64,000 bases of DNA from Aliidiomarina soli (GTDB taxonomy: Bacteria > Pseudomonadota > Gammaproteobacteria > Enterobacterales > Alteromonadaceae), in NCBI RefSeq assembly GCF_003986975.1, contig NZ_PIPO01000001.1, forward strand, positions 248,001 to 312,000. The letters run 5' to 3'. The notes under the pieces are model-generated. The model was not told the origin of the DNA and did no database searches. It saw nothing but the letters and a program-made list of their open reading frames with translations. The translations under genes were made by a program, and so were the position numbers. Positions 1 through 64,000 of this stretch are shown one piece after another. Each line of letters starts with the position of its first letter. Positions within the stretch are counted from its first letter, which is position 1.

Positions 1-951
1 AACCAAATCTGCAAACAGATGCGGGAACAGGTCCGGCTGGGTCGCTAACTGGTTCAGATAGGCGGTACGGATACCGTCATCTTCGAGTAACGGCCACAAC
101 CGGGCTGCCAGTATAACCAACAGATCAGGTTCACAGGAGGTATCGAGCAGGGCCCTAATTGCGCGCTGCAGCTCGCTGGTTATGCGACTGCCGGACTGAA
201 CTGAGCTACTCAGCGCACGAAGTAATGAAATATGCTGAGGCAGCGCTGCTTCGCCGCGTTGCTGTTGCAGGCGGGCGGTTAAATTATGTTGCAGACTGCT
301 GGGTAGAGGGTGCTGCTCCAGGGTTTCACAAAGCACTTTCTGAAAAGGGGCAGGCCAGCTGTCAAAGTGCTGATGGATAGCAGTGGCCAGCTTGGGCTGT
401 TGGTTGAGGCGTACGGCAACATCATGCAATCCTTGTAAGCCGAGTTGCTGCCAGTCAGCTGGCTGACTCTTACCAAGAATAAAAGCCTCGGCGTCTTCAA
501 AATAAATGCTCGCTGGCTGCTCTAATAAGTAGCTTACTTTGGCATGAAAGGCGGCTCGTTTATCCTCAGCAGGGGTAAAAATATATGGGTTTTGTTTCAG
601 GATCTCGTCCTGTTCAGCGCTGGTTGGCGCGGTAATATCGCGACCCAGTGCTTCGACTATAATTTGCAGATAATGCTGGCGTGCGCCATGGCTGATCAGG
701 CCACGCTCATCCAGTGGAAACTTAGCGAACCAAATATAGGGGCTCTGCGCATTATTTTTATGCCAGAAAACAATCCCCAGCCAGGCGTGTTGTTGCAGCG
801 GTGTGGGGTAGGGCTGCTGGCCAGCTTCTATCAATGCAAACTCAGTATTTGCAATTTGTTGAACAAGACGACCTAAGTCAAAAATGTAATAATGGGTGTC
901 TCCGATAGTGAGAAACTCAGTTAAAGTATCAACGCTGTTCGCCTGGGTCAT
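1..951 (-). CDS. DUF3549 family protein, partial (runs off the left edge)
   Basis: Reading the minus strand from the ATG at 951-949 gives 317 codons with no stop before the window edge, so the C-terminus is missing. The product begins MTQANSVDTLTEFLTIG and is soluble, with no signal peptide or membrane segment. It resembles the DUF3549 proteins found beside yqcC and truC in Shewanella, Vibrio and relatives, and it sits divergently from those two genes here, which supports the call. Biochemical function is unknown. Confidence 0.8.
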   Translation of the reverse strand, partial: MTQANSVDTLTEFLTIGDTHYYIFDLGRLVQQIANTEFALIEAGQQPYPTPLQQHAWLGIVFWHKNNAQSPYIWFAKFPLDERGLISHGARQHYLQIIVEALGRDITAPTSAEQDEILKQNPYIFTPAEDKRAAFHAKVSYLLEQPASIYFEDAEAFILGKSQPADWQQLGLQGLHDVAVRLNQQPKLATAIHQHFDSWPAPFQKVLCETLEQHPLPSSLQHNLTARLQQQRGEAALPQHISLLRALSSSVQSGSRITSELQRAIRALLDTSCEPDLLVILAARLWPLLEDDGIRTAYLNQLATQPDLFPHLFADLV

Positions 952-996
952 AGTTCGTTAACTCGTTACAGGTGGTGATGAATGTCAGTCGTATGG

Positions 997-1005
997 TGTT
1001 ATATT
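997..1005 (+). promoter_or_regulatory. Candidate extended -10 promoter for yqcC-truC
   Basis: TG at 997-998, one base, then TATATT at 1000-1005 forms an extended -10 element 35 bases ahead of the yqcC start. The hexamer 17 bases upstream (GATGAA) is a poor -35. It lies in the short divergent gap between the DUF3549 gene and yqcC, where promoters are expected. Confidence 0.35.
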
Positions 1006-1039
1006 TTGCTAATTCAATGCGGTAAGTAAGAGAACTCTA

Positions 1040-1384
1040 GTGCAATATCAGCAAGTCCAAATTTTATTAGTGCAGCTGCAAAACGAGCTGCAGGATCTTC
1101 AGTTATGGCAGTCGCAAGCTCCGTCTGCGGAGGCGTTGCAGAGCACCCAGCCATTTGCGGTGGACACCCTGGCGTTTCACCAGTGGTTGCAGTTTATAAT
1201 GATACCACGAATGGAAAACCTGGTGCAGGCGCGTCGACCTTTACCAACGTCGATGGCGGTGAGCCCGATGGCGGTGCAGGTGTATTCCGGTCAGTTGAAA
1301 CAGCATCGGATGCTTATTAATTGTCTGCGTGAGCTGGACCAGGCTGTTACCGGGCAGGACCCATTGCAACCGGACCAGGCATGA
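1040..1384 (+). CDS. yqcC: YqcC family protein
   Basis: A 114-residue soluble, Gln- and Leu-rich helical protein starting at GTG (1040). Its size, its motif-poor helical sequence and its position immediately before truC match the YqcC (DUF446) family; E. coli also has yqcC directly upstream of truC. Its stop TGA overlaps the truC ATG (ATGA at 1381-1384), so the two are probably translationally coupled. The role of YqcC is not established. Confidence 0.82.
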   Translation: MQYQQVQILLVQLQNELQDLQLWQSQAPSAEALQSTQPFAVDTLAFHQWLQFIMIPRMENLVQARRPLPTSMAVSPMAVQVYSGQLKQHRMLINCLRELDQAVTGQDPLQPDQA

Positions 1385-2109
1385 GCGAACTGTCGCTGCT
1401 GTTTCAGGATCGCTATTTCGTCGCCATCGATAAACCTGCCGGATTATTGGTGCATCGCTCCTGGATCGCGTCGGAGGCGAAAGAATTTGCGCTGCAGATG
1501 CTGCGTGACCAGATAGGGCAACGGGTGTATCCGGTGCACAGGCTGGATCGTCCCACCTCGGGTATTTTACTCTTCGCATTGGATAGTGACAGCGCGCGAC
1601 AAATGGGAGAGTGTTTTGCCAACCGAGAGGTACATAAAATGTACCATGCGGTGGTGCGTGGCTATTTGCCCGAGCATGGTCAGATTAATTACCCGTTAAC
1701 AGAGCAGTTGGATAAGATTGCCGATAAACAGGCATCGACGGATAAAGAGGCACAGTCAGCAGTGACCGATTACATGACACTGGAGCGGGTTGAATTGCCT
1801 TATGAAGTCAGTAAACAGCACACTACGGCGCGTTATTCACTGGTAAAGCTGTCACCGAAAACAGGTCGTAAGCACCAGTTGAGACGCCATATGGCACATC
1901 TGCGACATCCGATTATTGGTGATACCAGTCATGGTGACGGCCGCCAGAATCGTTTTTTTCGACAGCATTTTGACCTGCAGCGTTTGTTGTTAGCTGCGAC
2001 CGGGATGGAATTTACCCACCCAATTACTAAGCAGAAAATTCATATTCAAAGTGAGGTTCCGGCAGAGTTCCGGCGCCCGTTTCAGGCGCCGGATGCAATA
2101 CGGCCTTAA
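1381..2109 (+). CDS. truC: tRNA pseudouridine(65) synthase TruC
   Basis: A 242-residue RluA-family pseudouridine synthase. The catalytic motif HRLDRPTSG is at about residues 53-61, with Asp56 as the predicted nucleophile. The KPAGLLVH segment (18-25) and the late motif KTGRKHQLRRH are also present. TruC isomerises uridine 65 of some tRNAs; the call rests on family likeness plus the yqcC neighbour. It ends five bases from the dapD stop on the other strand. A GC-rich hairpin at 2070-2092 lies within its 3' end but lacks a T-run. Confidence 0.92.
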   Translation: MSELSLLFQDRYFVAIDKPAGLLVHRSWIASEAKEFALQMLRDQIGQRVYPVHRLDRPTSGILLFALDSDSARQMGECFANREVHKMYHAVVRGYLPEHGQINYPLTEQLDKIADKQASTDKEAQSAVTDYMTLERVELPYEVSKQHTTARYSLVKLSPKTGRKHQLRRHMAHLRHPIIGDTSHGDGRQNRFFRQHFDLQRLLLAATGMEFTHPITKQKIHIQSEVPAEFRRPFQAPDAIRP

Positions 2110-2114
2110 CTGCG

Positions 2115-2939
2115 TTACTCAGCGGCCCGAAGTAGCTCGTTAATACCGACTTTAGCGCGGGTCTTCGCGTCTACTTTTTTGACGATAATGGCCGCATACA
2201 AGCTGTGGCTGCCATCTTTGGCGGGCAACGAACCAGGCACCACTACCGCACCAGCAGGTACACGACCGTAATGAACCTGACCGGTTTCGCGGTCAAAAAT
2301 GCGAGTGCTCTGGCCGATATACACGCCCATCGAGATAACCGCACCTTCTTCAACGATGACCCCTTCGACAATTTCTGAACGGGCACCAATAAAGCAGTTG
2401 TCTTCGATAATGGTAGGGTTGGCCTGCAAAGGCTCCAGCACGCCGCCAATGCCGACACCACCAGACAGGTGAACGTTCTTACCAATTTGCGCACAGGAGC
2501 CAACGGTTGCCCAGGTGTCGATCATGCTGCCTTCATCGACGTAGGCGCCGAGGTTGACATAGCTTGGCATGACCACCACGTTGTTACCCACGAAAGAGCC
2601 CCGACGAACCATCGCCGGCGGCACCACACGGACACCGTCACGTTTAAAATCAGCCTCGCTGTAGTCAGCGTATTTACTTGGGACTTTGTCAAAAAAGCGG
2701 GTTTCACCGCCATCCATCAGTTCATTGTCATTGAGACGGAATGATAGTAACACCGCTTTTTTTACCCATTCGTTGACTACCCAGTCACCGTCTTTCTTCT
2801 CGGCTACCCGCAGGGTGCCTGAGTCGAGCCCGTCAAGGGCCTGGCGAACGGCGTCACGAATCTCAGCTGGCGCACTGGCCGGCGACAAGTCCGAACGCTT
2901 CTCAAAAGCGTCTTCGATAATCTGTTGTAGCTCTTGCAT
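2115..2939 (-). CDS. dapD: 2,3,4,5-tetrahydropyridine-2,6-dicarboxylate N-succinyltransferase DapD
   Basis: A 274-residue protein, the same length as E. coli DapD. It transfers succinyl from succinyl-CoA to tetrahydrodipicolinate in the lysine/diaminopimelate pathway. The N-terminal third is helical and the middle carries left-handed beta-helix hexapeptide repeats (segments such as [10 protein letters not shown] and IGGVLEPLQ) typical of trimeric acyltransferases. The ATG at 2939 has an AGGAAAG ribosome site upstream. The order map-glnD-dapD on one strand is the usual gammaproteobacterial arrangement. Confidence 0.97.
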
Positions 2940-2968
2940 AACTTTCCTACTTCGTTATTTTCAGTTAA

Positions 2969-5614
2969 TCAATTGGGATCAGGTTCATCGTTCAGGGTAT
3001 CAATAATCGTCTTTTTAAGCTGTTCACACTGGCTTTCACTCAGTGCCTGCTGGTGCTCCGAGGTGACACTGAATAAATCCTCAGCTTGTTCACCAATGGT
3101 GGTTATCTTGGCTGCCTGCAAAGTGACATTCTGCGCTTGCAGAACCTTAGCCAACATCGCAATCAGGCCCGGGCGATCCAGCGTGACCAATTCAAACGTG
3201 GTGCGTTTCTTATTTTTCTGCGCCAGAAAGGTGACCTTTGTCGGCACATTGAAATTACGCATCCGCCGTGACAGATGACGTTTAGCTGAGGGGGGTGAAC
3301 GTCGCTTACGCAGTACATCGTAGAGATGCTGTTTGACTTCCTCAATTCGCTGCGGGTCAACCAGTGGCTTGCCATCGGTCTGCAGCAGGACAAAAGTGTC
3401 CATTACATAGCCGTCACGGGTATTTAGGATCTGTGCATCATGAATGCTCAGCTGCTCACCATCGAGCACGGCCGCCACGTTGGCGAACAAGTGGCTTTCT
3501 TCATGATGGTAGATAAACAGCTCGGTGGTACCGTGATTATTTTCATCGCCAATCAGGATCAGCGGTAGCTGATGTTCCTGCAGATGGACAATGTGCTGCG
3601 TATGCCAGGCAATTTGTTCTGGGGTGTGGCGATTAAAGTAGTCCACGGTGAAGCGAGCCCACAATTGAGTGACCTCGTTGGCCGCATAGCCTGCGCTTAA
3701 CAGCAGCCCCATTGCTCCGGCGCGATTGGCGTTGATCCGCTCACGAATGTCCATGCTGTGACTACCTTCCTGCTGCAATATATTAGCGGTGGCATGGTAG
3801 AGCTCTTCGAGTAAGGTCGCTTTCCAGTTATTCCACAGGTTGCTGTTGGTCGCACGGATGTCCGCGACGGTCAGGCAATAGAGGTATTGCAGCCGTTGCA
3901 TGGTCTTTACTTCACGGGCGAATTTTTGCAGCACTTCAGGATCGTAAATATCACGTTTTTGCGCCGTCACCGACATCAGCAGATGCTGGCGAACCAGCCA
4001 GCCTACCAGTGCCGCATCGTCGTCGGGGTAGTCATGCTGTTGACAAAAATGGAGGGCGTCGACTTCGCCCAGCTCCGAATGGTCACCCCCGCGGCCTTTG
4101 GCAATATCATGGAAAATACCGGCGAGGAACAAGAGTTCGGGCTTGGTCATGCTTTGCACCAATTCACTGCAAAGCGGGAAGCGCTCACTTTGTTCTTCCA
4201 GGGTGAAATTGTAGAGGTTGCTAATCAGGCGAAAAGTATGTTCGTCCACGGTATAGGCGTGAAACAGGTCAAACTGCATCTGCCCGACAATATGCTGCCA
4301 TTGGGGCAGGTATTGCGCCATGATGCCATGCTGGTGCATCAGCGCGAACGGCAAGCCGAAGCCCCGCGGGTGTTTCACAATGGCGTTAAAGTAGCGTCGG
4401 CAGTCAGCGTCGTAACTAAGGGGCTGCTGTAACTGCCCCCGCGCATTGCGCAGTAAGCGGATGGTATGCGAATGAATACCTTTAATATCACTGCGCTCTG
4501 TTATCAGCAGGAAAAATCGCATAATCGTCTGTGCTTGTTTAAACACATCATCATGGCGGGCGCTGATAAGTCCGCGCAAAATGACAAAGTCCGCATCCAG
4601 CACCAGCGGTGCAGGGGACGTATCACCGGTTAAAATGGCCTGCTCAAAGAACTGCAGCAGCATGCGGTTCAGTTCACACACCCGCAGCACCACTTTGAAG
4701 TAGTCTTTCATCATCTGTTCAACAGAGCTTTTGCCCTCACGGCCATAGCCAAGGCGCATCGCTACGCCGGGCTGATAGTCAAACAGTAAGCGGTCTTCGG
4801 CTTTGTCGGCTTCCAGGTGCAGGGCATAACGGACACGCCAGAGAAAACTGGTGCAGTCCTGTAGTTCTAGAAATTCATCGGCGCTGATGTAGTGATATTC
4901 GACCAGGCTTTCGTCATTCTTGGTGCGAAAATGGTGTTTGGCGATCCAGCCGATGGTCTGAATGTCGCGCAGACCGCCTGGTGAGGATTTGATATTCGGT
5001 TCCAGATTATACGAGGTGCCGTGGTAGCGTTGATGGCGCGAAGTCTGTTCATCTACTTTGGCTTGATAAAAGGCGCGGCTGGACCAGGGGAAATCGCGGT
5101 TAATACGTTGTTGTAAACGTTCAGTGAGTTGCTCATCACCACATAACAGGCGATTCTCAATCAGCGTGGTGGCAATGCTGATATCCTCATCTGCACCTTG
5201 CATACATTGCTCAACGGTGCGCACTGAATGGCCGACATCGAGGCGTAAATCCCACAACAGGGTAACCAGTTCACTGATTTTCTCCACATTTGGAGTGCTT
5301 AAATAGCCTTCGTGCAGAAACAGTAAATCAATATCCGACCAGGGATGCATGGTGCCGCGACCATAGCCACCGACGGCTAACAGCGCTAAATCGCCAGCCG
5401 GCAGTTGCAGCTGCGACCAAAGGTGACAGAGTAGTTGGTCAAAAAAATACGCCCGATGCTGCACCAGTATATCGATATCGGCACTGATAAACTGTTCGGC
5501 GGACCAGTCATTGTAGGCTTTTAGCTGCGCCTTAAAGCCCGCCAAATCAGTTAGAGAAGCGGGCCAGTGGGCGCTAAACAGTTGAGCAAATTCGGGGGCG
5601 GCGTGCTGGCGCAT
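2969..5614 (-). CDS. glnD: Bifunctional [protein-PII] uridylyltransferase / uridylyl-removing enzyme GlnD
   Basis: An 881-residue nitrogen sensor that uridylylates PII proteins when glutamine is low and removes UMP when it is high. The N-terminal nucleotidyltransferase motif (GGYGRG then SDIDLLFL) is near residues 80-100. The central HD phosphohydrolase motif reads FHDIAKGRGGDH. Two ACT domains close the protein (near FVLLQTDGKPLVD and TLDRPGLIAML); these bind glutamine in the family. It sits ten bases beyond map and 29 bases before dapD, so the three are probably co-transcribed. Confidence 0.97.
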   Translation of the reverse strand: MRQHAAPEFAQLFSAHWPASLTDLAGFKAQLKAYNDWSAEQFISADIDILVQHRAYFFDQLLCHLWSQLQLPAGDLALLAVGGYGRGTMHPWSDIDLLFLHEGYLSTPNVEKISELVTLLWDLRLDVGHSVRTVEQCMQGADEDISIATTLIENRLLCGDEQLTERLQQRINRDFPWSSRAFYQAKVDEQTSRHQRYHGTSYNLEPNIKSSPGGLRDIQTIGWIAKHHFRTKNDESLVEYHYISADEFLELQDCTSFLWRVRYALHLEADKAEDRLLFDYQPGVAMRLGYGREGKSSVEQMMKDYFKVVLRVCELNRMLLQFFEQAILTGDTSPAPLVLDADFVILRGLISARHDDVFKQAQTIMRFFLLITERSDIKGIHSHTIRLLRNARGQLQQPLSYDADCRRYFNAIVKHPRGFGLPFALMHQHGIMAQYLPQWQHIVGQMQFDLFHAYTVDEHTFRLISNLYNFTLEEQSERFPLCSELVQSMTKPELLFLAGIFHDIAKGRGGDHSELGEVDALHFCQQHDYPDDDAALVGWLVRQHLLMSVTAQKRDIYDPEVLQKFAREVKTMQRLQYLYCLTVADIRATNSNLWNNWKATLLEELYHATANILQQEGSHSMDIRERINANRAGAMGLLLSAGYAANEVTQLWARFTVDYFNRHTPEQIAWHTQHIVHLQEHQLPLILIGDENNHGTTELFIYHHEESHLFANVAAVLDGEQLSIHDAQILNTRDGYVMDTFVLLQTDGKPLVDPQRIEEVKQHLYDVLRKRRSPPSAKRHLSRRMRNFNVPTKVTFLAQKNKKRTTFELVTLDRPGLIAMLAKVLQAQNVTLQAAKITTIGEQAEDLFSVTSEHQQALSESQCEQLKKTIIDTLNDEPDPN

Positions 5615-5623
5615 GGGTGGTTG

Positions 5624-6409
5624 TTAACTATGCTCAATGACGCGTTCGATGTCTTCATCGTCGCGCAGAGTAAGAATTTCGACGCCGGTTTCAGTCACCA
5701 GTAGGGTATGTTCCCACTGGGCACTTAAACTGCGGTCTTTGGTCAGCACTGTCCAGCCGTCTTTAAGGATTTTAGTGTAGCGTTTTCCAGCGTTAACCAT
5801 CGGCTCAATGGTCAGGCACATGCCAGCTTTCAGTTCGACACCGGTGCCCGCGCGTCCATAATGCAGTACTTGCGGGTCTTCATGGAATTCATCGCCAATA
5901 CCATGGCCGCAGAATTCACGCACGATGGAGTAGCCGAAACCTTCGGCATAGCTTTGAATTTCGTGGCCCAGGTCGCCCAGGCGAACACCAGGCTTAACCA
6001 TACTGATCGCTTTATAAAGGGACTCCTGGGTCACCTGGGTTAAGCGCTTGGCCAGAATAGAGCCTTCACCAACGATAAACATTTTGCTGGTATCACCGTG
6101 ATAGCCGTCTTTACGTACGGTGACATCAATATTAATAATGTCGCCTTTTTTGAGAGGCTTTTCGTTGGGTATACCATGGCAGACACAATGGTTAACCGAG
6201 GTGCAGATAGACTTAGGGAAACCGTGGTAGTTGAGTGGTGCCGGGTATGCGTCGTGAGCGACAATATAGTCGTGACAGATGGTGTTCAACTCATCTGTAG
6301 TGATGCCCGCTTTGACATGTGGGGTAATCATCTCCAGCACACTGGCGGCAAGACGGCCCGCGACACGCATTTTTTCAATTTCTTCAGCAGTTTTAATCTT
6401 AATCGACAT
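5624..6409 (-). CDS. map: Type I methionine aminopeptidase
   Basis: A 261-residue protein that removes the initiator methionine from nascent proteins. The pita-bread fold metal ligands are visible in INIDVTVRKDGYHGDTS (two Asp), FCGHGIGDEFHEDP (His), CLTIEPM (Glu) and the final WEHTLLVTE (Glu). I start it at the ATG at 6409 (MSIKIKTAEEIEKM), which matches the family N-terminus. A GTG three codons upstream is possible but less likely. It is divergent from rpsB, as in E. coli. Confidence 0.97.
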   Translation of the reverse strand: MSIKIKTAEEIEKMRVAGRLAASVLEMITPHVKAGITTDELNTICHDYIVAHDAYPAPLNYHGFPKSICTSVNHCVCHGIPNEKPLKKGDIINIDVTVRKDGYHGDTSKMFIVGEGSILAKRLTQVTQESLYKAISMVKPGVRLGDLGHEIQSYAEGFGYSIVREFCGHGIGDEFHEDPQVLHYGRAGTGVELKAGMCLTIEPMVNAGKRYTKILKDGWTVLTKDRSLSAQWEHTLLVTETGVEILTLRDDEDIERVIEHS

Positions 6410-6560
6410 ACCAAGCACTCAATTGTTTGAAGTAACCCTGTGGACCTGTGGAGTCGGCCGCTTACGTCAGACAACGTCAGGGGTTGTTTGCAGCGGCCAA
6501 TGGTAGCAGAAAGCAACCTTTTACGCACCTGCTGAACAGGGCGCCAACCAATAGAAAATT

Positions 6561-6589
6561 TTGAAATTAATGGTCAATTGTGGTATAAA
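6561..6589 (+). promoter_or_regulatory. Sigma-70 promoter of rpsB-tsf
   Basis: TTGAAA at 6561-6566 and TATAAA at 6584-6589 are separated by exactly 17 bases. A TG at 6581-6582 extends the -10 element. This is the best consensus promoter seen in the window, and it lies about 170 bases before rpsB in the 348-base divergent gap after map. A GC-rich start region directly after the -10 (GCGCCGC) would fit stringent control of a ribosomal operon, but that is inference. Confidence 0.8.
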
Positions 6590-6670
6590 ACGCGCCGCAA
6601 CCCCATGGGCTGCAAATTGAGCTTTAGAAACTAAACTTTTAATACTTAAATTACACACATATATCGACAC

Positions 6671-6750
6671 ATGCTCCGGGGTGCCTGACGGGTTTGACTC
6701 AACGGGTCGGTGGCATGGGATATATGGAGGCGTAACCCCTACTTGAGGAA
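6671..6750 (+). promoter_or_regulatory. rpsB leader, probable S2 autoregulatory RNA structure
   Basis: The untranslated leader contains complementary pieces: CTCC (6674-6677) with GGAG (6726-6729), GGGGT (6678-6682) with ACCCC (6735-6739), and an inner TGCC/GGCA helix (6682-6685 with 6712-6715). The first two pairings cross each other, as in a pseudoknot. E. coli S2 represses rpsB-tsf translation through a conserved leader structure; this region has the right place and complexity. The ribosome site GAGGA follows at 6745-6749. Confidence 0.5.
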
Positions 6751-6757
6751 ATTTAAA

Positions 6758-7495
6758 ATGGCTACAGTGTCAATGCGTGACATGCTGAAAGCGGGTGTCC
6801 ACTTCGGTCACCAGACTCGTTATTGGAACCCTAAGATGAAGCCTTTCATCTTCGGCGCGCGTAACAAGATTCACATCATTAACCTGGAGCAAACCGTTCC
6901 AATGTTTAATGATGCACTGAGCTTCTTACAGCACACCGCGTCTAACAACGGTAAAATTCTGTTTGTTGGTACTAAGCGCGCAGCTGCTCAAACGGTTAAA
7001 GAAAGTGCATTGTCTTGCAACCAGTACTTCGTAAACCACCGCTGGTTGGGTGGTATGCTGACTAACTGGAAAACCGTTCGTCAGTCAATCAAACGTCTGA
7101 AAGACTTAGAAGCACAAAGCCAGGACGGTACTTTCGAAAAGCTGACCAAGAAAGAAGCGCTGGTTAACTCGCGTGAAATGGACAAGCTTGAGAAGAGCCT
7201 GGGCGGTATCAAAAACATGGGCGGCTTGCCAGACGTATTATTCGTCATCGATGCTGACCATGAACACATCGCGATTAAAGAAGCGAACAACCTGGGTATC
7301 CCGGTTGTATCTGTGGTTGATACCAACTCAAACCCAGACGGCGTTGATTACGTTATCCCTGGTAACGACGATGCTATTCGTGCCATTCAGTTGTACCTAG
7401 GCTCGGCCGCTGCGACCATCAATGAAGGTCGTCAGCAGTCAGGTGTAGCGGTTGCATCTGAAAAAGACGAGTTTGTTGAAGCAGACTCTGAATAA
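6758..7495 (+). CDS. rpsB: 30S ribosomal protein S2
   Basis: A 245-residue protein beginning [13 protein letters not shown], the conserved S2 start. The characteristic segments [18 protein letters not shown] and [12 protein letters not shown] are present. Upstream in-frame codons are open but belong to the leader; the ATG at 6758 has a GAGGA ribosome site eight bases before it. It is the first gene of the rpsB-tsf operon. Confidence 0.98.
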
Positions 7496-7515
7496 GTAAG
7501 ACACTTGAATAGACT

Positions 7516-7542
7516 GCCCGGTGTCTGTCACAGGCACCGGGC
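7516..7542 (+). terminator. Terminator-like hairpin between rpsB and tsf
   Basis: GCCCGGTGTCTG (7516-7527), loop TCA, then CAGGCACCGGGC (7531-7542) forms a 12-bp stem with one G-U pair. It is followed by ATTATTTG, a weak T-rich stretch, so it probably acts as a partial terminator or processing site that sets the S2 to EF-Ts ratio rather than a full stop. Confidence 0.6.
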
Positions 7543-7575
7543 ATTATTTGAATTTGATTGGCTGAGGACAAGACA

Positions 7576-8454
7576 ATGGCTGTAACTGCCGCAATGGTAA
7601 AAGAATTACGTGAGCGTACTGGCGCTGGCATGATGGATTGCAAAAAAGCACTGGAAGAAACCCAGGGCGATATCGAAACTGCAATCGACAACATGCGTAA
7701 GAGCGGCCAGGCGAAAGCTGCCAAGAAAGCAGGCCGTGTTGCTGCTGAAGGGATTATCCTGACTAAAGCAGAAGGCAACGTAGGTACCTTGGTTGAGCTG
7801 AACTGTGAAACTGATTTCGTATCACGTGACAAAAGCTTCCTGGCATTTGGCGACGAGGTTATTAACGCTGCATTTGCTAACCAGGAAAACGACATTGAAA
7901 GCCTGAACAACACCGACCTGGGTGAGAACACAGTTGAAGTAACTCGTGCTAACCTGGTTGCTAAAATCGGCGAAAACATGAATGTACGTCGCGTTCGCAC
8001 CGTAACTGGTGGTGACCGTGTAGTGACTTACGTTCACGGTGGTCGTATTGGTGTTGCAGTAGTAATGACTGGCGGCTCTGATGAGCTGGCGAAAGACGTT
8101 GCCATGCACGTCGCTGCGAGCAACCCACAGTTCGTTAAGCCAGAAGACGTGGCTGAAGAAGTGGTTAACAAAGAGCGTGAAATCCAGGTTGATATCGCTA
8201 TGCAATCTGGCAAGCCAAAAGAAATCGCTGAGAAAATGGTTGAAGGCCGGATGAAGAAATTCACTGGCGAAATCAGCCTGACTGGCCAGCCGTTCGTTAA
8301 GGACCCAGCTAAGTCTGTTGGCGAACTGCTGAAAGAAAATAGTGCTGATGTACTGGACTTCGTTCGTTTCGAAGTTGGTGAAGGTATTGAGAAGAAAGAA
8401 GAAGACTTCGCTTCTGAAGTTCAGGCTCAGGTTGCAGCAGCTAACAAAGGCTAA
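7576..8454 (+). CDS. tsf: Elongation factor Ts
   Basis: A 292-residue nucleotide exchange factor for EF-Tu. The N-terminal UBA-like module with [15 protein letters not shown] and the core motif [10 protein letters not shown], which contacts EF-Tu, are both present. I use the ATG at 7576 ([11 protein letters not shown]), preceded by GAGGA at 7564-7568; a TTG six codons upstream is unlikely. It follows rpsB after a hairpin and is closed by a strong terminator. Confidence 0.98.
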
Positions 8455-8496
8455 GTAACCGTGGCATTGACGCCGGAACTGAACTGACTCTAAACT

Positions 8497-8535
8497 AACC
8501 GCGCCTCGTTTTAACGGCAGGGCGCGGTTTTTTTT
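8497..8535 (+). terminator. Rho-independent terminator after tsf
   Basis: AACCGCGCC (8497-8505) pairs perfectly with GGCGCGGTT (8521-8529) across a 15-base loop, and the stem runs directly into a T-tract. This marks the end of the rpsB-tsf transcript. Confidence 0.88.
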
Positions 8536-8562
8536 GACCTGAATTTATCAAGCTCTGATTGT
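8534..8562 (+). promoter_or_regulatory. Weak candidate promoter for pyrH
   Basis: TTGACC at 8534-8539 starts inside the T-tract of the tsf terminator. A 17-base spacer leads to GATTGT, a poor -10. A promoter is expected between the terminator and pyrH; this is the best match I can see, but it is not convincing. Confidence 0.3.
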
Positions 8563-8588
8563 ATCAAGTAAATAAGGAAGCCATAGCC

Positions 8589-9314
8589 ATGAGCACGAAT
8601 CCAAAAGCGAGTTATCGCCGCGTCCTGTTAAAATTAAGCGGAGAAGCCCTGATGGGGGACGAGCCGTTTGGCATTGATGCCAAAATGCTGGACCGCATGG
8701 CGCAAGAAATTAAAGAAGTGGTGGAACTTGGAGTCCAGGTAGGTTTAGTGATTGGTGGTGGCAACCTGTTTCGTGGTGAAGGGCTGGCAAAAGCGGGTAT
8801 GAACCGCGTTGTTGGTGACCACATGGGGATGCTGGCAACGGTTATGAATGGCCTCGCTATGCGCGACGCACTGCACCGTTCGTATGTGAACGCACGGCTG
8901 ATGTCGGCGATTGAATTGACTGGGGTTTGTGACAGCTACAACTGGGCAGAAGCGATCAGTTTACTTAAGTCAGGGCGTGTCGTAATCTTCTCCGCAGGCA
9001 CTGGTAACCCGTTTTTCACCACGGACTCTGCAGCTTGTTTACGCGGCATTGAAATCGAAGCAGAACTGGTTCTTAAAGGAACCAAAGTGGATGGGGTCTA
9101 TTCGGCCGATCCAATGAAAGATGCAGACGCCACGTTGTACCAGCAGATAACGTATGACGAAGTGTTGAGCAACGAATTGAAAGTGATGGACCTGGCAGCA
9201 TTTACGCTGGCGCGGGACCATAACTTACCGATCCAAGTTTTTAACATGAATAAACCGGGTGCCCTGAAAGCTGTTATTATGGGCGAACAGGAAGGCACAC
9301 GGATTAGCAACTAA
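8589..9314 (+). CDS. pyrH: UMP kinase
   Basis: A 241-residue hexameric UMP kinase of the amino-acid kinase fold, making UDP from UMP. The start segment [15 protein letters not shown], the [10 protein letters not shown] nucleotide loop and the late segment [13 protein letters not shown] are diagnostic. The ATG at 8589 has AAGGAAG upstream (8575-8580). It is followed closely by frr, the usual pair. Confidence 0.97.
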
Positions 9315-9326
9315 AGGTGAATCATC

Positions 9327-9884
9327 GTGATTAATGATGTGATTAAAGACGCTAAAGAGCGCATGGCAAAAAGTGTCGACGCACTAAAAAGTCAAATGTC
9401 TAAGGTTCGCACGGGACGTGCGCACCCGAGCATCCTGGATGGTGTTCGTGTACCTTATTATGGGGCCGAAACACCGCTTAACCAGTTAGCCAATATTACC
9501 GTGGAAGATTCGCGGACCCTGGCGATCACGGTATTTGATAAATCCACTACCGGCGCTGTTGAAAAAGCGATCATGACCTCGGATCTGGGTTTGAATCCAG
9601 CCTCAGCAGGGACTGTGATTCGGGTTCCTTTACCCCCGTTAACCGAAGAGCGGCGTAAAGAGCTGGTTAAAGTGGTTCGTTCAGAAGCAGAGCAGGGTCG
9701 TGTTGCAGTGCGCAATATTCGTCGTGACGCCAATGGCGACCTGAAAGAATTGCTGAAAGAAAAAGAAATCACCGAAGATGACGAGCACAAAGGTCAGGAT
9801 GATATTCAAAAAATCACCGACGAAGCGATCAAGAAAATCGATGATGCGCTGACTGCGAAAGAAGCGGAACTGATGGAAGTTTAA
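9327..9884 (+). CDS. frr: Ribosome recycling factor
   Basis: A 185-residue protein, the standard RRF length. It splits post-termination ribosomes together with EF-G. The N-terminal helix ([20 protein letters not shown]), [12 protein letters not shown] and the long C-terminal helices rich in Lys and Glu match the family. The start is GTG at 9327, with AAAGGTG upstream. Confidence 0.97.
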
Positions 9885-9913
9885 GCGCTCATCCGCGAAG
9901 CCATTGGAGGCTG

Positions 9914-9951
9914 ACGCCGTGTAAGGTATACTTGCGCGGCGTTTATTTTTT
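9914..9951 (+). terminator. Terminator or attenuator between frr and uppS
   Basis: ACGCCGTGTAAG (9914-9925), loop GTATA, then CTTGCGCGGCGT (9931-9942) makes a 12-bp stem with two G-U pairs. It is followed by TTTATTTTTT, a full intrinsic terminator layout, only 12 bases before uppS. Some readthrough or a promoter inside frr would be needed to transcribe uppS. Confidence 0.75.
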
Positions 9952-9962
9952 GTGAACTTGTG

Positions 9963-10739
9963 ATGACGGCAATCAACCCAACTGCAATCGATCAGGCTGT
10001 TTTACCGCGCCATGTGGCTATTATTATGGATGGCAATGGGCGTTGGGCAGAACAGCGTGGAAAAGCCCGCACTAGCGGGCACAAAGAAGGTGCGTCTGCA
10101 GTACGCAGAGCAGTGGCGTTTGCCCGTCGCAATGGTATCGAAGCGCTGACCCTGTTTGCGTTCAGCAGTGAGAACTGGAAACGCCCGGCACTTGAAGTGA
10201 AAGTGCTGATGGAATTATTCGCCACCGTGCTGACCCGGGAAGTTGAAGAGCTGGATCAGCATGGGGTGCAATTGCGTATCGTAGGTGACACCAGCCAGTT
10301 TAGTAAACGTTTGCAGCAACGCATTGCCGCTGCAGAACAACAGACTGAAAAGAATGACAAACTGGTGCTGAACATTGCCGCTAATTATGGTGGCCGTTGG
10401 GATATTATGCAGGCGGCACAACGCTTTGCAGCCGACGTTGAAGCCGGGCTGCAAACCAGTGCAGATTTGACTGAGACCCTGTTGGGGCAATACATGTGCC
10501 TGGCAGACGGTCCACCACCAGATTTGCTGATACGAACAGGCGGAGACCTGCGGATTAGCAATTTTCTACTGTGGCAGCTCGCGTATGCAGAATTATATTT
10601 TTGCGATACGCTGTGGCCAGACTTTGATGATGCCGTCTTTGCGCAGGCAGTTAGTTGTTTCGTCGCGCGGGAACGTCGCTTTGGACTCACCAGCCAACAA
10701 ATAAAAACATTAATGGCCGGTGACACACTTGAGGACTAA
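9963..10739 (+). CDS. uppS: (2E,6E)-farnesyl-diphosphate-specific ditrans,polycis-undecaprenyl-diphosphate synthase
   Basis: A 258-residue cis-prenyltransferase that makes the C55 lipid carrier for peptidoglycan and O-antigen. The catalytic motif IIMDGNGRWAEQRG near the N-terminus carries the essential Asp. The C-terminal signature RTGGDLRISNFLLWQ, with ELYF following, binds the homoallylic diphosphate. I choose the ATG at 9963; a GTG directly upstream (9960) is also possible. The ribosome site is poor. Confidence 0.96.
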   Translation: MTAINPTAIDQAVLPRHVAIIMDGNGRWAEQRGKARTSGHKEGASAVRRAVAFARRNGIEALTLFAFSSENWKRPALEVKVLMELFATVLTREVEELDQHGVQLRIVGDTSQFSKRLQQRIAAAEQQTEKNDKLVLNIAANYGGRWDIMQAAQRFAADVEAGLQTSADLTETLLGQYMCLADGPPPDLLIRTGGDLRISNFLLWQLAYAELYFCDTLWPDFDDAVFAQAVSCFVARERRFGLTSQQIKTLMAGDTLED

Positions 10740-10741
10740 TT

Positions 10742-11620
10742 TTGCTTAAACAACGTATTTTGACAGCGTTGGTACTGATTCCACTGGCACTGTACTGTAT
10801 CTTCTTTCTTTCCTTGAATGGTTTTGCCATTTTTGCCCTGGCGGCTTTATCCATAGGTGCGTGGGAATGGTCCCCACTGATGGGAGTACGGCGGCTTTCC
10901 GGTCGTATCGCTTATACCGTTCTGGTGGCCGCTTTAATCGCGGTCCTTTATGTACTTGCCCCAATTAACTCACTATGGTCTGAACAAGGGCTGGCTCAAC
11001 CTATGGTGGTGGCAATAAGCGCCGGCGTTATCTGGTGGCTGGCTGCGATTCTGATGGTGCTTAACTTTCCGGGTAGCCAGCGTCTGTGGCGCCGTAGTCG
11101 CGTCTACGTGGGTGTTTTTGGGGTCCTGGTCCTGGTGCCTGCATGGGCAGCGTTAATTAGTATTCGCGCGTTAAACTACGACCTCAATCCCTTGTTTGGC
11201 GCCTGGACCGTACTATTTATATTTGTCTTAGTATGGGCCGCTGATGTGGGTGCTTATGCCGCAGGGCGCGCCATGGGTAAACACAAGATGATTCCGGCAG
11301 TGAGCCCGAATAAAACCATTGAAGGGCTTTGTGGTGGGGTCGTACTGGCGTTCGTGATTATGGTGCTGGTCGCACAGCTGCTGCCCATTCCGCGCGAGCT
11401 TTATGTCGGTTTCTACAGTGTCGGCCTGGCAACTGTTATTGTCTCGGTGTTTGGTGATTTAAGCGAAAGTATGTTTAAACGTTGCGCTGGGGTAAAAGAC
11501 AGTGGTTCCATTCTGCCGGGACACGGCGGCGTTCTTGACCGCATCGATAGTCTGACATCTGCGTTGCCGGTGTTCGTGCTTGGCTATTTAATGCTTATTC
11601 ATCCTGCGCTGGCGTCATGA
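10742..11620 (+). CDS. cdsA: Phosphatidate cytidylyltransferase
   Basis: A 292-residue integral membrane enzyme that makes CDP-diacylglycerol from phosphatidate and CTP. It has about eight hydrophobic segments, SPNKTIEG in the middle, and the C-terminal family signature [11 protein letters not shown]...[19 protein letters not shown]. It begins at TTG (10742); the N-terminus [15 protein letters not shown] matches the family, so the rare start is believable. Its TGA overlaps the dxr ATG by four bases. Confidence 0.96.
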
Positions 11621-12813
11621 GTGGTCAACGACTTACTATTCTGGGGGCCACAGGCTCTATAGGCAGCAGTACACTCGATGTGATCGCGCAGCATCCTCAA
11701 CGCTTTGAGCTGTTTGCAGTGACCGCACACTCCAACGTTACGGCGATGGAAGCGATATGTCAGCGTTTCACCCCAAGCTATGCGGTGATGGTGGATGAGC
11801 AGGCCGCAAATCGCTTACGCGAGGCGTTGGCTGACAAACCTGAAATTACTGTTTTGGCCGGCGCTCAGGCATTGCTTGAGGTCAGTGCTGCGAGTGAAGT
11901 GGATCAGGTGATGGCAGCTATTGTTGGAGCCGCAGGACTGGCCCCCACACTGGCTGCGGTAAAGGCCGGTAAACGGGTTCTGCTGGCGAACAAAGAAGCG
12001 CTGGTGATGAGCGGGCAGCTGTTTATGGACGCGGTCCAGCATTATGGTGCAGAGCTGCTGCCAGTCGACAGTGAACACAATGCTATTTTCCAGTGTCTGA
12101 CCACGCATGCGCAGAGCACGCTCGGCCAGGTTGATTTGGAAGCTGAAGGGATCAGTAAGATTTTACTGACCGGTTCTGGCGGTCCATTCCTTAATTTGCC
12201 CGTTAACCAGCTTAATCAACAAACCCCTGCGGCGGCCTGTAAGCATCCAAACTGGTCGATGGGACAGAAAATATCAGTTGATTCTGCGACCATGCTCAAC
12301 AAGGGACTGGAATATATTGAAGCGCGCTGGCTGTTTAATTGCCGCCGCGAGCAGCTGGACATCGTTATCCATCCGCAAAGTGTGATTCACTCGATGGTGC
12401 AATACAGCGATGGCTCGGTACTGGCTCAATTAGGTCAACCAGACATGAAAACACCGATTGCCCATTGCATGCACTATCCCCATCGGCGCAGCAGTGGAGT
12501 CAAGGCACTGGACTTTACTCAACTGGGGGCATTGACCTTTGTCACCGTGGATGAACAGCGTTACCCATGCCTGCGCTTGGCGCAGCAAGCTTGTTGGCAA
12601 GGTCAGGCGGCGACGACTGCATTAAATGCAAGCAACGAAATAGCGGTAGAAAACTTTCTCGCTGAACGGATTCAGTTTGGTCAAATCAGCGAAGTCTGTG
12701 ATAGGGTGCTGCAACAATTGCAGATGCCTGCATTAGGCAGTATTGACGACGTGGTGGCCTTCGACCAAAAGGTGCGCCGGGTCGCTTTTGAATGTGTGGA
12801 GGCTCTGACCTAG
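11617..12813 (+). CDS. dxr: 1-deoxy-D-xylulose-5-phosphate reductoisomerase
   Basis: A 398-residue enzyme of the MEP isoprenoid pathway converting DXP to MEP with NADPH. The NADPH loop [13 protein letters not shown] is at the N-terminus. The metal and substrate site reads [10 protein letters not shown], with a later [13 protein letters not shown] helix and a flexible-loop segment [11 protein letters not shown]. It overlaps cdsA by four bases, suggesting coupling. It feeds uppS in the same block. Confidence 0.97.
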
Positions 12814-12815
12814 TC

Positions 12816-14159
12816 ATGGGACAAATTGTTTGGACGCTGGGTGCGTTCTTGTTGGCTATCGGGCTGGTCGTGACCTTTCACGAATTCGGTCACTATTGGG
12901 TTGCTCGCCGTTGCGGCGTTCGGGTACTCACGTTTTCGGTAGGCTTTGGTCGTCCACTGTGGTCGCGAGTTGCTAAAGACGGCACACGGTATCAGGTGGC
13001 CATGGTGCCATTAGGTGGCTATGTGCGTATGCTCGATGGTCGGGTTGACGAAGTGTCAGCAGAGCAGGAGCATGAAAGCTTTAGCCATCAGCCAGTACTT
13101 AAGCGGATTGCCATTGTGCTGGCTGGTCCTGTTTTTAATTTTATTTTCGCCCTTGTTGCTCTCTGGTTGATGTTGATGATCGGGGTTGCTTCGTATCGCC
13201 CGGTGGTGGGTGACGTCACAGCCGGTAGTATCGCAGCCGAGGCAGGTTTACAGCGTGGCGACGAGATTGTTCGTGTAGACGGACGACGGACCGAAGAATG
13301 GCAGGCCGTTAACCTGGCCCTGGTGGAGCGTATTGGCGACAGCCAAACGGAATGGGTGGTTGAGAATAGCCGTGGTGAACAGCGTCAGTTAGCGTTCGAT
13401 CTTAATGCCTGGGCGTTTGATCCGGATCGAGAATCGACTATCGCCAGCCTTGGTTTACGCCCGTTTCAACCGCAAATTTATACCAGCCTGGCGCAGGTCA
13501 TGGATGATTCACCCGCAGCACAGGCTGGTTTGCGCACAGGTGACAAAATTCTTGGCATTGATGGAACTATGCCAATGGATTGGGAACAAATAAGGAGCTT
13601 TATTGCAGCGAACCCGAGCCACCAGGCAGAGATGCTGGTTGAGCGGGGCGGCGAGCAGTTCAGCATGCAGGTCGTATTCGGGGAGCAACAGGGACAGGGC
13701 TTTTTAGGCGTGGTGCCGGAAATGGAACCTTATCCTTCAGAATACCAGTTCACAATGCAGTATGGACCGCTTGGCGCGGTGCCGCAAAGCATTGACCGCA
13801 CTTGGCAACTGATGACGCTGAGTGTAAGTATGATAAAAAAACTCATCACTGGCGATGTGTCAGTGAAAAACTTGAGTGGCCCGATTGGGATCGCGGTAGG
13901 GGCAGGGGACCACGCCAGCTATGGTCTGGTGTATTTCCTTAGCTTTTTGGCACTTATCAGTGTCAGCCTGGGTATCCTTAATCTATTGCCAATTCCCGTG
14001 CTGGACGGCGGTCATCTGGTTTATTACATCATCGAGTGGGTGCGCGGGAAACCGGTCCCTGAGCATATTCAGGAAATCGGTTTTCGGGTGGGAATGCTAT
14101 TACTATTCGCACTGATGGCGCTGGCGCTGTTTAACGATATTTCGCGCCTGGTACCCTAA
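12816..14159 (+). CDS. rseP: Site-2 metalloprotease RseP
   Basis: A 447-residue inner-membrane zinc protease (E. coli 450) that cleaves anti-sigma-E factor RseA and clears signal peptides. The HEFGH motif is at residues 22-26 in the first membrane segment. Two periplasmic PDZ domains follow, and the third zinc ligand is in [10 protein letters not shown] near the C-terminal membrane segments. I start at the ATG at 12816; the upstream open frame is the dxr tail. It lies directly before bamA, as in most gammaproteobacteria. Confidence 0.96.
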
Positions 14160-14191
14160 ATTTGAATTCGCAATTAAATAAGTATGACTAC

Positions 14192-16669
14192 ATGACGTTG
14201 AAGAAGCTGTTATTTGGAGCGGTATTTCTGGGAACAGGGACGAGTGCGTACGCCGCCGATCCTTTTGTTGTTGAAGATATCCAGGTAGAAGGTTTACAAC
14301 GGGTTGCCTTAGGTGCTGCGTTGACATACATCCCGGTGCAGGTAGGCGATGAAATCGATGCCTCGCTGGTAGCTGAAACCATACGGGAACTGTACGCGTC
14401 ATCGCACTTTGATGATGTGGAAGTGCTACGTGACGAAGGCGTCTTATTGATTCGGGTCACCGAGCGTCCGACCATCAGTGATATCACCTTTGAGGGCAAC
14501 GAAGATCTCGAAGATGAGCAGTTACAGGACAGTTTACGTAACAGCGGGGTCGTCGTCGGTGAGCAGCTTGACCGCACCATGATCCGTGATATCGAAGGCG
14601 GTCTTGAAGAATTCTATCAAAGCGTTGGTAAATACAATGCCAATGTAAGTGTCAGCGTCATTAACCTGCCGCGCAACCGGGTGGAGCTGCGCTTCAACTT
14701 TTCCGAAGGCGCTGCTGCTGAAGTGAAGCAGATTAACTTCATCGGCAATGATAGCTTTACCCGTGAAGAACTGATGGCTCAGTTTGAACTACGTGATGAG
14801 CTGCCCTGGTGGAACTTCTTTGGTAAGCGTCAGTACCAGCAGCAACAGCTCGGTGGCGATTTGGAGACTCTGGAGTCGTTCTATCGTAATCGTGGCTATG
14901 CCCGTTTTCAGGTGCAGTCGGTGCAGGTGGCAATGACCCCGGAAAAAGACGGTATCTACATTACTGTGAATGTCGACGAAGGTGAGCAGTATCAGGTCAA
15001 TGAAGTGACCGTACTGGGTGATTTACGTGGGCATGATAACTTTATTACTGCGGTGGCTGAAAGTGCTGAAGGGCGACGCTATAACGCCTCGTACATGACC
15101 AATATCGAAGAATCGATAAAGGGATATTTCGGGCGTTTTGGTTATGCTTATCCTGAAGTCCGAGCTGTCCCTGAGATGAACGATGATGACCTGACTGTCG
15201 ATTTGACCTTCGTGGTTGAACCGGGCAACCGTGCCTATGTGCGACGGGTCGAGTTTGTCGGCAATGATGCCACTAAAGATGAAGTGTTACGTCGCGAGAT
15301 GCGGCAACTGGAAGGCGCCTGGTTGAACCAGCAGCAAGTCGAAGGCGGTAAAGTTCGGCTTGAGCGGTTGGGCTATTTTGCCAGCGTTGAAGTTGAGACG
15401 GTGCGGGTACCGGGTGAAGACGATCAGGTCGATTTGATTTACCGGGTCGAAGAACAACCGTCGGGCTCGATCCAGGCTGGTATCGGCTATGGCGGTTTTA
15501 GTGGGCTGAGCCTGAACGCAGGTATTTCCCAGGAAAACTTCTTTGGTACTGGTAACCGGGCGGGTATTCAGCTTAATACCAACCGCTACCAGAAAGATGC
15601 CCAAGTCACGTACCGTGATAACTACTTTACCGATGACGGTGTGAGTTTGGGCGGCAGTATTTTCTATCGGGATTTTGATGGTAGTCGCGCTAACCTGGCT
15701 CAGTTTAGTCAGAAAAGTTATGGTATCTCCAGCGATTTAGGGTTCCCAATTAACGAGTACCAGCGGATTAACTTTGGTGTAGGCTTTACCAATACCGGGA
15801 TTAGCCAGTACCAACAAATTGATCAGATGACTCAATTTCTTAACCGCTATGCAGATCCACAAAATCCGGAAGGGTCGGTTAACTTTAAAACCTATGACCT
15901 GAGCCTGGGGTGGCAACGGGTGACGTTGAACCGTGGTGTGTTCCCAACCGCGGGTACTCAGAACGTAGTTTCTTTGAAAATGACAACGCCAAACAGTGAC
16001 GTTCAATTTTTCAAAGCCAACTACCGTTTCCGTCATTACCTGCCGATTGACAGCAATCATAAGTTTGTCTTCCTGACGCGCTTAAATGCGGGTTACGGTA
16101 ATGGTTATGGTAGTAGCAATGGCGTTGAGAATACGCTGCCATTCTGGGAGAATTTCTATGGTGGCGGTCAGGATTCATTACGCGGCTTCGAAACCAACCG
16201 AATCGGTCCACGGGGTATCCTTCGTCAGCCGACCTATGTTCAGGGGCCACCGGATGCCAATGGTAATCCGACCCGGGTTGCTTTGGGACCTGAGTATGAT
16301 ACCTATGAGGTAGCTGCGTTCCGGGGTGTCGGTGGTAACGCCATGATAAGCGGTGGATTTGAACTTATCGTACCCACTCCGTTTGCTGGCGAAGACGCGG
16401 CAAATACGGTTCGTACCAGCCTGTTTGTGGATGCTGGTGTGGTATGGGACACTGAGTTTGATTATGCTTCATACGCTGATTTGCGTAATGTAGGTACAAA
16501 AGAGCTGTGGGATTACAGCAGCGCAAGTAATTACCAGGCGTCCTATGGTGCATCGGTTCAATGGCTGTCGCCGATGGGGGCTCTGACCTTCAGTTTAGGC
16601 TTCCCGATCCGCTCTTTGGATCCATCGGTTGAAGAACGCTTTACGTTTAACTTAGGTACGACATTTTAA
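14192..16669 (+). CDS. bamA: Outer membrane protein assembly factor BamA
   Basis: An 825-residue Omp85 protein that folds beta-barrel proteins into the outer membrane. Starting at the ATG at 14192 gives a clean signal peptide ([21 protein letters not shown], cleaved before ADPF). A TTG ten codons upstream would bury it. Five POTRA domains fill about residues 25-425, and the barrel includes [12 protein letters not shown], the conserved strand-lock motif. It ends LGTTF, with the terminal aromatic residue of the barrel signal. Confidence 0.97.
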
Positions 16670-16702
16670 ATTAGCAACAACACATTTTAAGAGGATAGAA
16701 CT

Positions 16703-17218
16703 TTGAAAAATATGATGAAGTCTGTATTAGTCGCGACCGCTTTCATGGCTATGACGCTGGGTGCAACTGCCAGTGCCCAGGATGCTAAATTTGCAGTGGT
16801 CGATGTCGGCGCTGTATTCCAGCAGTTACCAGAGCGTGAGCAAATCTCACAAAGCTTGCAGCGCGAGTTCAGCGACCGAATCGAAAATATGCAGCAACGT
16901 GAGCAGGAAATTGGTCAGCTGCAGGAACGTATTCAGCGCGATGAAGAAATCATGAGCGAAGACGAATACAACCAGGCAATGATGGACTTCCAGCAACGTG
17001 TGCAGGAAGCTCAGCAAGCTGGTCAGCAGTTAAACGAAGAAATGCGTCGCCGTCAGGGCGAAGAGCGTGACCGTGTTTTACGCCGGATGCAGGAAGTGAT
17101 TGCTGACATCGCTGAAGAAGAAGGCTATGACGTCGTATTAGAAGCAAATGGCATTGCCTATGCTCGTGACGGTTTCGATATTTCTTCACGTGTTCTTGAT
17201 GCGATGGGCAACGACTAA
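16703..17218 (+). CDS. skp: Periplasmic chaperone Skp (OmpH)
   Basis: A 171-residue periplasmic chaperone that carries unfolded outer-membrane proteins to BamA. A signal peptide ends at about ATASAQ, then FAVVDVGAVFQQLPEREQIS begins the body. The middle is a long Gln/Glu-rich coiled coil, as in the Skp tentacles. It starts at TTG (16703) with AGAGGA seven bases upstream; an ATG three codons later is an alternative. It is 33 bases after bamA. Confidence 0.95.
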   Translation: MKNMMKSVLVATAFMAMTLGATASAQDAKFAVVDVGAVFQQLPEREQISQSLQREFSDRIENMQQREQEIGQLQERIQRDEEIMSEDEYNQAMMDFQQRVQEAQQAGQQLNEEMRRRQGEERDRVLRRMQEVIADIAEEEGYDVVLEANGIAYARDGFDISSRVLDAMGND

Positions 17219-17221
17219 GTA

Positions 17222-18244
17222 ATGAAGAGTATGACATTGCAGCAGTTGGCTGACGCGACCGGATGTCAGGTTCGTGGTGATGCCAGCTTCCAGGTGAAAG
17301 GCCTGGCGACCTTGCGCTCAGCTTCGGCTGAGCACATTTCGTTTCTGGCCAATGAAAGATACCGCGAACTGCTGGTCAGCACAGGTGCCGGTGCCGTTAT
17401 TATGCGTCCTGCGGATGACGATGGGCACGTGGCGAATGCGTTGCTAACGGACAACCCTTATCTGACTTATGCGCGGGTAGCCCAGTTACTCGATAGTACG
17501 CCAGTCATGCAGCCAGTGGTCCACCCGACAGCGGTTATCGCAGAGGGCGTAGAGCTCGGAGCCAACGTCGCAGTGGGGCCTTATGCTGTGCTGGAGGCCG
17601 GTGTGAAGCTCGCTGACGGGGTCCAGATTGGCGCCCATTGTTACCTTGGCGAGAACGTCAGTATCGGTGAGAACAGCCGCTTGTGGCCGAACACGACTAT
17701 TTATCACGGCGTCCGCATTGGCAAGCACTGTACCGTCCATTCCGCTAGCGTAATTGGCAGTGATGGCTTTGGTTGGGCCACTGAAAACGGAAAATGGGTT
17801 AAAATTCCTCAGTTGGGCGCGGTTGTGCTCGGTGACCATGTTGATATTGGCTCCGGCACGACCATTGATCGGGGTGCGCTGGATGACACCATTGTGGAAG
17901 ACAACTGTATTATTGATAATCAGGTACATGTCGGTCACAACGTGGTGATTGGTGCAGGCACCGCTATCGCTGGACAGGCCGGTATTGCTGGCAGTACCCA
18001 GGTTGGTCGCAACTGTTTGATTGGCGGTCAGGCTGGGTTAGCCGGACATATTAAGATTGCTGACGGGGTGCAGATGCATGGTCAGGCGATGGTGACTAAA
18101 TCCATTAGTCAACCAGGCGTTTATGCATCAGGCAATCCTGCGGTCGCTCAAGGTGAGTGGGCCCGTGTTGGTGTTCGGTATAAGCAATTACCGGAGCTGT
18201 TTAAGCGAGTCAAAGCGCTGGAATCTAAACTAAAAGACGATTAA
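17222..18244 (+). CDS. lpxD: UDP-3-O-(3-hydroxyacyl)glucosamine N-acyltransferase LpxD
   Basis: A 340-residue enzyme (E. coli 341) that adds the second hydroxyacyl chain in lipid A synthesis. An N-terminal uridine-binding domain precedes a long left-handed beta helix of hexapeptide repeats from about residue 100 to 310. The catalytic His region reads DNQVHVGHNVVIG. It starts three bases after the skp stop. Confidence 0.97.
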   Translation: MKSMTLQQLADATGCQVRGDASFQVKGLATLRSASAEHISFLANERYRELLVSTGAGAVIMRPADDDGHVANALLTDNPYLTYARVAQLLDSTPVMQPVVHPTAVIAEGVELGANVAVGPYAVLEAGVKLADGVQIGAHCYLGENVSIGENSRLWPNTTIYHGVRIGKHCTVHSASVIGSDGFGWATENGKWVKIPQLGAVVLGDHVDIGSGTTIDRGALDDTIVEDNCIIDNQVHVGHNVVIGAGTAIAGQAGIAGSTQVGRNCLIGGQAGLAGHIKIADGVQMHGQAMVTKSISQPGVYASGNPAVAQGEWARVGVRYKQLPELFKRVKALESKLKDD

Positions 18245-18262
18245 ATCGTCGAGGAGCATCTT

Positions 18263-18760
18263 TTGACTGAGCAAGTATCTGGCGACGTAGCGGAAACAAT
18301 AAATGGTGAAGAAGCAGGGTTTGATATCCGTGAAATCCAGAAAATTTTACCGCATCGTTATCCGTTTGCGTTGATTGACCGTGTGATTAGTTATCGCAAA
18401 GGCGAATCGCTGCATGCGATTAAAAATATCACCATGAATGAACCGGTATTTACCGGCCATTTTCCTGGCGAACCAATTTTCCCCGGTGTACTGTTGCTTG
18501 AAGCGATGGCGCAAGCGACCGGGTTGCTTGGTTTTAAAATGATGGAAAATGAAGTCGGCGCCGACGAAATGTATTTGTTTGCCGGTATCGATAATGCACG
18601 CTTTAAGCGTCAGGTGATCCCTGGTGACCGGGTCGATTTTCATGTTACCTTTGTTAAAGAAAAACGTGGGATCTGGAAATTTTCAGGTGTTGCAAAAGTC
18701 GATGGAAAATTGGCGGCTACCGCTGATCTGATGTGTGCTAGAAGGAAAATACCAGCTTGA
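18263..18760 (+). CDS. fabZ: 3-hydroxyacyl-[acyl-carrier-protein] dehydratase FabZ
   Basis: A 165-residue hot-dog-fold dehydratase of fatty acid synthesis, about 14 residues longer at the N-terminus than E. coli FabZ. The active-site His is in [13 protein letters not shown] and the Glu in [12 protein letters not shown]. It starts at TTG (18263) behind a strong GAGGAG site (18251-18256); no in-frame ATG lies before the conserved core. Its stop overlaps the lpxA start by four bases. Confidence 0.96.
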
Positions 18761-19521
18761 TACACCCAACCGCTATTATTGAATCCGGTGCCAGGCTAGG
18801 GGCGAACGTACGTGTTGGCCCCTGGACTTATATAGGCAACGACGTCGAAATTGGCGACAACTGTGAAATTTCCTCGCATGTGGTTGTTCGTGGGCCGACT
18901 AGAATCGGCTCGGGCAACCGGATTTTCCAGTTTTCATCGATCGGTGAGGAATGCCAGGACAAGAAATACGCTGGTGAGCCAACTGAGCTGGTGATCGGCG
19001 ATAACAATATCTTTCGTGAATGCACCACGGTCCATCGAGGCACAGTTCAGGACAACAGCCTGACTCAAATTGGCAGCGACAATCTGCTGATGGCCTATGT
19101 TCACGTCGCTCACGACTGTATAATCGGTGACCACAATATCCTCGCCAATGCGACTACGCTGGCAGGTCACGTCCATGTCGGTGATTATGTCATTCTGGGT
19201 GGCTTCACCGGGGTTCATCAATTCTGCAAAATAGGCTCGCATGCCTTTACCGCGGTTAATTCTGTGGTGGTGCAGGATGTCCCTCCGTATGTCATGGCTC
19301 AGGGTCATAATGCGGTTCCGCGAACTATTAATTCCGAAGGCCTTAAACGGCGCGGTTTCAGTAGTGAACAGATCAGCAATATTAAACGCGCTTATAAGTT
19401 GCTTTACCGTCAGGGGTTAACCCTGGATACGGCAGTCGCCGAAATTGAGGCGATGGATGCAGATGAAGTGCGGCTGATGACGGATTTTATTGCGAACTCG
19501 GCGCGAGGCATTATTCGTTAG
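18757..19521 (+). CDS. lpxA: Acyl-ACP--UDP-N-acetylglucosamine O-acyltransferase LpxA
   Basis: A 254-residue left-handed beta-helix enzyme performing the first step of lipid A synthesis. The conserved N-terminus [15 protein letters not shown] requires the TTG at 18757 as start. The catalytic segment [15 protein letters not shown] carries the active His, followed by the helical C-terminal domain. It overlaps fabZ and abuts lpxB. Confidence 0.97.
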
Positions 19522-20714
19522 TGGACGTGCAAGCCGACGCCGCATTGTTGATACCGGGGACACCGCAGACGATCGCGCTGGTAGCCGGAGAACCCTCGGG
19601 CGACATTTTAGGTGCCAGCCTGATGCGTGCTTTGAAGGCTCGCTGTCCCGGCCTTACCTTTGTTGGTGTCGGCGGTCCGCTGATGGAAGCCGAAGGCTTG
19701 CAGTCGCTATTTCCCCTCGACCGCTTAGCGGTCATGGGTATTGTCGACGTGATCAAAAACTTACCGGATTTACTGGCGGCGCGGAAGCAAGTGGTGCAAG
19801 CCATGTTGAGCGAACGGCCGGATATCTTTGTCGGCATTGATGCGCCTGACTTTACCATCCCGATTGAAGCGAAACTTAAAAAGGCAGGCATGATTACGGT
19901 TCATTATGTGAGCCCGTCGGTCTGGGCCTGGCGCCAGAAGCGCGTGTTTAAGATAGCCGCCGCCACTCATAATGTACTCTGCCTGCTGCCCTTTGAGAAA
20001 CAGTTTTACGACCGCTTTGAGGTGCCCGCAACCTTTGTAGGCCATACTCTGGCGGACGAAATACCATTGCAGAGCAGTCGAGATGAGGCGATTGCACGGC
20101 TTCAGCTTGATCCAGCAATACGCTATGTCGGGCTGCTGCCGGGCAGCCGACGCACTGAAGTGGGTATGCTGGCCCCCACCTTTTTGCAAGCGGCAAAGCG
20201 TTTGCACGCGCAACATCCACAGCTCGAGTTTCTTATTCCTGTGGTTAATGACGCACGCAAAGCGCAATTGCGAGAGGCAATGGCTGAACAAGGCGTGAAG
20301 GATTTGCCAATTCATATCTATGACGGCCAGTCACGCGATGTAATGCTAGCCAGTGAGGCACTTATTCTTGCCTCTGGCACGGTCGCCCTTGAGGCTATGC
20401 TGCTGAAACGGCCGATGGTGGTGGCATACAAGTTCAGTCGGATGAATTACCAATTACTGCGCTGGCTGGTGAAACTGGACCACTTCTCATTGCCGAACCT
20501 GCTTGCAGGCGAGCCGCTGGTCCCTGAGCTGTTACAGGACGAGGTTACTGGCGATAACCTGGCCCGTATTACCAGCGAGTTCCTGCAACACCCCCCGCAT
20601 GCACTCATCGAGCGTTTTAAGCAATTACACCGTGCTATTCAGCTGAATGCGGCAGAGACTGCCGCAGAGGCTGTCCTGACGACCTACCATGAAATTCTAC
20701 TAAATCGAAAATAA
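19521..20714 (+). CDS. lpxB: Lipid-A-disaccharide synthase LpxB
   Basis: A 397-residue peripheral membrane glycosyltransferase (GT19) condensing UDP-diacylglucosamine with lipid X. Motifs include ALVAGEPSGDILGASLM at the N-terminus, SPSVWAWRQKR in the middle and LLPGSRRTEV in the nucleotide-binding half. It starts at GTG (19521), sharing one base with the lpxA stop; about ten extra N-terminal residues may not be translated. In E. coli rnhB and dnaE follow; here the block ends. Confidence 0.96.
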   Translation: MDVQADAALLIPGTPQTIALVAGEPSGDILGASLMRALKARCPGLTFVGVGGPLMEAEGLQSLFPLDRLAVMGIVDVIKNLPDLLAARKQVVQAMLSERPDIFVGIDAPDFTIPIEAKLKKAGMITVHYVSPSVWAWRQKRVFKIAAATHNVLCLLPFEKQFYDRFEVPATFVGHTLADEIPLQSSRDEAIARLQLDPAIRYVGLLPGSRRTEVGMLAPTFLQAAKRLHAQHPQLEFLIPVVNDARKAQLREAMAEQGVKDLPIHIYDGQSRDVMLASEALILASGTVALEAMLLKRPMVVAYKFSRMNYQLLRWLVKLDHFSLPNLLAGEPLVPELLQDEVTGDNLARITSEFLQHPPHALIERFKQLHRAIQLNAAETAAEAVLTTYHEILLNRK

Positions 20715-20731
20715 ACGGCTAAATTTAGCGG

Positions 20732-20760
20732 TTATCATCTCATAATTTAGGCTCTATACT
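20732..20760 (+). promoter_or_regulatory. Sigma-70 promoter for the hydroquinone reductase-pirin pair
   Basis: TTATCA (20732-20737) and TATACT (20755-20760) are separated by 17 bases and lie 43 bases before the next start codon. It is a good match with correct spacing in the short gap after lpxB. Confidence 0.6.
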
Positions 20761-20803
20761 CATGTTCTACACTAGATGACAGGATCAACGTCAGGAGAGC
20801 AGC

Positions 20804-21778
20804 ATGGGATTATTAGTTGACGGTCAGTGGCATGACCAATGGTATGACACATCGAAAACTGGTGGCCGTTTCGTCCGCACTGAAGCACAGTTCCGCAACT
20901 GGATAACCGCGGATGGCAGCGCAGGACCATCCGGTGAAGGTGGCTTTGAAGCTGAAACAGGGCGTTACCACCTGTATGTATCCTATGCCTGCCCTTGGGC
21001 TCACCGCACATTGATTTTTCGTCAGTTAAAAGGTTTGCAAGATCATATCAGTTTCTCCGCCGTGGAGCCGCTGATGTTAAAGAATGGCTGGGAATTTGGA
21101 GCCGGTGATTTGGCCGACCCGTTGTACGGTTTTAACTTCATGCATCAGGTTTATACTAAAACCAGGCCTGAGTATAGTGGCCGGGTAACGGTCCCCGTGC
21201 TGTGGGACAAAAAACGCGAAACCATCGTCAGTAATGAATCAGCTGAAATTATCCGTATGCTGAATAGCGCCTTTAACGAGTTAACTGACAATCGTCTTGA
21301 TTTTTATCCTGACTCGTTGCACGGCGCGATTGATGAGATCAATGAGTTTGTCTATGACCGGATTAACAATGGGGTCTATAAGTGTGGTTTTGCCACCACC
21401 CAGGATGCCTATGAAGAAGCCTTCGCCGATTTGTTTGATGCGTTGGATACCTTAGAGCAACGGCTGGCAGGTCAGCGCTATCTGGTCGGTGCTGAACTGA
21501 CCGAAGCGGACTGGCGTTTGTTTACCACACTGGTTCGATTTGACCCCGTCTATGTAGGCCACTTTAAAACCAACCTGAAACGAATTGCCGATTATCCGAA
21601 TCTGAGTAATTATTTGCGTGACTTATATCAGCAGTCCGGGGTGCAGGAGACGGTCAACCTGGAACATATCAAAAAACACTATTATGGCAGCCATGACACC
21701 ATTAACCCGACAGGCGTAGTGCCGGTAGGGCCGGCGGTGGATTACACGGCGCCGCACGATCGGAGGAAGTTTTCCTGA
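20804..21778 (+). CDS. yqjG: Glutathionyl-hydroquinone reductase (YqjG/Xi-class GST)
   Basis: A 324-residue Xi-class glutathione transferase that removes glutathione from glutathionyl-hydroquinones. The thioredoxin-like half has the catalytic Cys63 in YACPWAHRTL. The C-terminal helical half contains the family segments YDRINNGVYKCGFA and EADWRLFTTLVRFD. A strong AGGAGAG precedes the ATG at 20804. Its TGA shares a base with the pirin ATG, so the two are an operon. Confidence 0.93.
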   Translation: MGLLVDGQWHDQWYDTSKTGGRFVRTEAQFRNWITADGSAGPSGEGGFEAETGRYHLYVSYACPWAHRTLIFRQLKGLQDHISFSAVEPLMLKNGWEFGAGDLADPLYGFNFMHQVYTKTRPEYSGRVTVPVLWDKKRETIVSNESAEIIRMLNSAFNELTDNRLDFYPDSLHGAIDEINEFVYDRINNGVYKCGFATTQDAYEEAFADLFDALDTLEQRLAGQRYLVGAELTEADWRLFTTLVRFDPVYVGHFKTNLKRIADYPNLSNYLRDLYQQSGVQETVNLEHIKKHYYGSHDTINPTGVVPVGPAVDYTAPHDRRKFS

Positions 21779-22608
21779 TGAGTACTACTATGGTTCGTAA
21801 ACGAGTTCGTGGCATGCCTGCGCAGGATGGGGCAGGTGTGAAGCTAAGTCGGGTGATTAATCAACCGTCGTATAAGCATCAGGACCCGTTCCTGATGCTG
21901 GATGAATTCAAATCCGATGACCCGAATGACTACATCGCTGGGTTTCCGCCTCATCCGCACCGTGGTTTTTGTACCTTAACCTACATGCTGGCGGGTTGCA
22001 TGGAGCATCAGGACTCACGAGGCAATAGCGGGGAAATTAACGCTGGCGGATTGCAGTGGATGAAAGCAGCCCGGGGCATGATTCACTCTGAAATGCCTAA
22101 GCAGGAAGATGGCCTGATGTGGGGTTTTCAACTGTGGATAAACCTGCCTGCTGATGAGAAAATGAGTGATCCCGATTATGCCGATATCATGGGTGACGAA
22201 GTGCCGGAGGTTGCACTCAACAGCGCCTCGGTGCGGGTGTTGTCCGGCGATTTCGGTGGCGCAGAAGGGCCGGTTAAAGCCCCGGGTCGCGATTTCCTTT
22301 ATCTGGATCTGCGTTTTGAGCAAGCTGACCAGGCTGAAATTGAGTCACAAGGCCAACAGACGCGGCTGATGTATGTCTATAAAGGTGAGCTGCGTATTAA
22401 TGGTGAAACCGTGCGTGCAGGTGAACTGGCCGATCTGAATCCGGACGGGACTTTGCAATTGTCTGCAACCGCTGACACTGGGGTTTTACTCTTGGCGGCT
22501 AAGCCAATTGGCGAGCCGATTGCTCAATACGGGCCGTTTGTGATGAACACAGAAGACGAGCTACGCCAGGCGTTTAGTGATTATCAGCAGGGCACACTGA
22601 CAAACTAA
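21778..22608 (+). CDS. Pirin family protein
   Basis: A 276-residue bicupin of the pirin family. The metal-binding segment FPPHPHRGFCTLTYML and the later GCMEHQDSRG supply the His and Glu ligands; the WMKAARGMIHSEMP motif follows. Bacterial pirins include quercetin dioxygenases and redox-responsive regulators, so the exact role is open. Coupling to the hydroquinone reductase suggests a part in quinone or phenolic metabolism. Confidence 0.92.
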   Translation: MSTTMVRKRVRGMPAQDGAGVKLSRVINQPSYKHQDPFLMLDEFKSDDPNDYIAGFPPHPHRGFCTLTYMLAGCMEHQDSRGNSGEINAGGLQWMKAARGMIHSEMPKQEDGLMWGFQLWINLPADEKMSDPDYADIMGDEVPEVALNSASVRVLSGDFGGAEGPVKAPGRDFLYLDLRFEQADQAEIESQGQQTRLMYVYKGELRINGETVRAGELADLNPDGTLQLSATADTGVLLLAAKPIGEPIAQYGPFVMNTEDELRQAFSDYQQGTLTN

Positions 22609-22627
22609 GCAATGCTATCCGGTGACT

Positions 22628-22654
22628 CAGGCGCAGACGTTATGTCTGCGCCTG
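22628..22654. terminator. Hairpin between convergent genes
   Basis: CAGGCGCAGAC (22628-22638), loop GTTAT, then GTCTGCGCCTG (22644-22654) is a perfect 11-bp stem. It overlaps the last codons of the minus-strand response regulator. Neither flank has a T-run, so it may be a transcript end protected by structure rather than a classic terminator. Confidence 0.5.
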
Positions 22655-24283
22655 CAAGCTTTCGAATTCTGATTTAAGCGTGGTTAAACGTTCTTTATGT
22701 TTAGCTGGCAGAGTTAAACCGTCAAGCACTCGCAGACAGCCCTTGCAGCCTTCCACCAGGTACTTCAGTGGTTCATCACTGGTCCCGAGAATCTTCAATG
22801 CGGCCTGAATATAATTCAGTGCCACGCCACTGTTCATGGGCGCCAGTTCCAGCGCTTTTTCGAATTCGCTGATAGCGGCACCGAAGTCACCTTCGGTATA
22901 CAGGCTGATTCCTTTCTTATTATGCTCCGAATAGGCCTGCTGCTGAGACTCTTTGCCTTTAATCCGGCGATCCAGCATCTGAATATTGTAACGGTCCAGT
23001 TGTTTGTCTGATTTTTGCTTACGGATCAAGGTGTTGGCACGCTCAAACTCGCCAATGTCGAGAAAGGCAATGGCTACATCCGGGGCAATGTCTTTGTTTA
23101 TTTCGGCGTTGTTCTCAATGAACTCTTTGGCCACGATATTGAGATGGACCTGAGCCTGACGGTAGCGGCCGTTAAAGGCTTCAATCCGTGCCATGACCGC
23201 ATTTTCCAGTTGCGGATAGTCCAGTTTGCCGCCAAATAACGACTCATCGCTGCGCGCCCGTTGTAAGGCGAGAGATGCTTCCTGATGGTATTTATTTATT
23301 TCCAGCTTGGATTCGCACTGCTCCGCGGCATCGAGAATGCTGCGAATGTAATTGCACAAATGACGAGGGTTGCGATACACCGACTTGCGGCTGATATCGA
23401 GTACGTTCTGCATCGCCTGCTTAGCCAGTTCGAACTGTTCACCGTCCCGGGCTAATTCACTCATATAGAGCTGACGGGTAATCGAAAATGGGGCCAGGGT
23501 CACTGCTTTGCGGCCAGCTTCGAGCGCTTTTACCGGCTGTTCGTCACCTTGCAACGAGCGCGCCAGTACGTCATAGGCTTCGACTGCATTGGGTGTGGAA
23601 CGAATAACTTCATGACAGAGTTCTACTGAGGTATTGAAATCGCTTTGTGCATATTTAATTTTTGCCAGGGCCAGTACACCCCAGCTGAAGCGTTGTTCGC
23701 GCAGCAATTCGTTGATAGTTTCTTCTGCCTGATTGAGTTGCCCTTTTTTCAGGTAGAGCTCGCACAATAGTTGACGGCAATAGTTGCGGTAGCGACCGTT
23801 TTCATCGACGTGCTCGATGCATTCATCAATGCAGGCGTCATAATCCTTTTCGAACAGCGTCTGGTAAACGCGGTGCAATGAATGGCGTTTTTGAAAGCTG
23901 CGTTTCAGACGGCTGCGCAATACACCAATCGAAAATGGTTTCATCAGATAATCATCGGGCTGCAATTCAATCGCGCTTAGCACCATCGGTCGGGTGCTTT
24001 CGCCGGTAATGATAAAAAACAGTCCGTTGGGACGAAGCAGTTCGCGGACTTTCATTTCTTCGAGGACCTGGCGTCCGTTTTTGCCGCGGCCGAGGTTGTA
24101 GTCAACCAATAAAATGTCGTACGCGTCGCGGTTGTGTGCGGCAATTCCCGCTTCGCCTGAGCCGACGGCGGTCACATCACGGGCTCCAAGCTGAGATAAC
24201 AGGCCTTTGAGCATGACCTGAAAGGGTTTTTGGTCGTCGATAATCAGGATTTTCTTATCCGCAATCTGGATTGAGTCGCTCAT
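22640..24283 (-). CDS. Response regulator with C-terminal TPR-like repeats
   Basis: A 547-residue cytoplasmic protein. Residues 10-125 are a receiver domain with the acidic pair Asp16-Asp17, the phosphorylation site Asp61 (DILLVDYNLG), Thr92 and Lys114 (LMKPF). No DNA-binding or enzymatic output domain follows; instead helical TPR-like repeats run to the end (for example GDFGAAISEFEKALELAPMNSG). Output is therefore probably through protein contacts. No histidine kinase gene is adjacent. It converges on pirin and diverges from the next gene. Confidence 0.88.
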   Translation of the reverse strand: MSDSIQIADKKILIIDDQKPFQVMLKGLLSQLGARDVTAVGSGEAGIAAHNRDAYDILLVDYNLGRGKNGRQVLEEMKVRELLRPNGLFFIITGESTRPMVLSAIELQPDDYLMKPFSIGVLRSRLKRSFQKRHSLHRVYQTLFEKDYDACIDECIEHVDENGRYRNYCRQLLCELYLKKGQLNQAEETINELLREQRFSWGVLALAKIKYAQSDFNTSVELCHEVIRSTPNAVEAYDVLARSLQGDEQPVKALEAGRKAVTLAPFSITRQLYMSELARDGEQFELAKQAMQNVLDISRKSVYRNPRHLCNYIRSILDAAEQCESKLEINKYHQEASLALQRARSDESLFGGKLDYPQLENAVMARIEAFNGRYRQAQVHLNIVAKEFIENNAEINKDIAPDVAIAFLDIGEFERANTLIRKQKSDKQLDRYNIQMLDRRIKGKESQQQAYSEHNKKGISLYTEGDFGAAISEFEKALELAPMNSGVALNYIQAALKILGTSDEPLKYLVEGCKGCLRVLDGLTLPAKHKERLTTLKSEFESLQAQT

Positions 24284-24514
24284 TGGCTATCGGGTCTCTT
24301 GGTTCGAAAAGGCTACTTCAGACAGGCTACTATACCTTTGCATAGTCCACTATCCTCATGCTATCGGCAAGTCGGCGTAAGTATTTACTATAAATCTCAG
24401 AGAAACCTTAAGTTTTAAGCTGGTCAGACGATAGGTAATACAGCAGGCTCATTGCGGGCTTGCTGGATAACTCAGTTTGCCCCAGTCCATTGAACCAGGA
24501 GCGCCAGCAGCACA

Positions 24515-25027
24515 ATGCAAGCGGCCGAGCACAGTCAGACAGAAATGCACAGCATGCAGCCTCGCTGGATAAGCGATGAGTTGGCGCTGGGTGACAAGCT
24601 CAATCAGGCTATTCAGCAGAATAAGCGTGCTGATTTTGGCTACCTGCTGGCGATGCTTAGTGACAACGTGCTGGAACAGGGGTTCGCCCGCCTACAACGG
24701 GTCGCCGCAGACGCACCTGAATGGAAGCCTCCGTTTGCCTATGGGCCGGCCATTCCACTAGCGGCTAGTGCCAGCGATTACGCGCATAATCCGGCTGCGC
24801 TGTATGAAAAAAGTGCAGTGAGTTGGCGGCTACAGAATGCCCTGCGCCCTGAAGCACTGAATCCGGTCAACGATGCCAAACATATTCCTGCAGAAGTAAA
24901 AAATAACTGCTCTCATTTCGTCCAGTTGCGAATGCGTTCTGAAGCCTACCAGCAAGTGCAGGGCACGGAAGCAGATCTGATTGACGTGATTGATAATATT
25001 CGTGGTGTCGATCGCTACGCAGCTTGA
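24515..25027 (+). CDS. Conserved hypothetical protein, VC2046/SO_3500-like
   Basis: A 170-residue soluble protein without signal peptide or membrane segment. The segment LNQAIQQNKRADFGYLLAMLSDNV recalls the VC2046/SO_3500 family of Vibrio and Shewanella; I recognise this from memory, and it is tentative. AGGAGC lies upstream of the ATG at 24515. It stands 32 bases before the alkyltransferase gene. Function unknown. Confidence 0.7.
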   Translation: MQAAEHSQTEMHSMQPRWISDELALGDKLNQAIQQNKRADFGYLLAMLSDNVLEQGFARLQRVAADAPEWKPPFAYGPAIPLAASASDYAHNPAALYEKSAVSWRLQNALRPEALNPVNDAKHIPAEVKNNCSHFVQLRMRSEAYQQVQGTEADLIDVIDNIRGVDRYAA

Positions 25028-25059
25028 TATAGTATGCACTCCAGGTCGCGGAGGTTCGC

Positions 25060-25539
25060 ATGCAACGCTGCAGTCATTTTTCGGTTGGTCCTTTTACCTT
25101 GCTGGTATGGCATGACGAGCAGGCTATTTTTCAAAGCCGTCTTAGCGCTGAGCCGCAATCCGTTCCCACTCAGGAGAGCAGTCACTTTGCGCTAGCAAAG
25201 CAAATTCAAAATCAGCTTGATGACTACCTTGCTGGTCAGCGAAGGTCGTTTGAGTTGCCCCTGCAGGCACAGGGTACCCCATTTCAAAAACAGGTCTGGC
25301 AGCTCATGCAGAGCATTCCCTGTGGCCAGACGCTAACCTACGGCGACGCCGCCAAACATCTGCAAAGTGCAGCTCAGCCGGTGGGCGGTGCCTGTCGTGC
25401 GAACCCCATTGCATTTTTTATTCCTTGCCACCGTATTGTTAGCCGCCAGGGCATCGGAGGCTATGCAGGGCAGTGGGGACAGGGAGAACGTGTAGATATG
25501 AAAAGCTGGCTGTTGGCCCATGAGCGGTCTATCGCATGA
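25060..25539 (+). CDS. ogt: Methylated-DNA--[protein]-cysteine S-methyltransferase
   Basis: A 159-residue suicide DNA-repair protein. The acceptor Cys123 is in the motif IPCHRIVS, preceded by the Asn hinge and RNA-binding-like helix region GGACRANPIAF. TYGDAAKHL is the usual helix-turn-helix. Its length and lack of an Ada regulatory domain fit Ogt. Its TGA overlaps the xerD ATG by four bases. Confidence 0.93.
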   Translation: MQRCSHFSVGPFTLLVWHDEQAIFQSRLSAEPQSVPTQESSHFALAKQIQNQLDDYLAGQRRSFELPLQAQGTPFQKQVWQLMQSIPCGQTLTYGDAAKHLQSAAQPVGGACRANPIAFFIPCHRIVSRQGIGGYAGQWGQGERVDMKSWLLAHERSIA

Positions 25540-26447
25540 GCGCCGACGACGATCTGATATTGATTGAACAGTTTTTGGATGACCTTTGGCTGCAGCAGGG
25601 CGTAAGCAAGAATACGCTGGCGGCATACCGTACCGACTTAAAGCAGTTTAGTCAGTTACTGCAGAGCCAAATTGGTCGTCCTATTCATCAGATAACCCGG
25701 GACGATCTCGATATCGCGATGCTGGCCATGCAACGTGCGGGCAAAAGCTCGCGCAGCAGCGCCCGCTTTCTTAGTGCGGCACGAAAATTTTACCGCTATT
25801 TATTGCATACCGAGCAACGCGCGGATGATCCCACCAGCAATATGCGTACGCCCAAACAAGCGCTGAACCTGCCCAAAAGCTTAAGTGAAAGCGATGTCGA
25901 GGCATTGCTCGAAGCAGCCGATACTAGCTCTGCGCTGGGCTTGCGCGACCGTTGTATGCTCGAAGTTCTGTATGCTACAGGTTTACGGGTGAGTGAACTG
26001 GTCGGGTTGCAGGTGAGTGAAGTAAATCTGCGCCAGGGCGTTATTAGGGTCACCGGTAAAGGCGACAAAGAGCGTCTGGTCCCCATGGGTGAAGAAGCGA
26101 TGGATTGGCTGCAACGGTATCTGAAAACCAGCCGACCCGAGTTACTGGCCAGCGGGAAGAAAGGTCCCACCGATGTGGTGTTTTTATCGCTGCGCGGACA
26201 GCAGATGACCCGGCAAACCTTTTGGCACCGGATCAAGCAACTGGCCGCACAGGCAGGACTGAATGCTGACTTATCGCCGCACACGCTGCGCCATGCATTT
26301 GCTACCCACTTACTTAACCATGGTGCTGACCTGCGTGCGTTGCAAATGCTGTTGGGCCATTCGGATATTGCGACTACGCAAATCTATACCCATGTCGCCC
26401 GGGCGCGTTTACAGGCGCTGCATAAAACCCATCATCCACGCGGTTAG
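25536..26447 (+). CDS. xerD: Site-specific tyrosine recombinase XerD
   Basis: A 303-residue recombinase resolving chromosome dimers at dif with XerC. The catalytic residues are all visible: Arg151 (ATGLRVSEL), Lys175 (VTGKGDKER), His249 and Arg252 (HTLRHAFATH), a His in LLGHSDIATT and the nucleophile Tyr284 (TQIYTHV). The N-terminal SAM-like core-binding domain is intact. The gene order xerD-dsbC-recJ-prfB-lysS, as in E. coli, separates it from xerC. Confidence 0.95.
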   Translation: MSADDDLILIEQFLDDLWLQQGVSKNTLAAYRTDLKQFSQLLQSQIGRPIHQITRDDLDIAMLAMQRAGKSSRSSARFLSAARKFYRYLLHTEQRADDPTSNMRTPKQALNLPKSLSESDVEALLEAADTSSALGLRDRCMLEVLYATGLRVSELVGLQVSEVNLRQGVIRVTGKGDKERLVPMGEEAMDWLQRYLKTSRPELLASGKKGPTDVVFLSLRGQQMTRQTFWHRIKQLAAQAGLNADLSPHTLRHAFATHLLNHGADLRALQMLLGHSDIATTQIYTHVARARLQALHKTHHPRG

Positions 26448-26547
26448 CGGCGAATTACAGGCTGAAAATGAACGCCTGAAAAGGTATAATCCGCGACCAG
26501 TACTCTGGCTCGGTTCGAGTCCGCAACATAACCTCAAGGGGATCGCT

Positions 26548-27300
26548 TTGAACTATCTGCAACTAAGCGGCGTATCGGCGCTGCTCGTGCTCAGCAGCTG
26601 GGCTTGGTCCGCTGCCGCACAGGCGACTGAAAATGATACCACGGACGCCTTGCATGAACGCCTTGCTAAGATCGGGCTGCGTGTGCAAACGCTGCAGCCA
26701 GCGCCAATTGACGGCTGGTATCAGGTGGTAACCGAGCAGGGGCTGCTGTATGTCAGTGACGATGGACAGCATATGATTACCGGGCATCTGTATAGCCTGG
26801 GCGGCGCCGAGGAACCTGTGGTTGAAAACCTGACGGAACAGGCCAACGGCCGTTTGCGTTTGCAGGCGATAGCTGAGCGCGACGATGAACTCATTCGGTA
26901 CCCGGCAGCCGAGGTAAAGTATGAAGTAACGGTTTTTACCGATCACACCTGTGGGTATTGCCGTACGCTGCATAACAATCTTGACCAGTTTCATCAGTTA
27001 GGTATCAGTGTGAATTATCTGGCCTTCCCGCGTGGTGGTGCTGATTCCCGTGGCGCGCGCGAAATTCAGTCGATCTGGTGTGCCGACGACCCGCAACAGG
27101 CACTGAATAACGCCAAAGCAGGTCAGCGACCAGCTGCTGCTGAGTGTGATATTTCCACCAACGAGCACTTACAGTTAGGGCGTCAGCTTGGTGTCAATGG
27201 CACCCCAGCGATGATTTTACCCGATGGGCGTTTGCTCGCTGGGTATCGCGCAGCCCCTTTGATTCTGGCTGAGATTGAAGCCGCCAACGAGTCCCGTTAA
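26548..27300 (+). CDS. dsbC: Thiol:disulfide interchange protein DsbC
   Basis: A 250-residue periplasmic disulfide isomerase. The TTG at 26548 follows AAGGGGA and gives a signal peptide (MNYLQLSGVSALLVLSSWAW, cleaved near AAAQA). The in-frame region upstream to 26263 is xerD sequence, not part of the protein. A short dimerisation domain precedes the thioredoxin fold with the active site Cys135-Gly-Tyr-Cys138 and the cis-Pro in GVNGTPAMIL. Confidence 0.95.
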   Translation: MNYLQLSGVSALLVLSSWAWSAAAQATENDTTDALHERLAKIGLRVQTLQPAPIDGWYQVVTEQGLLYVSDDGQHMITGHLYSLGGAEEPVVENLTEQANGRLRLQAIAERDDELIRYPAAEVKYEVTVFTDHTCGYCRTLHNNLDQFHQLGISVNYLAFPRGGADSRGAREIQSIWCADDPQQALNNAKAGQRPAAAECDISTNEHLQLGRQLGVNGTPAMILPDGRLLAGYRAAPLILAEIEAANESR

Positions 27301-27315
27301 CGGAGTAGCAGTACC

Positions 27316-29049
27316 TTGAGTTCATTAAAAACCCAACGTCGCGCGCCGGTTGATGATAGTCATCTACCTCAGCATTTATCCCCTGTGCTGCGCCAGTTGT
27401 TAGCGCAACGAGGCGTTGCCAGTGAACAGGAACTGCTGCTCAATGCAAAAGGTTTGCTTCATTTCTCTGCATTAACTGACAGTGAGCGCGCGGCTCAACG
27501 TATTGCCCGCGCTATAGCTGAACAACAGGGGATCTGCATTGTCGGCGATTTCGATGCAGACGGCGCTACCAGTACTGCACTGTTAATGCTGGCGTTACCC
27601 GAATTTGGCGCGCAGAAGCTGCATTACCTGGTCCCCAATCGCTTTACTGATGGCTATGGCCTGACACCGAAACTGGTCGATGCGGCGCACGCTGAAGGAA
27701 GTCAGCTGATCATTACGGTGGACAATGGTATTGCTGCTCACGCTGGTGTCGAGCGAGCCAATCAACTGGGTATGGATGTCATTATTACCGACCATCATTT
27801 ACCCGGTAGCAGCATGCCACCCGCCTATGCAATTGTGAATCCGACCCGTTCTGACTGCGCCTTTGCCAGCCCGAATTTAGCTGGGGTTGGCGTGGCCTTC
27901 TATCTGTTATTAGCGTTACGCGCCTGGTATCGCCAGCAGCAACATCCTGCAGCCGGGGTCAATGTAGCCCAGTGGCTGGACCTGGTGGCTCTGGGCACTG
28001 TGGCTGACGTGGTGTCGCTGGATTACAATAACCGCATTCTGGTGCAGCAAGGATTGGCGCGGATCCGTGCCGGTCAGTGCCGACCAGGCATTCTCGCATT
28101 GTTAAAAGCCAGCGGACGTGATCCGGCGAAGCTGCAGGCGACCGATCTGGGCTTTACCGTGGCACCGCGAATTAATGCGGCGGGGCGGCTGGATGACATT
28201 CAGATTGGAATTGAATGCTTGCTTAGCAATGACTGGCAAAAGGTCGAACGCCTGGCTGGCCAACTGGACGGACTAAACCGTGAACGGAGACAAACCGAGC
28301 AGGGCATGCGCGAAGACGCGGCAGCCTACCTAGCTGAGCTGAGCTTCGCTGAACAAAAATTACCACCAGTACTTAGCCTGCATCAAAGTGGCTGGCATCA
28401 GGGGGTAATCGGTATTCTTGCCGGACGGGTGAAAGAACAGGTTTACCGGCCGGTGATTGCCTTTGCTGATGCCGATCAGGGGTTGCTTAAAGGATCGGCC
28501 CGTTCAGTGCCCGGGGTGCATATTCGCGATTTGCTGGAGCGAGTGTATACGCTGGCACCACATACGATTCAGGCGTTTGGCGGGCATGCGATGGCGGCTG
28601 GCTTAACCATCGAAAAAATCCATTACGATGAGTTCACCCAGGTGCTGCAGGACGTCGCCCGCGACTGGATAGATGACGATATTCTGCAGCAGGTGGTGTG
28701 GAGTGACGGTGAATTAACTGCCGCAGAGCTGAGTTTATCCTTTGCTGAACAACTGGCGGCGCTTGGCCCCTGGGGGCAAAGTTTCAGCGAGCCTGTGTTT
28801 GACGGGGTATTTCGCGTCGCACAGCAGCGCATTGTCGGTGAGAAGCATCTCAAATTGGTGGTCCAGCCCCAGTTTTCAAATGAGGGTGGCAGCGGACAAA
28901 CGGTGGATGCTATCGCCTTCAATGTCGACACCACGCGCTGGCCGGATCCGCAGTGCAATTATCTGCGACTGGCCTATAAACTGCAGCTCAATGAGTTCCG
29001 CGGTAAGACTTCGCTGCAGCTGTTGGTGGAGCATCTGGAGCCGTTGTAG
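27316..29049 (+). CDS. recJ: Single-stranded-DNA-specific exonuclease RecJ
   Basis: A 577-residue 5'-3' exonuclease used in mismatch, base-excision and RecF-pathway repair. The DHH-family motifs begin with VGDFDADGATST (Asp78, Asp80 and Asp82) and continue with TVDNGIAAH and TDHHLPG. The DHHA1 module has GGHAMAAGLT. It starts at TTG (27316), 15 bases after dsbC; an ATG is not available nearby. Confidence 0.95.
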   Translation: MSSLKTQRRAPVDDSHLPQHLSPVLRQLLAQRGVASEQELLLNAKGLLHFSALTDSERAAQRIARAIAEQQGICIVGDFDADGATSTALLMLALPEFGAQKLHYLVPNRFTDGYGLTPKLVDAAHAEGSQLIITVDNGIAAHAGVERANQLGMDVIITDHHLPGSSMPPAYAIVNPTRSDCAFASPNLAGVGVAFYLLLALRAWYRQQQHPAAGVNVAQWLDLVALGTVADVVSLDYNNRILVQQGLARIRAGQCRPGILALLKASGRDPAKLQATDLGFTVAPRINAAGRLDDIQIGIECLLSNDWQKVERLAGQLDGLNRERRQTEQGMREDAAAYLAELSFAEQKLPPVLSLHQSGWHQGVIGILAGRVKEQVYRPVIAFADADQGLLKGSARSVPGVHIRDLLERVYTLAPHTIQAFGGHAMAAGLTIEKIHYDEFTQVLQDVARDWIDDDILQQVVWSDGELTAAELSLSFAEQLAALGPWGQSFSEPVFDGVFRVAQQRIVGEKHLKLVVQPQFSNEGGSGQTVDAIAFNVDTTRWPDPQCNYLRLAYKLQLNEFRGKTSLQLLVEHLEPL

Positions 29050-29157
29050 TGACAGGCCAATTTGCTCGCCATGCTGTTGTTTGGCGGCGAAATTCGCTAC
29101 ACTATCGACCGTTTTCCGAGCCTGTTTATTAGCTAACTTAACGAAAAAAGGGTTTTC

Positions 29158-30256
29158 ATGTTAGAAACCAATGCTGTCTACGCCCAGATTAAAGACATGA
29201 AGCTGCGAACTGAGCAGCTTAGGGGGTATCTTTGACTTCGATATCAGGGTTGAACGTTTAGAAGAAGTTGAACGGGAACTGGAAGATCCGGAGGTCTGGA
29301 ATAACCCCGAAAAAGCACAGGCATTGGGTAAAGAGCGGGTGTCTCTGGAACAGGTGGTAAACACTATTCGTGACCTTGATCAGGGCCTCGACGACAGCGA
29401 AGCCTTCGTTGCCATGGCGGAAGAGGCGGATGACGAAGACACCCTCGACGAAGCCCGTGCAGAAATCGCTAACCTGGAAGCTAAGCTGGATAAACTTGAG
29501 TTCCAGCGCATGTTCTCTGGGGCAAATGATACCAGTGATTGCTACCTTGATTTGCAGTCCGGCTCTGGCGGCACGGAAGCACAGGACTGGTGCAGTATGT
29601 TGCTGCGTATGTACCTGCGCTGGGGTGAAGCCCACGGCATGAAAACCGAAATTATTGAACTCTCAGAAGGAGATGTGGCGGGTATTAAATCCGTCACTAT
29701 CAAATTCAGCGGCGACTATGCATTTGGTTGGTTACGCACCGAAACAGGTGTTCACCGGCTGGTGCGTAAGTCGCCGTTTGACTCCGGCAATCGCCGCCAT
29801 ACGTCGTTTGCATCGGCGTTTGTTTATCCGGAAGTGGATGACAACATCGACATCGAAATTAATCCAGCCGATTTGCGCATCGATACCTATCGCGCCTCCG
29901 GTGCTGGTGGTCAGCACGTTAACCGGACCGACTCTGCGGTACGTATTACTCACGAACCGACCGGTGTGGTAGTGCAGTGTCAGAATGACCGTTCGCAGCA
30001 TAAAAACAAAGATCAGGCGATGAAACAGCTGCGTGCCAAGTTGTACGAGCTTGAACTTAAAAAGCAGAACGAAGAGCGCCAGGCCCTGGAAGATACCAAA
30101 TCGGACATTGGCTGGGGCAGTCAGATTCGCTCCTACGTGCTGGATGACTCGCGAATTAAAGATCTGCGTACCGGAGTAGAGACACGCAATACCCAAGCCG
30201 TGCTGGATGGCGATTTGGACAAATTTATTGAAGCCAGCCTGAAATCAGGCCTGTAA
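29158..30256 (+). CDS. prfB: Peptide chain release factor 2 (programmed +1 frameshift)
   Basis: Release factor for UGA and UAA stops. The first 25 codons run from the ATG at 29158 to CTT, followed by an in-frame TGA at 29233-29235. A +1 shift then joins the frame of the remaining 340 codons, giving 365 residues as in E. coli. The anticodon-like SPF tripeptide (RKSPFDSG) and the GGQ motif (residues 250-252) are intact. lysS follows 52 bases later, the usual pairing. Confidence 0.97.
29221..29236 (+). promoter_or_regulatory. RF2 autoregulatory frameshift site
   Basis: The Shine-Dalgarno-like AGGGGG (29221-29226), slippery CTT (29230-29232) and UGA followed by C (29233-29236) form the conserved site. 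Low RF2 lets the ribosome pause at UGA and slip +1, so RF2 controls its own synthesis. Confidence 0.95.
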
Positions 30257-30308
30257 AGCAGCACAGTCTGCTTTTCTATGACATCAGAGACGAATTGAAG
30301 GAAACATC

Positions 30309-31829
30309 ATGAGCGAGCACACGCAAGGCAACGACGCGCCATCCCATGAAGAGCTGCAGGGTGAAATCGCCCAGCGTAAAGCAAAATTAAAAGTTCTGCG
30401 CGAACGGGGCAACGCCTTTCCGAATGACTTTCGCCGTGACTCGGTAGCCAAAGAGCTGCATGAGAAGTATGGCGAGACTGAAGGCGAGGCTCTCAAAGAG
30501 CAGGGCGTTCGGGTTAAAATCGCTGGGCGTATGATGACTCGTCGAATTATGGGCAAGGCTAGCTTTGCCACCTTGCAGGACATGAGCGGTCGCATCCAGA
30601 TTTATGTGGCGCGCGACAACCTGGCTGAAGGCATTTACAACGAAGAATTCAAAAAGTGGGATTTAGGCGACATTTTGGGTGCCAGTGGTACTTTGTTTGT
30701 GACCAAAACCGGTGAACTGACGATCCAGGTCGACGATGTACGTTTGCTGACCAAAGCATTGCGCCCGTTACCGGATAAGTTCCACGGCCTGGCTGATCAG
30801 GAAACCCGTTATCGTCAGCGTTACCTTGACCTGATTGCGAACCAGGAAAGTCGCAATACCTTCCTGGTGCGGTCAAAAGTGGTTGATTACATTCGCCGCT
30901 ATTTGGCTGATCGCGACTTCCTTGAAGTAGAAACGCCGATGATGCATGTGATCCCTGGCGGTGCTGCGGCAAAACCCTTTGTCACCCATCATAATGCGCT
31001 GGATATGAACCTGTTTCTGCGGATTGCCCCGGAGCTTTACCTCAAGCGCCTGGTGGTGGGTGGTTTTGAGAAAGTATTCGAAATCAATCGCAGCTTCCGC
31101 AACGAAGGTCTGTCGACCCGGCACAACCCGGAATTCACCATGCTTGAATTCTATTGGGGGTATGCGGATTACAATGACCTGATGGATCTAACTGAAGAGT
31201 TGCTGCGTGGCTTGGTTGAACGTGTGCATGGCAGCAGTGAAGTACCCTATCAGGGCGATGTCTATGAGTTTGGTAAGCCGTTTGACCGGTTAAGCGTACT
31301 GGATGCGATCATCAAGTACAACGAGGGTGTGACCGAAGCGCAACTGAATAACCTGGACAGCGCCAAAGCACTGGCAAAAGAACTGGGTATCGAAGTGAAG
31401 CCGTCCTGGGGTCTGGGTAAAATCCAGATCGAGATCTTTGAAGAAACGGCTGAACATCGTCTGATGCAACCGACTTTTATTACCGCCTACCCAGCGGAAG
31501 TGTCACCACTGGCACGTCGCAATGATGACAACCCATTTGTAACTGACCGCTTTGAATTCTTTGTTGGTGGCCGGGAGCTGGCCAATGGGTTCTCGGAGTT
31601 GAATGATGCGGAAGATCAGGCTGAGCGTTTCCAGCAACAGGTACAGCAAAAAGAAGCTGGTGACGATGAAGCCATGTTCTACGACGAGGACTACGTGACT
31701 GCACTGGAGCATGGTATGCCGCCGACTGCAGGCCAGGGCATTGGTATTGACCGACTGGTGATGTTGTTAACTGACTCGCCGTCGATCCGTGATGTGCTGT
31801 TGTTCCCGCACATGCGTCCGCAAAAGTAA
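30309..31829 (+). CDS. lysS: Lysine--tRNA ligase (class II)
   Basis: A 506-residue class II aminoacyl-tRNA synthetase. An N-terminal OB-fold domain ([20 protein letters not shown]) binds the anticodon. Motif 2 reads [21 protein letters not shown] and motif 3 [19 protein letters not shown] precedes the ATG at 30309. It is closed by a strong terminator. Confidence 0.97.
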
Positions 31830-31850
31830 GCCGATCAAGTAAGACATTAA

Positions 31851-31883
31851 AAAATAGCAGGCTCTGAGCCTGCTATTTTTTTA
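31851..31883. terminator. Bidirectional terminator between lysS and the permease
   Basis: AAAAATAGCAGGCT (31851-31864), loop CTG, then AGCCTGCTATTTTT (31868-31881) is a 14-bp stem. It has T-runs on the plus side and A-runs (T on the minus side) on the other, so it can serve both convergent genes. Confidence 0.9.
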
Positions 31884-31891
31884 TCTGCTGT

Positions 31892-33163
31892 TTAGGGTTT
31901 TCGTTGCAAGAAGTGCCAGAGCAGACCAACTGCAATAAACAGGCAACCCGCGGCGAAGACATACCAGTCGATAAAGAAGACCAGACCGACACAGCTAATC
32001 AGACCAAGTAGCGAGACCAGTTTTGGAATAAAACGTTGCTCTTTGGCGACCTGCAAGGCGGCGAGGTTGGTAATGCCATAGTAAGTCAGCACTGTGAAAG
32101 CACTGAACGACCAGGCTAGCTGGACATCACCCAGTAAGGCCAACACCATCATCACCGCGCTGGCAGCATAGACAGAGTTAGGGGCTGAGGTGTTGTGTTG
32201 GTTTAATTTGGCTGTAGCAGCCGGTAAATCGCCGCGGCGGCCCATTGCCAGGATTACTCTGGAGACCCCCAGGATCAGATTGAGGATAACACCCAGTAAG
32301 GCCACGGCGGCACCCACTAATACGACGATACGCAGCCAGCCTTGCTCGGTCAGTGCAACCAGTGCGAGTTCCTGTTCGCCGCCGCCCAGCCCCTGAGCGA
32401 ACAGGTCTGTGTGCAATAGCGCATAGCCGACCAGGACGTAGAGCGCCGTCGTGACTACCAGAGTTGCCACTATAGCAAGTGGAATGGTGCGTTTCGGGTT
32501 GCTGACTTCCTCCCCCATGGTCGCAATACGCCCATAGCCGGTATAGGCAACAAAGAGCAGAGCCGCTGAGCCCAAAAACTCCCGCCAGCCGATACTCTCC
32601 GCAATGCTCGAATCAAAATTAAGCACCTGCTCGCGCTGTGTGCTGTCTGCCGCTCCAATGGCGTGCAGGGAAAACACCACAAGCGCACTGATGCCGATAA
32701 CGACGAGAACCAGGTTTGCTTTATTAGAGCGCCGCATACCGCCATTCACCAGCACCATCAGTAGCAGCAGAACCAACAGGGCCAACGGGATCTGCAAGCC
32801 AGTTGGCAGCCCGAAGGCGGGCAACAGATAAAGGCCAAAGGCTAGCGCGGCGGTTGCTGCAGATGCACTTTTCGCGGCAACAAAAAGCCAGCCGGCGGTA
32901 AAACCGGCCCAGTGGTTTAAGAATTGATAGCCGTATTCATAGGTACCGCCGCTGACCGGATGAACCGCGGCCAGCTGGGCACTGGAGAGGCCATTGCAGG
33001 CGGCGACGAAGGCCGCAATCAGAATCGCAAATAATACCCAGGAGCCGGAGATTTCGGTGGCAAGCGCGATCGATACATAGGCGCCGGTGCCGACAATGGC
33101 ACCTAAACCAAGCAAAACCGCCCCTGGCAATGACGTATGTCGAACAAGTTGGCTGTGGGCCAT
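31892..33163 (-). CDS. APC-family amino acid permease
   Basis: A 423-residue inner-membrane transporter with about twelve hydrophobic helices. The N-terminal consensus VLLGLGAIVGTGAYVSIAL and the periplasmic-side motif HPVSGGTYEYGYQFLNHWAG are typical of amino acid/polyamine/organocation carriers. The substrate cannot be set from sequence. It is convergent with lysS and divergent from the SGNH hydrolase. Confidence 0.88.
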   Translation of the reverse strand: MAHSQLVRHTSLPGAVLLGLGAIVGTGAYVSIALATEISGSWVLFAILIAAFVAACNGLSSAQLAAVHPVSGGTYEYGYQFLNHWAGFTAGWLFVAAKSASAATAALAFGLYLLPAFGLPTGLQIPLALLVLLLLMVLVNGGMRRSNKANLVLVVIGISALVVFSLHAIGAADSTQREQVLNFDSSIAESIGWREFLGSAALLFVAYTGYGRIATMGEEVSNPKRTIPLAIVATLVVTTALYVLVGYALLHTDLFAQGLGGGEQELALVALTEQGWLRIVVLVGAAVALLGVILNLILGVSRVILAMGRRGDLPAATAKLNQHNTSAPNSVYAASAVMMVLALLGDVQLAWSFSAFTVLTYYGITNLAALQVAKEQRFIPKLVSLLGLISCVGLVFFIDWYVFAAGCLFIAVGLLWHFLQRKP

Positions 33164-33226
33164 GAGAGTTCCTTAAATTTGGTCTATGTTACTGTCACCA
33201 CGAAGATTTACAGCTAAACTATCATA

Positions 33227-33979
33227 ATGCAAATTGCTCTGCTTCATCCGACTTTGACCATCCTGCTACTACCTGTACTTATCTGGCAGGGACGTAAAGT
33301 ACGCAAAGAGGTGCCGCGCTTGCCCGAGGCATCTGGTCCGCGTCAGGGTAGCAGCCGGTCAAAAGAAAAGGCAACAAACCAGCCCACAACTCCGCCACTG
33401 CGCATTCTAATCCTCGGTGACTCCGCCGCAGCAGGTGTTGGCGTCGATGCTCAGGCAGACGCCTTGGCAGGGCAGCTGGTAAGCCATTTGCCGGATGACC
33501 TGGCCATTGAATGGAGACTTGAAGCCAGCAATGGGGATAAACTAGATGACCTGATTGAACGGGTCAAACGGCTCGAGGGCGAGTTTGATATTGCGTTAAT
33601 TTCAGCCGGTGTGAATGATGTCACCGGGCGCACCAAGCGACATCAGTTTTTATGTCAATTGCAGACGCTAAGTTATCAGCTGCAACGACGGCTTAAGGTA
33701 CAACGTGTTTTTTATACTGCAGTGCCACCGATGCATGTGTTTCCGGCTCTGCCGCAACCGCTTCGATGGTACCTGGGCCAGCAAGCCAAGGGCTTGAATT
33801 CAGTAATGAGAGCGCATTGTCAGCAGGACAATATTGCTCATATGATGGTGGTCGATTTCCCCTTTACTCCTGACTACATGGCCAGTGACGGCTTTCACCC
33901 TAGCGCGCATGGTTACCGGTTATGGGGAGGTCGCGCCGCGGCGTTGATCAAAGAGTGGCAGGCAAACAACCGGGTTTAA
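33227..33979 (+). CDS. SGNH/GDSL-family hydrolase, N-terminally anchored
   Basis: A 250-residue esterase-like protein. A single hydrophobic helix at residues 8-19 with basic residues after it suggests an inner-membrane anchor. Block I has Ser66 in ILGDSAAAGVG; a later SAGVNDVTG gives the Asn block; Asp221 and His224 in DGFHP complete the triad. The substrate is unknown. No ribosome site is evident before the ATG at 33227. The CDF transporter starts 16 bases after it. Confidence 0.85.
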   Translation: MQIALLHPTLTILLLPVLIWQGRKVRKEVPRLPEASGPRQGSSRSKEKATNQPTTPPLRILILGDSAAAGVGVDAQADALAGQLVSHLPDDLAIEWRLEASNGDKLDDLIERVKRLEGEFDIALISAGVNDVTGRTKRHQFLCQLQTLSYQLQRRLKVQRVFYTAVPPMHVFPALPQPLRWYLGQQAKGLNSVMRAHCQQDNIAHMMVVDFPFTPDYMASDGFHPSAHGYRLWGGRAAALIKEWQANNRV

Positions 33980-33995
33980 CCTGTGGTAACTAGCA

Positions 33996-34910
33996 ATGTT
34001 GCACCGTTTTAGCAGTGAAGATCGACTGATTTTTATTTCCGCGATGATGTCGCTGGCATTTGCTGTGGCCGGCACGGCGATTGGTTTGTGGCTGCAGTCG
34101 TCGATTATTATTTTCGATGGGCTGTATAGTTTTATCAGTCTTGGCTTGTCGCTAATTTCCCTGGTCGCCGGACGCTATGTCCGGCGCATCAATGAGGCCA
34201 GGTATCCGTTTGGTAAAAGCATTATTCAGCCGATTACGCTGGTATTTAAATACCTCGCTATCTTTGGACTCTGTGTCTTGTCCATTGTTGAGGGGGTGGA
34301 AACCTTAGCGAGTGGTGGTCGTTTTCTGGATTTCAATCAGGCGTTTGTGTACTCAGCGGTGGCAGCCGTATTGTGCCTGTTTGCCTTTCGTTTTATTCGC
34401 AAACGTACCCAGCCTGAGCATTCAGACTTGCTTATTGCCGAGCAGCGGGAATGGCTTCTGGACACCGGGTTAAGCGTCATGCTGACGCTTGGTTTCGCCT
34501 TGGCCATTATCGCGATGTGGTTGGGTTTTGAGCGATTTGCCTTGTATATCGATCCGCTGATGCTGGTACTGGCCGCCTTGTTTTTTATTCGTATACCGAT
34601 ACGGGGGATGCTTGAGGCAGGTAAAGAAGTGCTGGGTCTGAAAGTGGCCGATGATCTTGAACTGGATGTGCGGATCCATGTTGAGGACATCGTGCTACGT
34701 TATGCGTTTAAAGATTATTACCTGCGTTTACAGAAAGTGGGTAGTACGGTTTATCTGGAAATAGACTTTATCGTCGAGCCTTCACAGAGCAACCTGTCTA
34801 TTCACCAGCAGGATGACATTCGCGCTGAGTTGTACCGCGACATTCGGGTCTTTCCTTACCGTTGGTGGTACACAGTGTCATTTACCGCTGATGAGCAATG
34901 GGCACGCTAA
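33996..34910 (+). CDS. Cation diffusion facilitator family transporter
   Basis: A 304-residue membrane protein with about six helices and a cytoplasmic C-terminal domain. The second helix region (IIIFDGLYSFISLGLSLIS) shows the CDF-type Asp pattern, and RYPFGKSIIQPI follows. Such proteins export Zn, Fe, Co or Mn by proton exchange. The metal-site histidines of classic zinc exporters are not all obvious, so the cargo is uncertain. Its end overlaps a convergent gene by four bases. Confidence 0.82.
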   Translation: MLHRFSSEDRLIFISAMMSLAFAVAGTAIGLWLQSSIIIFDGLYSFISLGLSLISLVAGRYVRRINEARYPFGKSIIQPITLVFKYLAIFGLCVLSIVEGVETLASGGRFLDFNQAFVYSAVAAVLCLFAFRFIRKRTQPEHSDLLIAEQREWLLDTGLSVMLTLGFALAIIAMWLGFERFALYIDPLMLVLAALFFIRIPIRGMLEAGKEVLGLKVADDLELDVRIHVEDIVLRYAFKDYYLRLQKVGSTVYLEIDFIVEPSQSNLSIHQQDDIRAELYRDIRVFPYRWWYTVSFTADEQWAR

Positions 34911-35251
34911 GGTGGACTGTCGCACACGCCTTTAAGGAGCAGCGGCAGTTGGCGGAATTTACGCCCTTCATAGCTGTCCTCAAGGATCCAGCGACGCATT
35001 TCCAGTGGGTCTTCGGTTACGCTCAGTAGATACTGAAAGCGCTTAATGGCGGCTTTTGCTGACTTCGGCAAGTGGCTTTGGCGCTCGTAGTGGGCGAGGT
35101 TTGCCTTAACAATAGCAATCCGTTCGGGGGCTTGCTGCAGCTGGTCGAGGGCGCGCTCAAAGTACGCCAGTTCGGCAGCCGGTTGCGGTTGCTGCCGGCT
35201 GAGCGGACGAGGTGAGCGATAGGCAGTGAAATAAGGCTTGCGCGAGTTCAT
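34907..35251 (-). CDS. Small conserved-looking hypothetical protein
   Basis: A 114-residue soluble, strongly basic protein rich in Arg and Lys, with helical segments such as LAYFERALDQLQQAPERIAIV. I do not recognise the family. Its codon use resembles neighbours and no opposite-strand gene covers it apart from the four-base convergent overlap with the CDF gene. The ribosome site is weak. Confidence 0.6.
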   Translation of the reverse strand: MNSRKPYFTAYRSPRPLSRQQPQPAAELAYFERALDQLQQAPERIAIVKANLAHYERQSHLPKSAKAAIKRFQYLLSVTEDPLEMRRWILEDSYEGRKFRQLPLLLKGVCDSPP

Positions 35252-35358
35252 CGGGGTAGTCTAACCAGACTGAGTGAAGCTGCAACAGGATTTACCAGCG
35301 AAAAACAGGTATAAAGGCGTAACTAACCAGGAATTATAAGAAAAAAGGAGAGTCATCG

Positions 35359-36582
35359 ATGATGACAACAAATGGAACTGCCATGCCTGGCGAACATGCG
35401 CCGCGTATTCAGCAGCTTGATTTTATTCGCGGTATAGCTGTGCTCGGTATCTTTTTGATGAACATCGTCGCCCTTGGTTTACCAGCGGCGGTCATTGACA
35501 ACCCTGTTGCTATGGACCCGGTCAGTAGTGCCGACTTATGGGTCTGGGGCCTGAGTCAGGTGTTCGCTGAGCAGAAGTTTATCGCCATGTTCGGAATGCT
35601 TTTCGGGGCTGGTATTCTGTTGTTTGCGGAGCGCGCTGAGGCGCGTCAGCTACCGCCGCGCGCGCTGCATTTTCGCCGGATGGGCTGGCTGGCGTTGTTC
35701 GGCCTGCTGCATGCGTGGTTACTCTGGTACGGTGATATTCTTTTCCCGTATGCGGTAGCGGGCTGTTTAGCTTGGTTGTGGCGGGCGAAACCCGTCGCCA
35801 GCTTGATCCGCTGGGGGGTTGCGCTGTATTTAATTCCAGCCCTGTTACTTTATCTGGTACACCTGTCACTGCCACAGATGGACCCGGCGGATTTAGCCGA
35901 CCTGGCAGCGTTTTGGAGCCCGGAAGCAGAGCAGTTGGCGGCTGAAATAGCGGCCTTGCAGGGTGGTCTTGCCGAACGGATTGCCTATCGACATGAGTTT
36001 ATTTTGTCGTTGCAAACCAGCGGGATGGTGTTTGGCACCTTGTGGTTAGTGCTCGGTTACATGCTGTTGGGGATGGCGCTGTTCAAACTGGGCGTGTTAA
36101 GCCTGCAAGTGCCACGGACTACTTATTATAAGCTGCTTGGCTGGCTGCTGCCGGGCCTGGCGCTGTCAGCGTACGGTGTTTATTATCAAGTGGAAGCCGA
36201 ATTTTCAGTGTTGGTGAGTTTTGCCGGGCCGCTATGGAATTACCTTGGGTCACTGATGACGGCACTGGGTTATATTGGCATCCTCGGACTGGTCGCATTG
36301 CGTATGGCGAATGCTGCCTGGGTGCAACGGGTGAAAGCGGTTGGTCGGATGGCGTTTAGCGCGTATATTATGCAGACCCTGATTGGAGTGATTCTGTTTC
36401 AATATATTGGTCTTTTTGGCCTGTTGCAACGTTCTCATCTTATACTGATTGTGATGCTCGTCTGGGCAGTTCAGTTGGTGTTTTTACCGTTATACTTACA
36501 ACATTATCGTCAGGGGCCGCTGGAATGGGTATGGCGGCGTCTGACTTATGCCGGCACACGCCGAGTGGATACATCAGTTTAG
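35359..36582 (+). CDS. DUF418 domain-containing membrane protein (YeiB-like)
   Basis: A 407-residue integral membrane protein with about ten helices. The N-terminal RIQQLDFIRGIAVLGIFLMNI and later GRMAFSAYIMQTLIGVILF are hallmark DUF418/YeiB segments; the family is related to membrane acyltransferases. AAAAGGAG precedes the ATG at 35359. Its role is unknown. The glutathione-peroxidase-like gene starts 11 bases after it. Confidence 0.9.
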   Translation: MMTTNGTAMPGEHAPRIQQLDFIRGIAVLGIFLMNIVALGLPAAVIDNPVAMDPVSSADLWVWGLSQVFAEQKFIAMFGMLFGAGILLFAERAEARQLPPRALHFRRMGWLALFGLLHAWLLWYGDILFPYAVAGCLAWLWRAKPVASLIRWGVALYLIPALLLYLVHLSLPQMDPADLADLAAFWSPEAEQLAAEIAALQGGLAERIAYRHEFILSLQTSGMVFGTLWLVLGYMLLGMALFKLGVLSLQVPRTTYYKLLGWLLPGLALSAYGVYYQVEAEFSVLVSFAGPLWNYLGSLMTALGYIGILGLVALRMANAAWVQRVKAVGRMAFSAYIMQTLIGVILFQYIGLFGLLQRSHLILIVMLVWAVQLVFLPLYLQHYRQGPLEWVWRRLTYAGTRRVDTSV

Positions 36583-36592
36583 GAGTATCATT

Positions 36593-37120
36593 ATGTTTAC
36601 ATCTTTATTATTTGCGTTGGCGATGAATGATGCCGTGGCTCAGGGGTGCGAAGGCCCTCTGCAGGGCGAGCAGCGCCTGTTGCGCTCGGAAGAGACCGTT
36701 GACTTATGTGAATTGGGTCGCGATAAAGTGACGTTGGTGGTTAATACTGCCAGTGAATGTGGCTTTACCGGTCAGTTTGAAGGCCTGCAGGCGTTGTATG
36801 AAGATTACAACGAGCAAGGCTTTCAGGTTGTCGGGTTTCCGTCAGATAGTTTCCGTCAGGAGCATGGCGACGAAGAAGAAACCGCTGAGGTCTGTTTCAT
36901 TAACTACGGTGTGACCTTCCCGATGATGGCCACCTCAAATGTGCGCGGTAAGGATGTTAACCCGGTGTTTGCGGAATTGATTACGGCGACTGGGCAAACC
37001 CCACGCTGGAATTTCTATAAGTATCTGGTCGGCCGCGATGGTGAAGTGCTGGGAGTCTACCCAAGCACCACACGTCCGGATGACCAAAGCCTGTTGCGTG
37101 ATATAGCCCAGGCTTTGTAA
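36593..37120 (+). CDS. Exported glutathione peroxidase-like protein
   Basis: A 175-residue thioredoxin-fold peroxidase. Starting at the ATG at 36593, behind AGGAG, gives a short signal peptide (MFTSLLFALAMNDAVAQ), so the mature protein is probably periplasmic. The peroxidatic Cys56 is in NTASECGFTG, and a C-terminal PRWNFYKYLV keeps the catalytic Trp and Asn. The usual GFPCNQF motif reads GFPSDSF (81-87), so the catalytic Gln is a Ser. The reductant may therefore not be glutathione. Confidence 0.85.
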   Translation: MFTSLLFALAMNDAVAQGCEGPLQGEQRLLRSEETVDLCELGRDKVTLVVNTASECGFTGQFEGLQALYEDYNEQGFQVVGFPSDSFRQEHGDEEETAEVCFINYGVTFPMMATSNVRGKDVNPVFAELITATGQTPRWNFYKYLVGRDGEVLGVYPSTTRPDDQSLLRDIAQAL

Positions 37121-37140
37121 AGCTTAATTATGCTCTTTGC

Positions 37141-37181
37141 TAGTCGCCCCTCAGCCAGCATGCTAGGCTGGGGGTTGACTA
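37141..37181 (+). other. Stable hairpin in the 5' region of the next gene
   Basis: TAGTC (37141-37145) with GACTA (37177-37181), then CCCC/GGGG and CAGCC/GGCTG, stack into a long imperfect stem around AGCATGCTA. No T-run follows, so it is either the 3' end of the peroxidase transcript or a leader structure ahead of the AGGAG at about 37186. Confidence 0.45.
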
Positions 37182-37197
37182 ACAGGAGACTAACATC

Positions 37198-37836
37198 ATG
37201 CACCTACCTTCATTATTAAAGACCCCGTTGCTGGCACTTAGCGCGGCGGCCGTACTAACCACTGGCCTTATCGCCAGCCCAAGCGCCAATGCGCAGATCG
37301 TTAAACCAGCGCCGGTGGTTTCTATTCCAAGCCATGATGCATTTTTTGAGCATCTTGCTGCCCTTTGTGGCCAGGCCTTTGAAGGCCAGATAGCGGTTAA
37401 TAATCCAGCAGCTGAAGGCTTTGAAGGGCGCCTGATTATGCACGTACGGGTGTGTGAAGAAAATCGCCTGGAAATTCCGTTCCATGTGGGGGACAACCAC
37501 TCACGAACCTGGATCCTGACCAAGACAGGCTCGGGTATAAGCCTAAAGCATGACCATCGTATGGCGGACGGCAGCTACGACGAGCAGACCATGTATGGTG
37601 GTCATACGGTGGATGCAGGATATGAGCGGGCGCAGTCTTTTCCGGTTGACCAGTATTCAAAAGAGTTGTTTTTCGCCCAGGGCATTCCGGCTTCTAACAC
37701 CAATATCTGGCAAATGTATATTTATCCGGAGCAGTTTAGCTATCGCCTGATCCGCGAAGGCCGTGAGTTCCGGGTTGATTTTGACCTGACCAATCCGGTT
37801 GATTTGCCGCCGGTTCCCTGGGGCTATGAAGACTAA
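37198..37836 (+). CDS. Exported protein of unknown function
   Basis: A 212-residue protein with a signal peptide ending about residue 32 (ASPSANA, then QIVKP). The mature part has two Cys (LAALCGQAF and MHVRVCEEN) that could form a disulfide, and a His-rich middle (LKHDHRMADG). I do not recognise a named family. AGGAG precedes the ATG. It is monocistronic, with a terminator directly downstream. Confidence 0.8.
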   Translation: MHLPSLLKTPLLALSAAAVLTTGLIASPSANAQIVKPAPVVSIPSHDAFFEHLAALCGQAFEGQIAVNNPAAEGFEGRLIMHVRVCEENRLEIPFHVGDNHSRTWILTKTGSGISLKHDHRMADGSYDEQTMYGGHTVDAGYERAQSFPVDQYSKELFFAQGIPASNTNIWQMYIYPEQFSYRLIREGREFRVDFDLTNPVDLPPVPWGYED

Positions 37837-37851
37837 AACGCAGCGGATACC

Positions 37852-37877
37852 AGGCAACCTATTCAGGTTGCCTTTTT
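37852..37877 (+). terminator. Rho-independent terminator
   Basis: AGGCAACCT (37852-37860), loop ATTC, then AGGTTGCCT (37865-37873) followed by TTTT. It ends the transcript of the exported protein. Confidence 0.85.
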
Positions 37878-37905
37878 AAAAGCAAGCTTTAAAGCTTTCA
37901 TATTC

Positions 37906-37933
37906 AAAAGCAAGCCTAAAAGCTTGCTTTTTT
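37906..37933 (+). terminator. Second tandem terminator
   Basis: AAAAGCAAGC (37906-37915), loop CTAAAA, then GCTTGCTTTT (37922-37931) with a T-run. Being A-flanked on its left, it could also work on the minus strand. The AAAGCAAGC word also occurs at about 37878. Confidence 0.75.
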
Positions 37934-37994
37934 GCGTTTGTGCAGTATCTTTATCAGAGTACGGTGTATAACCCCCAATCTAAAAGGATCGCCC

Positions 37995-38669
37995 ATGATT
38001 GCCGTGTTAACCGGTGACCTGGTTCACTCCAGTAAACTATCTGAGCAACAACTGAACCAGGCTCAACAGCTTCTCCAGCAGCAGATTAACCGCCATAGCC
38101 AGTCCGGAGGGCGCGGCGAGCTCTATCGGGGCGATGCCTTTCAGCTGGCTTTGCCTGATGCCCGGCACGCTATTAAAGCCGCACTGCTTGCGGTTTGTAC
38201 TCTGCGTGCGAACGGGGTCGCATTGACGTTATCGGTGGGGATTGGTGGCGGGCCGGTGGCTAAGCGCTCAGCGACTGCGCAACAGCAGGCGTATGTGCTG
38301 TCAGGGCGGGGACTTGAGCTAACCAGCCGCGGCGAACTAACTGTGCATAGCGGCAATTCAGCGGCCAACCACTCATTGCAGCTAAATACGGCGTTTTTAA
38401 GCTTTCTTTTACAGAACCTGACGCGGAAACAAGCCGAAGTTCTGTATGATTGGGTTAACCACGATTTCTGTGAGCATCACCTGGTTGCTGAGCGACTACA
38501 AACCAGCCGGCAAAATGTCAGTTTACACTTACGCAAACTGGGCGGGCATCTGGTTGAATCCTATTGCCAGACCTTTGCCCAGTGGCTGACTGACTTGCCT
38601 TCAGCTCAGAACGGAGAGCCTTCAGCTCAGGATGGAGAGCCCTCAGCTCAGGATGGAGAGAAAAAATGA
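37995..38669 (+). CDS. SatD-like protein
   Basis: A 224-residue cytoplasmic protein. MIAVLTGDLVHSSKL at the start and the GDAFQLAL segment resemble the degenerate nucleotide-cyclase-like fold of SatD-family proteins. From about residue 135 a helix-turn-helix-like part follows (LTRKQAEVLYDWV ... RLQTSRQNVSLHLRKLGG). The tail is a three-copy PSAQ(N/D)GE repeat. I start it at the ATG at 37995 behind AAAAGGA. It overlaps the DUF3307 gene by four bases, a pairing seen in other bacteria. Function unknown. Confidence 0.75.
   Translation: MIAVLTGDLVHSSKLSEQQLNQAQQLLQQQINRHSQSGGRGELYRGDAFQLALPDARHAIKAALLAVCTLRANGVALTLSVGIGGGPVAKRSATAQQQAYVLSGRGLELTSRGELTVHSGNSAANHSLQLNTAFLSFLLQNLTRKQAEVLYDWVNHDFCEHHLVAERLQTSRQNVSLHLRKLGGHLVESYCQTFAQWLTDLPSAQNGEPSAQDGEPSAQDGEKK
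38598..38660 (+). repeat. Three-copy 21-bp tandem repeat at the 3' end of the SatD-like gene
   Basis: Three in-frame 21-bp units, each encoding PSAQxGE, run from 38598 to 38660 and differ by only a few bases. Each unit ends GGAGAG, a ribosome-site-like word; only the last is correctly spaced for the DUF3307 ATG at 38666. Confidence 0.93.
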
Positions 38670-39418
38670 CGGTACTGGTATGGTTACTGCTGGCTCATGT
38701 GCTGGCTGATTTTTATCTGCAGCCTAAGGCCTGGGTCGATCAACGAGAGCAAGGGCAAGCCGGTGGGCTTTGGTCAGCGCTGATTAAACACACACTGGTG
38801 CACGCGCTTTGCACGGCTCTGGCATTACTCGCAGCGATGGCGATGAAGCAGTTGTCAGTTGCCTGGCCTGCGGTGATGGCTTGGGCGGTTATTGTGTGCA
38901 GTCATTTGCTTATCGACTGGCTGAAATCACGTTTTGCTCCTTCAACGACGGCATTCCTGCTTGATCAATTGGCGCATGGGTTAATTATTGTCGCGGTGTG
39001 GGCCTGGCTTACCGGGTTCACTCCCTTTGTGATGGCATGGAGCCTGGGCGTCTTGTTGCAGCGTGAGATGCTTGTCATTCTGATTATTTATCTGCTGGCA
39101 GGGCGTCCGGCGTCGTTCTTTACCGCCATGGTACTGCGTCGTCAGGCTCAGGCACTGGCAGAACAGAGTCAAAGCCAGGGGCTGGTCGAAGCAGGGCGGT
39201 TAATTGGTTATGTTGAACGTTGGCTGATTGTCAGCTTCGTGCTCAGCGGGCAATTTATCGGTATTGGCTTTTTACTGGCGGCGAAAAGCATTTTCCGCTT
39301 TGGCGACTTAAGCCAGGCTCACGAACGGCGGCTTACCGAGTATATGTTGCTCGGAACCCTGGTCAGCTTTGCCACTGCTATTGCACTCGGTGGCCTGGCA
39401 ATGTATTTAACCGGATAG
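38666..39418 (+). CDS. DUF3307 domain-containing membrane protein
   Basis: A 250-residue protein with about six hydrophobic helices. The N-terminus (LLLAHVLADFYLQPKAWVDQR) and the HLLIDWLKSR segment are characteristic of DUF3307. Its ribosome site lies inside the repeat of the preceding gene, so translation of the two is linked. Function unknown. Confidence 0.87.
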   Translation: MTVLVWLLLAHVLADFYLQPKAWVDQREQGQAGGLWSALIKHTLVHALCTALALLAAMAMKQLSVAWPAVMAWAVIVCSHLLIDWLKSRFAPSTTAFLLDQLAHGLIIVAVWAWLTGFTPFVMAWSLGVLLQREMLVILIIYLLAGRPASFFTAMVLRRQAQALAEQSQSQGLVEAGRLIGYVERWLIVSFVLSGQFIGIGFLLAAKSIFRFGDLSQAHERRLTEYMLLGTLVSFATAIALGGLAMYLTG

Positions 39419-39502
39419 TGAGCGAGATAAAGGGCTGACTGCGGCACACGTGAGGTCGAACTTGAGACAACTAGCAACGAAAAAGAACAGGCAAGGACAC
39501 GC

Positions 39503-42500
39503 ATGCACAGCTTAACGCCCGGGTTTATCGCGGCTCACAGCCATCGTTTAGAAGATCTGACTGAAGTCGCAGTTAAGCTGATGGCTGCCTATCCGCTGGC
39601 GCCTTTACAGGAAGAAGCCATTCTGGTGCAATCCAATGGTATCGCCCAATGGCTTAAAACAGAGCTGGCGACGACGACCGGCATCGCTACCATGCTCGAT
39701 GTAACCCTGCCTGCGCGGTTCGTCTGGCGTGCCTACCGTGCGGTACTTGGTGACGATATTCCACGTCATTCGCCGTATGACAAAGACCGCTTGCGCTGGC
39801 GTTTGATGCGTCTGCTGCCAGATCTGATGCAGTCAGATCCCATCTTCGCCCAGTTACAAAACTATGTCGCCGATGACAGTGATCAGCGCAAGCTGTTCCA
39901 GCTCAGCGATAAACTGGCCGACCTACTTGACCAGTACCAGGTCTACCGCGCTGAATGGCTCGACGCCTGGACCCGTGGTGACGACGTGTTGCTGGAAAAA
40001 GGGCAGGCATTGCCTTTAGACCAAAACCAACGCTGGCAACCCGCACTGTGGCGTGCGTTGGTTGCGGATATCGGCATTGAAGAAATCTGCAGCAACCGGG
40101 CCGCCTTGCACCGTCGCTTTATAGAACAGGCTCAGGCGCTGGATGCCTGTCCGGCGGGCTTGCCGCCGCGGGTGATTGTGTTTGGTATCTCCTCGCTGCC
40201 GCGGCAAACGCTGGAGGTGCTGCATGCGCTGAAAGGGGTCTGCCAGGTGATGCTGTGTGTGCATAACCCGTGTCAGTACCACTGGGCTGATATCATTGAC
40301 GGCCGTGAGTTGTTTGGTAAAAACCTGCTGGCGCGGCATGCCAATAAAGGCGCCAGTTTAGATCAGGTGGAGGGTGACCAGTTGCATTTGCATGCGCACC
40401 CGCTGCTGGCATCCTGGGGTAAACAAGGGCGGGACTACATTCGCTTGCTTGATGAGTTCGACGAAACCCGTCAGGTTGAAGGCGAGTTTGCTGACTTGCG
40501 CTTTGATCTCTTTAGCGAAAGCGAACCGCAAAATCTATTGCAGCAATTGCAAAGCGACATTCTGCATTTACGTCCGTTGCATGAGACTCAACAAATGTGG
40601 GGCCAGCAACTGGCTGCTAACGACCGTTCGATCGCCTTCCATCGCTGCCATAGCCCGCAACGCGAGGTCGAGGTACTGCATGATCAGTTGCTTGCAGCCT
40701 TCGCCAGCGATCCGCAGTTACAACCACGTGATGTGATGGTGATGGTGCCGGACATCAATAACTACGCCCCCTATATTGATGCAGTGTTCGGTCGTTTGCA
40801 GCGTAACGATAAACGCTACATTCCGTATACCATTGCCGATCAGGGCCAGCGCCACCGTAACCCGATGTTGATTGCACTGGACCTGGTGCTGGCTGCGCCA
40901 CAGCAACGCTTTACCCATAGTGATATTTTTGATTTGCTGCATGTACCGGCCTTGCAGCAACGCTTTGGCCTGCAGCACAAAGACGTCGAATTGTTGCAAC
41001 AGTGGTCTGCTGAAGCTGGGGCACGCTGGGGCTTACAGGCTTTGCACCGACAGTCACTGGGACTTGAAATCAGCTATCAGGAAAACAGCTGGCTGTTTGC
41101 ATTAAAACGTATGCTCTATGGCTATGCCGCTGGTGATGTCGAGGGTGAACCCTGGCAGGGCATTGAACCCTACAGCGAAGTGGCCGGAATGCAGGCCCAG
41201 GCCGCCGGGGCGCTGGCTGAATTAGTACGCGTGCTTGAGCATTACTGGCAGGCACTGGCGCAAAGTCGCAGTGCGGCAGAATGGCACCCGTTATTACAGG
41301 GCCTGCTGGATGATTTGTTCCGTGCCAATGAAGACAGCGAACGGCTGTTGCTGAACCGGCTGCGAGATGGCCTTGATAGCTGGCTGGAGAGCGTTAACGA
41401 GGCCAGTTTCAATGGCGACCTCAGGTACAACATTGTGCAGGAAGTGTGGTTGTCGGGCATCGATGAAGGCAGTCTCAATCAGCGTTTTATGGCCGGGGCG
41501 GTGAATTTTTCGACCCTGATGCCGATGCGCGCAATTCCCTTTAGCAAGGTCTGTCTGCTCGGTATGAACGATGCCGACTACCCACGCAGCGTGACTAAAG
41601 CCGACTTTGATCTGATGGTTGGCCATTATCAGCCAGGCGACCGGTCCCGTCGAGAGGACGACCGCTACCTCTTTTTAGAAGCCTTGTTGTCAGCCCGTGA
41701 ACAGCTGTATATCAGCTGGGTCGGCATGAGCGCGCAGGACAATACTGAACTGCCGCCTTCGGTGCTGATAGGCCAGTTGCAGGACCATCTGGATCTGGGC
41801 TGGTCGACTGCGGCTGACGTAGGGGCGGACGGTGAGCAGTCATTGCCAAGCCAGCAACTGACGCAAAGCCATCGCTTGCAGCCGTTCTCGGCTGCTTATT
41901 TTGCGCGCACTGAGCCTGCCGGCGACTATTATTTTACCTACGCACGGGAATGGGCGGCTGTTCATATGACCGGTAATCAGAATCCTGCGTTAGTAAGCGA
42001 CAACGCTGAGAAAATGCCAGTGCTACCGCCGTATCAGGCTGAATCATCGTTCAGTCTGTTCGAGCTGGAACTGCTCCTGAAACAACCTGCTGAGCTGTTT
42101 GCGCGCAAACGGCTCGGGGTGCGACTGGACAACTTAAGCAGTGAGTCATTTGATGATGAAACCTTTAGTTTTAACAAACTGGATGAGTGGAAAGTAAAGC
42201 ACGAGCTGGTCACTACATTGCTGGCAACAACGCCGATGGGAGGCGAGAACAGCGAACACAGTGCGCAGGTGGTGCGCCAGTGTTTTAGCCGTATTCGTCG
42301 GCGCGCCCAGCTGCCACTCTCGTTTGAGGCCGATTTATTGCAACAGACGCTAAGTGACAAGGCAGACGCTATTGCTGAACGGTTGCGTGGGTACTGGCAT
42401 GCGGGCTTTAAGCCCTTAGCCGCGCAGCCATTTGATATGATGCTGGGCAATTATCAGTTGCAGGGTGAATTGGGTCAGTTGTACCAGAATCCCGATCAAC

Positions 42501-43030
42501 CCGCGCAGGTGACCCAACTGCTGGTGAAAGTCAGCAAAGTGGCGGATATCAAGAAAAAGAGTGCGACTGCAATACCACGCCATGCTTTGCCATTATGGCT
42601 GCAGCACTTAGTTGCTCAGGTTGTTGTGGGCGATAATGTGCAGCTTAGCAGTGTATTAATTGGCGATGGCGCCAGTATTAGCTTACCGGCTCAGTCTGCA
42701 GCGACTGCTCAGGCGCAATTGCAGGCTTTGGGTAAGCAATTGGACCAGGCGTTGCTGACGCCATTACCGGTTGCTTTATCGCTGGCCTGGCAGTGGCTGA
42801 ATACGGAGCGGGAAGAGGAAAAGTTACCACTGGCCGAAAAAGCCTTGCTGCAAGCCTATGAGGGAGGTCGTTATAGCGCCGCCGAACGTGACAGCTTGCC
42901 CTATCTGGCGCGCTTTTTCCCGCAAGGTCAGGATTTGCTCGACGCGGGCTTTGCCAGCGTTGCCGAGGAACTTTATCTGCCCTTTATTGAAGCAATGCAA
43001 GGCGCGACGATCCAGGGGGATGCCGAATGA
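39503..43030 (+). CDS. recC: Exodeoxyribonuclease V subunit gamma (RecC)
   Basis: A 1175-residue subunit (E. coli 1122) of the RecBCD helicase-nuclease that resects double-strand breaks and reads Chi. The inactive SF1 helicase fold is recognisable from VQSNGIAQWLKTELA near the N-terminus, VMVPDINNYAPYIDAVFG in the middle and MRAIPFSKVCLLGMNDADYPR later. AAGGA precedes the ATG. It overlaps recB by four bases (ATGA). Confidence 0.95.
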   Translation: MHSLTPGFIAAHSHRLEDLTEVAVKLMAAYPLAPLQEEAILVQSNGIAQWLKTELATTTGIATMLDVTLPARFVWRAYRAVLGDDIPRHSPYDKDRLRWRLMRLLPDLMQSDPIFAQLQNYVADDSDQRKLFQLSDKLADLLDQYQVYRAEWLDAWTRGDDVLLEKGQALPLDQNQRWQPALWRALVADIGIEEICSNRAALHRRFIEQAQALDACPAGLPPRVIVFGISSLPRQTLEVLHALKGVCQVMLCVHNPCQYHWADIIDGRELFGKNLLARHANKGASLDQVEGDQLHLHAHPLLASWGKQGRDYIRLLDEFDETRQVEGEFADLRFDLFSESEPQNLLQQLQSDILHLRPLHETQQMWGQQLAANDRSIAFHRCHSPQREVEVLHDQLLAAFASDPQLQPRDVMVMVPDINNYAPYIDAVFGRLQRNDKRYIPYTIADQGQRHRNPMLIALDLVLAAPQQRFTHSDIFDLLHVPALQQRFGLQHKDVELLQQWSAEAGARWGLQALHRQSLGLEISYQENSWLFALKRMLYGYAAGDVEGEPWQGIEPYSEVAGMQAQAAGALAELVRVLEHYWQALAQSRSAAEWHPLLQGLLDDLFRANEDSERLLLNRLRDGLDSWLESVNEASFNGDLRYNIVQEVWLSGIDEGSLNQRFMAGAVNFSTLMPMRAIPFSKVCLLGMNDADYPRSVTKADFDLMVGHYQPGDRSRREDDRYLFLEALLSAREQLYISWVGMSAQDNTELPPSVLIGQLQDHLDLGWSTAADVGADGEQSLPSQQLTQSHRLQPFSAAYFARTEPAGDYYFTYAREWAAVHMTGNQNPALVSDNAEKMPVLPPYQAESSFSLFELELLLKQPAELFARKRLGVRLDNLSSESFDDETFSFNKLDEWKVKHELVTTLLATTPMGGENSEHSAQVVRQCFSRIRRRAQLPLSFEADLLQQTLSDKADAIAERLRGYWHAGFKPLAAQPFDMMLGNYQLQGELGQLYQNPDQPAQVTQLLVKVSKVADIKKKSATAIPRHALPLWLQHLVAQVVVGDNVQLSSVLIGDGASISLPAQSAATAQAQLQALGKQLDQALLTPLPVALSLAWQWLNTEREEEKLPLAEKALLQAYEGGRYSAAERDSLPYLARFFPQGQDLLDAGFASVAEELYLPFIEAMQGATIQGDAE

Positions 43031-46000
43031 GTGCGACTGTGTCCAGCAAACAGCTTTCCAGCCCAATGCAGCTGCCATTAACTGGTAGCGCACTGATTGA
43101 GGCCAGTGCCGGAACCGGTAAAACCTACACCATTGCGGCGCTCTACGTGCGCTTTATTCTTGCTCATATTGACAGTAAAGACACGGCGGCGGTGCGGCCT
43201 GAACCCTTGCTTCCGCCGAATATTCTGGTGGTGACCTTTACCAAAGCGGCGACGGCAGAGCTGAAAGACCGTATTCGCCGGCGTCTGGTTGAATCGGCCC
43301 ACTGGTTTCGTCAGTCGGCTGGTGGCAGCAGCGACGACCCGGTACTGGATGCGTTGCGTGACAGCTATGCGGAAGAAAAATGGCCGGCGTGTGCTCAGGC
43401 GTTGCAGGTGGCCAGTGAGTGGATGGACGAAGCGAGCGTTAAAACTATTCACAGCTGGTGTCAGACCTTGTTGCGCGAGCATGCCTTTAGCAGTGGTAGT
43501 TTGTTTAGCCAGGAGCTCACCACCGAGCTAAGTCAATTTAAACTGGATGCGGCCCGTGATTACTGGCGCAACTTTGTCTACCCACTACGCGAACAGGATT
43601 ACCTGGCGGTGGCGGCGGTGGCGAACTCACCAGAGTCACTACTGAGTCTGATTTACAGTGTCTGGGGGCAGGTTGCTGATGGCCAGCCAGAGCCGATCGA
43701 TATTACGGCGCTGCGGGGGCAAAAGCAGGCCGACTACGAGCGCGCGGTAGGCGAGGCCTATAAGGCGTGGCAACAGTATTTACCGGCCCTGTATGACTAT
43801 GTCGACCAGGCCGAGGCCAATGGCTGGCTTACTAACAAGCGCAAGCTCAGTAGTAAACTGGTGCGGACGCGAATGCATGCCATTGAAAGCTGGCTGGACC
43901 TGGATGAACAGGAGGCATTGAACGCTTTGCCCCCGGTTAGTGATGCGCTGGTGACCAATTATTCGAGTGCGGGCTTTGCTGAACTGATCAGCGAGCCTGT
44001 GGCTGATTTGCCATTTCTGGACCAGACGGTGGCGCTGGCGGAATTAGCCAAAGGGGCGGCCGGCATTCGCGAAGAATTACTGAGCCATGCTGCACAGTGG
44101 GTCAAGCAGCGCTTTAGCGATAAGCTGCAGCAGCTGGCGCTGATGGGCTTTGATGACATTATCGAGCAGTGTCGCAAAGCATTGCAGCGGGACGCGGGTG
44201 ACACCCTGGCGGACTTAGTCCGCACCCAGTATCCGGTGGCGATGATCGATGAATTTCAGGACACGGATCCGGATCAGTACGCGATTTTCAATGCGGTGTA
44301 CCAGCTTCGTCAGCAACGCGAGGATGTTGCGGTGTACCTGATAGGCGACCCTAAACAAGCGATTTATGCGTTTCGGGGCGCTGACATTTTTACCTACCTG
44401 CAGGCACGGCGGGATACTGAAGGGCGCCACTTCACCTTGGCACGTAATTTTCGCTCGACCAGCAGCATGGTGGAGGCGAGCAATCAGATTTTTCTGGCGG
44501 CGGAGGAACGCCAACCGAAGAAGGCGTTCCTGTTTAATGGCGAACGCAACGGGAAACGAGATAACGAGGTGCCTTTTGTGGCGGTCGAGGCTCAGGGTCA
44601 GACATCACATCTGGTGATTGATGGGCAGCCTGCAGAAAAAGCGTTGACCCTGTGGACCAGTCTTAATAGCCAGAACGAGCAAAAGGCGTTAAGCAAAGAA
44701 GCCTACGGCACTACCCAGGCGGAAAGTTGTGCCAGCTATATTGTGCATTTGCTCAATAGTGCGAGCCAGGGACAGAGCGGCATTGAGGATGAAAGCAAAG
44801 GCTTTCGTCCGTTACGTAGTGCTGATATGGCGGTGCTGGTTAACAGTCGCGTGCAGGGCTACATGGTGCAACAGAGCCTGCGTCGTCGTGGCGTTGCCAG
44901 TGTATTTCTGTCCGATCGAAACTCAGTATTTGATACGGCGGTAGCCAAAGATGTGCTGAGCATTTTGCATGCCTGTGCCCATCCGGGTCAGCGCCAGGCA
45001 CTGACGAATGCACTCTATAGCGGCTTGCTCGCGGTACCGTTGGAAGAGCTGGAACGGTTGCAACATGACGATCTGGCCTGGGACAGACGGGTCGAACAAT
45101 GTTATCAGTTGGCGCAGGTGTGGCAGCAGCAAGGGGTCCTGGCCATGCTGCATCAGCTTATTCATGACTTCGATATTGCCAGCCGCCTATTGGCTCAGGT
45201 GGGCGGCGAGCGTGACACCACCGACCTGTTGCATCTTGCTGAGTTATTGCAGCAGGCTGCCAGTCGGTTAGACGGTGAACAAGCCTTGCTGCGTTACCTG
45301 CAGGATAAAATTTACCAAAGCGACGACGATGGTGCCGATGAGCAAACGGTGCGTTTGGAAAGTGATTCCGAGCTGGTCCAGATAGTCACCGTGCATAAGT
45401 CAAAAGGACTCGAATATCCACTGGTCTTTTTACCGTTCAGCAGTGACAGCAAGCCGATCAGCAAGAAACGGCCGGTGGTTCATTTTCACGATGACGACGG
45501 GCGGCGCCTGCACAGCAGCAAACCAACCGAGCAACAACTGGCTCGTGCCGACGAGGAGCGTTTAGGCGAAGAGATCCGCCACCTGTATGTGGCACTAACA
45601 CGGTCAAAATATGCCTGCTGGGCTAGCTTGGCGCCGGTCAGTGAATGGCAGAAGAGTGCGTTGGCGTACCTGGCATTAGCAGATCAAGTAGATGCATCAG
45701 ATGCGAACAGTCTACTGCAACAAGCGGCGAAAACCTGGGGGAAATCAGACGCAGTGGCCCTGATGACTCAACCTGAGGCTAGCAGTGAGCATTGGCAGGC
45801 ACCGGCCGCAGAAATCAGTGCCCCTTCGTATTGCAGGATGCCAACCAATCATCGTTTCGAACCCTGGTGGATCGCCAGTTACTCGGCACTGAAATACGGC
45901 GCGTTGCGCGAGCCGGAAACCGCGCTCGAAGCAAATTTATTGGACGATGCCGATGACCTTGAGGGGGCAGGTTCGCTGGCAGGGCCGGTTCAGCCTGGTA

Positions 46001-46785
46001 GCGACCAGCGCCATGTTCAAATCCACGATTTACCGCGTGGAGCAGGGCCGGGGACCTTCCTGCATAACCTGTTCGAAGATGCCGCGGAGCTGGGGTTTGC
46101 CAATGTGGCGCAGAATGCAGAGGTGCGTGAAGCTTTGCTCGACAAACGTTGCAGACATGGTCAGTGGAAAGAGCGTCGTCAGCAGCTGGATGGCTGGTTG
46201 CAACAGTATTTGCAGCTTGAGTTTCCGTTACCCGCGGAAAGTACGTCGGTTTCTGCTGCATCGAGCGTACGACTGGCTGATTTAACAGCCTACAAAGCGG
46301 AACCTGAGTTTTGGTTTGGGGTGCGCGGGGTTAGTGCCGAGCGCCTCGATAACTTGGTCTCGAAACACGTACTAAGCGAATTTGCGCGCCCGGCGCTGCA
46401 GCCCAACTACCTCAACGGCATGCTAAAAGGCTTTATTGACCTGGTGTTTGAGCACGAGGGGCGTTATTACGTGGCTGATTACAAATCCAATTACCTTGGC
46501 GCGGATGACAGCGCCTACACCGACGAAGCGATGCGCGAGAAGATACTCGGGAGCCGTTATGATATGCAGTACGTGCTCTATAGCCTGGCTTTACACAAGC
46601 TGTTAAAAACCCGGCTAGGTGATGCCTATGATTACGACAGCCATGTTGGCGGTGTGCTTTACCTGTTCCTGCGTGGGCATAACGCATTATCGCGAGGGGC
46701 GTTTACCGACAAGCCGTCGCGGGAACTGATCGAAGAGCTGGAGCAGTATCTGCTGGCGGTTAATGAGACGGAGCCGACCTTATGA
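43027..46785 (+). CDS. recB: Exodeoxyribonuclease V subunit beta (RecB)
   Basis: A 1252-residue UvrD-type 3'-5' helicase and nuclease. Walker A is ASAGTGKT (Lys32), Walker B MIDEFQDTDP, motif IV region ARNFRSTSSMV and motif VI HLYVALTRSKYA. The C-terminal nuclease keeps Asp1138, Asp1151 and Lys1153 (FIDLVF and ADYKSN), matching E. coli Asp1067, Asp1080 and Lys1082 in spacing. It follows recC directly; the ptrA gene found between them in E. coli is absent. Confidence 0.97.
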   Translation: MSATVSSKQLSSPMQLPLTGSALIEASAGTGKTYTIAALYVRFILAHIDSKDTAAVRPEPLLPPNILVVTFTKAATAELKDRIRRRLVESAHWFRQSAGGSSDDPVLDALRDSYAEEKWPACAQALQVASEWMDEASVKTIHSWCQTLLREHAFSSGSLFSQELTTELSQFKLDAARDYWRNFVYPLREQDYLAVAAVANSPESLLSLIYSVWGQVADGQPEPIDITALRGQKQADYERAVGEAYKAWQQYLPALYDYVDQAEANGWLTNKRKLSSKLVRTRMHAIESWLDLDEQEALNALPPVSDALVTNYSSAGFAELISEPVADLPFLDQTVALAELAKGAAGIREELLSHAAQWVKQRFSDKLQQLALMGFDDIIEQCRKALQRDAGDTLADLVRTQYPVAMIDEFQDTDPDQYAIFNAVYQLRQQREDVAVYLIGDPKQAIYAFRGADIFTYLQARRDTEGRHFTLARNFRSTSSMVEASNQIFLAAEERQPKKAFLFNGERNGKRDNEVPFVAVEAQGQTSHLVIDGQPAEKALTLWTSLNSQNEQKALSKEAYGTTQAESCASYIVHLLNSASQGQSGIEDESKGFRPLRSADMAVLVNSRVQGYMVQQSLRRRGVASVFLSDRNSVFDTAVAKDVLSILHACAHPGQRQALTNALYSGLLAVPLEELERLQHDDLAWDRRVEQCYQLAQVWQQQGVLAMLHQLIHDFDIASRLLAQVGGERDTTDLLHLAELLQQAASRLDGEQALLRYLQDKIYQSDDDGADEQTVRLESDSELVQIVTVHKSKGLEYPLVFLPFSSDSKPISKKRPVVHFHDDDGRRLHSSKPTEQQLARADEERLGEEIRHLYVALTRSKYACWASLAPVSEWQKSALAYLALADQVDASDANSLLQQAAKTWGKSDAVALMTQPEASSEHWQAPAAEISAPSYCRMPTNHRFEPWWIASYSALKYGALREPETALEANLLDDADDLEGAGSLAGPVQPGSDQRHVQIHDLPRGAGPGTFLHNLFEDAAELGFANVAQNAEVREALLDKRCRHGQWKERRQQLDGWLQQYLQLEFPLPAESTSVSAASSVRLADLTAYKAEPEFWFGVRGVSAERLDNLVSKHVLSEFARPALQPNYLNGMLKGFIDLVFEHEGRYYVADYKSNYLGADDSAYTDEAMREKILGSRYDMQYVLYSLALHKLLKTRLGDAYDYDSHVGGVLYLFLRGHNALSRGAFTDKPSRELIEELEQYLLAVNETEPTL

Positions 46786-48974
46786 ATAAGGTGGTAAGTA
46801 ATGATGTATATAACGAGGGGACTGCGTTGACTGAGCTTGAAGCCTGGTACAACGCCGGCTGGATCCGCGCACTGGACTTGAATCTGGCGCGGTTTTTACA
46901 GTCTGAGCAGGTAGCGGATGAGCGCGTGCTGGTACTGGCTGTGTTGTTGTCGCATCAGGTCGGGCGAGGCCATGTTTGCCTGCCGCTCAAAGAACTATTC
47001 GGCAGTCCGCAGCTGTTATTAAATTTACCGCCCGCGCACAGCCGCTTCACTGATGAGGAGCACGAGCTTGTTTCGCCATTGCAGTTGTTGACCCGGCTAG
47101 GCGTGACCACCGAAGCCGACCTGGAGGGCGCACTTAGCGCATCTGAAGCCGTCGCAGATAGCCCGCAAACTGACGTGACACCGCTGGTTTATCAGCATGG
47201 TGCGCTGTATCTGCGTCGCTATTGGCATTATGAAGCGCGCATAGCGTCAGCGTTGCAGGAGCGTATGCAGCTATCCGGACAAGGATCGCGGGCCCCTGAT
47301 ATCGCTGCAGAAACCCTGCAACAGGCGCTGGATGAGCTGTTTCCGCACGCTGCTGATTCGACTACCAGCAGTCCGACAGGCATAGAGCGGGTTAACTGGC
47401 AGAAGCTGGCGTGTGCTAATACGTTGCGCAGTCGTTTCAGTGTAATCACTGGTGGCCCTGGTACCGGTAAAACCTATACTGTGGTGCGTTTGTTGGCGAT
47501 GTTGCAGCGTTTGGCCGCCGAGCCATTACGGATCCGACTGGCAGCGCCGACCGGAAAAGCTGCGGCGCGCCTTAAAGAATCTATTAGTAACGCATTGCAC
47601 GAGATGCAGCAAAGTACTGAACTGAGTGAGTGGCAACAGGTACTGCAGCGCATCGAGAGCGATAGCTCGACCTTGCATAAGTTGCTTGGCGTGCAGCAGG
47701 GTACGCGAAAATTTCGTCATCACCGGGGCAACCCGTTAAGCCTGGATGTACTGGTAGTCGATGAGGCGAGCATGGTCGATATCGAACTGATGGACGCGAC
47801 TCTGGAGGCCTTACCGGCTCATGCTCAGCTTATTTTGCTTGGTGACAAAGACCAGCTGGCGTCAGTGGAAGCGGGAGCGGTGCTGGGCCAGCTTTGTCAG
47901 GGTGCCGAGCAGGGCGGTTACAACCAACAAAGCTTCGACTACCTGCAGTCATTCAGCGACACCCCGTTACCTGATTTTTTGCGTGCCGCTGACGGCCCGT
48001 CCTATCTGCAGCATGTCGTCATGTTGCGGGTCAGCCGGCGCTTCGATGGTCGTAGCGGCGTTGGCCATCTGGCGTATGCGATTAACGCTGGCGACAGTAA
48101 ACGGGCGGCGCAGCTATTGCTGGGTTCGCAGGCGGCTGAGGCGGCAGGGGCTTCCCATGAGCAACAGACCGCCAACTCATTCAGTGACATTGCGGTATTG
48201 CAGAGCACGGGGACGGAAACTGTGAGTCAGCGACAACTTTTTGCTCAGCAGCAACCAGCATTGACTGAAGACCTGCGCCGTCTGTGTGTGCAAGGTTTCA
48301 GTGGTTATTTGCAGCAAATTAAACAGCGTCCGGATGCGCAGGCCAGCGACGATGACATCGACACCTGGGCGCGCTCAGTACTGGCCGGTTACAGCAATTT
48401 TCAACTGCTAACCCCGGTGCGCGAAGGTGAGTTTGGGGTGGCTGGTTTAAATGCGCAAATCGAACGCTGGTTAAAATCGGCATTGCAGACGCTTAAAAAG
48501 ACAGCTGCCGGAGAATCTGAACCACTTCAGCCCGCACTAGCGACTGAGAAGGGGAATGGGGCTAACCAGGCGAGTGAGCAATGGTATGAAGGACGCCCGG
48601 TGATGATCACTGAAAATGACTATAGCCTCAATTTGCGTAACGGTGATATTGGCATGGTACTGGTGTCGCCGCGCGATGGACGAAAACGGGTGGTCTTTGT
48701 CGATAGCGACAACACCTTGCGCTGGATCCTGCCCAGTCGGTTACGCGAAGTGCAGACGGTGTTTGCGATGACAGTGCATAAGTCTCAGGGCTCGGAATTC
48801 ACTCATACGGTGATGGTGTTACCAGAGCAGGACAACCCAGTGCTTTGTCGGGAGCTGGTCTACACCGGCGTCACCCGCGCCAAAAAGCAGCTGACCATGG
48901 TCGTGCCCGACTGGCACGTCTTCCACCAAAGCGTCCAACGCCGAACCCTCCGCGCTGGCCGTCTCCACCTCTGA
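46782..48974 (+). CDS. recD: Exodeoxyribonuclease V subunit alpha (RecD)
   Basis: A 730-residue 5'-3' SF1B helicase, longer than E. coli RecD (608). The Walker A is GGPGTGKT (Lys230), Walker B VVDEASMVD and the C-terminal motif MTVHKSQGSEF. Extra length lies in linkers such as AAGESEPLQPALATEKG near residue 580. It overlaps recB by four bases. The stop codon is at the edge of the inverted repeat that follows. Confidence 0.96.
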   Translation: MNKVVSNDVYNEGTALTELEAWYNAGWIRALDLNLARFLQSEQVADERVLVLAVLLSHQVGRGHVCLPLKELFGSPQLLLNLPPAHSRFTDEEHELVSPLQLLTRLGVTTEADLEGALSASEAVADSPQTDVTPLVYQHGALYLRRYWHYEARIASALQERMQLSGQGSRAPDIAAETLQQALDELFPHAADSTTSSPTGIERVNWQKLACANTLRSRFSVITGGPGTGKTYTVVRLLAMLQRLAAEPLRIRLAAPTGKAAARLKESISNALHEMQQSTELSEWQQVLQRIESDSSTLHKLLGVQQGTRKFRHHRGNPLSLDVLVVDEASMVDIELMDATLEALPAHAQLILLGDKDQLASVEAGAVLGQLCQGAEQGGYNQQSFDYLQSFSDTPLPDFLRAADGPSYLQHVVMLRVSRRFDGRSGVGHLAYAINAGDSKRAAQLLLGSQAAEAAGASHEQQTANSFSDIAVLQSTGTETVSQRQLFAQQQPALTEDLRRLCVQGFSGYLQQIKQRPDAQASDDDIDTWARSVLAGYSNFQLLTPVREGEFGVAGLNAQIERWLKSALQTLKKTAAGESEPLQPALATEKGNGANQASEQWYEGRPVMITENDYSLNLRNGDIGMVLVSPRDGRKRVVFVDSDNTLRWILPSRLREVQTVFAMTVHKSQGSEFTHTVMVLPEQDNPVLCRELVYTGVTRAKKQLTMVVPDWHVFHQSVQRRTLRAGRLHL

Positions 48975-49053
48975 TTCAACATTCAAGCGCGGGGCTCGAT
49001 CATTGAATGGTCTTACCAATTCAACGTTCAAGCCCCGCGCTTGAATGTTGAAT
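48974..49053. repeat. Perfect 23-bp inverted repeat between recD and the FAN1-like gene
   Basis: The left arm (48974-48996, ATTCAACATTCAAGC...GGGGCT) and right arm (49031-49053) are perfect reverse complements. They enclose 34 bases that hold a further imperfect TTGAATGGT/ACCAATTCAA stem. The word TTCAACRTTCAAG occurs three times in all. The arm begins on the last base of the recD stop codon and the structure ends 16 bases before the next ATG. There is no T-run. Confidence 0.92.
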
Positions 49054-49069
49054 GTGGTAAAATAGCGCG

Positions 49070-51250
49070 ATGAAAACTTTGCCACCTACCTATTATCTTG
49101 ACCATTTCTATGAATTTCTGGGCTATCTGGAAGGGCCCTGTGCGCACCTGTTAAATGCTGCTGATAAAGACTTTATTGCAGAATTCAAAGCGCTTAGTCA
49201 CGATGCGCAGTTGGTCCTGGTGCGTATCTATAATCGACAGTCGGTGTATGTGCGGCGAGACTCGCTGAGCTATGAAGAGATTGATAACCCTCGCGCGGGT
49301 CTGAATGAGCTGTTTGCTGCCGGATTAGTCAATGATGTTTCTGAAACTGGTTTTGCACGCTTACTCGAACAGCTGAACAAAGCTGAACTGCAGAGTTTAC
49401 TGGCTGAGAGCCCGCAAAAAGCACCAGCAAAGTCGGCGAAGAAAGCGCTCTGGTTTGAGTTTGCTCAGGCACATGCGGTGTTTAGTGCTAGTGAAGACTG
49501 GCTGAACGAACAGTATCTTGAGCAGCAGCAGGAACAACGGCTGGCCTATTTCCTGTTTCTGTATTTTGGCAATGTGCGGGCGCGGCTGAATCAGCTATCG
49601 ATGCGCGATTTGGGCGTCATGCGTACCCGTCAACTGTCCCATGAGGCCCAGGCACGTTTTACTAGCGCTGACGAAGCGCGTGGTCAGTTTTATTATCGCT
49701 GGCTTGGGTTGAGTCTGAAAAACACCCAGGATCAAGCACTGGATGAATTCATTGCCATGCTGGAGGAAAATCCGGCAACGACGAATCGTATAGCCAGTGT
49801 ACTGGAGGCGCGGGATCGTTTTTACTGGCAACTGGCAAAACGTCTGCTGCAAAGCCCGCTTGAGCAGCATGATGATCATTACTCAATTCAGATCCTCAAG
49901 CACTCGCGGGCGGCCGATGCAGTGGAAAAGCGGCTGCGTCTTGAATATCAGCAAGGTTGGAAAGAACAGGTCAAAAGCGAACTCGAAGCTATTATCGATG
50001 ACCCCGACAGTGAAACGCTGTATGTGTTTGCGGTGGATTTTTATCAACGTAAGTTCCATCGCAAACGGACCAGCATGCTGACCGATATGCTGCGCGACAG
50101 CAGCGCGCCTATCCCGCTCGATGAAGCCTATGTCAGCCATGTCGAGCAAGGCGTTTGCGCCTATTACGAGCGTCAGGGCATCACAGCTCTGCGCAGTGAA
50201 AACGTGTTATGGCGGGCGTTGTTCGGACTGACCTTTTGGCCGGAGTTATATCAGAACCCGAAAGCGGGTGTCAGCAATGAATTCGACTGGCTGCCGCGGC
50301 TACTGAAACAGAATACCTTCTACGCTGAGCTGGAGCACGAGATAGAAGCCAGGCTGGCGCAGCTGCAAACGCCGCAACAGTGGCTTACCCATGTGCTGCA
50401 GGTTAGCACCCGGCATTATGGTCAGGTCAATGGTGTCTTTAGCTGGCACCAATCACTGCTTGAACTAATAAAGCCCTTACTGACGCAAGCACCTGTTGTG
50501 CAAACCCAGGCAGTGTTGCGCGCGATGGCTCGGGACTACCATCAACTCAGTGATGGCTTCGCGGATTTAATGGTGCTCGATGAGCAAGGTTTGCGTTTTG
50601 AAGAAATAAAAGCACCCGGCGACAGCTTACGACGCAATCAGCTGATTACGTTGCAGTGCCTGAAAAAGGCGGGCTTTGAGGTTGCGATCCGGCGGGTAGA
50701 GTGGATGTATAACCCCGACCAGGCTTACGTTGTGGTTGATGTGGAAACTACGGGTGGTAACCATAGCAGCCATCGGGTGACAGAAGTTGGCATGGTGAAG
50801 GTCATTAATGGTCAGGTGGTCGACCGCTGGCAATCGCTGGTCAATCCACAGCGTTACATTCCCGCACGGATTACTGAACTGACAGGCATCAGCAACGAGA
50901 TGGTGGCGGATGCGCCGGTGTTTGAAGCCGTGGCTGAGGCGATCGATGAGTTCTGTCAGGACGCTATTTTTGTCGCCCATAATGTGAATTTTGATTACGG
51001 TTTTCTGAAGCGGGAAATGGAGCGGGCAGGACGCCGTCTTAATCTTCCGAAACTGTGCACGGTGCGAATGGCGCGAAAACAATTCCCAGGGTTAGCATCC
51101 TACTCACTGGGGCGCTTGTGTGAGCAGTTGGGAATCGAACTGGTTCGCCATCACCGTGCCTTAGACGACGCCTGCGCCGCGGCGGGAATACTGCGTTTGG
51201 TACAACAGAGTCAACTACAACAAAATCTGATACAACAAGCCAGAAGCTAA
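49070..51250 (+). CDS. FAN1-like VRR-NUC nuclease fused to a DnaQ-type 3'-5' exonuclease
   Basis: A 726-residue protein. Residues 1 to about 535 look like bacterial FAN1, a structure-specific nuclease for crosslink repair: an N-terminal helical part, a TPR-like middle and a VRR-NUC domain with Asp499 (GFADLMVL) and Glu512-x-Lys514 (EEIKAPGD). Residues about 553-720 are a DEDDh exonuclease with Asp557 and Glu559 (VVDVETTGG), Asp642 (HNVNFDYGF), His695 and Asp700 (HRALDDA). Both active sites look complete. It lies after recCBD, which fits DNA repair. FAN1 recognition is from family memory. Confidence 0.85.
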   Translation: MKTLPPTYYLDHFYEFLGYLEGPCAHLLNAADKDFIAEFKALSHDAQLVLVRIYNRQSVYVRRDSLSYEEIDNPRAGLNELFAAGLVNDVSETGFARLLEQLNKAELQSLLAESPQKAPAKSAKKALWFEFAQAHAVFSASEDWLNEQYLEQQQEQRLAYFLFLYFGNVRARLNQLSMRDLGVMRTRQLSHEAQARFTSADEARGQFYYRWLGLSLKNTQDQALDEFIAMLEENPATTNRIASVLEARDRFYWQLAKRLLQSPLEQHDDHYSIQILKHSRAADAVEKRLRLEYQQGWKEQVKSELEAIIDDPDSETLYVFAVDFYQRKFHRKRTSMLTDMLRDSSAPIPLDEAYVSHVEQGVCAYYERQGITALRSENVLWRALFGLTFWPELYQNPKAGVSNEFDWLPRLLKQNTFYAELEHEIEARLAQLQTPQQWLTHVLQVSTRHYGQVNGVFSWHQSLLELIKPLLTQAPVVQTQAVLRAMARDYHQLSDGFADLMVLDEQGLRFEEIKAPGDSLRRNQLITLQCLKKAGFEVAIRRVEWMYNPDQAYVVVDVETTGGNHSSHRVTEVGMVKVINGQVVDRWQSLVNPQRYIPARITELTGISNEMVADAPVFEAVAEAIDEFCQDAIFVAHNVNFDYGFLKREMERAGRRLNLPKLCTVRMARKQFPGLASYSLGRLCEQLGIELVRHHRALDDACAAAGILRLVQQSQLQQNLIQQARS

Positions 51251-51396
51251 TTCAGTAAGGTTATAAAAGACCCTAAGGCCTCGTTTGCCTGAGCATCTCG
51301 CATAAAAAGAACCAATGCGAGCAGAGTTAACATGCCATAGAGTACGTTACTCCATGATAACCAGCTTGAGCGAAGCCGTCCGTGTGTCATCTTCAT
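51247..51396 (-). CDS. Small 49-residue protein with one hydrophobic segment
   Basis: The ATG at 51396 follows AGGAGA by seven bases and opens 49 codons: MKMTHGRLRSSWLSWSN, then a hydrophobic stretch (LYGMLTLLALVLFM), then RDAQANEALGSFITLLN and TAG. It could be a membrane peptide or a secreted one with AQA as cleavage site. It overlaps the FAN1-like stop by four bases and lies after a terminator behind ydbL, so its promoter is unclear. Confidence 0.5.
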   Translation of the reverse strand: MKMTHGRLRSSWLSWSNVLYGMLTLLALVLFMRDAQANEALGSFITLLN

Positions 51397-51463
51397 GGTT
51401 AGTCTCCTTTCTGAACACCATTTGTGTTGCCAGAGCTACCATTGCTTTGAGCCGTGCGAAGGG

Positions 51464-51504
51464 TAAAAACAAGGGCACTCTACGGGGAAGTATAGGTGCC
51501 CTTG
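51464..51504 (-). terminator. Terminator after ydbL on the minus strand
   Basis: CAAGGGCAC (51470-51478) pairs with GTGCCCTTG (51496-51504), with an inner CTA/TAG. On the minus strand the stem is followed by GTTTTTAC. It closes the ydbH-ynbE-ydbL transcript. Confidence 0.75.
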
Positions 51505-51581
51505 TGGGGATCAACTGTAAAGAAGTTGCGAAGGTTTGTATCTAACTGACAAGTCGCAAGAAATACTTCCCGCGTTTATTG

Positions 51582-51953
51582 TCAGCGTTTAACGACCCAG
51601 TCTCCATCGACTTCAATATAATGCCCCGCGGATGTGCGTTCGATCGCGCGTTTGCCCGCCATTGCCTCAACATCGGATACTGCAATGTTATTTTGCTCTG
51701 CGATGCGAGTATACTCGGCACGACGTGCATCATTAATCAAATCTGCTATCTGCTCCGCATTTTCGCCTGTTTGGACTACACCAAGATACCCATTTTGGCG
51801 TTCACCAAGGAAGCCCTGTTCTTTCGCTGCGCCCAGTTCAGACATTGCTTCCTGCAGGCTCATCTGGCCCTGTGCTGACGCAGACAAACTAGCCATCACT
51901 ACTAATAGTGATAGGAAAAAAGTGCCAAACAGGCCGTATTTACTCGTGGTCAT
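51582..51953 (-). CDS. ydbL: YdbL family protein (DUF1318)
   Basis: A 123-residue periplasmic protein with a signal peptide ending at ASLSASAQ. The body matches DUF1318: GAAKEQGFLGERQNGYLGVV and INDARRAEYTRIAEQNNI. AAGGAG precedes the ATG at 51953. It follows ynbE by 12 bases in the same order as E. coli ydbH-ynbE-ydbL. In E. coli it is linked to outer-membrane lipid transport with YdbH and YnbE. Confidence 0.9.
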   Translation of the reverse strand: MTTSKYGLFGTFFLSLLVVMASLSASAQGQMSLQEAMSELGAAKEQGFLGERQNGYLGVVQTGENAEQIADLINDARRAEYTRIAEQNNIAVSDVEAMAGKRAIERTSAGHYIEVDGDWVVKR

Positions 51954-51965
51954 GACAAATGCTCC

Positions 51966-52166
51966 TTAAAATAACCCGCTTGAACCGCTGAAGATTGAAT
52001 CCAGTTCTTCAGCTACACGAATATAAATCTCGTGTTCAATACGTACATTAAGATTGATATGAATGGGTTCGCTGGGGGCAGCAACCTGAACCGTGGGTGT
52101 GCAGCCTGACATCATCAGCACGCCCAGGCAGGCCGGGGCCAGACTTCCTAGTGCAAGTTTTTTCAT
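51966..52166 (-). CDS. ynbE: YnbE family lipoprotein
   Basis: A 66-residue outer-membrane lipoprotein. The lipobox LMMSGC gives lipidation at Cys22, and the mature part (PIHINLNVRIEHEIYIRV) is the conserved YnbE strand that extends the YdbH bridge. AGAGGA precedes the ATG. It sits between ydbH and ydbL. Confidence 0.92.
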   Translation of the reverse strand: MKKLALGSLAPACLGVLMMSGCTPTVQVAAPSEPIHINLNVRIEHEIYIRVAEELDSIFSGSSGLF

Positions 52167-52207
52167 GCGTCCTCTCTTGTGTAAACGCCAGTTAAAGCGG
52201 TGAGTGC

Positions 52208-55192
52208 TTAGCGCAGGCTTTCAATTAAGCGCTGTTGCACACGTTCCTGTATCAGGTTATTGAGCTGGTTGGTCAACTGCAGGCTGGCCAGCAGCGCCGG
52301 TAAATCCTCGGCAATCGTGATATCAAGGCGCACCGGGCGCCCACCTTCTAACTGAGGGTTCTGACCCTCAATCGATAAGGCAAGTTCCAGCGTTCCATCT
52401 TCATTGTAGCTAACGCCGCCTTCGAGCACAGAGTAATGGAAGTCATCCAGAGCGTCCATTACGATGCGCAACGCCTGGTTGGTTTCACGCAGCTGCTGCG
52501 CCCGTTCAGCACGGTACTGAATAACGCCCCCGGGTGCCAGCGCATGAATACGCCCGTCATCGACCATAAAGCCTTGCCCGGCACGCCAACGGATTGGAAT
52601 AGCACCGGAAATCAGACCCTGACCGTGAATATCAGTAGCGGGGTACTCGCTTAGCAGCTGTTGCAGGTCAAGCTGAGTAATGTCTACCTGCAGCGTTATT
52701 TCATCACGGCTTAAATCGTAAATCCGGTTTTCAATGCCAATATCACCACTTAACAAGCTCAGCTGGTTGTCGGTGAGTTCGAGCTGACCAGCCAACAGCT
52801 GGTCAATTGAGGCACTGTAATTGAAGGCAAATCGCGCAGGTCCCATTGGCAGACCGAACTGAATGCGCTGCAGGGAAGCGTTGGAGAGGGCCACCTCAAG
52901 GGTCTCAAAATCGGTGCTTAGTTCAAGATCGGCATTGGCGCCGCCAAAGTCAATGGTGTCATAAATGCCGGCGGTGTCACTGAGCGCCGCAGTAGCGGTG
53001 AGCTGTGGCGCGCTGCCATCCAGTGGCAGGGTCAGCTGGCCAGCCGCACGGCCGCGTCCACGTTCGAGGCTAACCAGTTCTGGCCAGTCTGCAAGAGTCC
53101 CCGCAATCGGGTTGCCGGCGAGCCAGAATATATCGGTCAGCTGCCAGTCGACGACTAGATTCTCGGCAGCCAGATCAGATTGATTGCGCAGTACCAGGCC
53201 GGCGCTGTTGGTCAGGCGCCCGTCAAGGTTGGCTAAGGGAGCGGGCGCTAAAGGCTGGCTCTGCAGTGCGCCATACCAGCGCCAGTTAATCGCGTTGATA
53301 CCCGGAGCAACCACAGCATCAGCATTGAGATCGATGTCAGACTGAAAGCTGCTCTGGCTCAGCCCTTCGGCGTCACCTAAGTCGCTACGCCAGATCCAGT
53401 TAGCGAGTTCAAGGCTCACCGCAGGTAATTCAATGTCATCGTCCTGCAAGGGAAGGCGCAGCGAAGTCGAGCCAGCGGCGGGTGTCTCGCTGCTCAGTTG
53501 CAATACCAGCTCAGGGCTAAGCTGCAGGGTAAAAGGAACGCGCAAGGTAAGCTCGGTTAGCTGTGCATCGCCTATTTGCATCGCGGCCTGACGCAGTGAC
53601 AACAAACCATGCTCGCTATGGGCTGCCAGGGTACCATTGTCGCTATCAATATTAAGCAGCAGCCGGCTATCGAGGCTGACATCGGTAGCCCCTTGACTTT
53701 GCAGTTCCAGCAGCACCGGAAGAGCGTTTAGATCGAGCTGGTTTTCGCTTTGAGCATGCACACTCCAGTTCAGGGTACCGGGTTGCAGGCCTAGTTCAGC
53801 CAGGGCATCGGTCATCTCAGTCGCTTCAAATTTACCTTCAGCCAGTAAATCGAGGTGAGCCAGTTGGCCGGCGGTAAAATGGACTTCACCTGAGGCCTGC
53901 GGACGAATTCGACCGATATTATCCAGCTGCAACCAGTTAGCCGGGGTCAGGTTGAAATCTGCCTGACCATCGGCTTGCCGGTGCCAGCTGGCGGGTATGG
54001 TGCCCGGAGGAAACTCAAATTGCCAGCTAAACTCACCCCGCACCGGTTCGCTGAGCTGCGCGGCATAGCTATAGAAGGTGTCCCCCGGCGAATCGCCAAG
54101 TGAATCCGTAAGATAGCCGCGCAAGTTGGGGTACAGGTCGGGCAATAGCGTAAGCGTGGTGTCGCCACTGAACTGAATCTCAGCGCCGCGCTCAAGTCTG
54201 CTCTGGACGCCGATAATCACCTGGTTAGTCAGTTCCAGACTGCCTTGCAAAGCGCCAGTGAGTTCGTTTTGCCAGCGCGATAGCTGTGTATTGGGCAGCT
54301 CCGCCTGTATATCCAGATCAATGTTGACGCTGTCACTAAAAAGCTCAAGGGCGGGGGGCAGGGAATGCTCAAGCTCAGGATACCAGAGGCTCAGATGGTC
54401 GCTTATCCACACCGCCGAGGGCTCAAACTGTGCCTCGATTTCTCCCCGCAGGCGATTGGAGCGGTCAAGGTGCTGGGTCATGACCACCTGCAGGTGACCT
54501 GGACTATGTAGGTTGACTGCAAGTGAGGGCAGTTCTCCAGCTACCTCATAATTGATCAACAGGTCAAGCTGCTCCATTTCTGCGAAGTCCTGATACGGGC
54601 TTAGCTTGAGGCGCAGGTTGGTAACCTGAGGTTCATCGGGCACGATCAGGCGTTCTTTGTTGGTGCTTTCAAAATAGAGTTCGCCGCTATACTGACAGCG
54701 TTGTTCAGCACAGGGAAGATCCAGCGACAGTTGTTCAATTTGCAGCAGATGCGGGATGTCAGCGGTAATGCGCCAGTCATCCGGCAGCTGCCACTTTTCG
54801 AGTTCGAAACCATCTTCAGCATCTGTTTCCACGAGTTCGCCAACCACTTCATTGGCCAGGGTAGGCCACTGGTTCAGCGATGCTTGCAACTGACCGACTT
54901 CGATAATCTGGAAATTAGGCCTGAAGGCCTGCCACTCCCAGGTAATGAAGACATCGTCCAGCCGCACTGGGGCGCGCAGGGCCGGTTCCTGAGTGTTGTC
55001 GATATAGGTAAACTCGAGGTGATCAAGACGAACATGCTTATAGGCAAAGCCAGCGATGGAGAACTCTAAGTTTTCCACCGGCAGTTTGCTTAGCATCTGT
55101 TTTACATAGACATAGCCAACCCCGGCAGCAAGCGCTAACAGGGCAACTAAGATACTGATCACAATAAAAAATCGGCGCATGAGGTCAAGCAT
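52208..55192 (-). CDS. ydbH: YdbH family AsmA-like intermembrane lipid transport protein
   Basis: A protein of about 994 residues with one N-terminal membrane helix (FFIVISILVALLALAAGVGY) and a long periplasmic beta-rich body. In E. coli YdbH bridges the inner and outer membranes for phospholipid transport, redundantly with TamB and YhdP. The C-terminal part (GLISGAIPIRWRAGQGF, GVIQYRAERAQQLRE) matches the family signature. The start is uncertain: ATG 55192, ATG 55180 and TTG 55216 are all possible and none has a good ribosome site. Confidence 0.88.
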   Translation of the reverse strand: MLDLMRRFFIVISILVALLALAAGVGYVYVKQMLSKLPVENLEFSIAGFAYKHVRLDHLEFTYIDNTQEPALRAPVRLDDVFITWEWQAFRPNFQIIEVGQLQASLNQWPTLANEVVGELVETDAEDGFELEKWQLPDDWRITADIPHLLQIEQLSLDLPCAEQRCQYSGELYFESTNKERLIVPDEPQVTNLRLKLSPYQDFAEMEQLDLLINYEVAGELPSLAVNLHSPGHLQVVMTQHLDRSNRLRGEIEAQFEPSAVWISDHLSLWYPELEHSLPPALELFSDSVNIDLDIQAELPNTQLSRWQNELTGALQGSLELTNQVIIGVQSRLERGAEIQFSGDTTLTLLPDLYPNLRGYLTDSLGDSPGDTFYSYAAQLSEPVRGEFSWQFEFPPGTIPASWHRQADGQADFNLTPANWLQLDNIGRIRPQASGEVHFTAGQLAHLDLLAEGKFEATEMTDALAELGLQPGTLNWSVHAQSENQLDLNALPVLLELQSQGATDVSLDSRLLLNIDSDNGTLAAHSEHGLLSLRQAAMQIGDAQLTELTLRVPFTLQLSPELVLQLSSETPAAGSTSLRLPLQDDDIELPAVSLELANWIWRSDLGDAEGLSQSSFQSDIDLNADAVVAPGINAINWRWYGALQSQPLAPAPLANLDGRLTNSAGLVLRNQSDLAAENLVVDWQLTDIFWLAGNPIAGTLADWPELVSLERGRGRAAGQLTLPLDGSAPQLTATAALSDTAGIYDTIDFGGANADLELSTDFETLEVALSNASLQRIQFGLPMGPARFAFNYSASIDQLLAGQLELTDNQLSLLSGDIGIENRIYDLSRDEITLQVDITQLDLQQLLSEYPATDIHGQGLISGAIPIRWRAGQGFMVDDGRIHALAPGGVIQYRAERAQQLRETNQALRIVMDALDDFHYSVLEGGVSYNEDGTLELALSIEGQNPQLEGGRPVRLDITIAEDLPALLASLQLTNQLNNLIQERVQQRLIESLR

Positions 55193-55296
55193 AATCAGGG
55201 TTGCCGCTAAGGGCAACGTGGTTTACGTAAAAGTTGGCAAAGGGTCATGAAGGGGCCACAATGGGCAAATGGGTTTGCGTCACTCGCTTTTGCATT

Positions 55297-55334
55297 ATTT
55301 GCATGGCCTGATTTGCATGGCGTGATTTACATAG
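55297..55334. repeat. 14-bp tandem repeat in the ydbH divergent promoter region
   Basis: ATTTGCATGGCCTG (55297-55310) is followed directly by ATTTGCATGGCGTG (55311-55324) and a partial ATTTACATAG. It lies in the 154-base gap between the divergent ydbH and membrane-protein genes, 13 bases before the latter's start. This is a plausible operator array or the remains of local duplication. Confidence 0.8.
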
Positions 55335-55346
55335 AAAGGTAAGCTG

Positions 55347-57221
55347 TTGAGTCGTTCAGAACATATCCCTCGGTACTGGCTGTCCCGCGCGCTAATTAGC
55401 ACCGTAAGCAGTGCGGTCATCCTGTTTTTATTCGCCCTCTATCCGCTGGCGACGATGTCGGCGTGGGGCTTTGCGCTGGTGGCAGCGGCAGCGAGCTACT
55501 TAGTGTACTGGCATCTGGCCGATGTCATGTTGCTGCGGCGCCGAGCGTACCTGGGCTTTGTGACGCAGACCGACAGCCACTGGCGACAGCGGCTGTGGAG
55601 CAGTGTATGGGTACAGTTGCTGACCGCATTTGCCTCGGTGGCAGTAGCACTGGCTGCATTGAGTGCTGCAGCGCGGCTAAGCTGGCCGGAATGGGCGGTG
55701 CTCGGTGCGTCTATTCTAACTTTTCAGCTGATCCAACGCCTGGTACGCCCTTCGATTGAACGCCATATCACCAGCGAACACAGTGCCAGCGTATTACTGC
55801 GCCTGAGCCACCTGCTGAATATGGTACTGGTCGTGATTGCGATGCTGGCAGTCCACCTGTGGCTGACCGAAGTACCCGATACCCGCCATCTCAGTGTGGC
55901 GGAGGTTATGGCCCAGGCCTATCAGGTGGAAAGCGCCCGTGCAGACGTGCAGTTAATCGGATGGCTGCTGGGCATTAACGCCGCCTTGTATAGCCTGTTC
56001 TGGCATGCCATTCAGTTGCTTTCGCTTGGTGCCGCCTGGTGGCTGACGCTGGCTGTATGGCTGGTGGTGATGCTGGGCATCGCGGTGCAGGTGAGTTTTA
56101 TCTGGCTGGTATTGCTGGGTAGTTACGCCTGGTTGAATCGATTTTTATATGTAAACGAACACAAAAAGACATACAAGCGAGCGCATTTAAGCTGGTTGTT
56201 TGTGGTGATAGCCGCAGGCATTGGCTGGTTTGCTCTCGAGCTCAACAGCGAAAATGCACAAAGCTGGTTTCAACAAAACGAACAGGCACGTCAGCAGTCG
56301 CGGGAGACTGTCGATCCGTGCGCCCCGGAGCGTTTAGCCGCCGCAGAAACGGCGGTACAGGGCCAGAGCGAGCGAGTTCGTAGTGAACAGGAACAGGCAG
56401 CATTGCTGCAAATTGAGCAAGATATTGACCGTATAGTTGATGATGCCTATGCCAATATCGGTCAGGCAGCGGACGACTTTTTAGACTGGAACTTCTCCCT
56501 GCTGGGCCAGTACACCCAATTGGCCTACTTAATGCGCGGCAGTTTTGGTGAACAGGGGTTTAATGAGCTGATGGCTGAGCAGATCAACAGCTTTGTCGCG
56601 CTGAGTCAAAGTGACGCCATGTTGGAAGCCGAAAATAGCCTCAATGCGGCCTTGTTGCGACGCATCGAGCAGGGCGCCCGGGCGTATCAACGTAGTTTAG
56701 GTCAGGAACTTGAGGCAGAGGGCCTTGGTGCACAGCGTTTTTGCCTGGCGTTGCAGCCGGTGTCAGTGGATGTCCCAGAACTGATGCAAAAATCAGGCGT
56801 TGGTGCTGGCGTGGCGCCCGGACTGCTATTAATGAGCCGAGCATTAGCCCCGGGCAGTGCGGTTGCTGCGCGAAGCGGTATGCGCCGTATGTTTGCCGCG
56901 ATAATGGGACGCCTTACTGCCCGAGCTGGTACCGCAGGTAGTGCCGCTACTGTGGGCTCTGTGTGTGGACCGGGCTGTAGTCTGATTGCTGGTGGCTTGG
57001 TCTGGTTAGGCACTGATTTGGTGATCAACTATGGCGATGAGAAGCTAAATCGCGACGCCATGCGTGAAGCACTGCTGCTCTCGCTGCACGAACAGCGTGA
57101 CACACTCAAAGCGCAGTTAAACAACGAGGCAGCAGTGCTGGTGTTAGCCAGTTTTGCCGAACTTGAAGCGCGCCAGCTGGAGCAGTTCAATTTGTACCGG
57201 GAACTGCAGCGGCAACAGTAA
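55347..57221 (+). CDS. Large membrane protein of unknown function
   Basis: A 624-residue protein I do not recognise. Residues 1-310 hold about seven or eight hydrophobic helices. A Gln/Glu-rich coiled-coil region follows (about 315-470), then a small-residue-rich segment with a CGPGC pair (GSVCGPGCSLIAGG) and another hydrophobic stretch, and a charged helical tail. It starts at TTG (55347) behind AAAGGT. It converges on the COG3146-like gene. The layout suggests a signalling or scaffold protein, but this is a guess. Confidence 0.75.
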   Translation: MSRSEHIPRYWLSRALISTVSSAVILFLFALYPLATMSAWGFALVAAAASYLVYWHLADVMLLRRRAYLGFVTQTDSHWRQRLWSSVWVQLLTAFASVAVALAALSAAARLSWPEWAVLGASILTFQLIQRLVRPSIERHITSEHSASVLLRLSHLLNMVLVVIAMLAVHLWLTEVPDTRHLSVAEVMAQAYQVESARADVQLIGWLLGINAALYSLFWHAIQLLSLGAAWWLTLAVWLVVMLGIAVQVSFIWLVLLGSYAWLNRFLYVNEHKKTYKRAHLSWLFVVIAAGIGWFALELNSENAQSWFQQNEQARQQSRETVDPCAPERLAAAETAVQGQSERVRSEQEQAALLQIEQDIDRIVDDAYANIGQAADDFLDWNFSLLGQYTQLAYLMRGSFGEQGFNELMAEQINSFVALSQSDAMLEAENSLNAALLRRIEQGARAYQRSLGQELEAEGLGAQRFCLALQPVSVDVPELMQKSGVGAGVAPGLLLMSRALAPGSAVAARSGMRRMFAAIMGRLTARAGTAGSAATVGSVCGPGCSLIAGGLVWLGTDLVINYGDEKLNRDAMREALLLSLHEQRDTLKAQLNNEAAVLVLASFAELEARQLEQFNLYRELQRQQ

Positions 57222-57228
57222 TCAGTGC

Positions 57229-58485
57229 TCAGTCTGAATCGCGGCGAAACGGCAGATAGGTCGTAGCTTGTTGCAGCGCCTGTTGATGGGCAGTACGTTC
57301 GCGCTGACAGAAATCCTCTATGGCGAGGCGCAAGTCCCGTGATGTAGGATCAGACGCAGACAGTGCAAAACTGAAATAGCCATGCCGTAACATCGGCTCG
57401 AAGCCGCGCGCCAGTTTATGCTCACCCTGGGCTCCGGCGTCAAAGTAGCGCAGGCCATGCTCAATGCAATAATCGATGCCCTGATAATAGCAGCACTCGA
57501 AATGGAGGAAGTCGAACTCGTCTAAACAGCCCCAGTAGCGCCCGTACAGGGTGTCGCCGCCAACAAAAAAGAAGCTCATCGCCACTGGAGTCCGCGAATC
57601 ACTCTCACTAAACGCCATCAGCACTCGAATGCTTGAGCCCATGGTTGCAAGCCAGCGGGCAAAGGTTTCCGGGGTTAAGTAGCCATGGTGACCGGAACGC
57701 TTTAAGTAGGTCAGCTGATAGAAAGCAACCAGATGCCGCTGCAACTGGCTTAGCGCTCCGTCTGAGCTATGAGTTGAGTTATCAGCCTGAAGCTCCTCAC
57801 CGGTGAACCAGACACAATGGATGCCTTGTTCGCGCACTTTCGTGCGCTCTTTACGTAACTGTTTGCGTTTGCGCGAGGTGAGGGCAGCCAGAAAATCATC
57901 AAACTGACTGTAGCCGCGGTTGTGCCACAAAAATTGCAAATCGGTGCGGTGCAACCAGGGGGCTGCTTGGTTAGATTGAGAGCTTTGTGTGTCTTCAGCT
58001 GCTCTAATCGATGAAAACTCAGCGGGCGGCAAGTACATCAGCTGCTGCGAGGCAAAGGCATACTCATCCTGCAGCGCAGCCAGGGCTTCAGTGATTACCG
58101 GCCAGAAAGGCTCCAATTCCTGCCCGCCAGTGCCAAGCCGTGGCCCTTCGCAGGGGGTAAAAGGAATCGCGCAAATCAGCTTAGGGTAATAATTGAGACC
58201 AAGCTGGGCGTAGGCATCAGCGATACCCCAGTCAAAAAAGTACTCGCCATAGGAATGTAGCTTAATAAAGAAGGGCGCCGCGGCCACTAACCTGGCGTCA
58301 GTATCCTCATAAATACACAGGTACCGAGGCAGCCAGCCCGAACGTCCACCAATACTCGCGCCATCTTCCAGTGCCTGAAAGAACGCGTGGCGGGTAAACG
58401 GGTAATCATTGGGCGCAAATAGAGCGTCCCAGGCGAGCGGTTCAATGTCGCTAATACGGGTTACAAATTCAAAGCGGTGCGCCAT
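57229..58485 (-). CDS. COG3146/DUF482 GNAT-like acyltransferase family protein
   Basis: A 418-residue soluble protein. The segments PFTRHAFFQALEDGASIGGRSGW, PFTPCEGPRLG and GHKL-like EHKLARGFEP are typical of the family long annotated as peptidogalycan biosynthesis proteins, which have a tandem GNAT fold. The YWGCLDEFDFLHFECCYYQGIDYCIE part is strongly conserved in it. The substrate is unknown. It ends eight bases after the convergent membrane-protein gene. Confidence 0.9.
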   Translation of the reverse strand: MAHRFEFVTRISDIEPLAWDALFAPNDYPFTRHAFFQALEDGASIGGRSGWLPRYLCIYEDTDARLVAAAPFFIKLHSYGEYFFDWGIADAYAQLGLNYYPKLICAIPFTPCEGPRLGTGGQELEPFWPVITEALAALQDEYAFASQQLMYLPPAEFSSIRAAEDTQSSQSNQAAPWLHRTDLQFLWHNRGYSQFDDFLAALTSRKRKQLRKERTKVREQGIHCVWFTGEELQADNSTHSSDGALSQLQRHLVAFYQLTYLKRSGHHGYLTPETFARWLATMGSSIRVLMAFSESDSRTPVAMSFFFVGGDTLYGRYWGCLDEFDFLHFECCYYQGIDYCIEHGLRYFDAGAQGEHKLARGFEPMLRHGYFSFALSASDPTSRDLRLAIEDFCQRERTAHQQALQQATTYLPFRRDSD

Positions 58486-58525
58486 GGATTAGCCTGATTC
58501 TCTACTAACGTCGCCCGTCCACTGT

Positions 58526-58555
58526 TAGCAATTGATTGCAATCGATTGATTGCTA
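58526..58555. repeat. Short repeat at the end of the flavin reductase gene
   Basis: ATTGATTGC occurs twice within 30 bases (58531 and 58545), flanked by the inverted ends TAGCAAT and ATTGCTA. It overlaps the stop codon of the flavin reductase gene. Only the outer seven bases pair well and no T-run follows. Confidence 0.4.
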
Positions 58556-59260
58556 CCTACGAAGGGCGCTCTTAAAACGGGTTAAATCCACTGCCGGTTT
58601 GATATCGCCAGCACCCTCATCGGGTAACCAGTCGGCGGTTTCATCCGGCACTGCATAACGTAAGCGACCAAGTTTGCTGGTGCTGTGGTAGCCATCTAAA
58701 CCTGAAATGGCGACTAAGTCCAGTGCTTCGATATCAACGAAGCCATCGGTTTGAATGACATCCCGGCGAATCTCCAGCCAGCTTAACTTACCAATGACAA
58801 AACGGGTCTGGTTGTGATGAACAGGTACAATCTCGACCAGTTCAATACCCATACTCAATGGTGATTCAGCCACTGCCGGCGCTGCAAAACCATGCAGCCA
58901 GTCTGCTGTCAGGCCCACTGCATCAAATTCAGACACATCGGCGTCATAGCTGGCCGAACTTTGGTGTGCTTGTTGCAGAATGGGCTGGCTCACCGAGTTC
59001 AGGGTCCATACGCCATGCTGTCGAATATTACTCAGGGTGTCACGGCGCACCGTCTCCGGCCGCATCACCATGCCGAACAAGGGTGGGGAAGCGCCCAGGT
59101 GAACCACAGAGCTAACCATCGCCAGATTCGCCACCCCAGCATCATCGGCAGTGCCAACCAGGTTGGCACTTTTAAAGCCGGACAGGCTATTGATCAAGCG
59201 GGCACGAAAGCGGCTCGGTAGCGTCTCAAGATCATCACGGGTAAAGGTGGAAACCGTCAT
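58553..59260 (-). CDS. Flavin reductase family protein
   Basis: A 235-residue FMN-binding split-barrel protein. The core segments NSLSGFKSANLVGT, MVMRPETVRRDTLSNI and TLNSVSQPILQQAHQSSASY match flavin reductase-like domains. I start at the ATG at 59260; the longer open frame upstream reads a different gene out of frame. The start overlaps the stop of a 38-residue peptide gene by four bases, so the two are translationally coupled. The partner oxygenase is not in view. Confidence 0.85.
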   Translation of the reverse strand: MTVSTFTRDDLETLPSRFRARLINSLSGFKSANLVGTADDAGVANLAMVSSVVHLGASPPLFGMVMRPETVRRDTLSNIRQHGVWTLNSVSQPILQQAHQSSASYDADVSEFDAVGLTADWLHGFAAPAVAESPLSMGIELVEIVPVHHNQTRFVIGKLSWLEIRRDVIQTDGFVDIEALDLVAISGLDGYHSTSKLGRLRYAVPDETADWLPDEGAGDIKPAVDLTRFKSALRR

Positions 59261-59373
59261 ACTGACATCAAATCCACAGTAAACCAGATGGCAGCCCCCA
59301 CCGTCAGCGCCACATAGGCAATCTGACTCAGTGAAATGCGGTTTGCTTTGTGCTCGTTCTGCATGCTTTGCAT
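59257..59373 (-). CDS. 38-residue single-pass membrane peptide
   Basis: Behind AAGGAG at a spacing of seven, the ATG at 59373 opens 38 codons: MQSMQNEHKANRISLSQ, then a hydrophobic helix (IAYVALTVGAAIWFTV) and DLMSV. Its TGA overlaps the flavin reductase ATG (ATGA). The ribosome site, coupling and clear membrane segment argue that it is real. Function unknown; it may anchor the reductase. Confidence 0.68.
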   Translation of the reverse strand: MQSMQNEHKANRISLSQIAYVALTVGAAIWFTVDLMSV

Positions 59374-59703
59374 GGGCAGGCTCCTTGTATCTCATTCCCT
59401 AACAGTCTCAGGATATACGCAGCAAATTGCAGAACAGATCGGTCATTCAAGCAGAGTATGTCTTGCGCTCAGATGAGCACGGCAAACCAACAGAACTTGA
59501 CTAGTGTGCAATTTTCAGCCTTGCAGCAGGAAAGTAAATTTAGTAACGTCGATAACATAATATTAACGTTCGCCACGGGTATAGGCATAGCGACGCAGTA
59601 AAACGAGCACGCTCAGTTTGTTTTCCAAGGGAAAGAGCCACCTCAGTACGCTTCTGAATTGCCGCGAAGCGCGGCGAGACCCAGAGTAGAGGAAGGTAAA
59701 AAC
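59374..59703. other. 330-base divergent intergenic region
   Basis: The gap between the peptide gene and the CDGSH-GltS gene. It holds an AT-rich patch (59531-59565, with CATAATATT) where promoters are likely but no hexamer pair with good spacing is evident. A GCCGCG-AAG-CGCGGC hairpin at 59661-59675 lies just before the AGAGGAAGG ribosome site. Open frames here are short and lack ribosome sites. Confidence 0.5.
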
Positions 59704-61248
59704 ATGAATCCAATAGTTGCAAATAATATACCCACAAAAGTAGTTCTCTCGAAAGATACAGAGTATTACTTTTGCTCTTGTGGCCGCTCTGGCGCTCAAC
59801 CATTTTGTGATGGTTCGCATGCAGGTACAGACTTTAAGCCTAAATCATTTATCGCTGAAAAAAGCGAAGATGCGTATTTATGTCAATGCAAGCATTCTGC
59901 GAATTTGCCTTTTTGTGATGGCACTCATAAACAGTTTGATGATACTGCGATTGGAAAAGAAGGCCCTGGGATCCAAACTAATGCGGACAATATTCCCGTT
60001 GCGAGTGCAACGAAGGAAGAACCCACCGTTGAATTCATTCACCAGTTAGCCCGGGACGGCTTATCCAGGATGGGGCACCATGGTCCGATGACGTCAATGG
60101 GCGTGCCACGTTATCAGTTGCCGCTCTGGGATGATATTCAGGTGATGGTGGCACAAATGGCAACCAAACCATTGTTTGAAGATGCGATGGTTAATACCGA
60201 ACTGGTGATAGGACCGAAAGCCAGAAAGCCTCTGACATTAAAGATCCCACTATTTGTTTCTGACATGAGTTTTGGGGCGTTATCTGAAGAAGCTAAATTG
60301 GCTTTGGCGAAAGGTGCCGAATTAGCTGGTACAGGTATTTGTTCCGGTGAGGGCGGCATGCTGCCTGAGGAGCAGCAGGCTAATTCTCGCTACTTTTATG
60401 AACTTGCCAGCGCTCAGTTTGGCTATGAGGAATCGAAACTGAGAGATGTTCAGGCTTTTCATTTTAAGGGAGGCCAAGGTGCTAAAACCGGAACAGGCGG
60501 GCATCTTCCTGGCAATAAAAACATCGGGAAAATTTCTGAAGTTCGTGGCATTCCGGAGGGAGAGGCAGCGATATCGCCGCCAACCTTTAAAGACTTGCAT
60601 ACCGCTGAAGATTTTAAAAAATTTGCTGATCGCGTTCGCGAAGTGACTGGCGGCATCCCTATCGGTTTTAAGCTGAGTGCCAACCATATTGAAAAGGATA
60701 TTCAGTTCGCTTTGGATGCGAGCGCAGACTATATCATTTTGGATGGTCGCGGCGGTGGTACTGGTGCTGCGCCCGAAATGTTTCGGGACCATATTAGTGT
60801 GCCAACTATCCCCGCTCTGGCGCGTGCAAGACGCTACCTTGACGCACAAGGCATAGGTAATGAAGTCACTCTTATTATTACTGGCGGTCTGCGTGTACCG
60901 ATGGATTTTGTGAAAGCAATGGCATTAGGAGCTGACGGCGTTGCTATATCAAACAGCGCCATGCAATCCATAGGCTGTGTAGCTGCACGCATGTGCAACA
61001 CAAACAACTGCCCGGTGGGAATTGCCACCCAAAAAGCAGATTTGCGTCAGCGACTCAATGTGGATAAATCGGCAGGACAACTGAAAAATTTCTTTGCAGC
61101 CTCAGTTGAGCTTATGCAAGTAATGGCGCGGGCCTGTGGCCATGACGCTTTGGCCCGTTTCAATAAAGAAGATCTGGCCACGTTCAATCGCGAGATGGCA
61201 CTCTTGTCTGGGATAAAATATTCAGGTTTTTCGGACCTGGAGAAATAG
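59704..61248 (+). CDS. Double CDGSH iron-sulfur and glutamate-synthase FMN domain fusion
   Basis: A 514-residue cytoplasmic protein. Two CDGSH motifs start it: Cys24, Cys26, Cys35, His39 and Cys60, Cys62, Cys71, His75, all 2Fe-2S ligands present. From about residue 95 a glutamate-synthase-type FMN barrel follows, with SDMSFGALSEEAKLALA, GGQGAKTGTGGHLPG and the [3Fe-4S] loop CVAARMCNTNNCPVG. No glutaminase domain or NADPH subunit gene is present, so it cannot be ordinary GOGAT. I use the ATG at 59704 behind GAGGAAGG. Substrate unknown. Confidence 0.9.
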   Translation: MNPIVANNIPTKVVLSKDTEYYFCSCGRSGAQPFCDGSHAGTDFKPKSFIAEKSEDAYLCQCKHSANLPFCDGTHKQFDDTAIGKEGPGIQTNADNIPVASATKEEPTVEFIHQLARDGLSRMGHHGPMTSMGVPRYQLPLWDDIQVMVAQMATKPLFEDAMVNTELVIGPKARKPLTLKIPLFVSDMSFGALSEEAKLALAKGAELAGTGICSGEGGMLPEEQQANSRYFYELASAQFGYEESKLRDVQAFHFKGGQGAKTGTGGHLPGNKNIGKISEVRGIPEGEAAISPPTFKDLHTAEDFKKFADRVREVTGGIPIGFKLSANHIEKDIQFALDASADYIILDGRGGGTGAAPEMFRDHISVPTIPALARARRYLDAQGIGNEVTLIITGGLRVPMDFVKAMALGADGVAISNSAMQSIGCVAARMCNTNNCPVGIATQKADLRQRLNVDKSAGQLKNFFAASVELMQVMARACGHDALARFNKEDLATFNREMALLSGIKYSGFSDLEK

Positions 61249-61481
61249 GCTGATGTCTTTGAGGTTGATTCAAACAAAGCGTTTCACGAAGGGCATTGTG
61301 CGAGCTGACTACGTTAGTGCCTAAAAATCGCAATTGCTTATAAAATTTTCTGAAGCCTTTAAATTAAGCTTTAAGAGCCGCAAGGACAACTTTCAGAGAA
61401 GTTTTTTATGCTGGCATGCTATTGGTGTTGCTGGAAATAAGCCGGGCGAAAGCGCAGAACATTCAATTTCGGAGACATACT

Positions 61482-62231
61482 ATGGAATTCGAAGGCCGAG
61501 TGGTATTGGTAACGGGAGCTGGCACTGGAAACGGCGAGGCAATAGCAGAGCGTCTATATGCTGATGGGGCGTCAGTTGTACTGGTGAACCGTCGCCTTGA
61601 ACCTGTTGAAATGGTTTGTAAAAGAATTGATCCAAAAGGTACGCGGACGTTGGCGCTGACGGCAGATGTGCGTGATCCGGAAGCTATGGAAACCGCAGTA
61701 AAGCGTGCAGTTGATCAATTCGGAAAGCTCGACATGGCTGTGAACAATGCCGGTGTAACTGGTCCAGCCGGAGTGCCTGTCCAGGACGTCGAAGCAGAGA
61801 CATGGCGCGAGGTCGTTGATACCGATCTGACTGGTATCTTCTACTCCATGAAATATGAAATACCAGCCATGCTTACCAATGGTTCGGGGGCGATCGTTAA
61901 TATGTCGTCAGCGAATGGCGTAGTCGGCTTACCGGGCATGGCTGCATACACCGCCGCGAAACATGGAGTCATCGGGTTGACTCGATCCGCCGCCCTGGAG
62001 CTGGCAGAGTCAAATGTCCGTGTATGTGCAGTTGCGCCCGGCTACGTGGCAACCCCTAGGATTATGGACGCTGGAAAAGAGGTTACGCACTGGATGGCGA
62101 GCGTACATCCTATGCAGCGCCTCGCCAGCCGGGAAGAAGTTGCTGATTTGGTTGCATATCTGCTAAGTGACCGTGCGGCCTTTATGACCGGGAGCGTTCA
62201 TTCAATCGATGGTGGTTATACTGCACAATAA
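61482..62231 (+). CDS. Short-chain dehydrogenase/reductase
   Basis: A 249-residue classical SDR. The cofactor loop is TGAGTGNG (11-18), NNAG is intact, and the catalytic Ser143, Tyr156 and Lys160 (YTAAK) are present. The C-terminal SIDGGYTAQ is typical of glucose-dehydrogenase-like members. The substrate is unknown. GGAGAC lies before the ATG at 61482; the 233-base gap upstream holds only a weak hairpin near 61394-61410 with a T-run. Confidence 0.92.
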   Translation: MEFEGRVVLVTGAGTGNGEAIAERLYADGASVVLVNRRLEPVEMVCKRIDPKGTRTLALTADVRDPEAMETAVKRAVDQFGKLDMAVNNAGVTGPAGVPVQDVEAETWREVVDTDLTGIFYSMKYEIPAMLTNGSGAIVNMSSANGVVGLPGMAAYTAAKHGVIGLTRSAALELAESNVRVCAVAPGYVATPRIMDAGKEVTHWMASVHPMQRLASREEVADLVAYLLSDRAAFMTGSVHSIDGGYTAQ

Positions 62232-62384
62232 TGAGATTGCGTATGGCACAGCCTTGACTGACGATGTTAAGCATACTCGAGTGGCTCACCCTGGTCTCTA
62301 AGGTAAATATTGTGGCAGCGCTTTGCAGCCTTTGAATAAAGCGTTTACCTTTAATAGGGCGCTTAATCGGAAGGGAGTACAGCA

Positions 62385-63284
62385 TTGCAGCATGCCTTGT
62401 TAATTGTCAATCCGCAGAGCCGGAATGGCCAGTCTGAGGCGCTAAATGAAGCCATCGACTTGCTTAGAAGCTCAGGTATTGAGGTCGACGTTTGTGTGTC
62501 TGAAAGCGCATCTCAGATGGCTTCAAGGATTGCGGATTACCATCAGCAAGATGGGGTGGTTATTGTTGCCGGGGGCGATGGAACCATTAGCTCGGCGTTG
62601 GAGTCGGTTTATGAGAACCAGCAAAGCTTAGCAATTTTACCGATGGGAACGGCAAACGACCTGGCTCGTTCGCTGGGGGTTCCGCAGGATATTGTCGAAG
62701 CCGCGCAGATTATTGTTGATGATAAGCGAGAACAGATAAACCTGGCGAAGGTGAATGGTAAGTACTTTGTGAATGTTGCTCATGTCGGCTTAGGGGTCGA
62801 TGTAACTCATGAACTGACGTCAGAAACGAAAAAGTACTTTGGCGTGTTTGCGTATCTGGGCGCTTTTATAAGTGTATTCAAGCGTAACAAAAGCTTTAGA
62901 GTTGATATAAAAGCCGATGATTGGGGCTGCTCTGTGAGAGCCATTCATCTGGCAATCGGTAATGGGCGCTACTATGGTGGCGGAAATATTGTGGATGACG
63001 ACTCCACGTTACTGGATGGACAACTGAACCTATTTTGCTTAAAACCACAACGGTGGTGGCAGTTGCTCTTACTGGGCGCGAACTTGCGCAGCGGTAACTT
63101 ACGCACTGCAGAGCGGGTGATATGTAAAACTGCCAAAAAGATTAGTATTAAAACCTCTAAACCAAGGCAACTTCATGCTGATGGTGAATTTAAAACGGAT
63201 ACGCCAGCTGAGTTCGAAGTGATACCGAAAGCGATAGAAGTGATCGTTGGTGATATGCCTCTGCCAAACATAAAGAAGGATTAA
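62385..63284 (+). CDS. Diacylglycerol/lipid kinase family protein (YegS/BmrU-like)
   Basis: A 299-residue kinase of the DAGK catalytic fold. The nucleotide motif GGDGT is at residues 63-67, with LPMGTANDLARSL and the Asp-rich DDDSTLLDGQLNLF later. Substrate could be diacylglycerol, phosphatidylglycerol or a sphingoid base. It starts at TTG (62385) behind GGAAGGGAG; no in-frame ATG is close. The next gene starts one base after its stop. Confidence 0.9.
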   Translation: MQHALLIVNPQSRNGQSEALNEAIDLLRSSGIEVDVCVSESASQMASRIADYHQQDGVVIVAGGDGTISSALESVYENQQSLAILPMGTANDLARSLGVPQDIVEAAQIIVDDKREQINLAKVNGKYFVNVAHVGLGVDVTHELTSETKKYFGVFAYLGAFISVFKRNKSFRVDIKADDWGCSVRAIHLAIGNGRYYGGGNIVDDDSTLLDGQLNLFCLKPQRWWQLLLLGANLRSGNLRTAERVICKTAKKISIKTSKPRQLHADGEFKTDTPAEFEVIPKAIEVIVGDMPLPNIKKD

Positions 63285-63285
63285 T

Positions 63286-63726
63286 ATGTCGATAATGCGC
63301 ACAGACAATGAAGCCGATGCTGTGGAAATTCTAAAGTTAGTCATGGAGACAACGGATTACTATCGCGAGATGGCGAACGTGGTCGAAGACGATAGTCTTG
63401 CTGGTAAGCTCGATAACATCGCCAGCGAACGAGCCACTTATATTGAGCCATGTCGAAACATGGTCAAAGAGCTCGGCGAGCTGCCAGCTAAACCAGATCC
63501 TGATAAAGAACTCCTGCAAAAAATCGGCGGCGAGCTTACTCAGTTTTTTTCCGCTGATTCGAAGAACGCTATTCTGGATAAATGTCTGCAGGAAGATGAG
63601 AAGCTCGCTGAGTTGGTCAAAGAGACTAAGCTGGGTGAGAAGTCAGCGGAGTTTCAAAAACTACTGGACGCACTGGCTGAAAATCTTAGCACCACCCAGA
63701 AATCAGTTCAGGCGTTAAAGGATTAG
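63286..63726 (+). CDS. PA2169-like four-helix-bundle protein (DUF2383)
   Basis: A 146-residue helical cytoplasmic protein. EILKLVMETTDYYREMANVVED and IASERATYIEPCRNMVKELGE match the ferritin-like DUF2383/PA2169 family, often linked to stress. It begins two bases after the lipid-kinase stop, so the two are one transcript. Confidence 0.82.
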   Translation: MSIMRTDNEADAVEILKLVMETTDYYREMANVVEDDSLAGKLDNIASERATYIEPCRNMVKELGELPAKPDPDKELLQKIGGELTQFFSADSKNAILDKCLQEDEKLAELVKETKLGEKSAEFQKLLDALAENLSTTQKSVQALKD

Positions 63727-63744
63727 TAAACCAAGGAGATAACG

Positions 63745-63987
63745 ATGAAAGGACTACTACTAGGCCTTACCGCTGCGCTCGCAGCAACTGCCGTCAATGC
63801 GCAAACGGCCAGTACCACCGCCGAACTGGATGCTAACTTAACGGACAATACTAAGTACTGTTACTACGCAAACGAAGAGTACTCTGAAGGTTCGCTCATG
63901 GAGCAGGAAGATAGCTTGATGCAGTGCGTCGATACGACGGATAGCGAGAGTCTGGTGTGGCGGGCATATGAGCCTGAACAGTCGTAG
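63745..63987 (+). CDS. Exported DUF1496-like small protein
   Basis: An 80-residue protein with a signal peptide cleaved near VNAQ (residue 20). The mature part has KYCYYANEEYSEGSLM and a second Cys (LMQCVD), the two-Cys pattern of DUF1496 (E. coli YnjH). CAAGGAG precedes the ATG. It follows the four-helix-bundle gene by 18 bases. Confidence 0.75.
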   Translation: MKGLLLGLTAALAATAVNAQTASTTAELDANLTDNTKYCYYANEEYSEGSLMEQEDSLMQCVDTTDSESLVWRAYEPEQS

Positions 63988-64000
63988 AGCGCTATGAAAT

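Follow-up and report, generated by a model that had tools for sequence, protein, structure and literature searches.

What does a gene do that places two complete nucleases on one chain and stands directly behind recCBD? Such a gene lies at positions 49070-51250 (+ strand) of a 64,000-nucleotide stretch of the Aliidiomarina soli genome, which we call the window. An initial annotation had read it as one polypeptide joining a FAN1-like VRR-NUC nuclease to a DnaQ-type exonuclease, had suggested, from its place next to RecBCD, a single machine that incises and then resects DNA or that proofreads ends made by RecBCD, and had left open how widespread the fusion is. Human FAN1 is a crosslink-repair nuclease; to our knowledge, the role of FAN1 in bacteria has been little studied. 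A literature search, judged on titles and abstract openings, found no published description of a FAN1-DEDDh fusion.

We identified the fusion gene from its single open frame, its Pfam domains and alignments of its relatives. The frame starts with ATG and encodes 726 amino acids, with neither a stop codon nor a frameshift between the two domains in the ORF reading. The Pfam scan found three domains, each over its own cut-off: FAN1_HTH (PF21315, E 1.8e-16) at residues 8-87 (49091-49330, +), VRR_NUC (PF08774, E 1.4e-11, 44.9 bits, cut-off 23.8) at residues 442-545 (50393-50704, +), and the DEDDh 3'-5' exonuclease domain RNase_T (PF00929, E 1.8e-37) at residues 554-707 (50729-51190, +). The single polypeptide with a VRR-NUC and a DnaQ-type half was thus borne out, and the VRR_NUC match covers residues 450-540, where the initial annotation had expected it. 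Neither the Pfam scan nor a GIY profile detected a GIY-YIG domain in the protein, which is the sole VRR_NUC match in its own genome. In alignments to PDB entries, residues 356-541 run along the nuclease domain of human FAN1.

Structure prediction, which had been proposed as a check, gave a confident AlphaFold2 model (40-row alignment, mean pLDDT 93.8, pTM 0.87). In this model residues 5-548 resemble PaFAN1 bound to 5'-flap DNA (5y7g; Z 27.0, 523 residues aligned, rmsd 3.7, 22% identity) and, with Z 20.5-22.2, human FAN1, while residues 548-718 resemble the exonuclease of Staphylococcus aureus DinG (Z 27.0, rmsd 1.3) and the domain structures of Escherichia coli epsilon (Z 22.3-23.5). Foldseek returned the same families as the structural alignment, namely FAN1 and DEDDh exonucleases. 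A FAN1 N-terminal body precedes the nuclease, as indicated by FAN1_HTH at residues 8-87 together with the fold match to PaFAN1 and human FAN1. A two-helix insertion in the VRR-NUC domain is described as keeping FAN1 monomeric in a passage of PMC4103454; between strands 372-375 and 500-504 our model is helical. Sequence and model together confirm that a single chain in the window combines a full bacterial FAN1 with a complete DEDDh exonuclease.

Both active sites are intact. The VRR-NUC residues D499, E512 and K514 (FADLM...EEIK; 50564-50611, +) and the DEDDh residues D557, E559, D642, H695 and D700 (50738-51169, +) stand at the positions first named for them, and the 43 residues from K514 to D557 agree with an earlier estimate of about 45. 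All eight residues were invariant in 17 sequences from the family and order, in 40 sequences made up of the window and 39 picked from the 60 named fused loci of our survey, and finally in 61/61 rows when the window was aligned with every one of these 60. E377 (50198-50200, +), a conserved glutamate of the nuclease region, was present in 60 of the 61 rows, the exception (L129) being truncated there by the contig end. Since the two sites are invariant across these alignments, we take them to be conserved and not the product of chance. A comparison with the 95%-identical protein of genome G010 gave a dN/dS of 0.155 overall, 0.057 in the VRR-NUC segment and 0.061 in the DEDDh segment; by this measure both nuclease segments are under purifying selection.

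The survey answered the question of spread. The fusion occurs in 17 of 58 genomes of relatives and in 46 of 147 genomes of the family, 54 of which have a VRR_NUC match. Samples of the class and of the phylum, where the best two or three candidates per genome were scored so that the counts are lower bounds, contained it in at least 5/369 and at least 11/398 genomes, respectively, with two copies in one genome of the phylum sample. FAN1 without the exonuclease was commoner among the genomes listed (13 vs 5 in the class, 44 vs 11 in the phylum). A named survey of the best 80 of 488 relatives from a capped scan comprised 60 fused loci, a lower bound, and 20 Bacteroidota proteins, mostly of Flavobacterium, with a DEDDh and a GIY-YIG domain (DEDDh-GIY-YIG). 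Among the 60 fused loci 58 are in one frame and one is truncated at a contig end (L129); the last (L124:5959-8020, a Woeseiaceae MAG) has the gene in two overlapping frames, a frameshift or an assembly error. Hosts include Alteromonas, Pseudoalteromonas, Glaciecola, Idiomarina, Aliidiomarina, Arenicella, Woeseiaceae, Bradyrhizobium, Asticcacaulis and Verrucomicrobiota, among others. In the sampled sequences the fusion is thus common in the family to which the window belongs, with scattered occurrences in other Gammaproteobacteria and in Alphaproteobacteria and Verrucomicrobiota, and on this evidence we regard it as confirmed that it is a real and widespread member of the FAN1 family with an added, conserved exonuclease.

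Two observations from the same samples are recorded here for themselves. In G602, the phylum-sample genome with two fused copies, the two score equally (C1:5689468-5691585 and C1:1298175-1300292). In the phylum sample, 20 genomes contained a frame of 388-534 amino acids that matched DEDDh strongly; a FAN1-only gene was also present in 11 of the 20, against 44/398 overall, a comparison in which a few families dominate and two candidates per genome were scored.

Phylogenies of the two halves point to a common origin. In the FAN1 tree, 41 fused proteins grouped as one clade against 18 FAN1-only proteins (SH-aLRT 99); in the DEDDh tree, 43 fused proteins likewise fell into one clade (SH-aLRT 97). 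Both trees contain selected fused rows; the truncated loci L182, L188, L190, L191, L207 and L208 were left out of the FAN1 tree, in which PaFAN1 has no row. In the sampled sequences the fusion therefore has a single origin, being one clade in both halves.

The closest DEDDh relatives that we found were not DnaQ proteins; they were proteins with an exonuclease followed by a GIY-YIG domain, the latter assigned by Pfam on three proteins and by the GIY profile on 37. A profile of these DEDDh-GIY-YIG proteins gave 218-247 bits for the 46 fused proteins in the family and 132 or less for the other DEDDh matches listed there; conversely, a profile of the fused module scored DEDDh-GIY-YIG proteins at 162-226 bits and seven DnaQ-like proteins at 100-135. 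The fused DEDDh module is at most 55% identical to that of Bacteroidota DEDDh-GIY-YIG proteins. In the tree, the fused DEDDh clade was sister (93) to nine Bacteroidota DEDDh-GIY-YIG rows, and with seven DnaQ-like rows as outgroup it was nested inside 26 DEDDh-GIY-YIG rows. The module was therefore likely transferred from a GIY-YIG partner to FAN1, a direction that is likely and not proven because the tree came from a quick search with SH-aLRT values only and the program flagged the long branches of its outgroup. By description and domain order, the DEDDh-GIY-YIG proteins match the Cho+Exo group of the UvrC-like family outlined in a passage of PMC1564403. We also considered mutual exclusion of the two architectures: a DEDDh-GIY-YIG protein was absent from 46/46 fusion-bearing genomes of the family and from 27/27 other fusion-bearing genomes. 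The idea is unsupported and was dropped, because DEDDh-GIY-YIG occurs in 0/147 genomes of the whole family sample. As a separate observation, a DEDDh-GIY-YIG gene in the region L051:7582-15010 (G046) directly adjoins an AddA-like gene (UvrD helicase plus PDDEXK) and an AddB-like gene (PDDEXK).

We next asked how the fused gene may be regulated. The LexA motifs searched for were CTGT-N8-ACAG in gammaproteobacteria and GTTC-N7-GTTC or GAAC-N7-GAAC in alphaproteobacteria. Passages of PMC9578287 give the E. coli and Caulobacter forms, and the Caulobacter motif also appears in a passage of PMC12700426. The test covered the upstreams of 57 of the 60 named loci (41 gamma, 12 alpha and 4 Verrucomicrobiota; L121, L129 and L131 were dropped), with class labels assigned by hand and the start of the FAN1 domain taken as the gene start. 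Within 150 bp, a perfect gamma motif preceded 16 of 41 gamma fused genes and 4 of 326 other genes from the same loci; allowing one mismatch, the numbers were 26/41 and 16/326. The alpha motif preceded 10 of 12 alpha fused genes and 1 of 102 controls. When the control stretch was extended to -150..+100, allowing for misplaced starts, controls numbered 4/326 for gamma and 3/102 for alpha. Fisher values for these comparisons overstate the difference, because related rows were counted as independent. Sites found within 350 bp lay 22-92 bp (gamma) and 26-181 bp (alpha) before the FAN1 domain start, and over this distance the two motifs were seen in 20 and 13 of 73 upstreams, against 0.3 and 0.35 expected from shuffled upstreams. 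Since two classes with different LexA motifs agree, these sequence matches are strong evidence for SOS control of much of the fused family, and we predict from them that in many proteobacterial hosts LexA controls the fused gene and DNA damage induces it.

The boxes are unevenly distributed. Fifteen of the 41 gamma upstreams had no site at one mismatch (that of L124, a split gene, was measured inside the frame), and neither motif was found in the four Verrucomicrobiota fused genes. The window's own gene has no LexA box at two mismatches or fewer in 48851-49080, and the box is likewise absent before the other copies that lie next to recBCD (G010, G011 and G005). A box also occurs before 3 of 18 FAN1-only genes, some of whose upstreams are short; LexA control may for this reason belong to FAN1 and not to the fusion. 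The gamma motif was absent from all 37 DEDDh-GIY-YIG genes examined, a set that includes 17 from proteobacteria. The Pseudomonas aeruginosa FAN1 (PA1865) is reported in a passage of PMC12796719 to be induced by UV-C and ciprofloxacin and is placed there outside the three known damage regulons of that species.

These results favor, with a probability that we put at roughly 0.6, an SOS-type repair nuclease with two sites, in which FAN1 would incise branched or crosslinked DNA and the DEDDh domain would trim a 3' end; the biochemistry is inferred from homologs. By analogy with PaFAN1 and human FAN1, the FAN1 half would bind a branched or crosslinked structure and cut the 5'-flap strand stepwise past the junction; both 5'-flap cleavage and crosslink unhooking are thus expected activities of this half. 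The DEDDh half, by analogy a putative 3'-5' exonuclease, would then digest from a 3' end. Because the polarities are 5'-3' and 3'-5', the two sites would have to use different ends. At a crosslink or stalled branch, their joint action would either widen a gap in both directions or clean up a 3'-OH from which repair synthesis is primed. A similar task has been proposed for the exonuclease of a mycobacterial relative of Cho: a passage of PMC1564403 relates the proposal that it digests the damaged strand from a Cho-type incision and leaves a primer end. The incise-then-resect idea of the initial annotation is thereby kept, as incise-then-trim, for the best mechanism; its RecBCD part is given up, since most loci are unlinked.

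The setting of the window nonetheless makes RecBCD the first alternative to weigh: the nuclease could be an accessory acting on the ends that RecBCD makes or leaves, which would explain why the genes lie together. As first described, recC (39503-43030, +; TIGR01450), recB (43027-46785, +; TIGR00609) and recD (46782-48974, +; TIGR01447), each over the NCBIfam cut-off, lie directly 5' of the gene; recC/recB and recB/recD overlap by 4 bp each, and 95 bp separate recD from the fused gene. The gene also lies 3' of recD on the same strand in G010, in G011 (gap of 15-18 bp according to the start codon) and in G005 (30-36 bp), and recD is present in all 17 genomes of the genus. Against this, these four cases, all from one genus, are the only ones among 17 fused loci in which recD adjoins the fusion, and the other 13 have no RecB, RecC or RecD match nearby. 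The named loci showed recBCD linkage in 2/60 (L072 and L073, the same cases as G011 and G005) and no RecBCD match within the flank in the other 58, three of which (L101, L129 and L131) are not judgeable for linkage, their sequence starting less than 1 kb before the gene. Within the genus, the fusion occurs in seven genomes, in four of them next to recD, whereas ten genomes have recD and lack the fusion; in G008, where the fusion is absent, the same DUF1318/YdbH flank lies about 2.1 kb after recD. The unlinked copies of the genus (G001, G006 and G016) share a contig with recD at a distance of 26-34 kb and have a LexA-box match. Elsewhere the close same-strand neighbors of the fused gene that we looked up are unrelated: arginase, a Na/Ca exchanger, GST, an amidohydrolase, a GDSL lipase, LysE and an FHA protein. 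Outside recBCD the neighborhoods of the fused loci revealed no clear recurrent partner gene, and the larger recurrent clusters reflect gene order shared within Alteromonas/Glaciecola and within Pseudoalteromonas.

Because the four linked proteins form one clade (SH-aLRT 100 in the FAN1 tree) and the other loci have unrelated neighbors, the recBCD linkage is, in the genomes compared, an event of one lineage, and RecBCD is not a fixed partner of the fused nuclease. We rejected a RecBCD partnership as a general rule on the locus counts and the neighbors; the proposed single machine with RecBCD was not borne out, its adjacency being limited to four genomes of one genus, and we consider an accessory role quite unlikely. 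Most simply, the gene in the window's lineage would have moved behind recCBD and lost its LexA box. The gap between recD and the fused gene has no LexA-box match and holds a REP-like double palindrome (48974-49053) with 72 matches in the genome when both strands are counted; contig C8 holds 60 of these. In the 20 kb that we inspected, its copies stand as pairs or as single 36-nt palindromes between ordinary genes. The palindrome ends are similar to integron attC boxes; the single palindromes and the ordinary genes between copies, and the lack of any integrase match over its family's cut-off, favor a REP-like element over an attC site. One weak integrase match fell on the ORF at 25536-26447, which we take from gene order to be XerD.

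A further possibility is that the DEDDh half was added for regulation or structure, serving in DNA-end binding or stability, with its exonuclease idle in vivo and the protein acting as an ordinary FAN1. The greater frequency of exonuclease-free FAN1 among the genomes listed (13 vs 5 and 44 vs 11) would fit this reading, whereas the five DEDDh residues that are invariant in 61/61 rows across Gammaproteobacteria, Alphaproteobacteria and Verrucomicrobiota, and the dN/dS of 0.061 in this segment, speak for a working exonuclease, and we judge an idle one to be unlikely. An anti-phage or mobile-element function is very improbable. It is suggested by matches of PADLOC PDC-S48 to residues 551-722 (E 4.8e-49) and of a CRISPR-associated DEDDh model to residues 554-708 (E 2.1e-41), but these are confined to the exonuclease, which fits many DnaQ-type models too, and the neighbors that we looked up included no defence genes. 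At a coverage of 80% or more, the fusion protein was matched by five records of plasmids or chromids, annotated, where annotation is given, as 'exonuclease domain-containing protein'. None of 50,697 phage records covers 80% of it; 20 match part, and all ten part-matches listed fall in the exonuclease. A PHROGs scan of the protein returned polymerase-type matches and one weak unknown, and the LexA-box matches favor DNA repair over defence. A defence or phage origin, with no support in neighbors or phage records, was rejected. A more detailed version of the two-site repair nuclease can be offered tentatively, as possible and less probable than its general form: an SOS-induced, UvrABC-free excision of crosslinks or bulky lesions, with FAN1 working 5'-3' and DEDDh 3'-5', in which the exonuclease would have moved from Cho+Exo and the window's lineage would have left SOS control behind recCBD.

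As a two-site repair nuclease, the fusion would allow incision and the trimming of 3' ends to be studied together in one polypeptide. Its two sites are conserved in Verrucomicrobiota and in both proteobacterial classes, and each of these two classes has LexA-box matches of its own kind; together this gives an indication of the pathway in which it may act. It also shows the same exonuclease cartridge paired with incision nucleases of two unrelated types, GIY-YIG and FAN1.

Among known systems, the bacterial FAN1 of P. aeruginosa (PaFAN1, PA1865), of the KIAA1018 subfamily of VRR-NUC, shares the HTH and VRR-NUC domains with the fusion. Its site, given as D507, E522 and K524 in a passage of PMC9635880, is the same D/E/K site, with a D-to-E spacing of 15 residues compared to 13 in the fusion. 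FAN1-only proteins lack the C-terminal DEDDh domain that only the fusion has, and the FAN1 half of the fusion falls in a clade separate from the 18 that we sampled. MmcB of Caulobacter, a LexA-controlled nuclease of PD-(D/E)XK type that is linked to mitomycin C resistance, is similar by description; the passage on it in PMC9578287 mentions no exonuclease fusion, whereas our protein has a DEDDh exonuclease. The exonuclease domains of DnaQ (Pol III epsilon), PolC and DinG have the same DEDDh fold and residues, although the seven DnaQ-like proteins in our tree, which has no DinG or PolC rows, fall in a clade separate from the fused modules. A parallel in design is found in Cho+Exo and Cho-like+Exo, as described in a passage of PMC1564403, where a DEDDh exonuclease is likewise joined to a repair endonuclease. 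The DEDDh-GIY-YIG proteins carry the exonuclease at the N-terminus with GIY-YIG as its partner, whereas the fusion carries it at the C-terminus with VRR-NUC; as judged from their domains, the exonuclease module is the only part that the fusion and Cho+Exo have in common.
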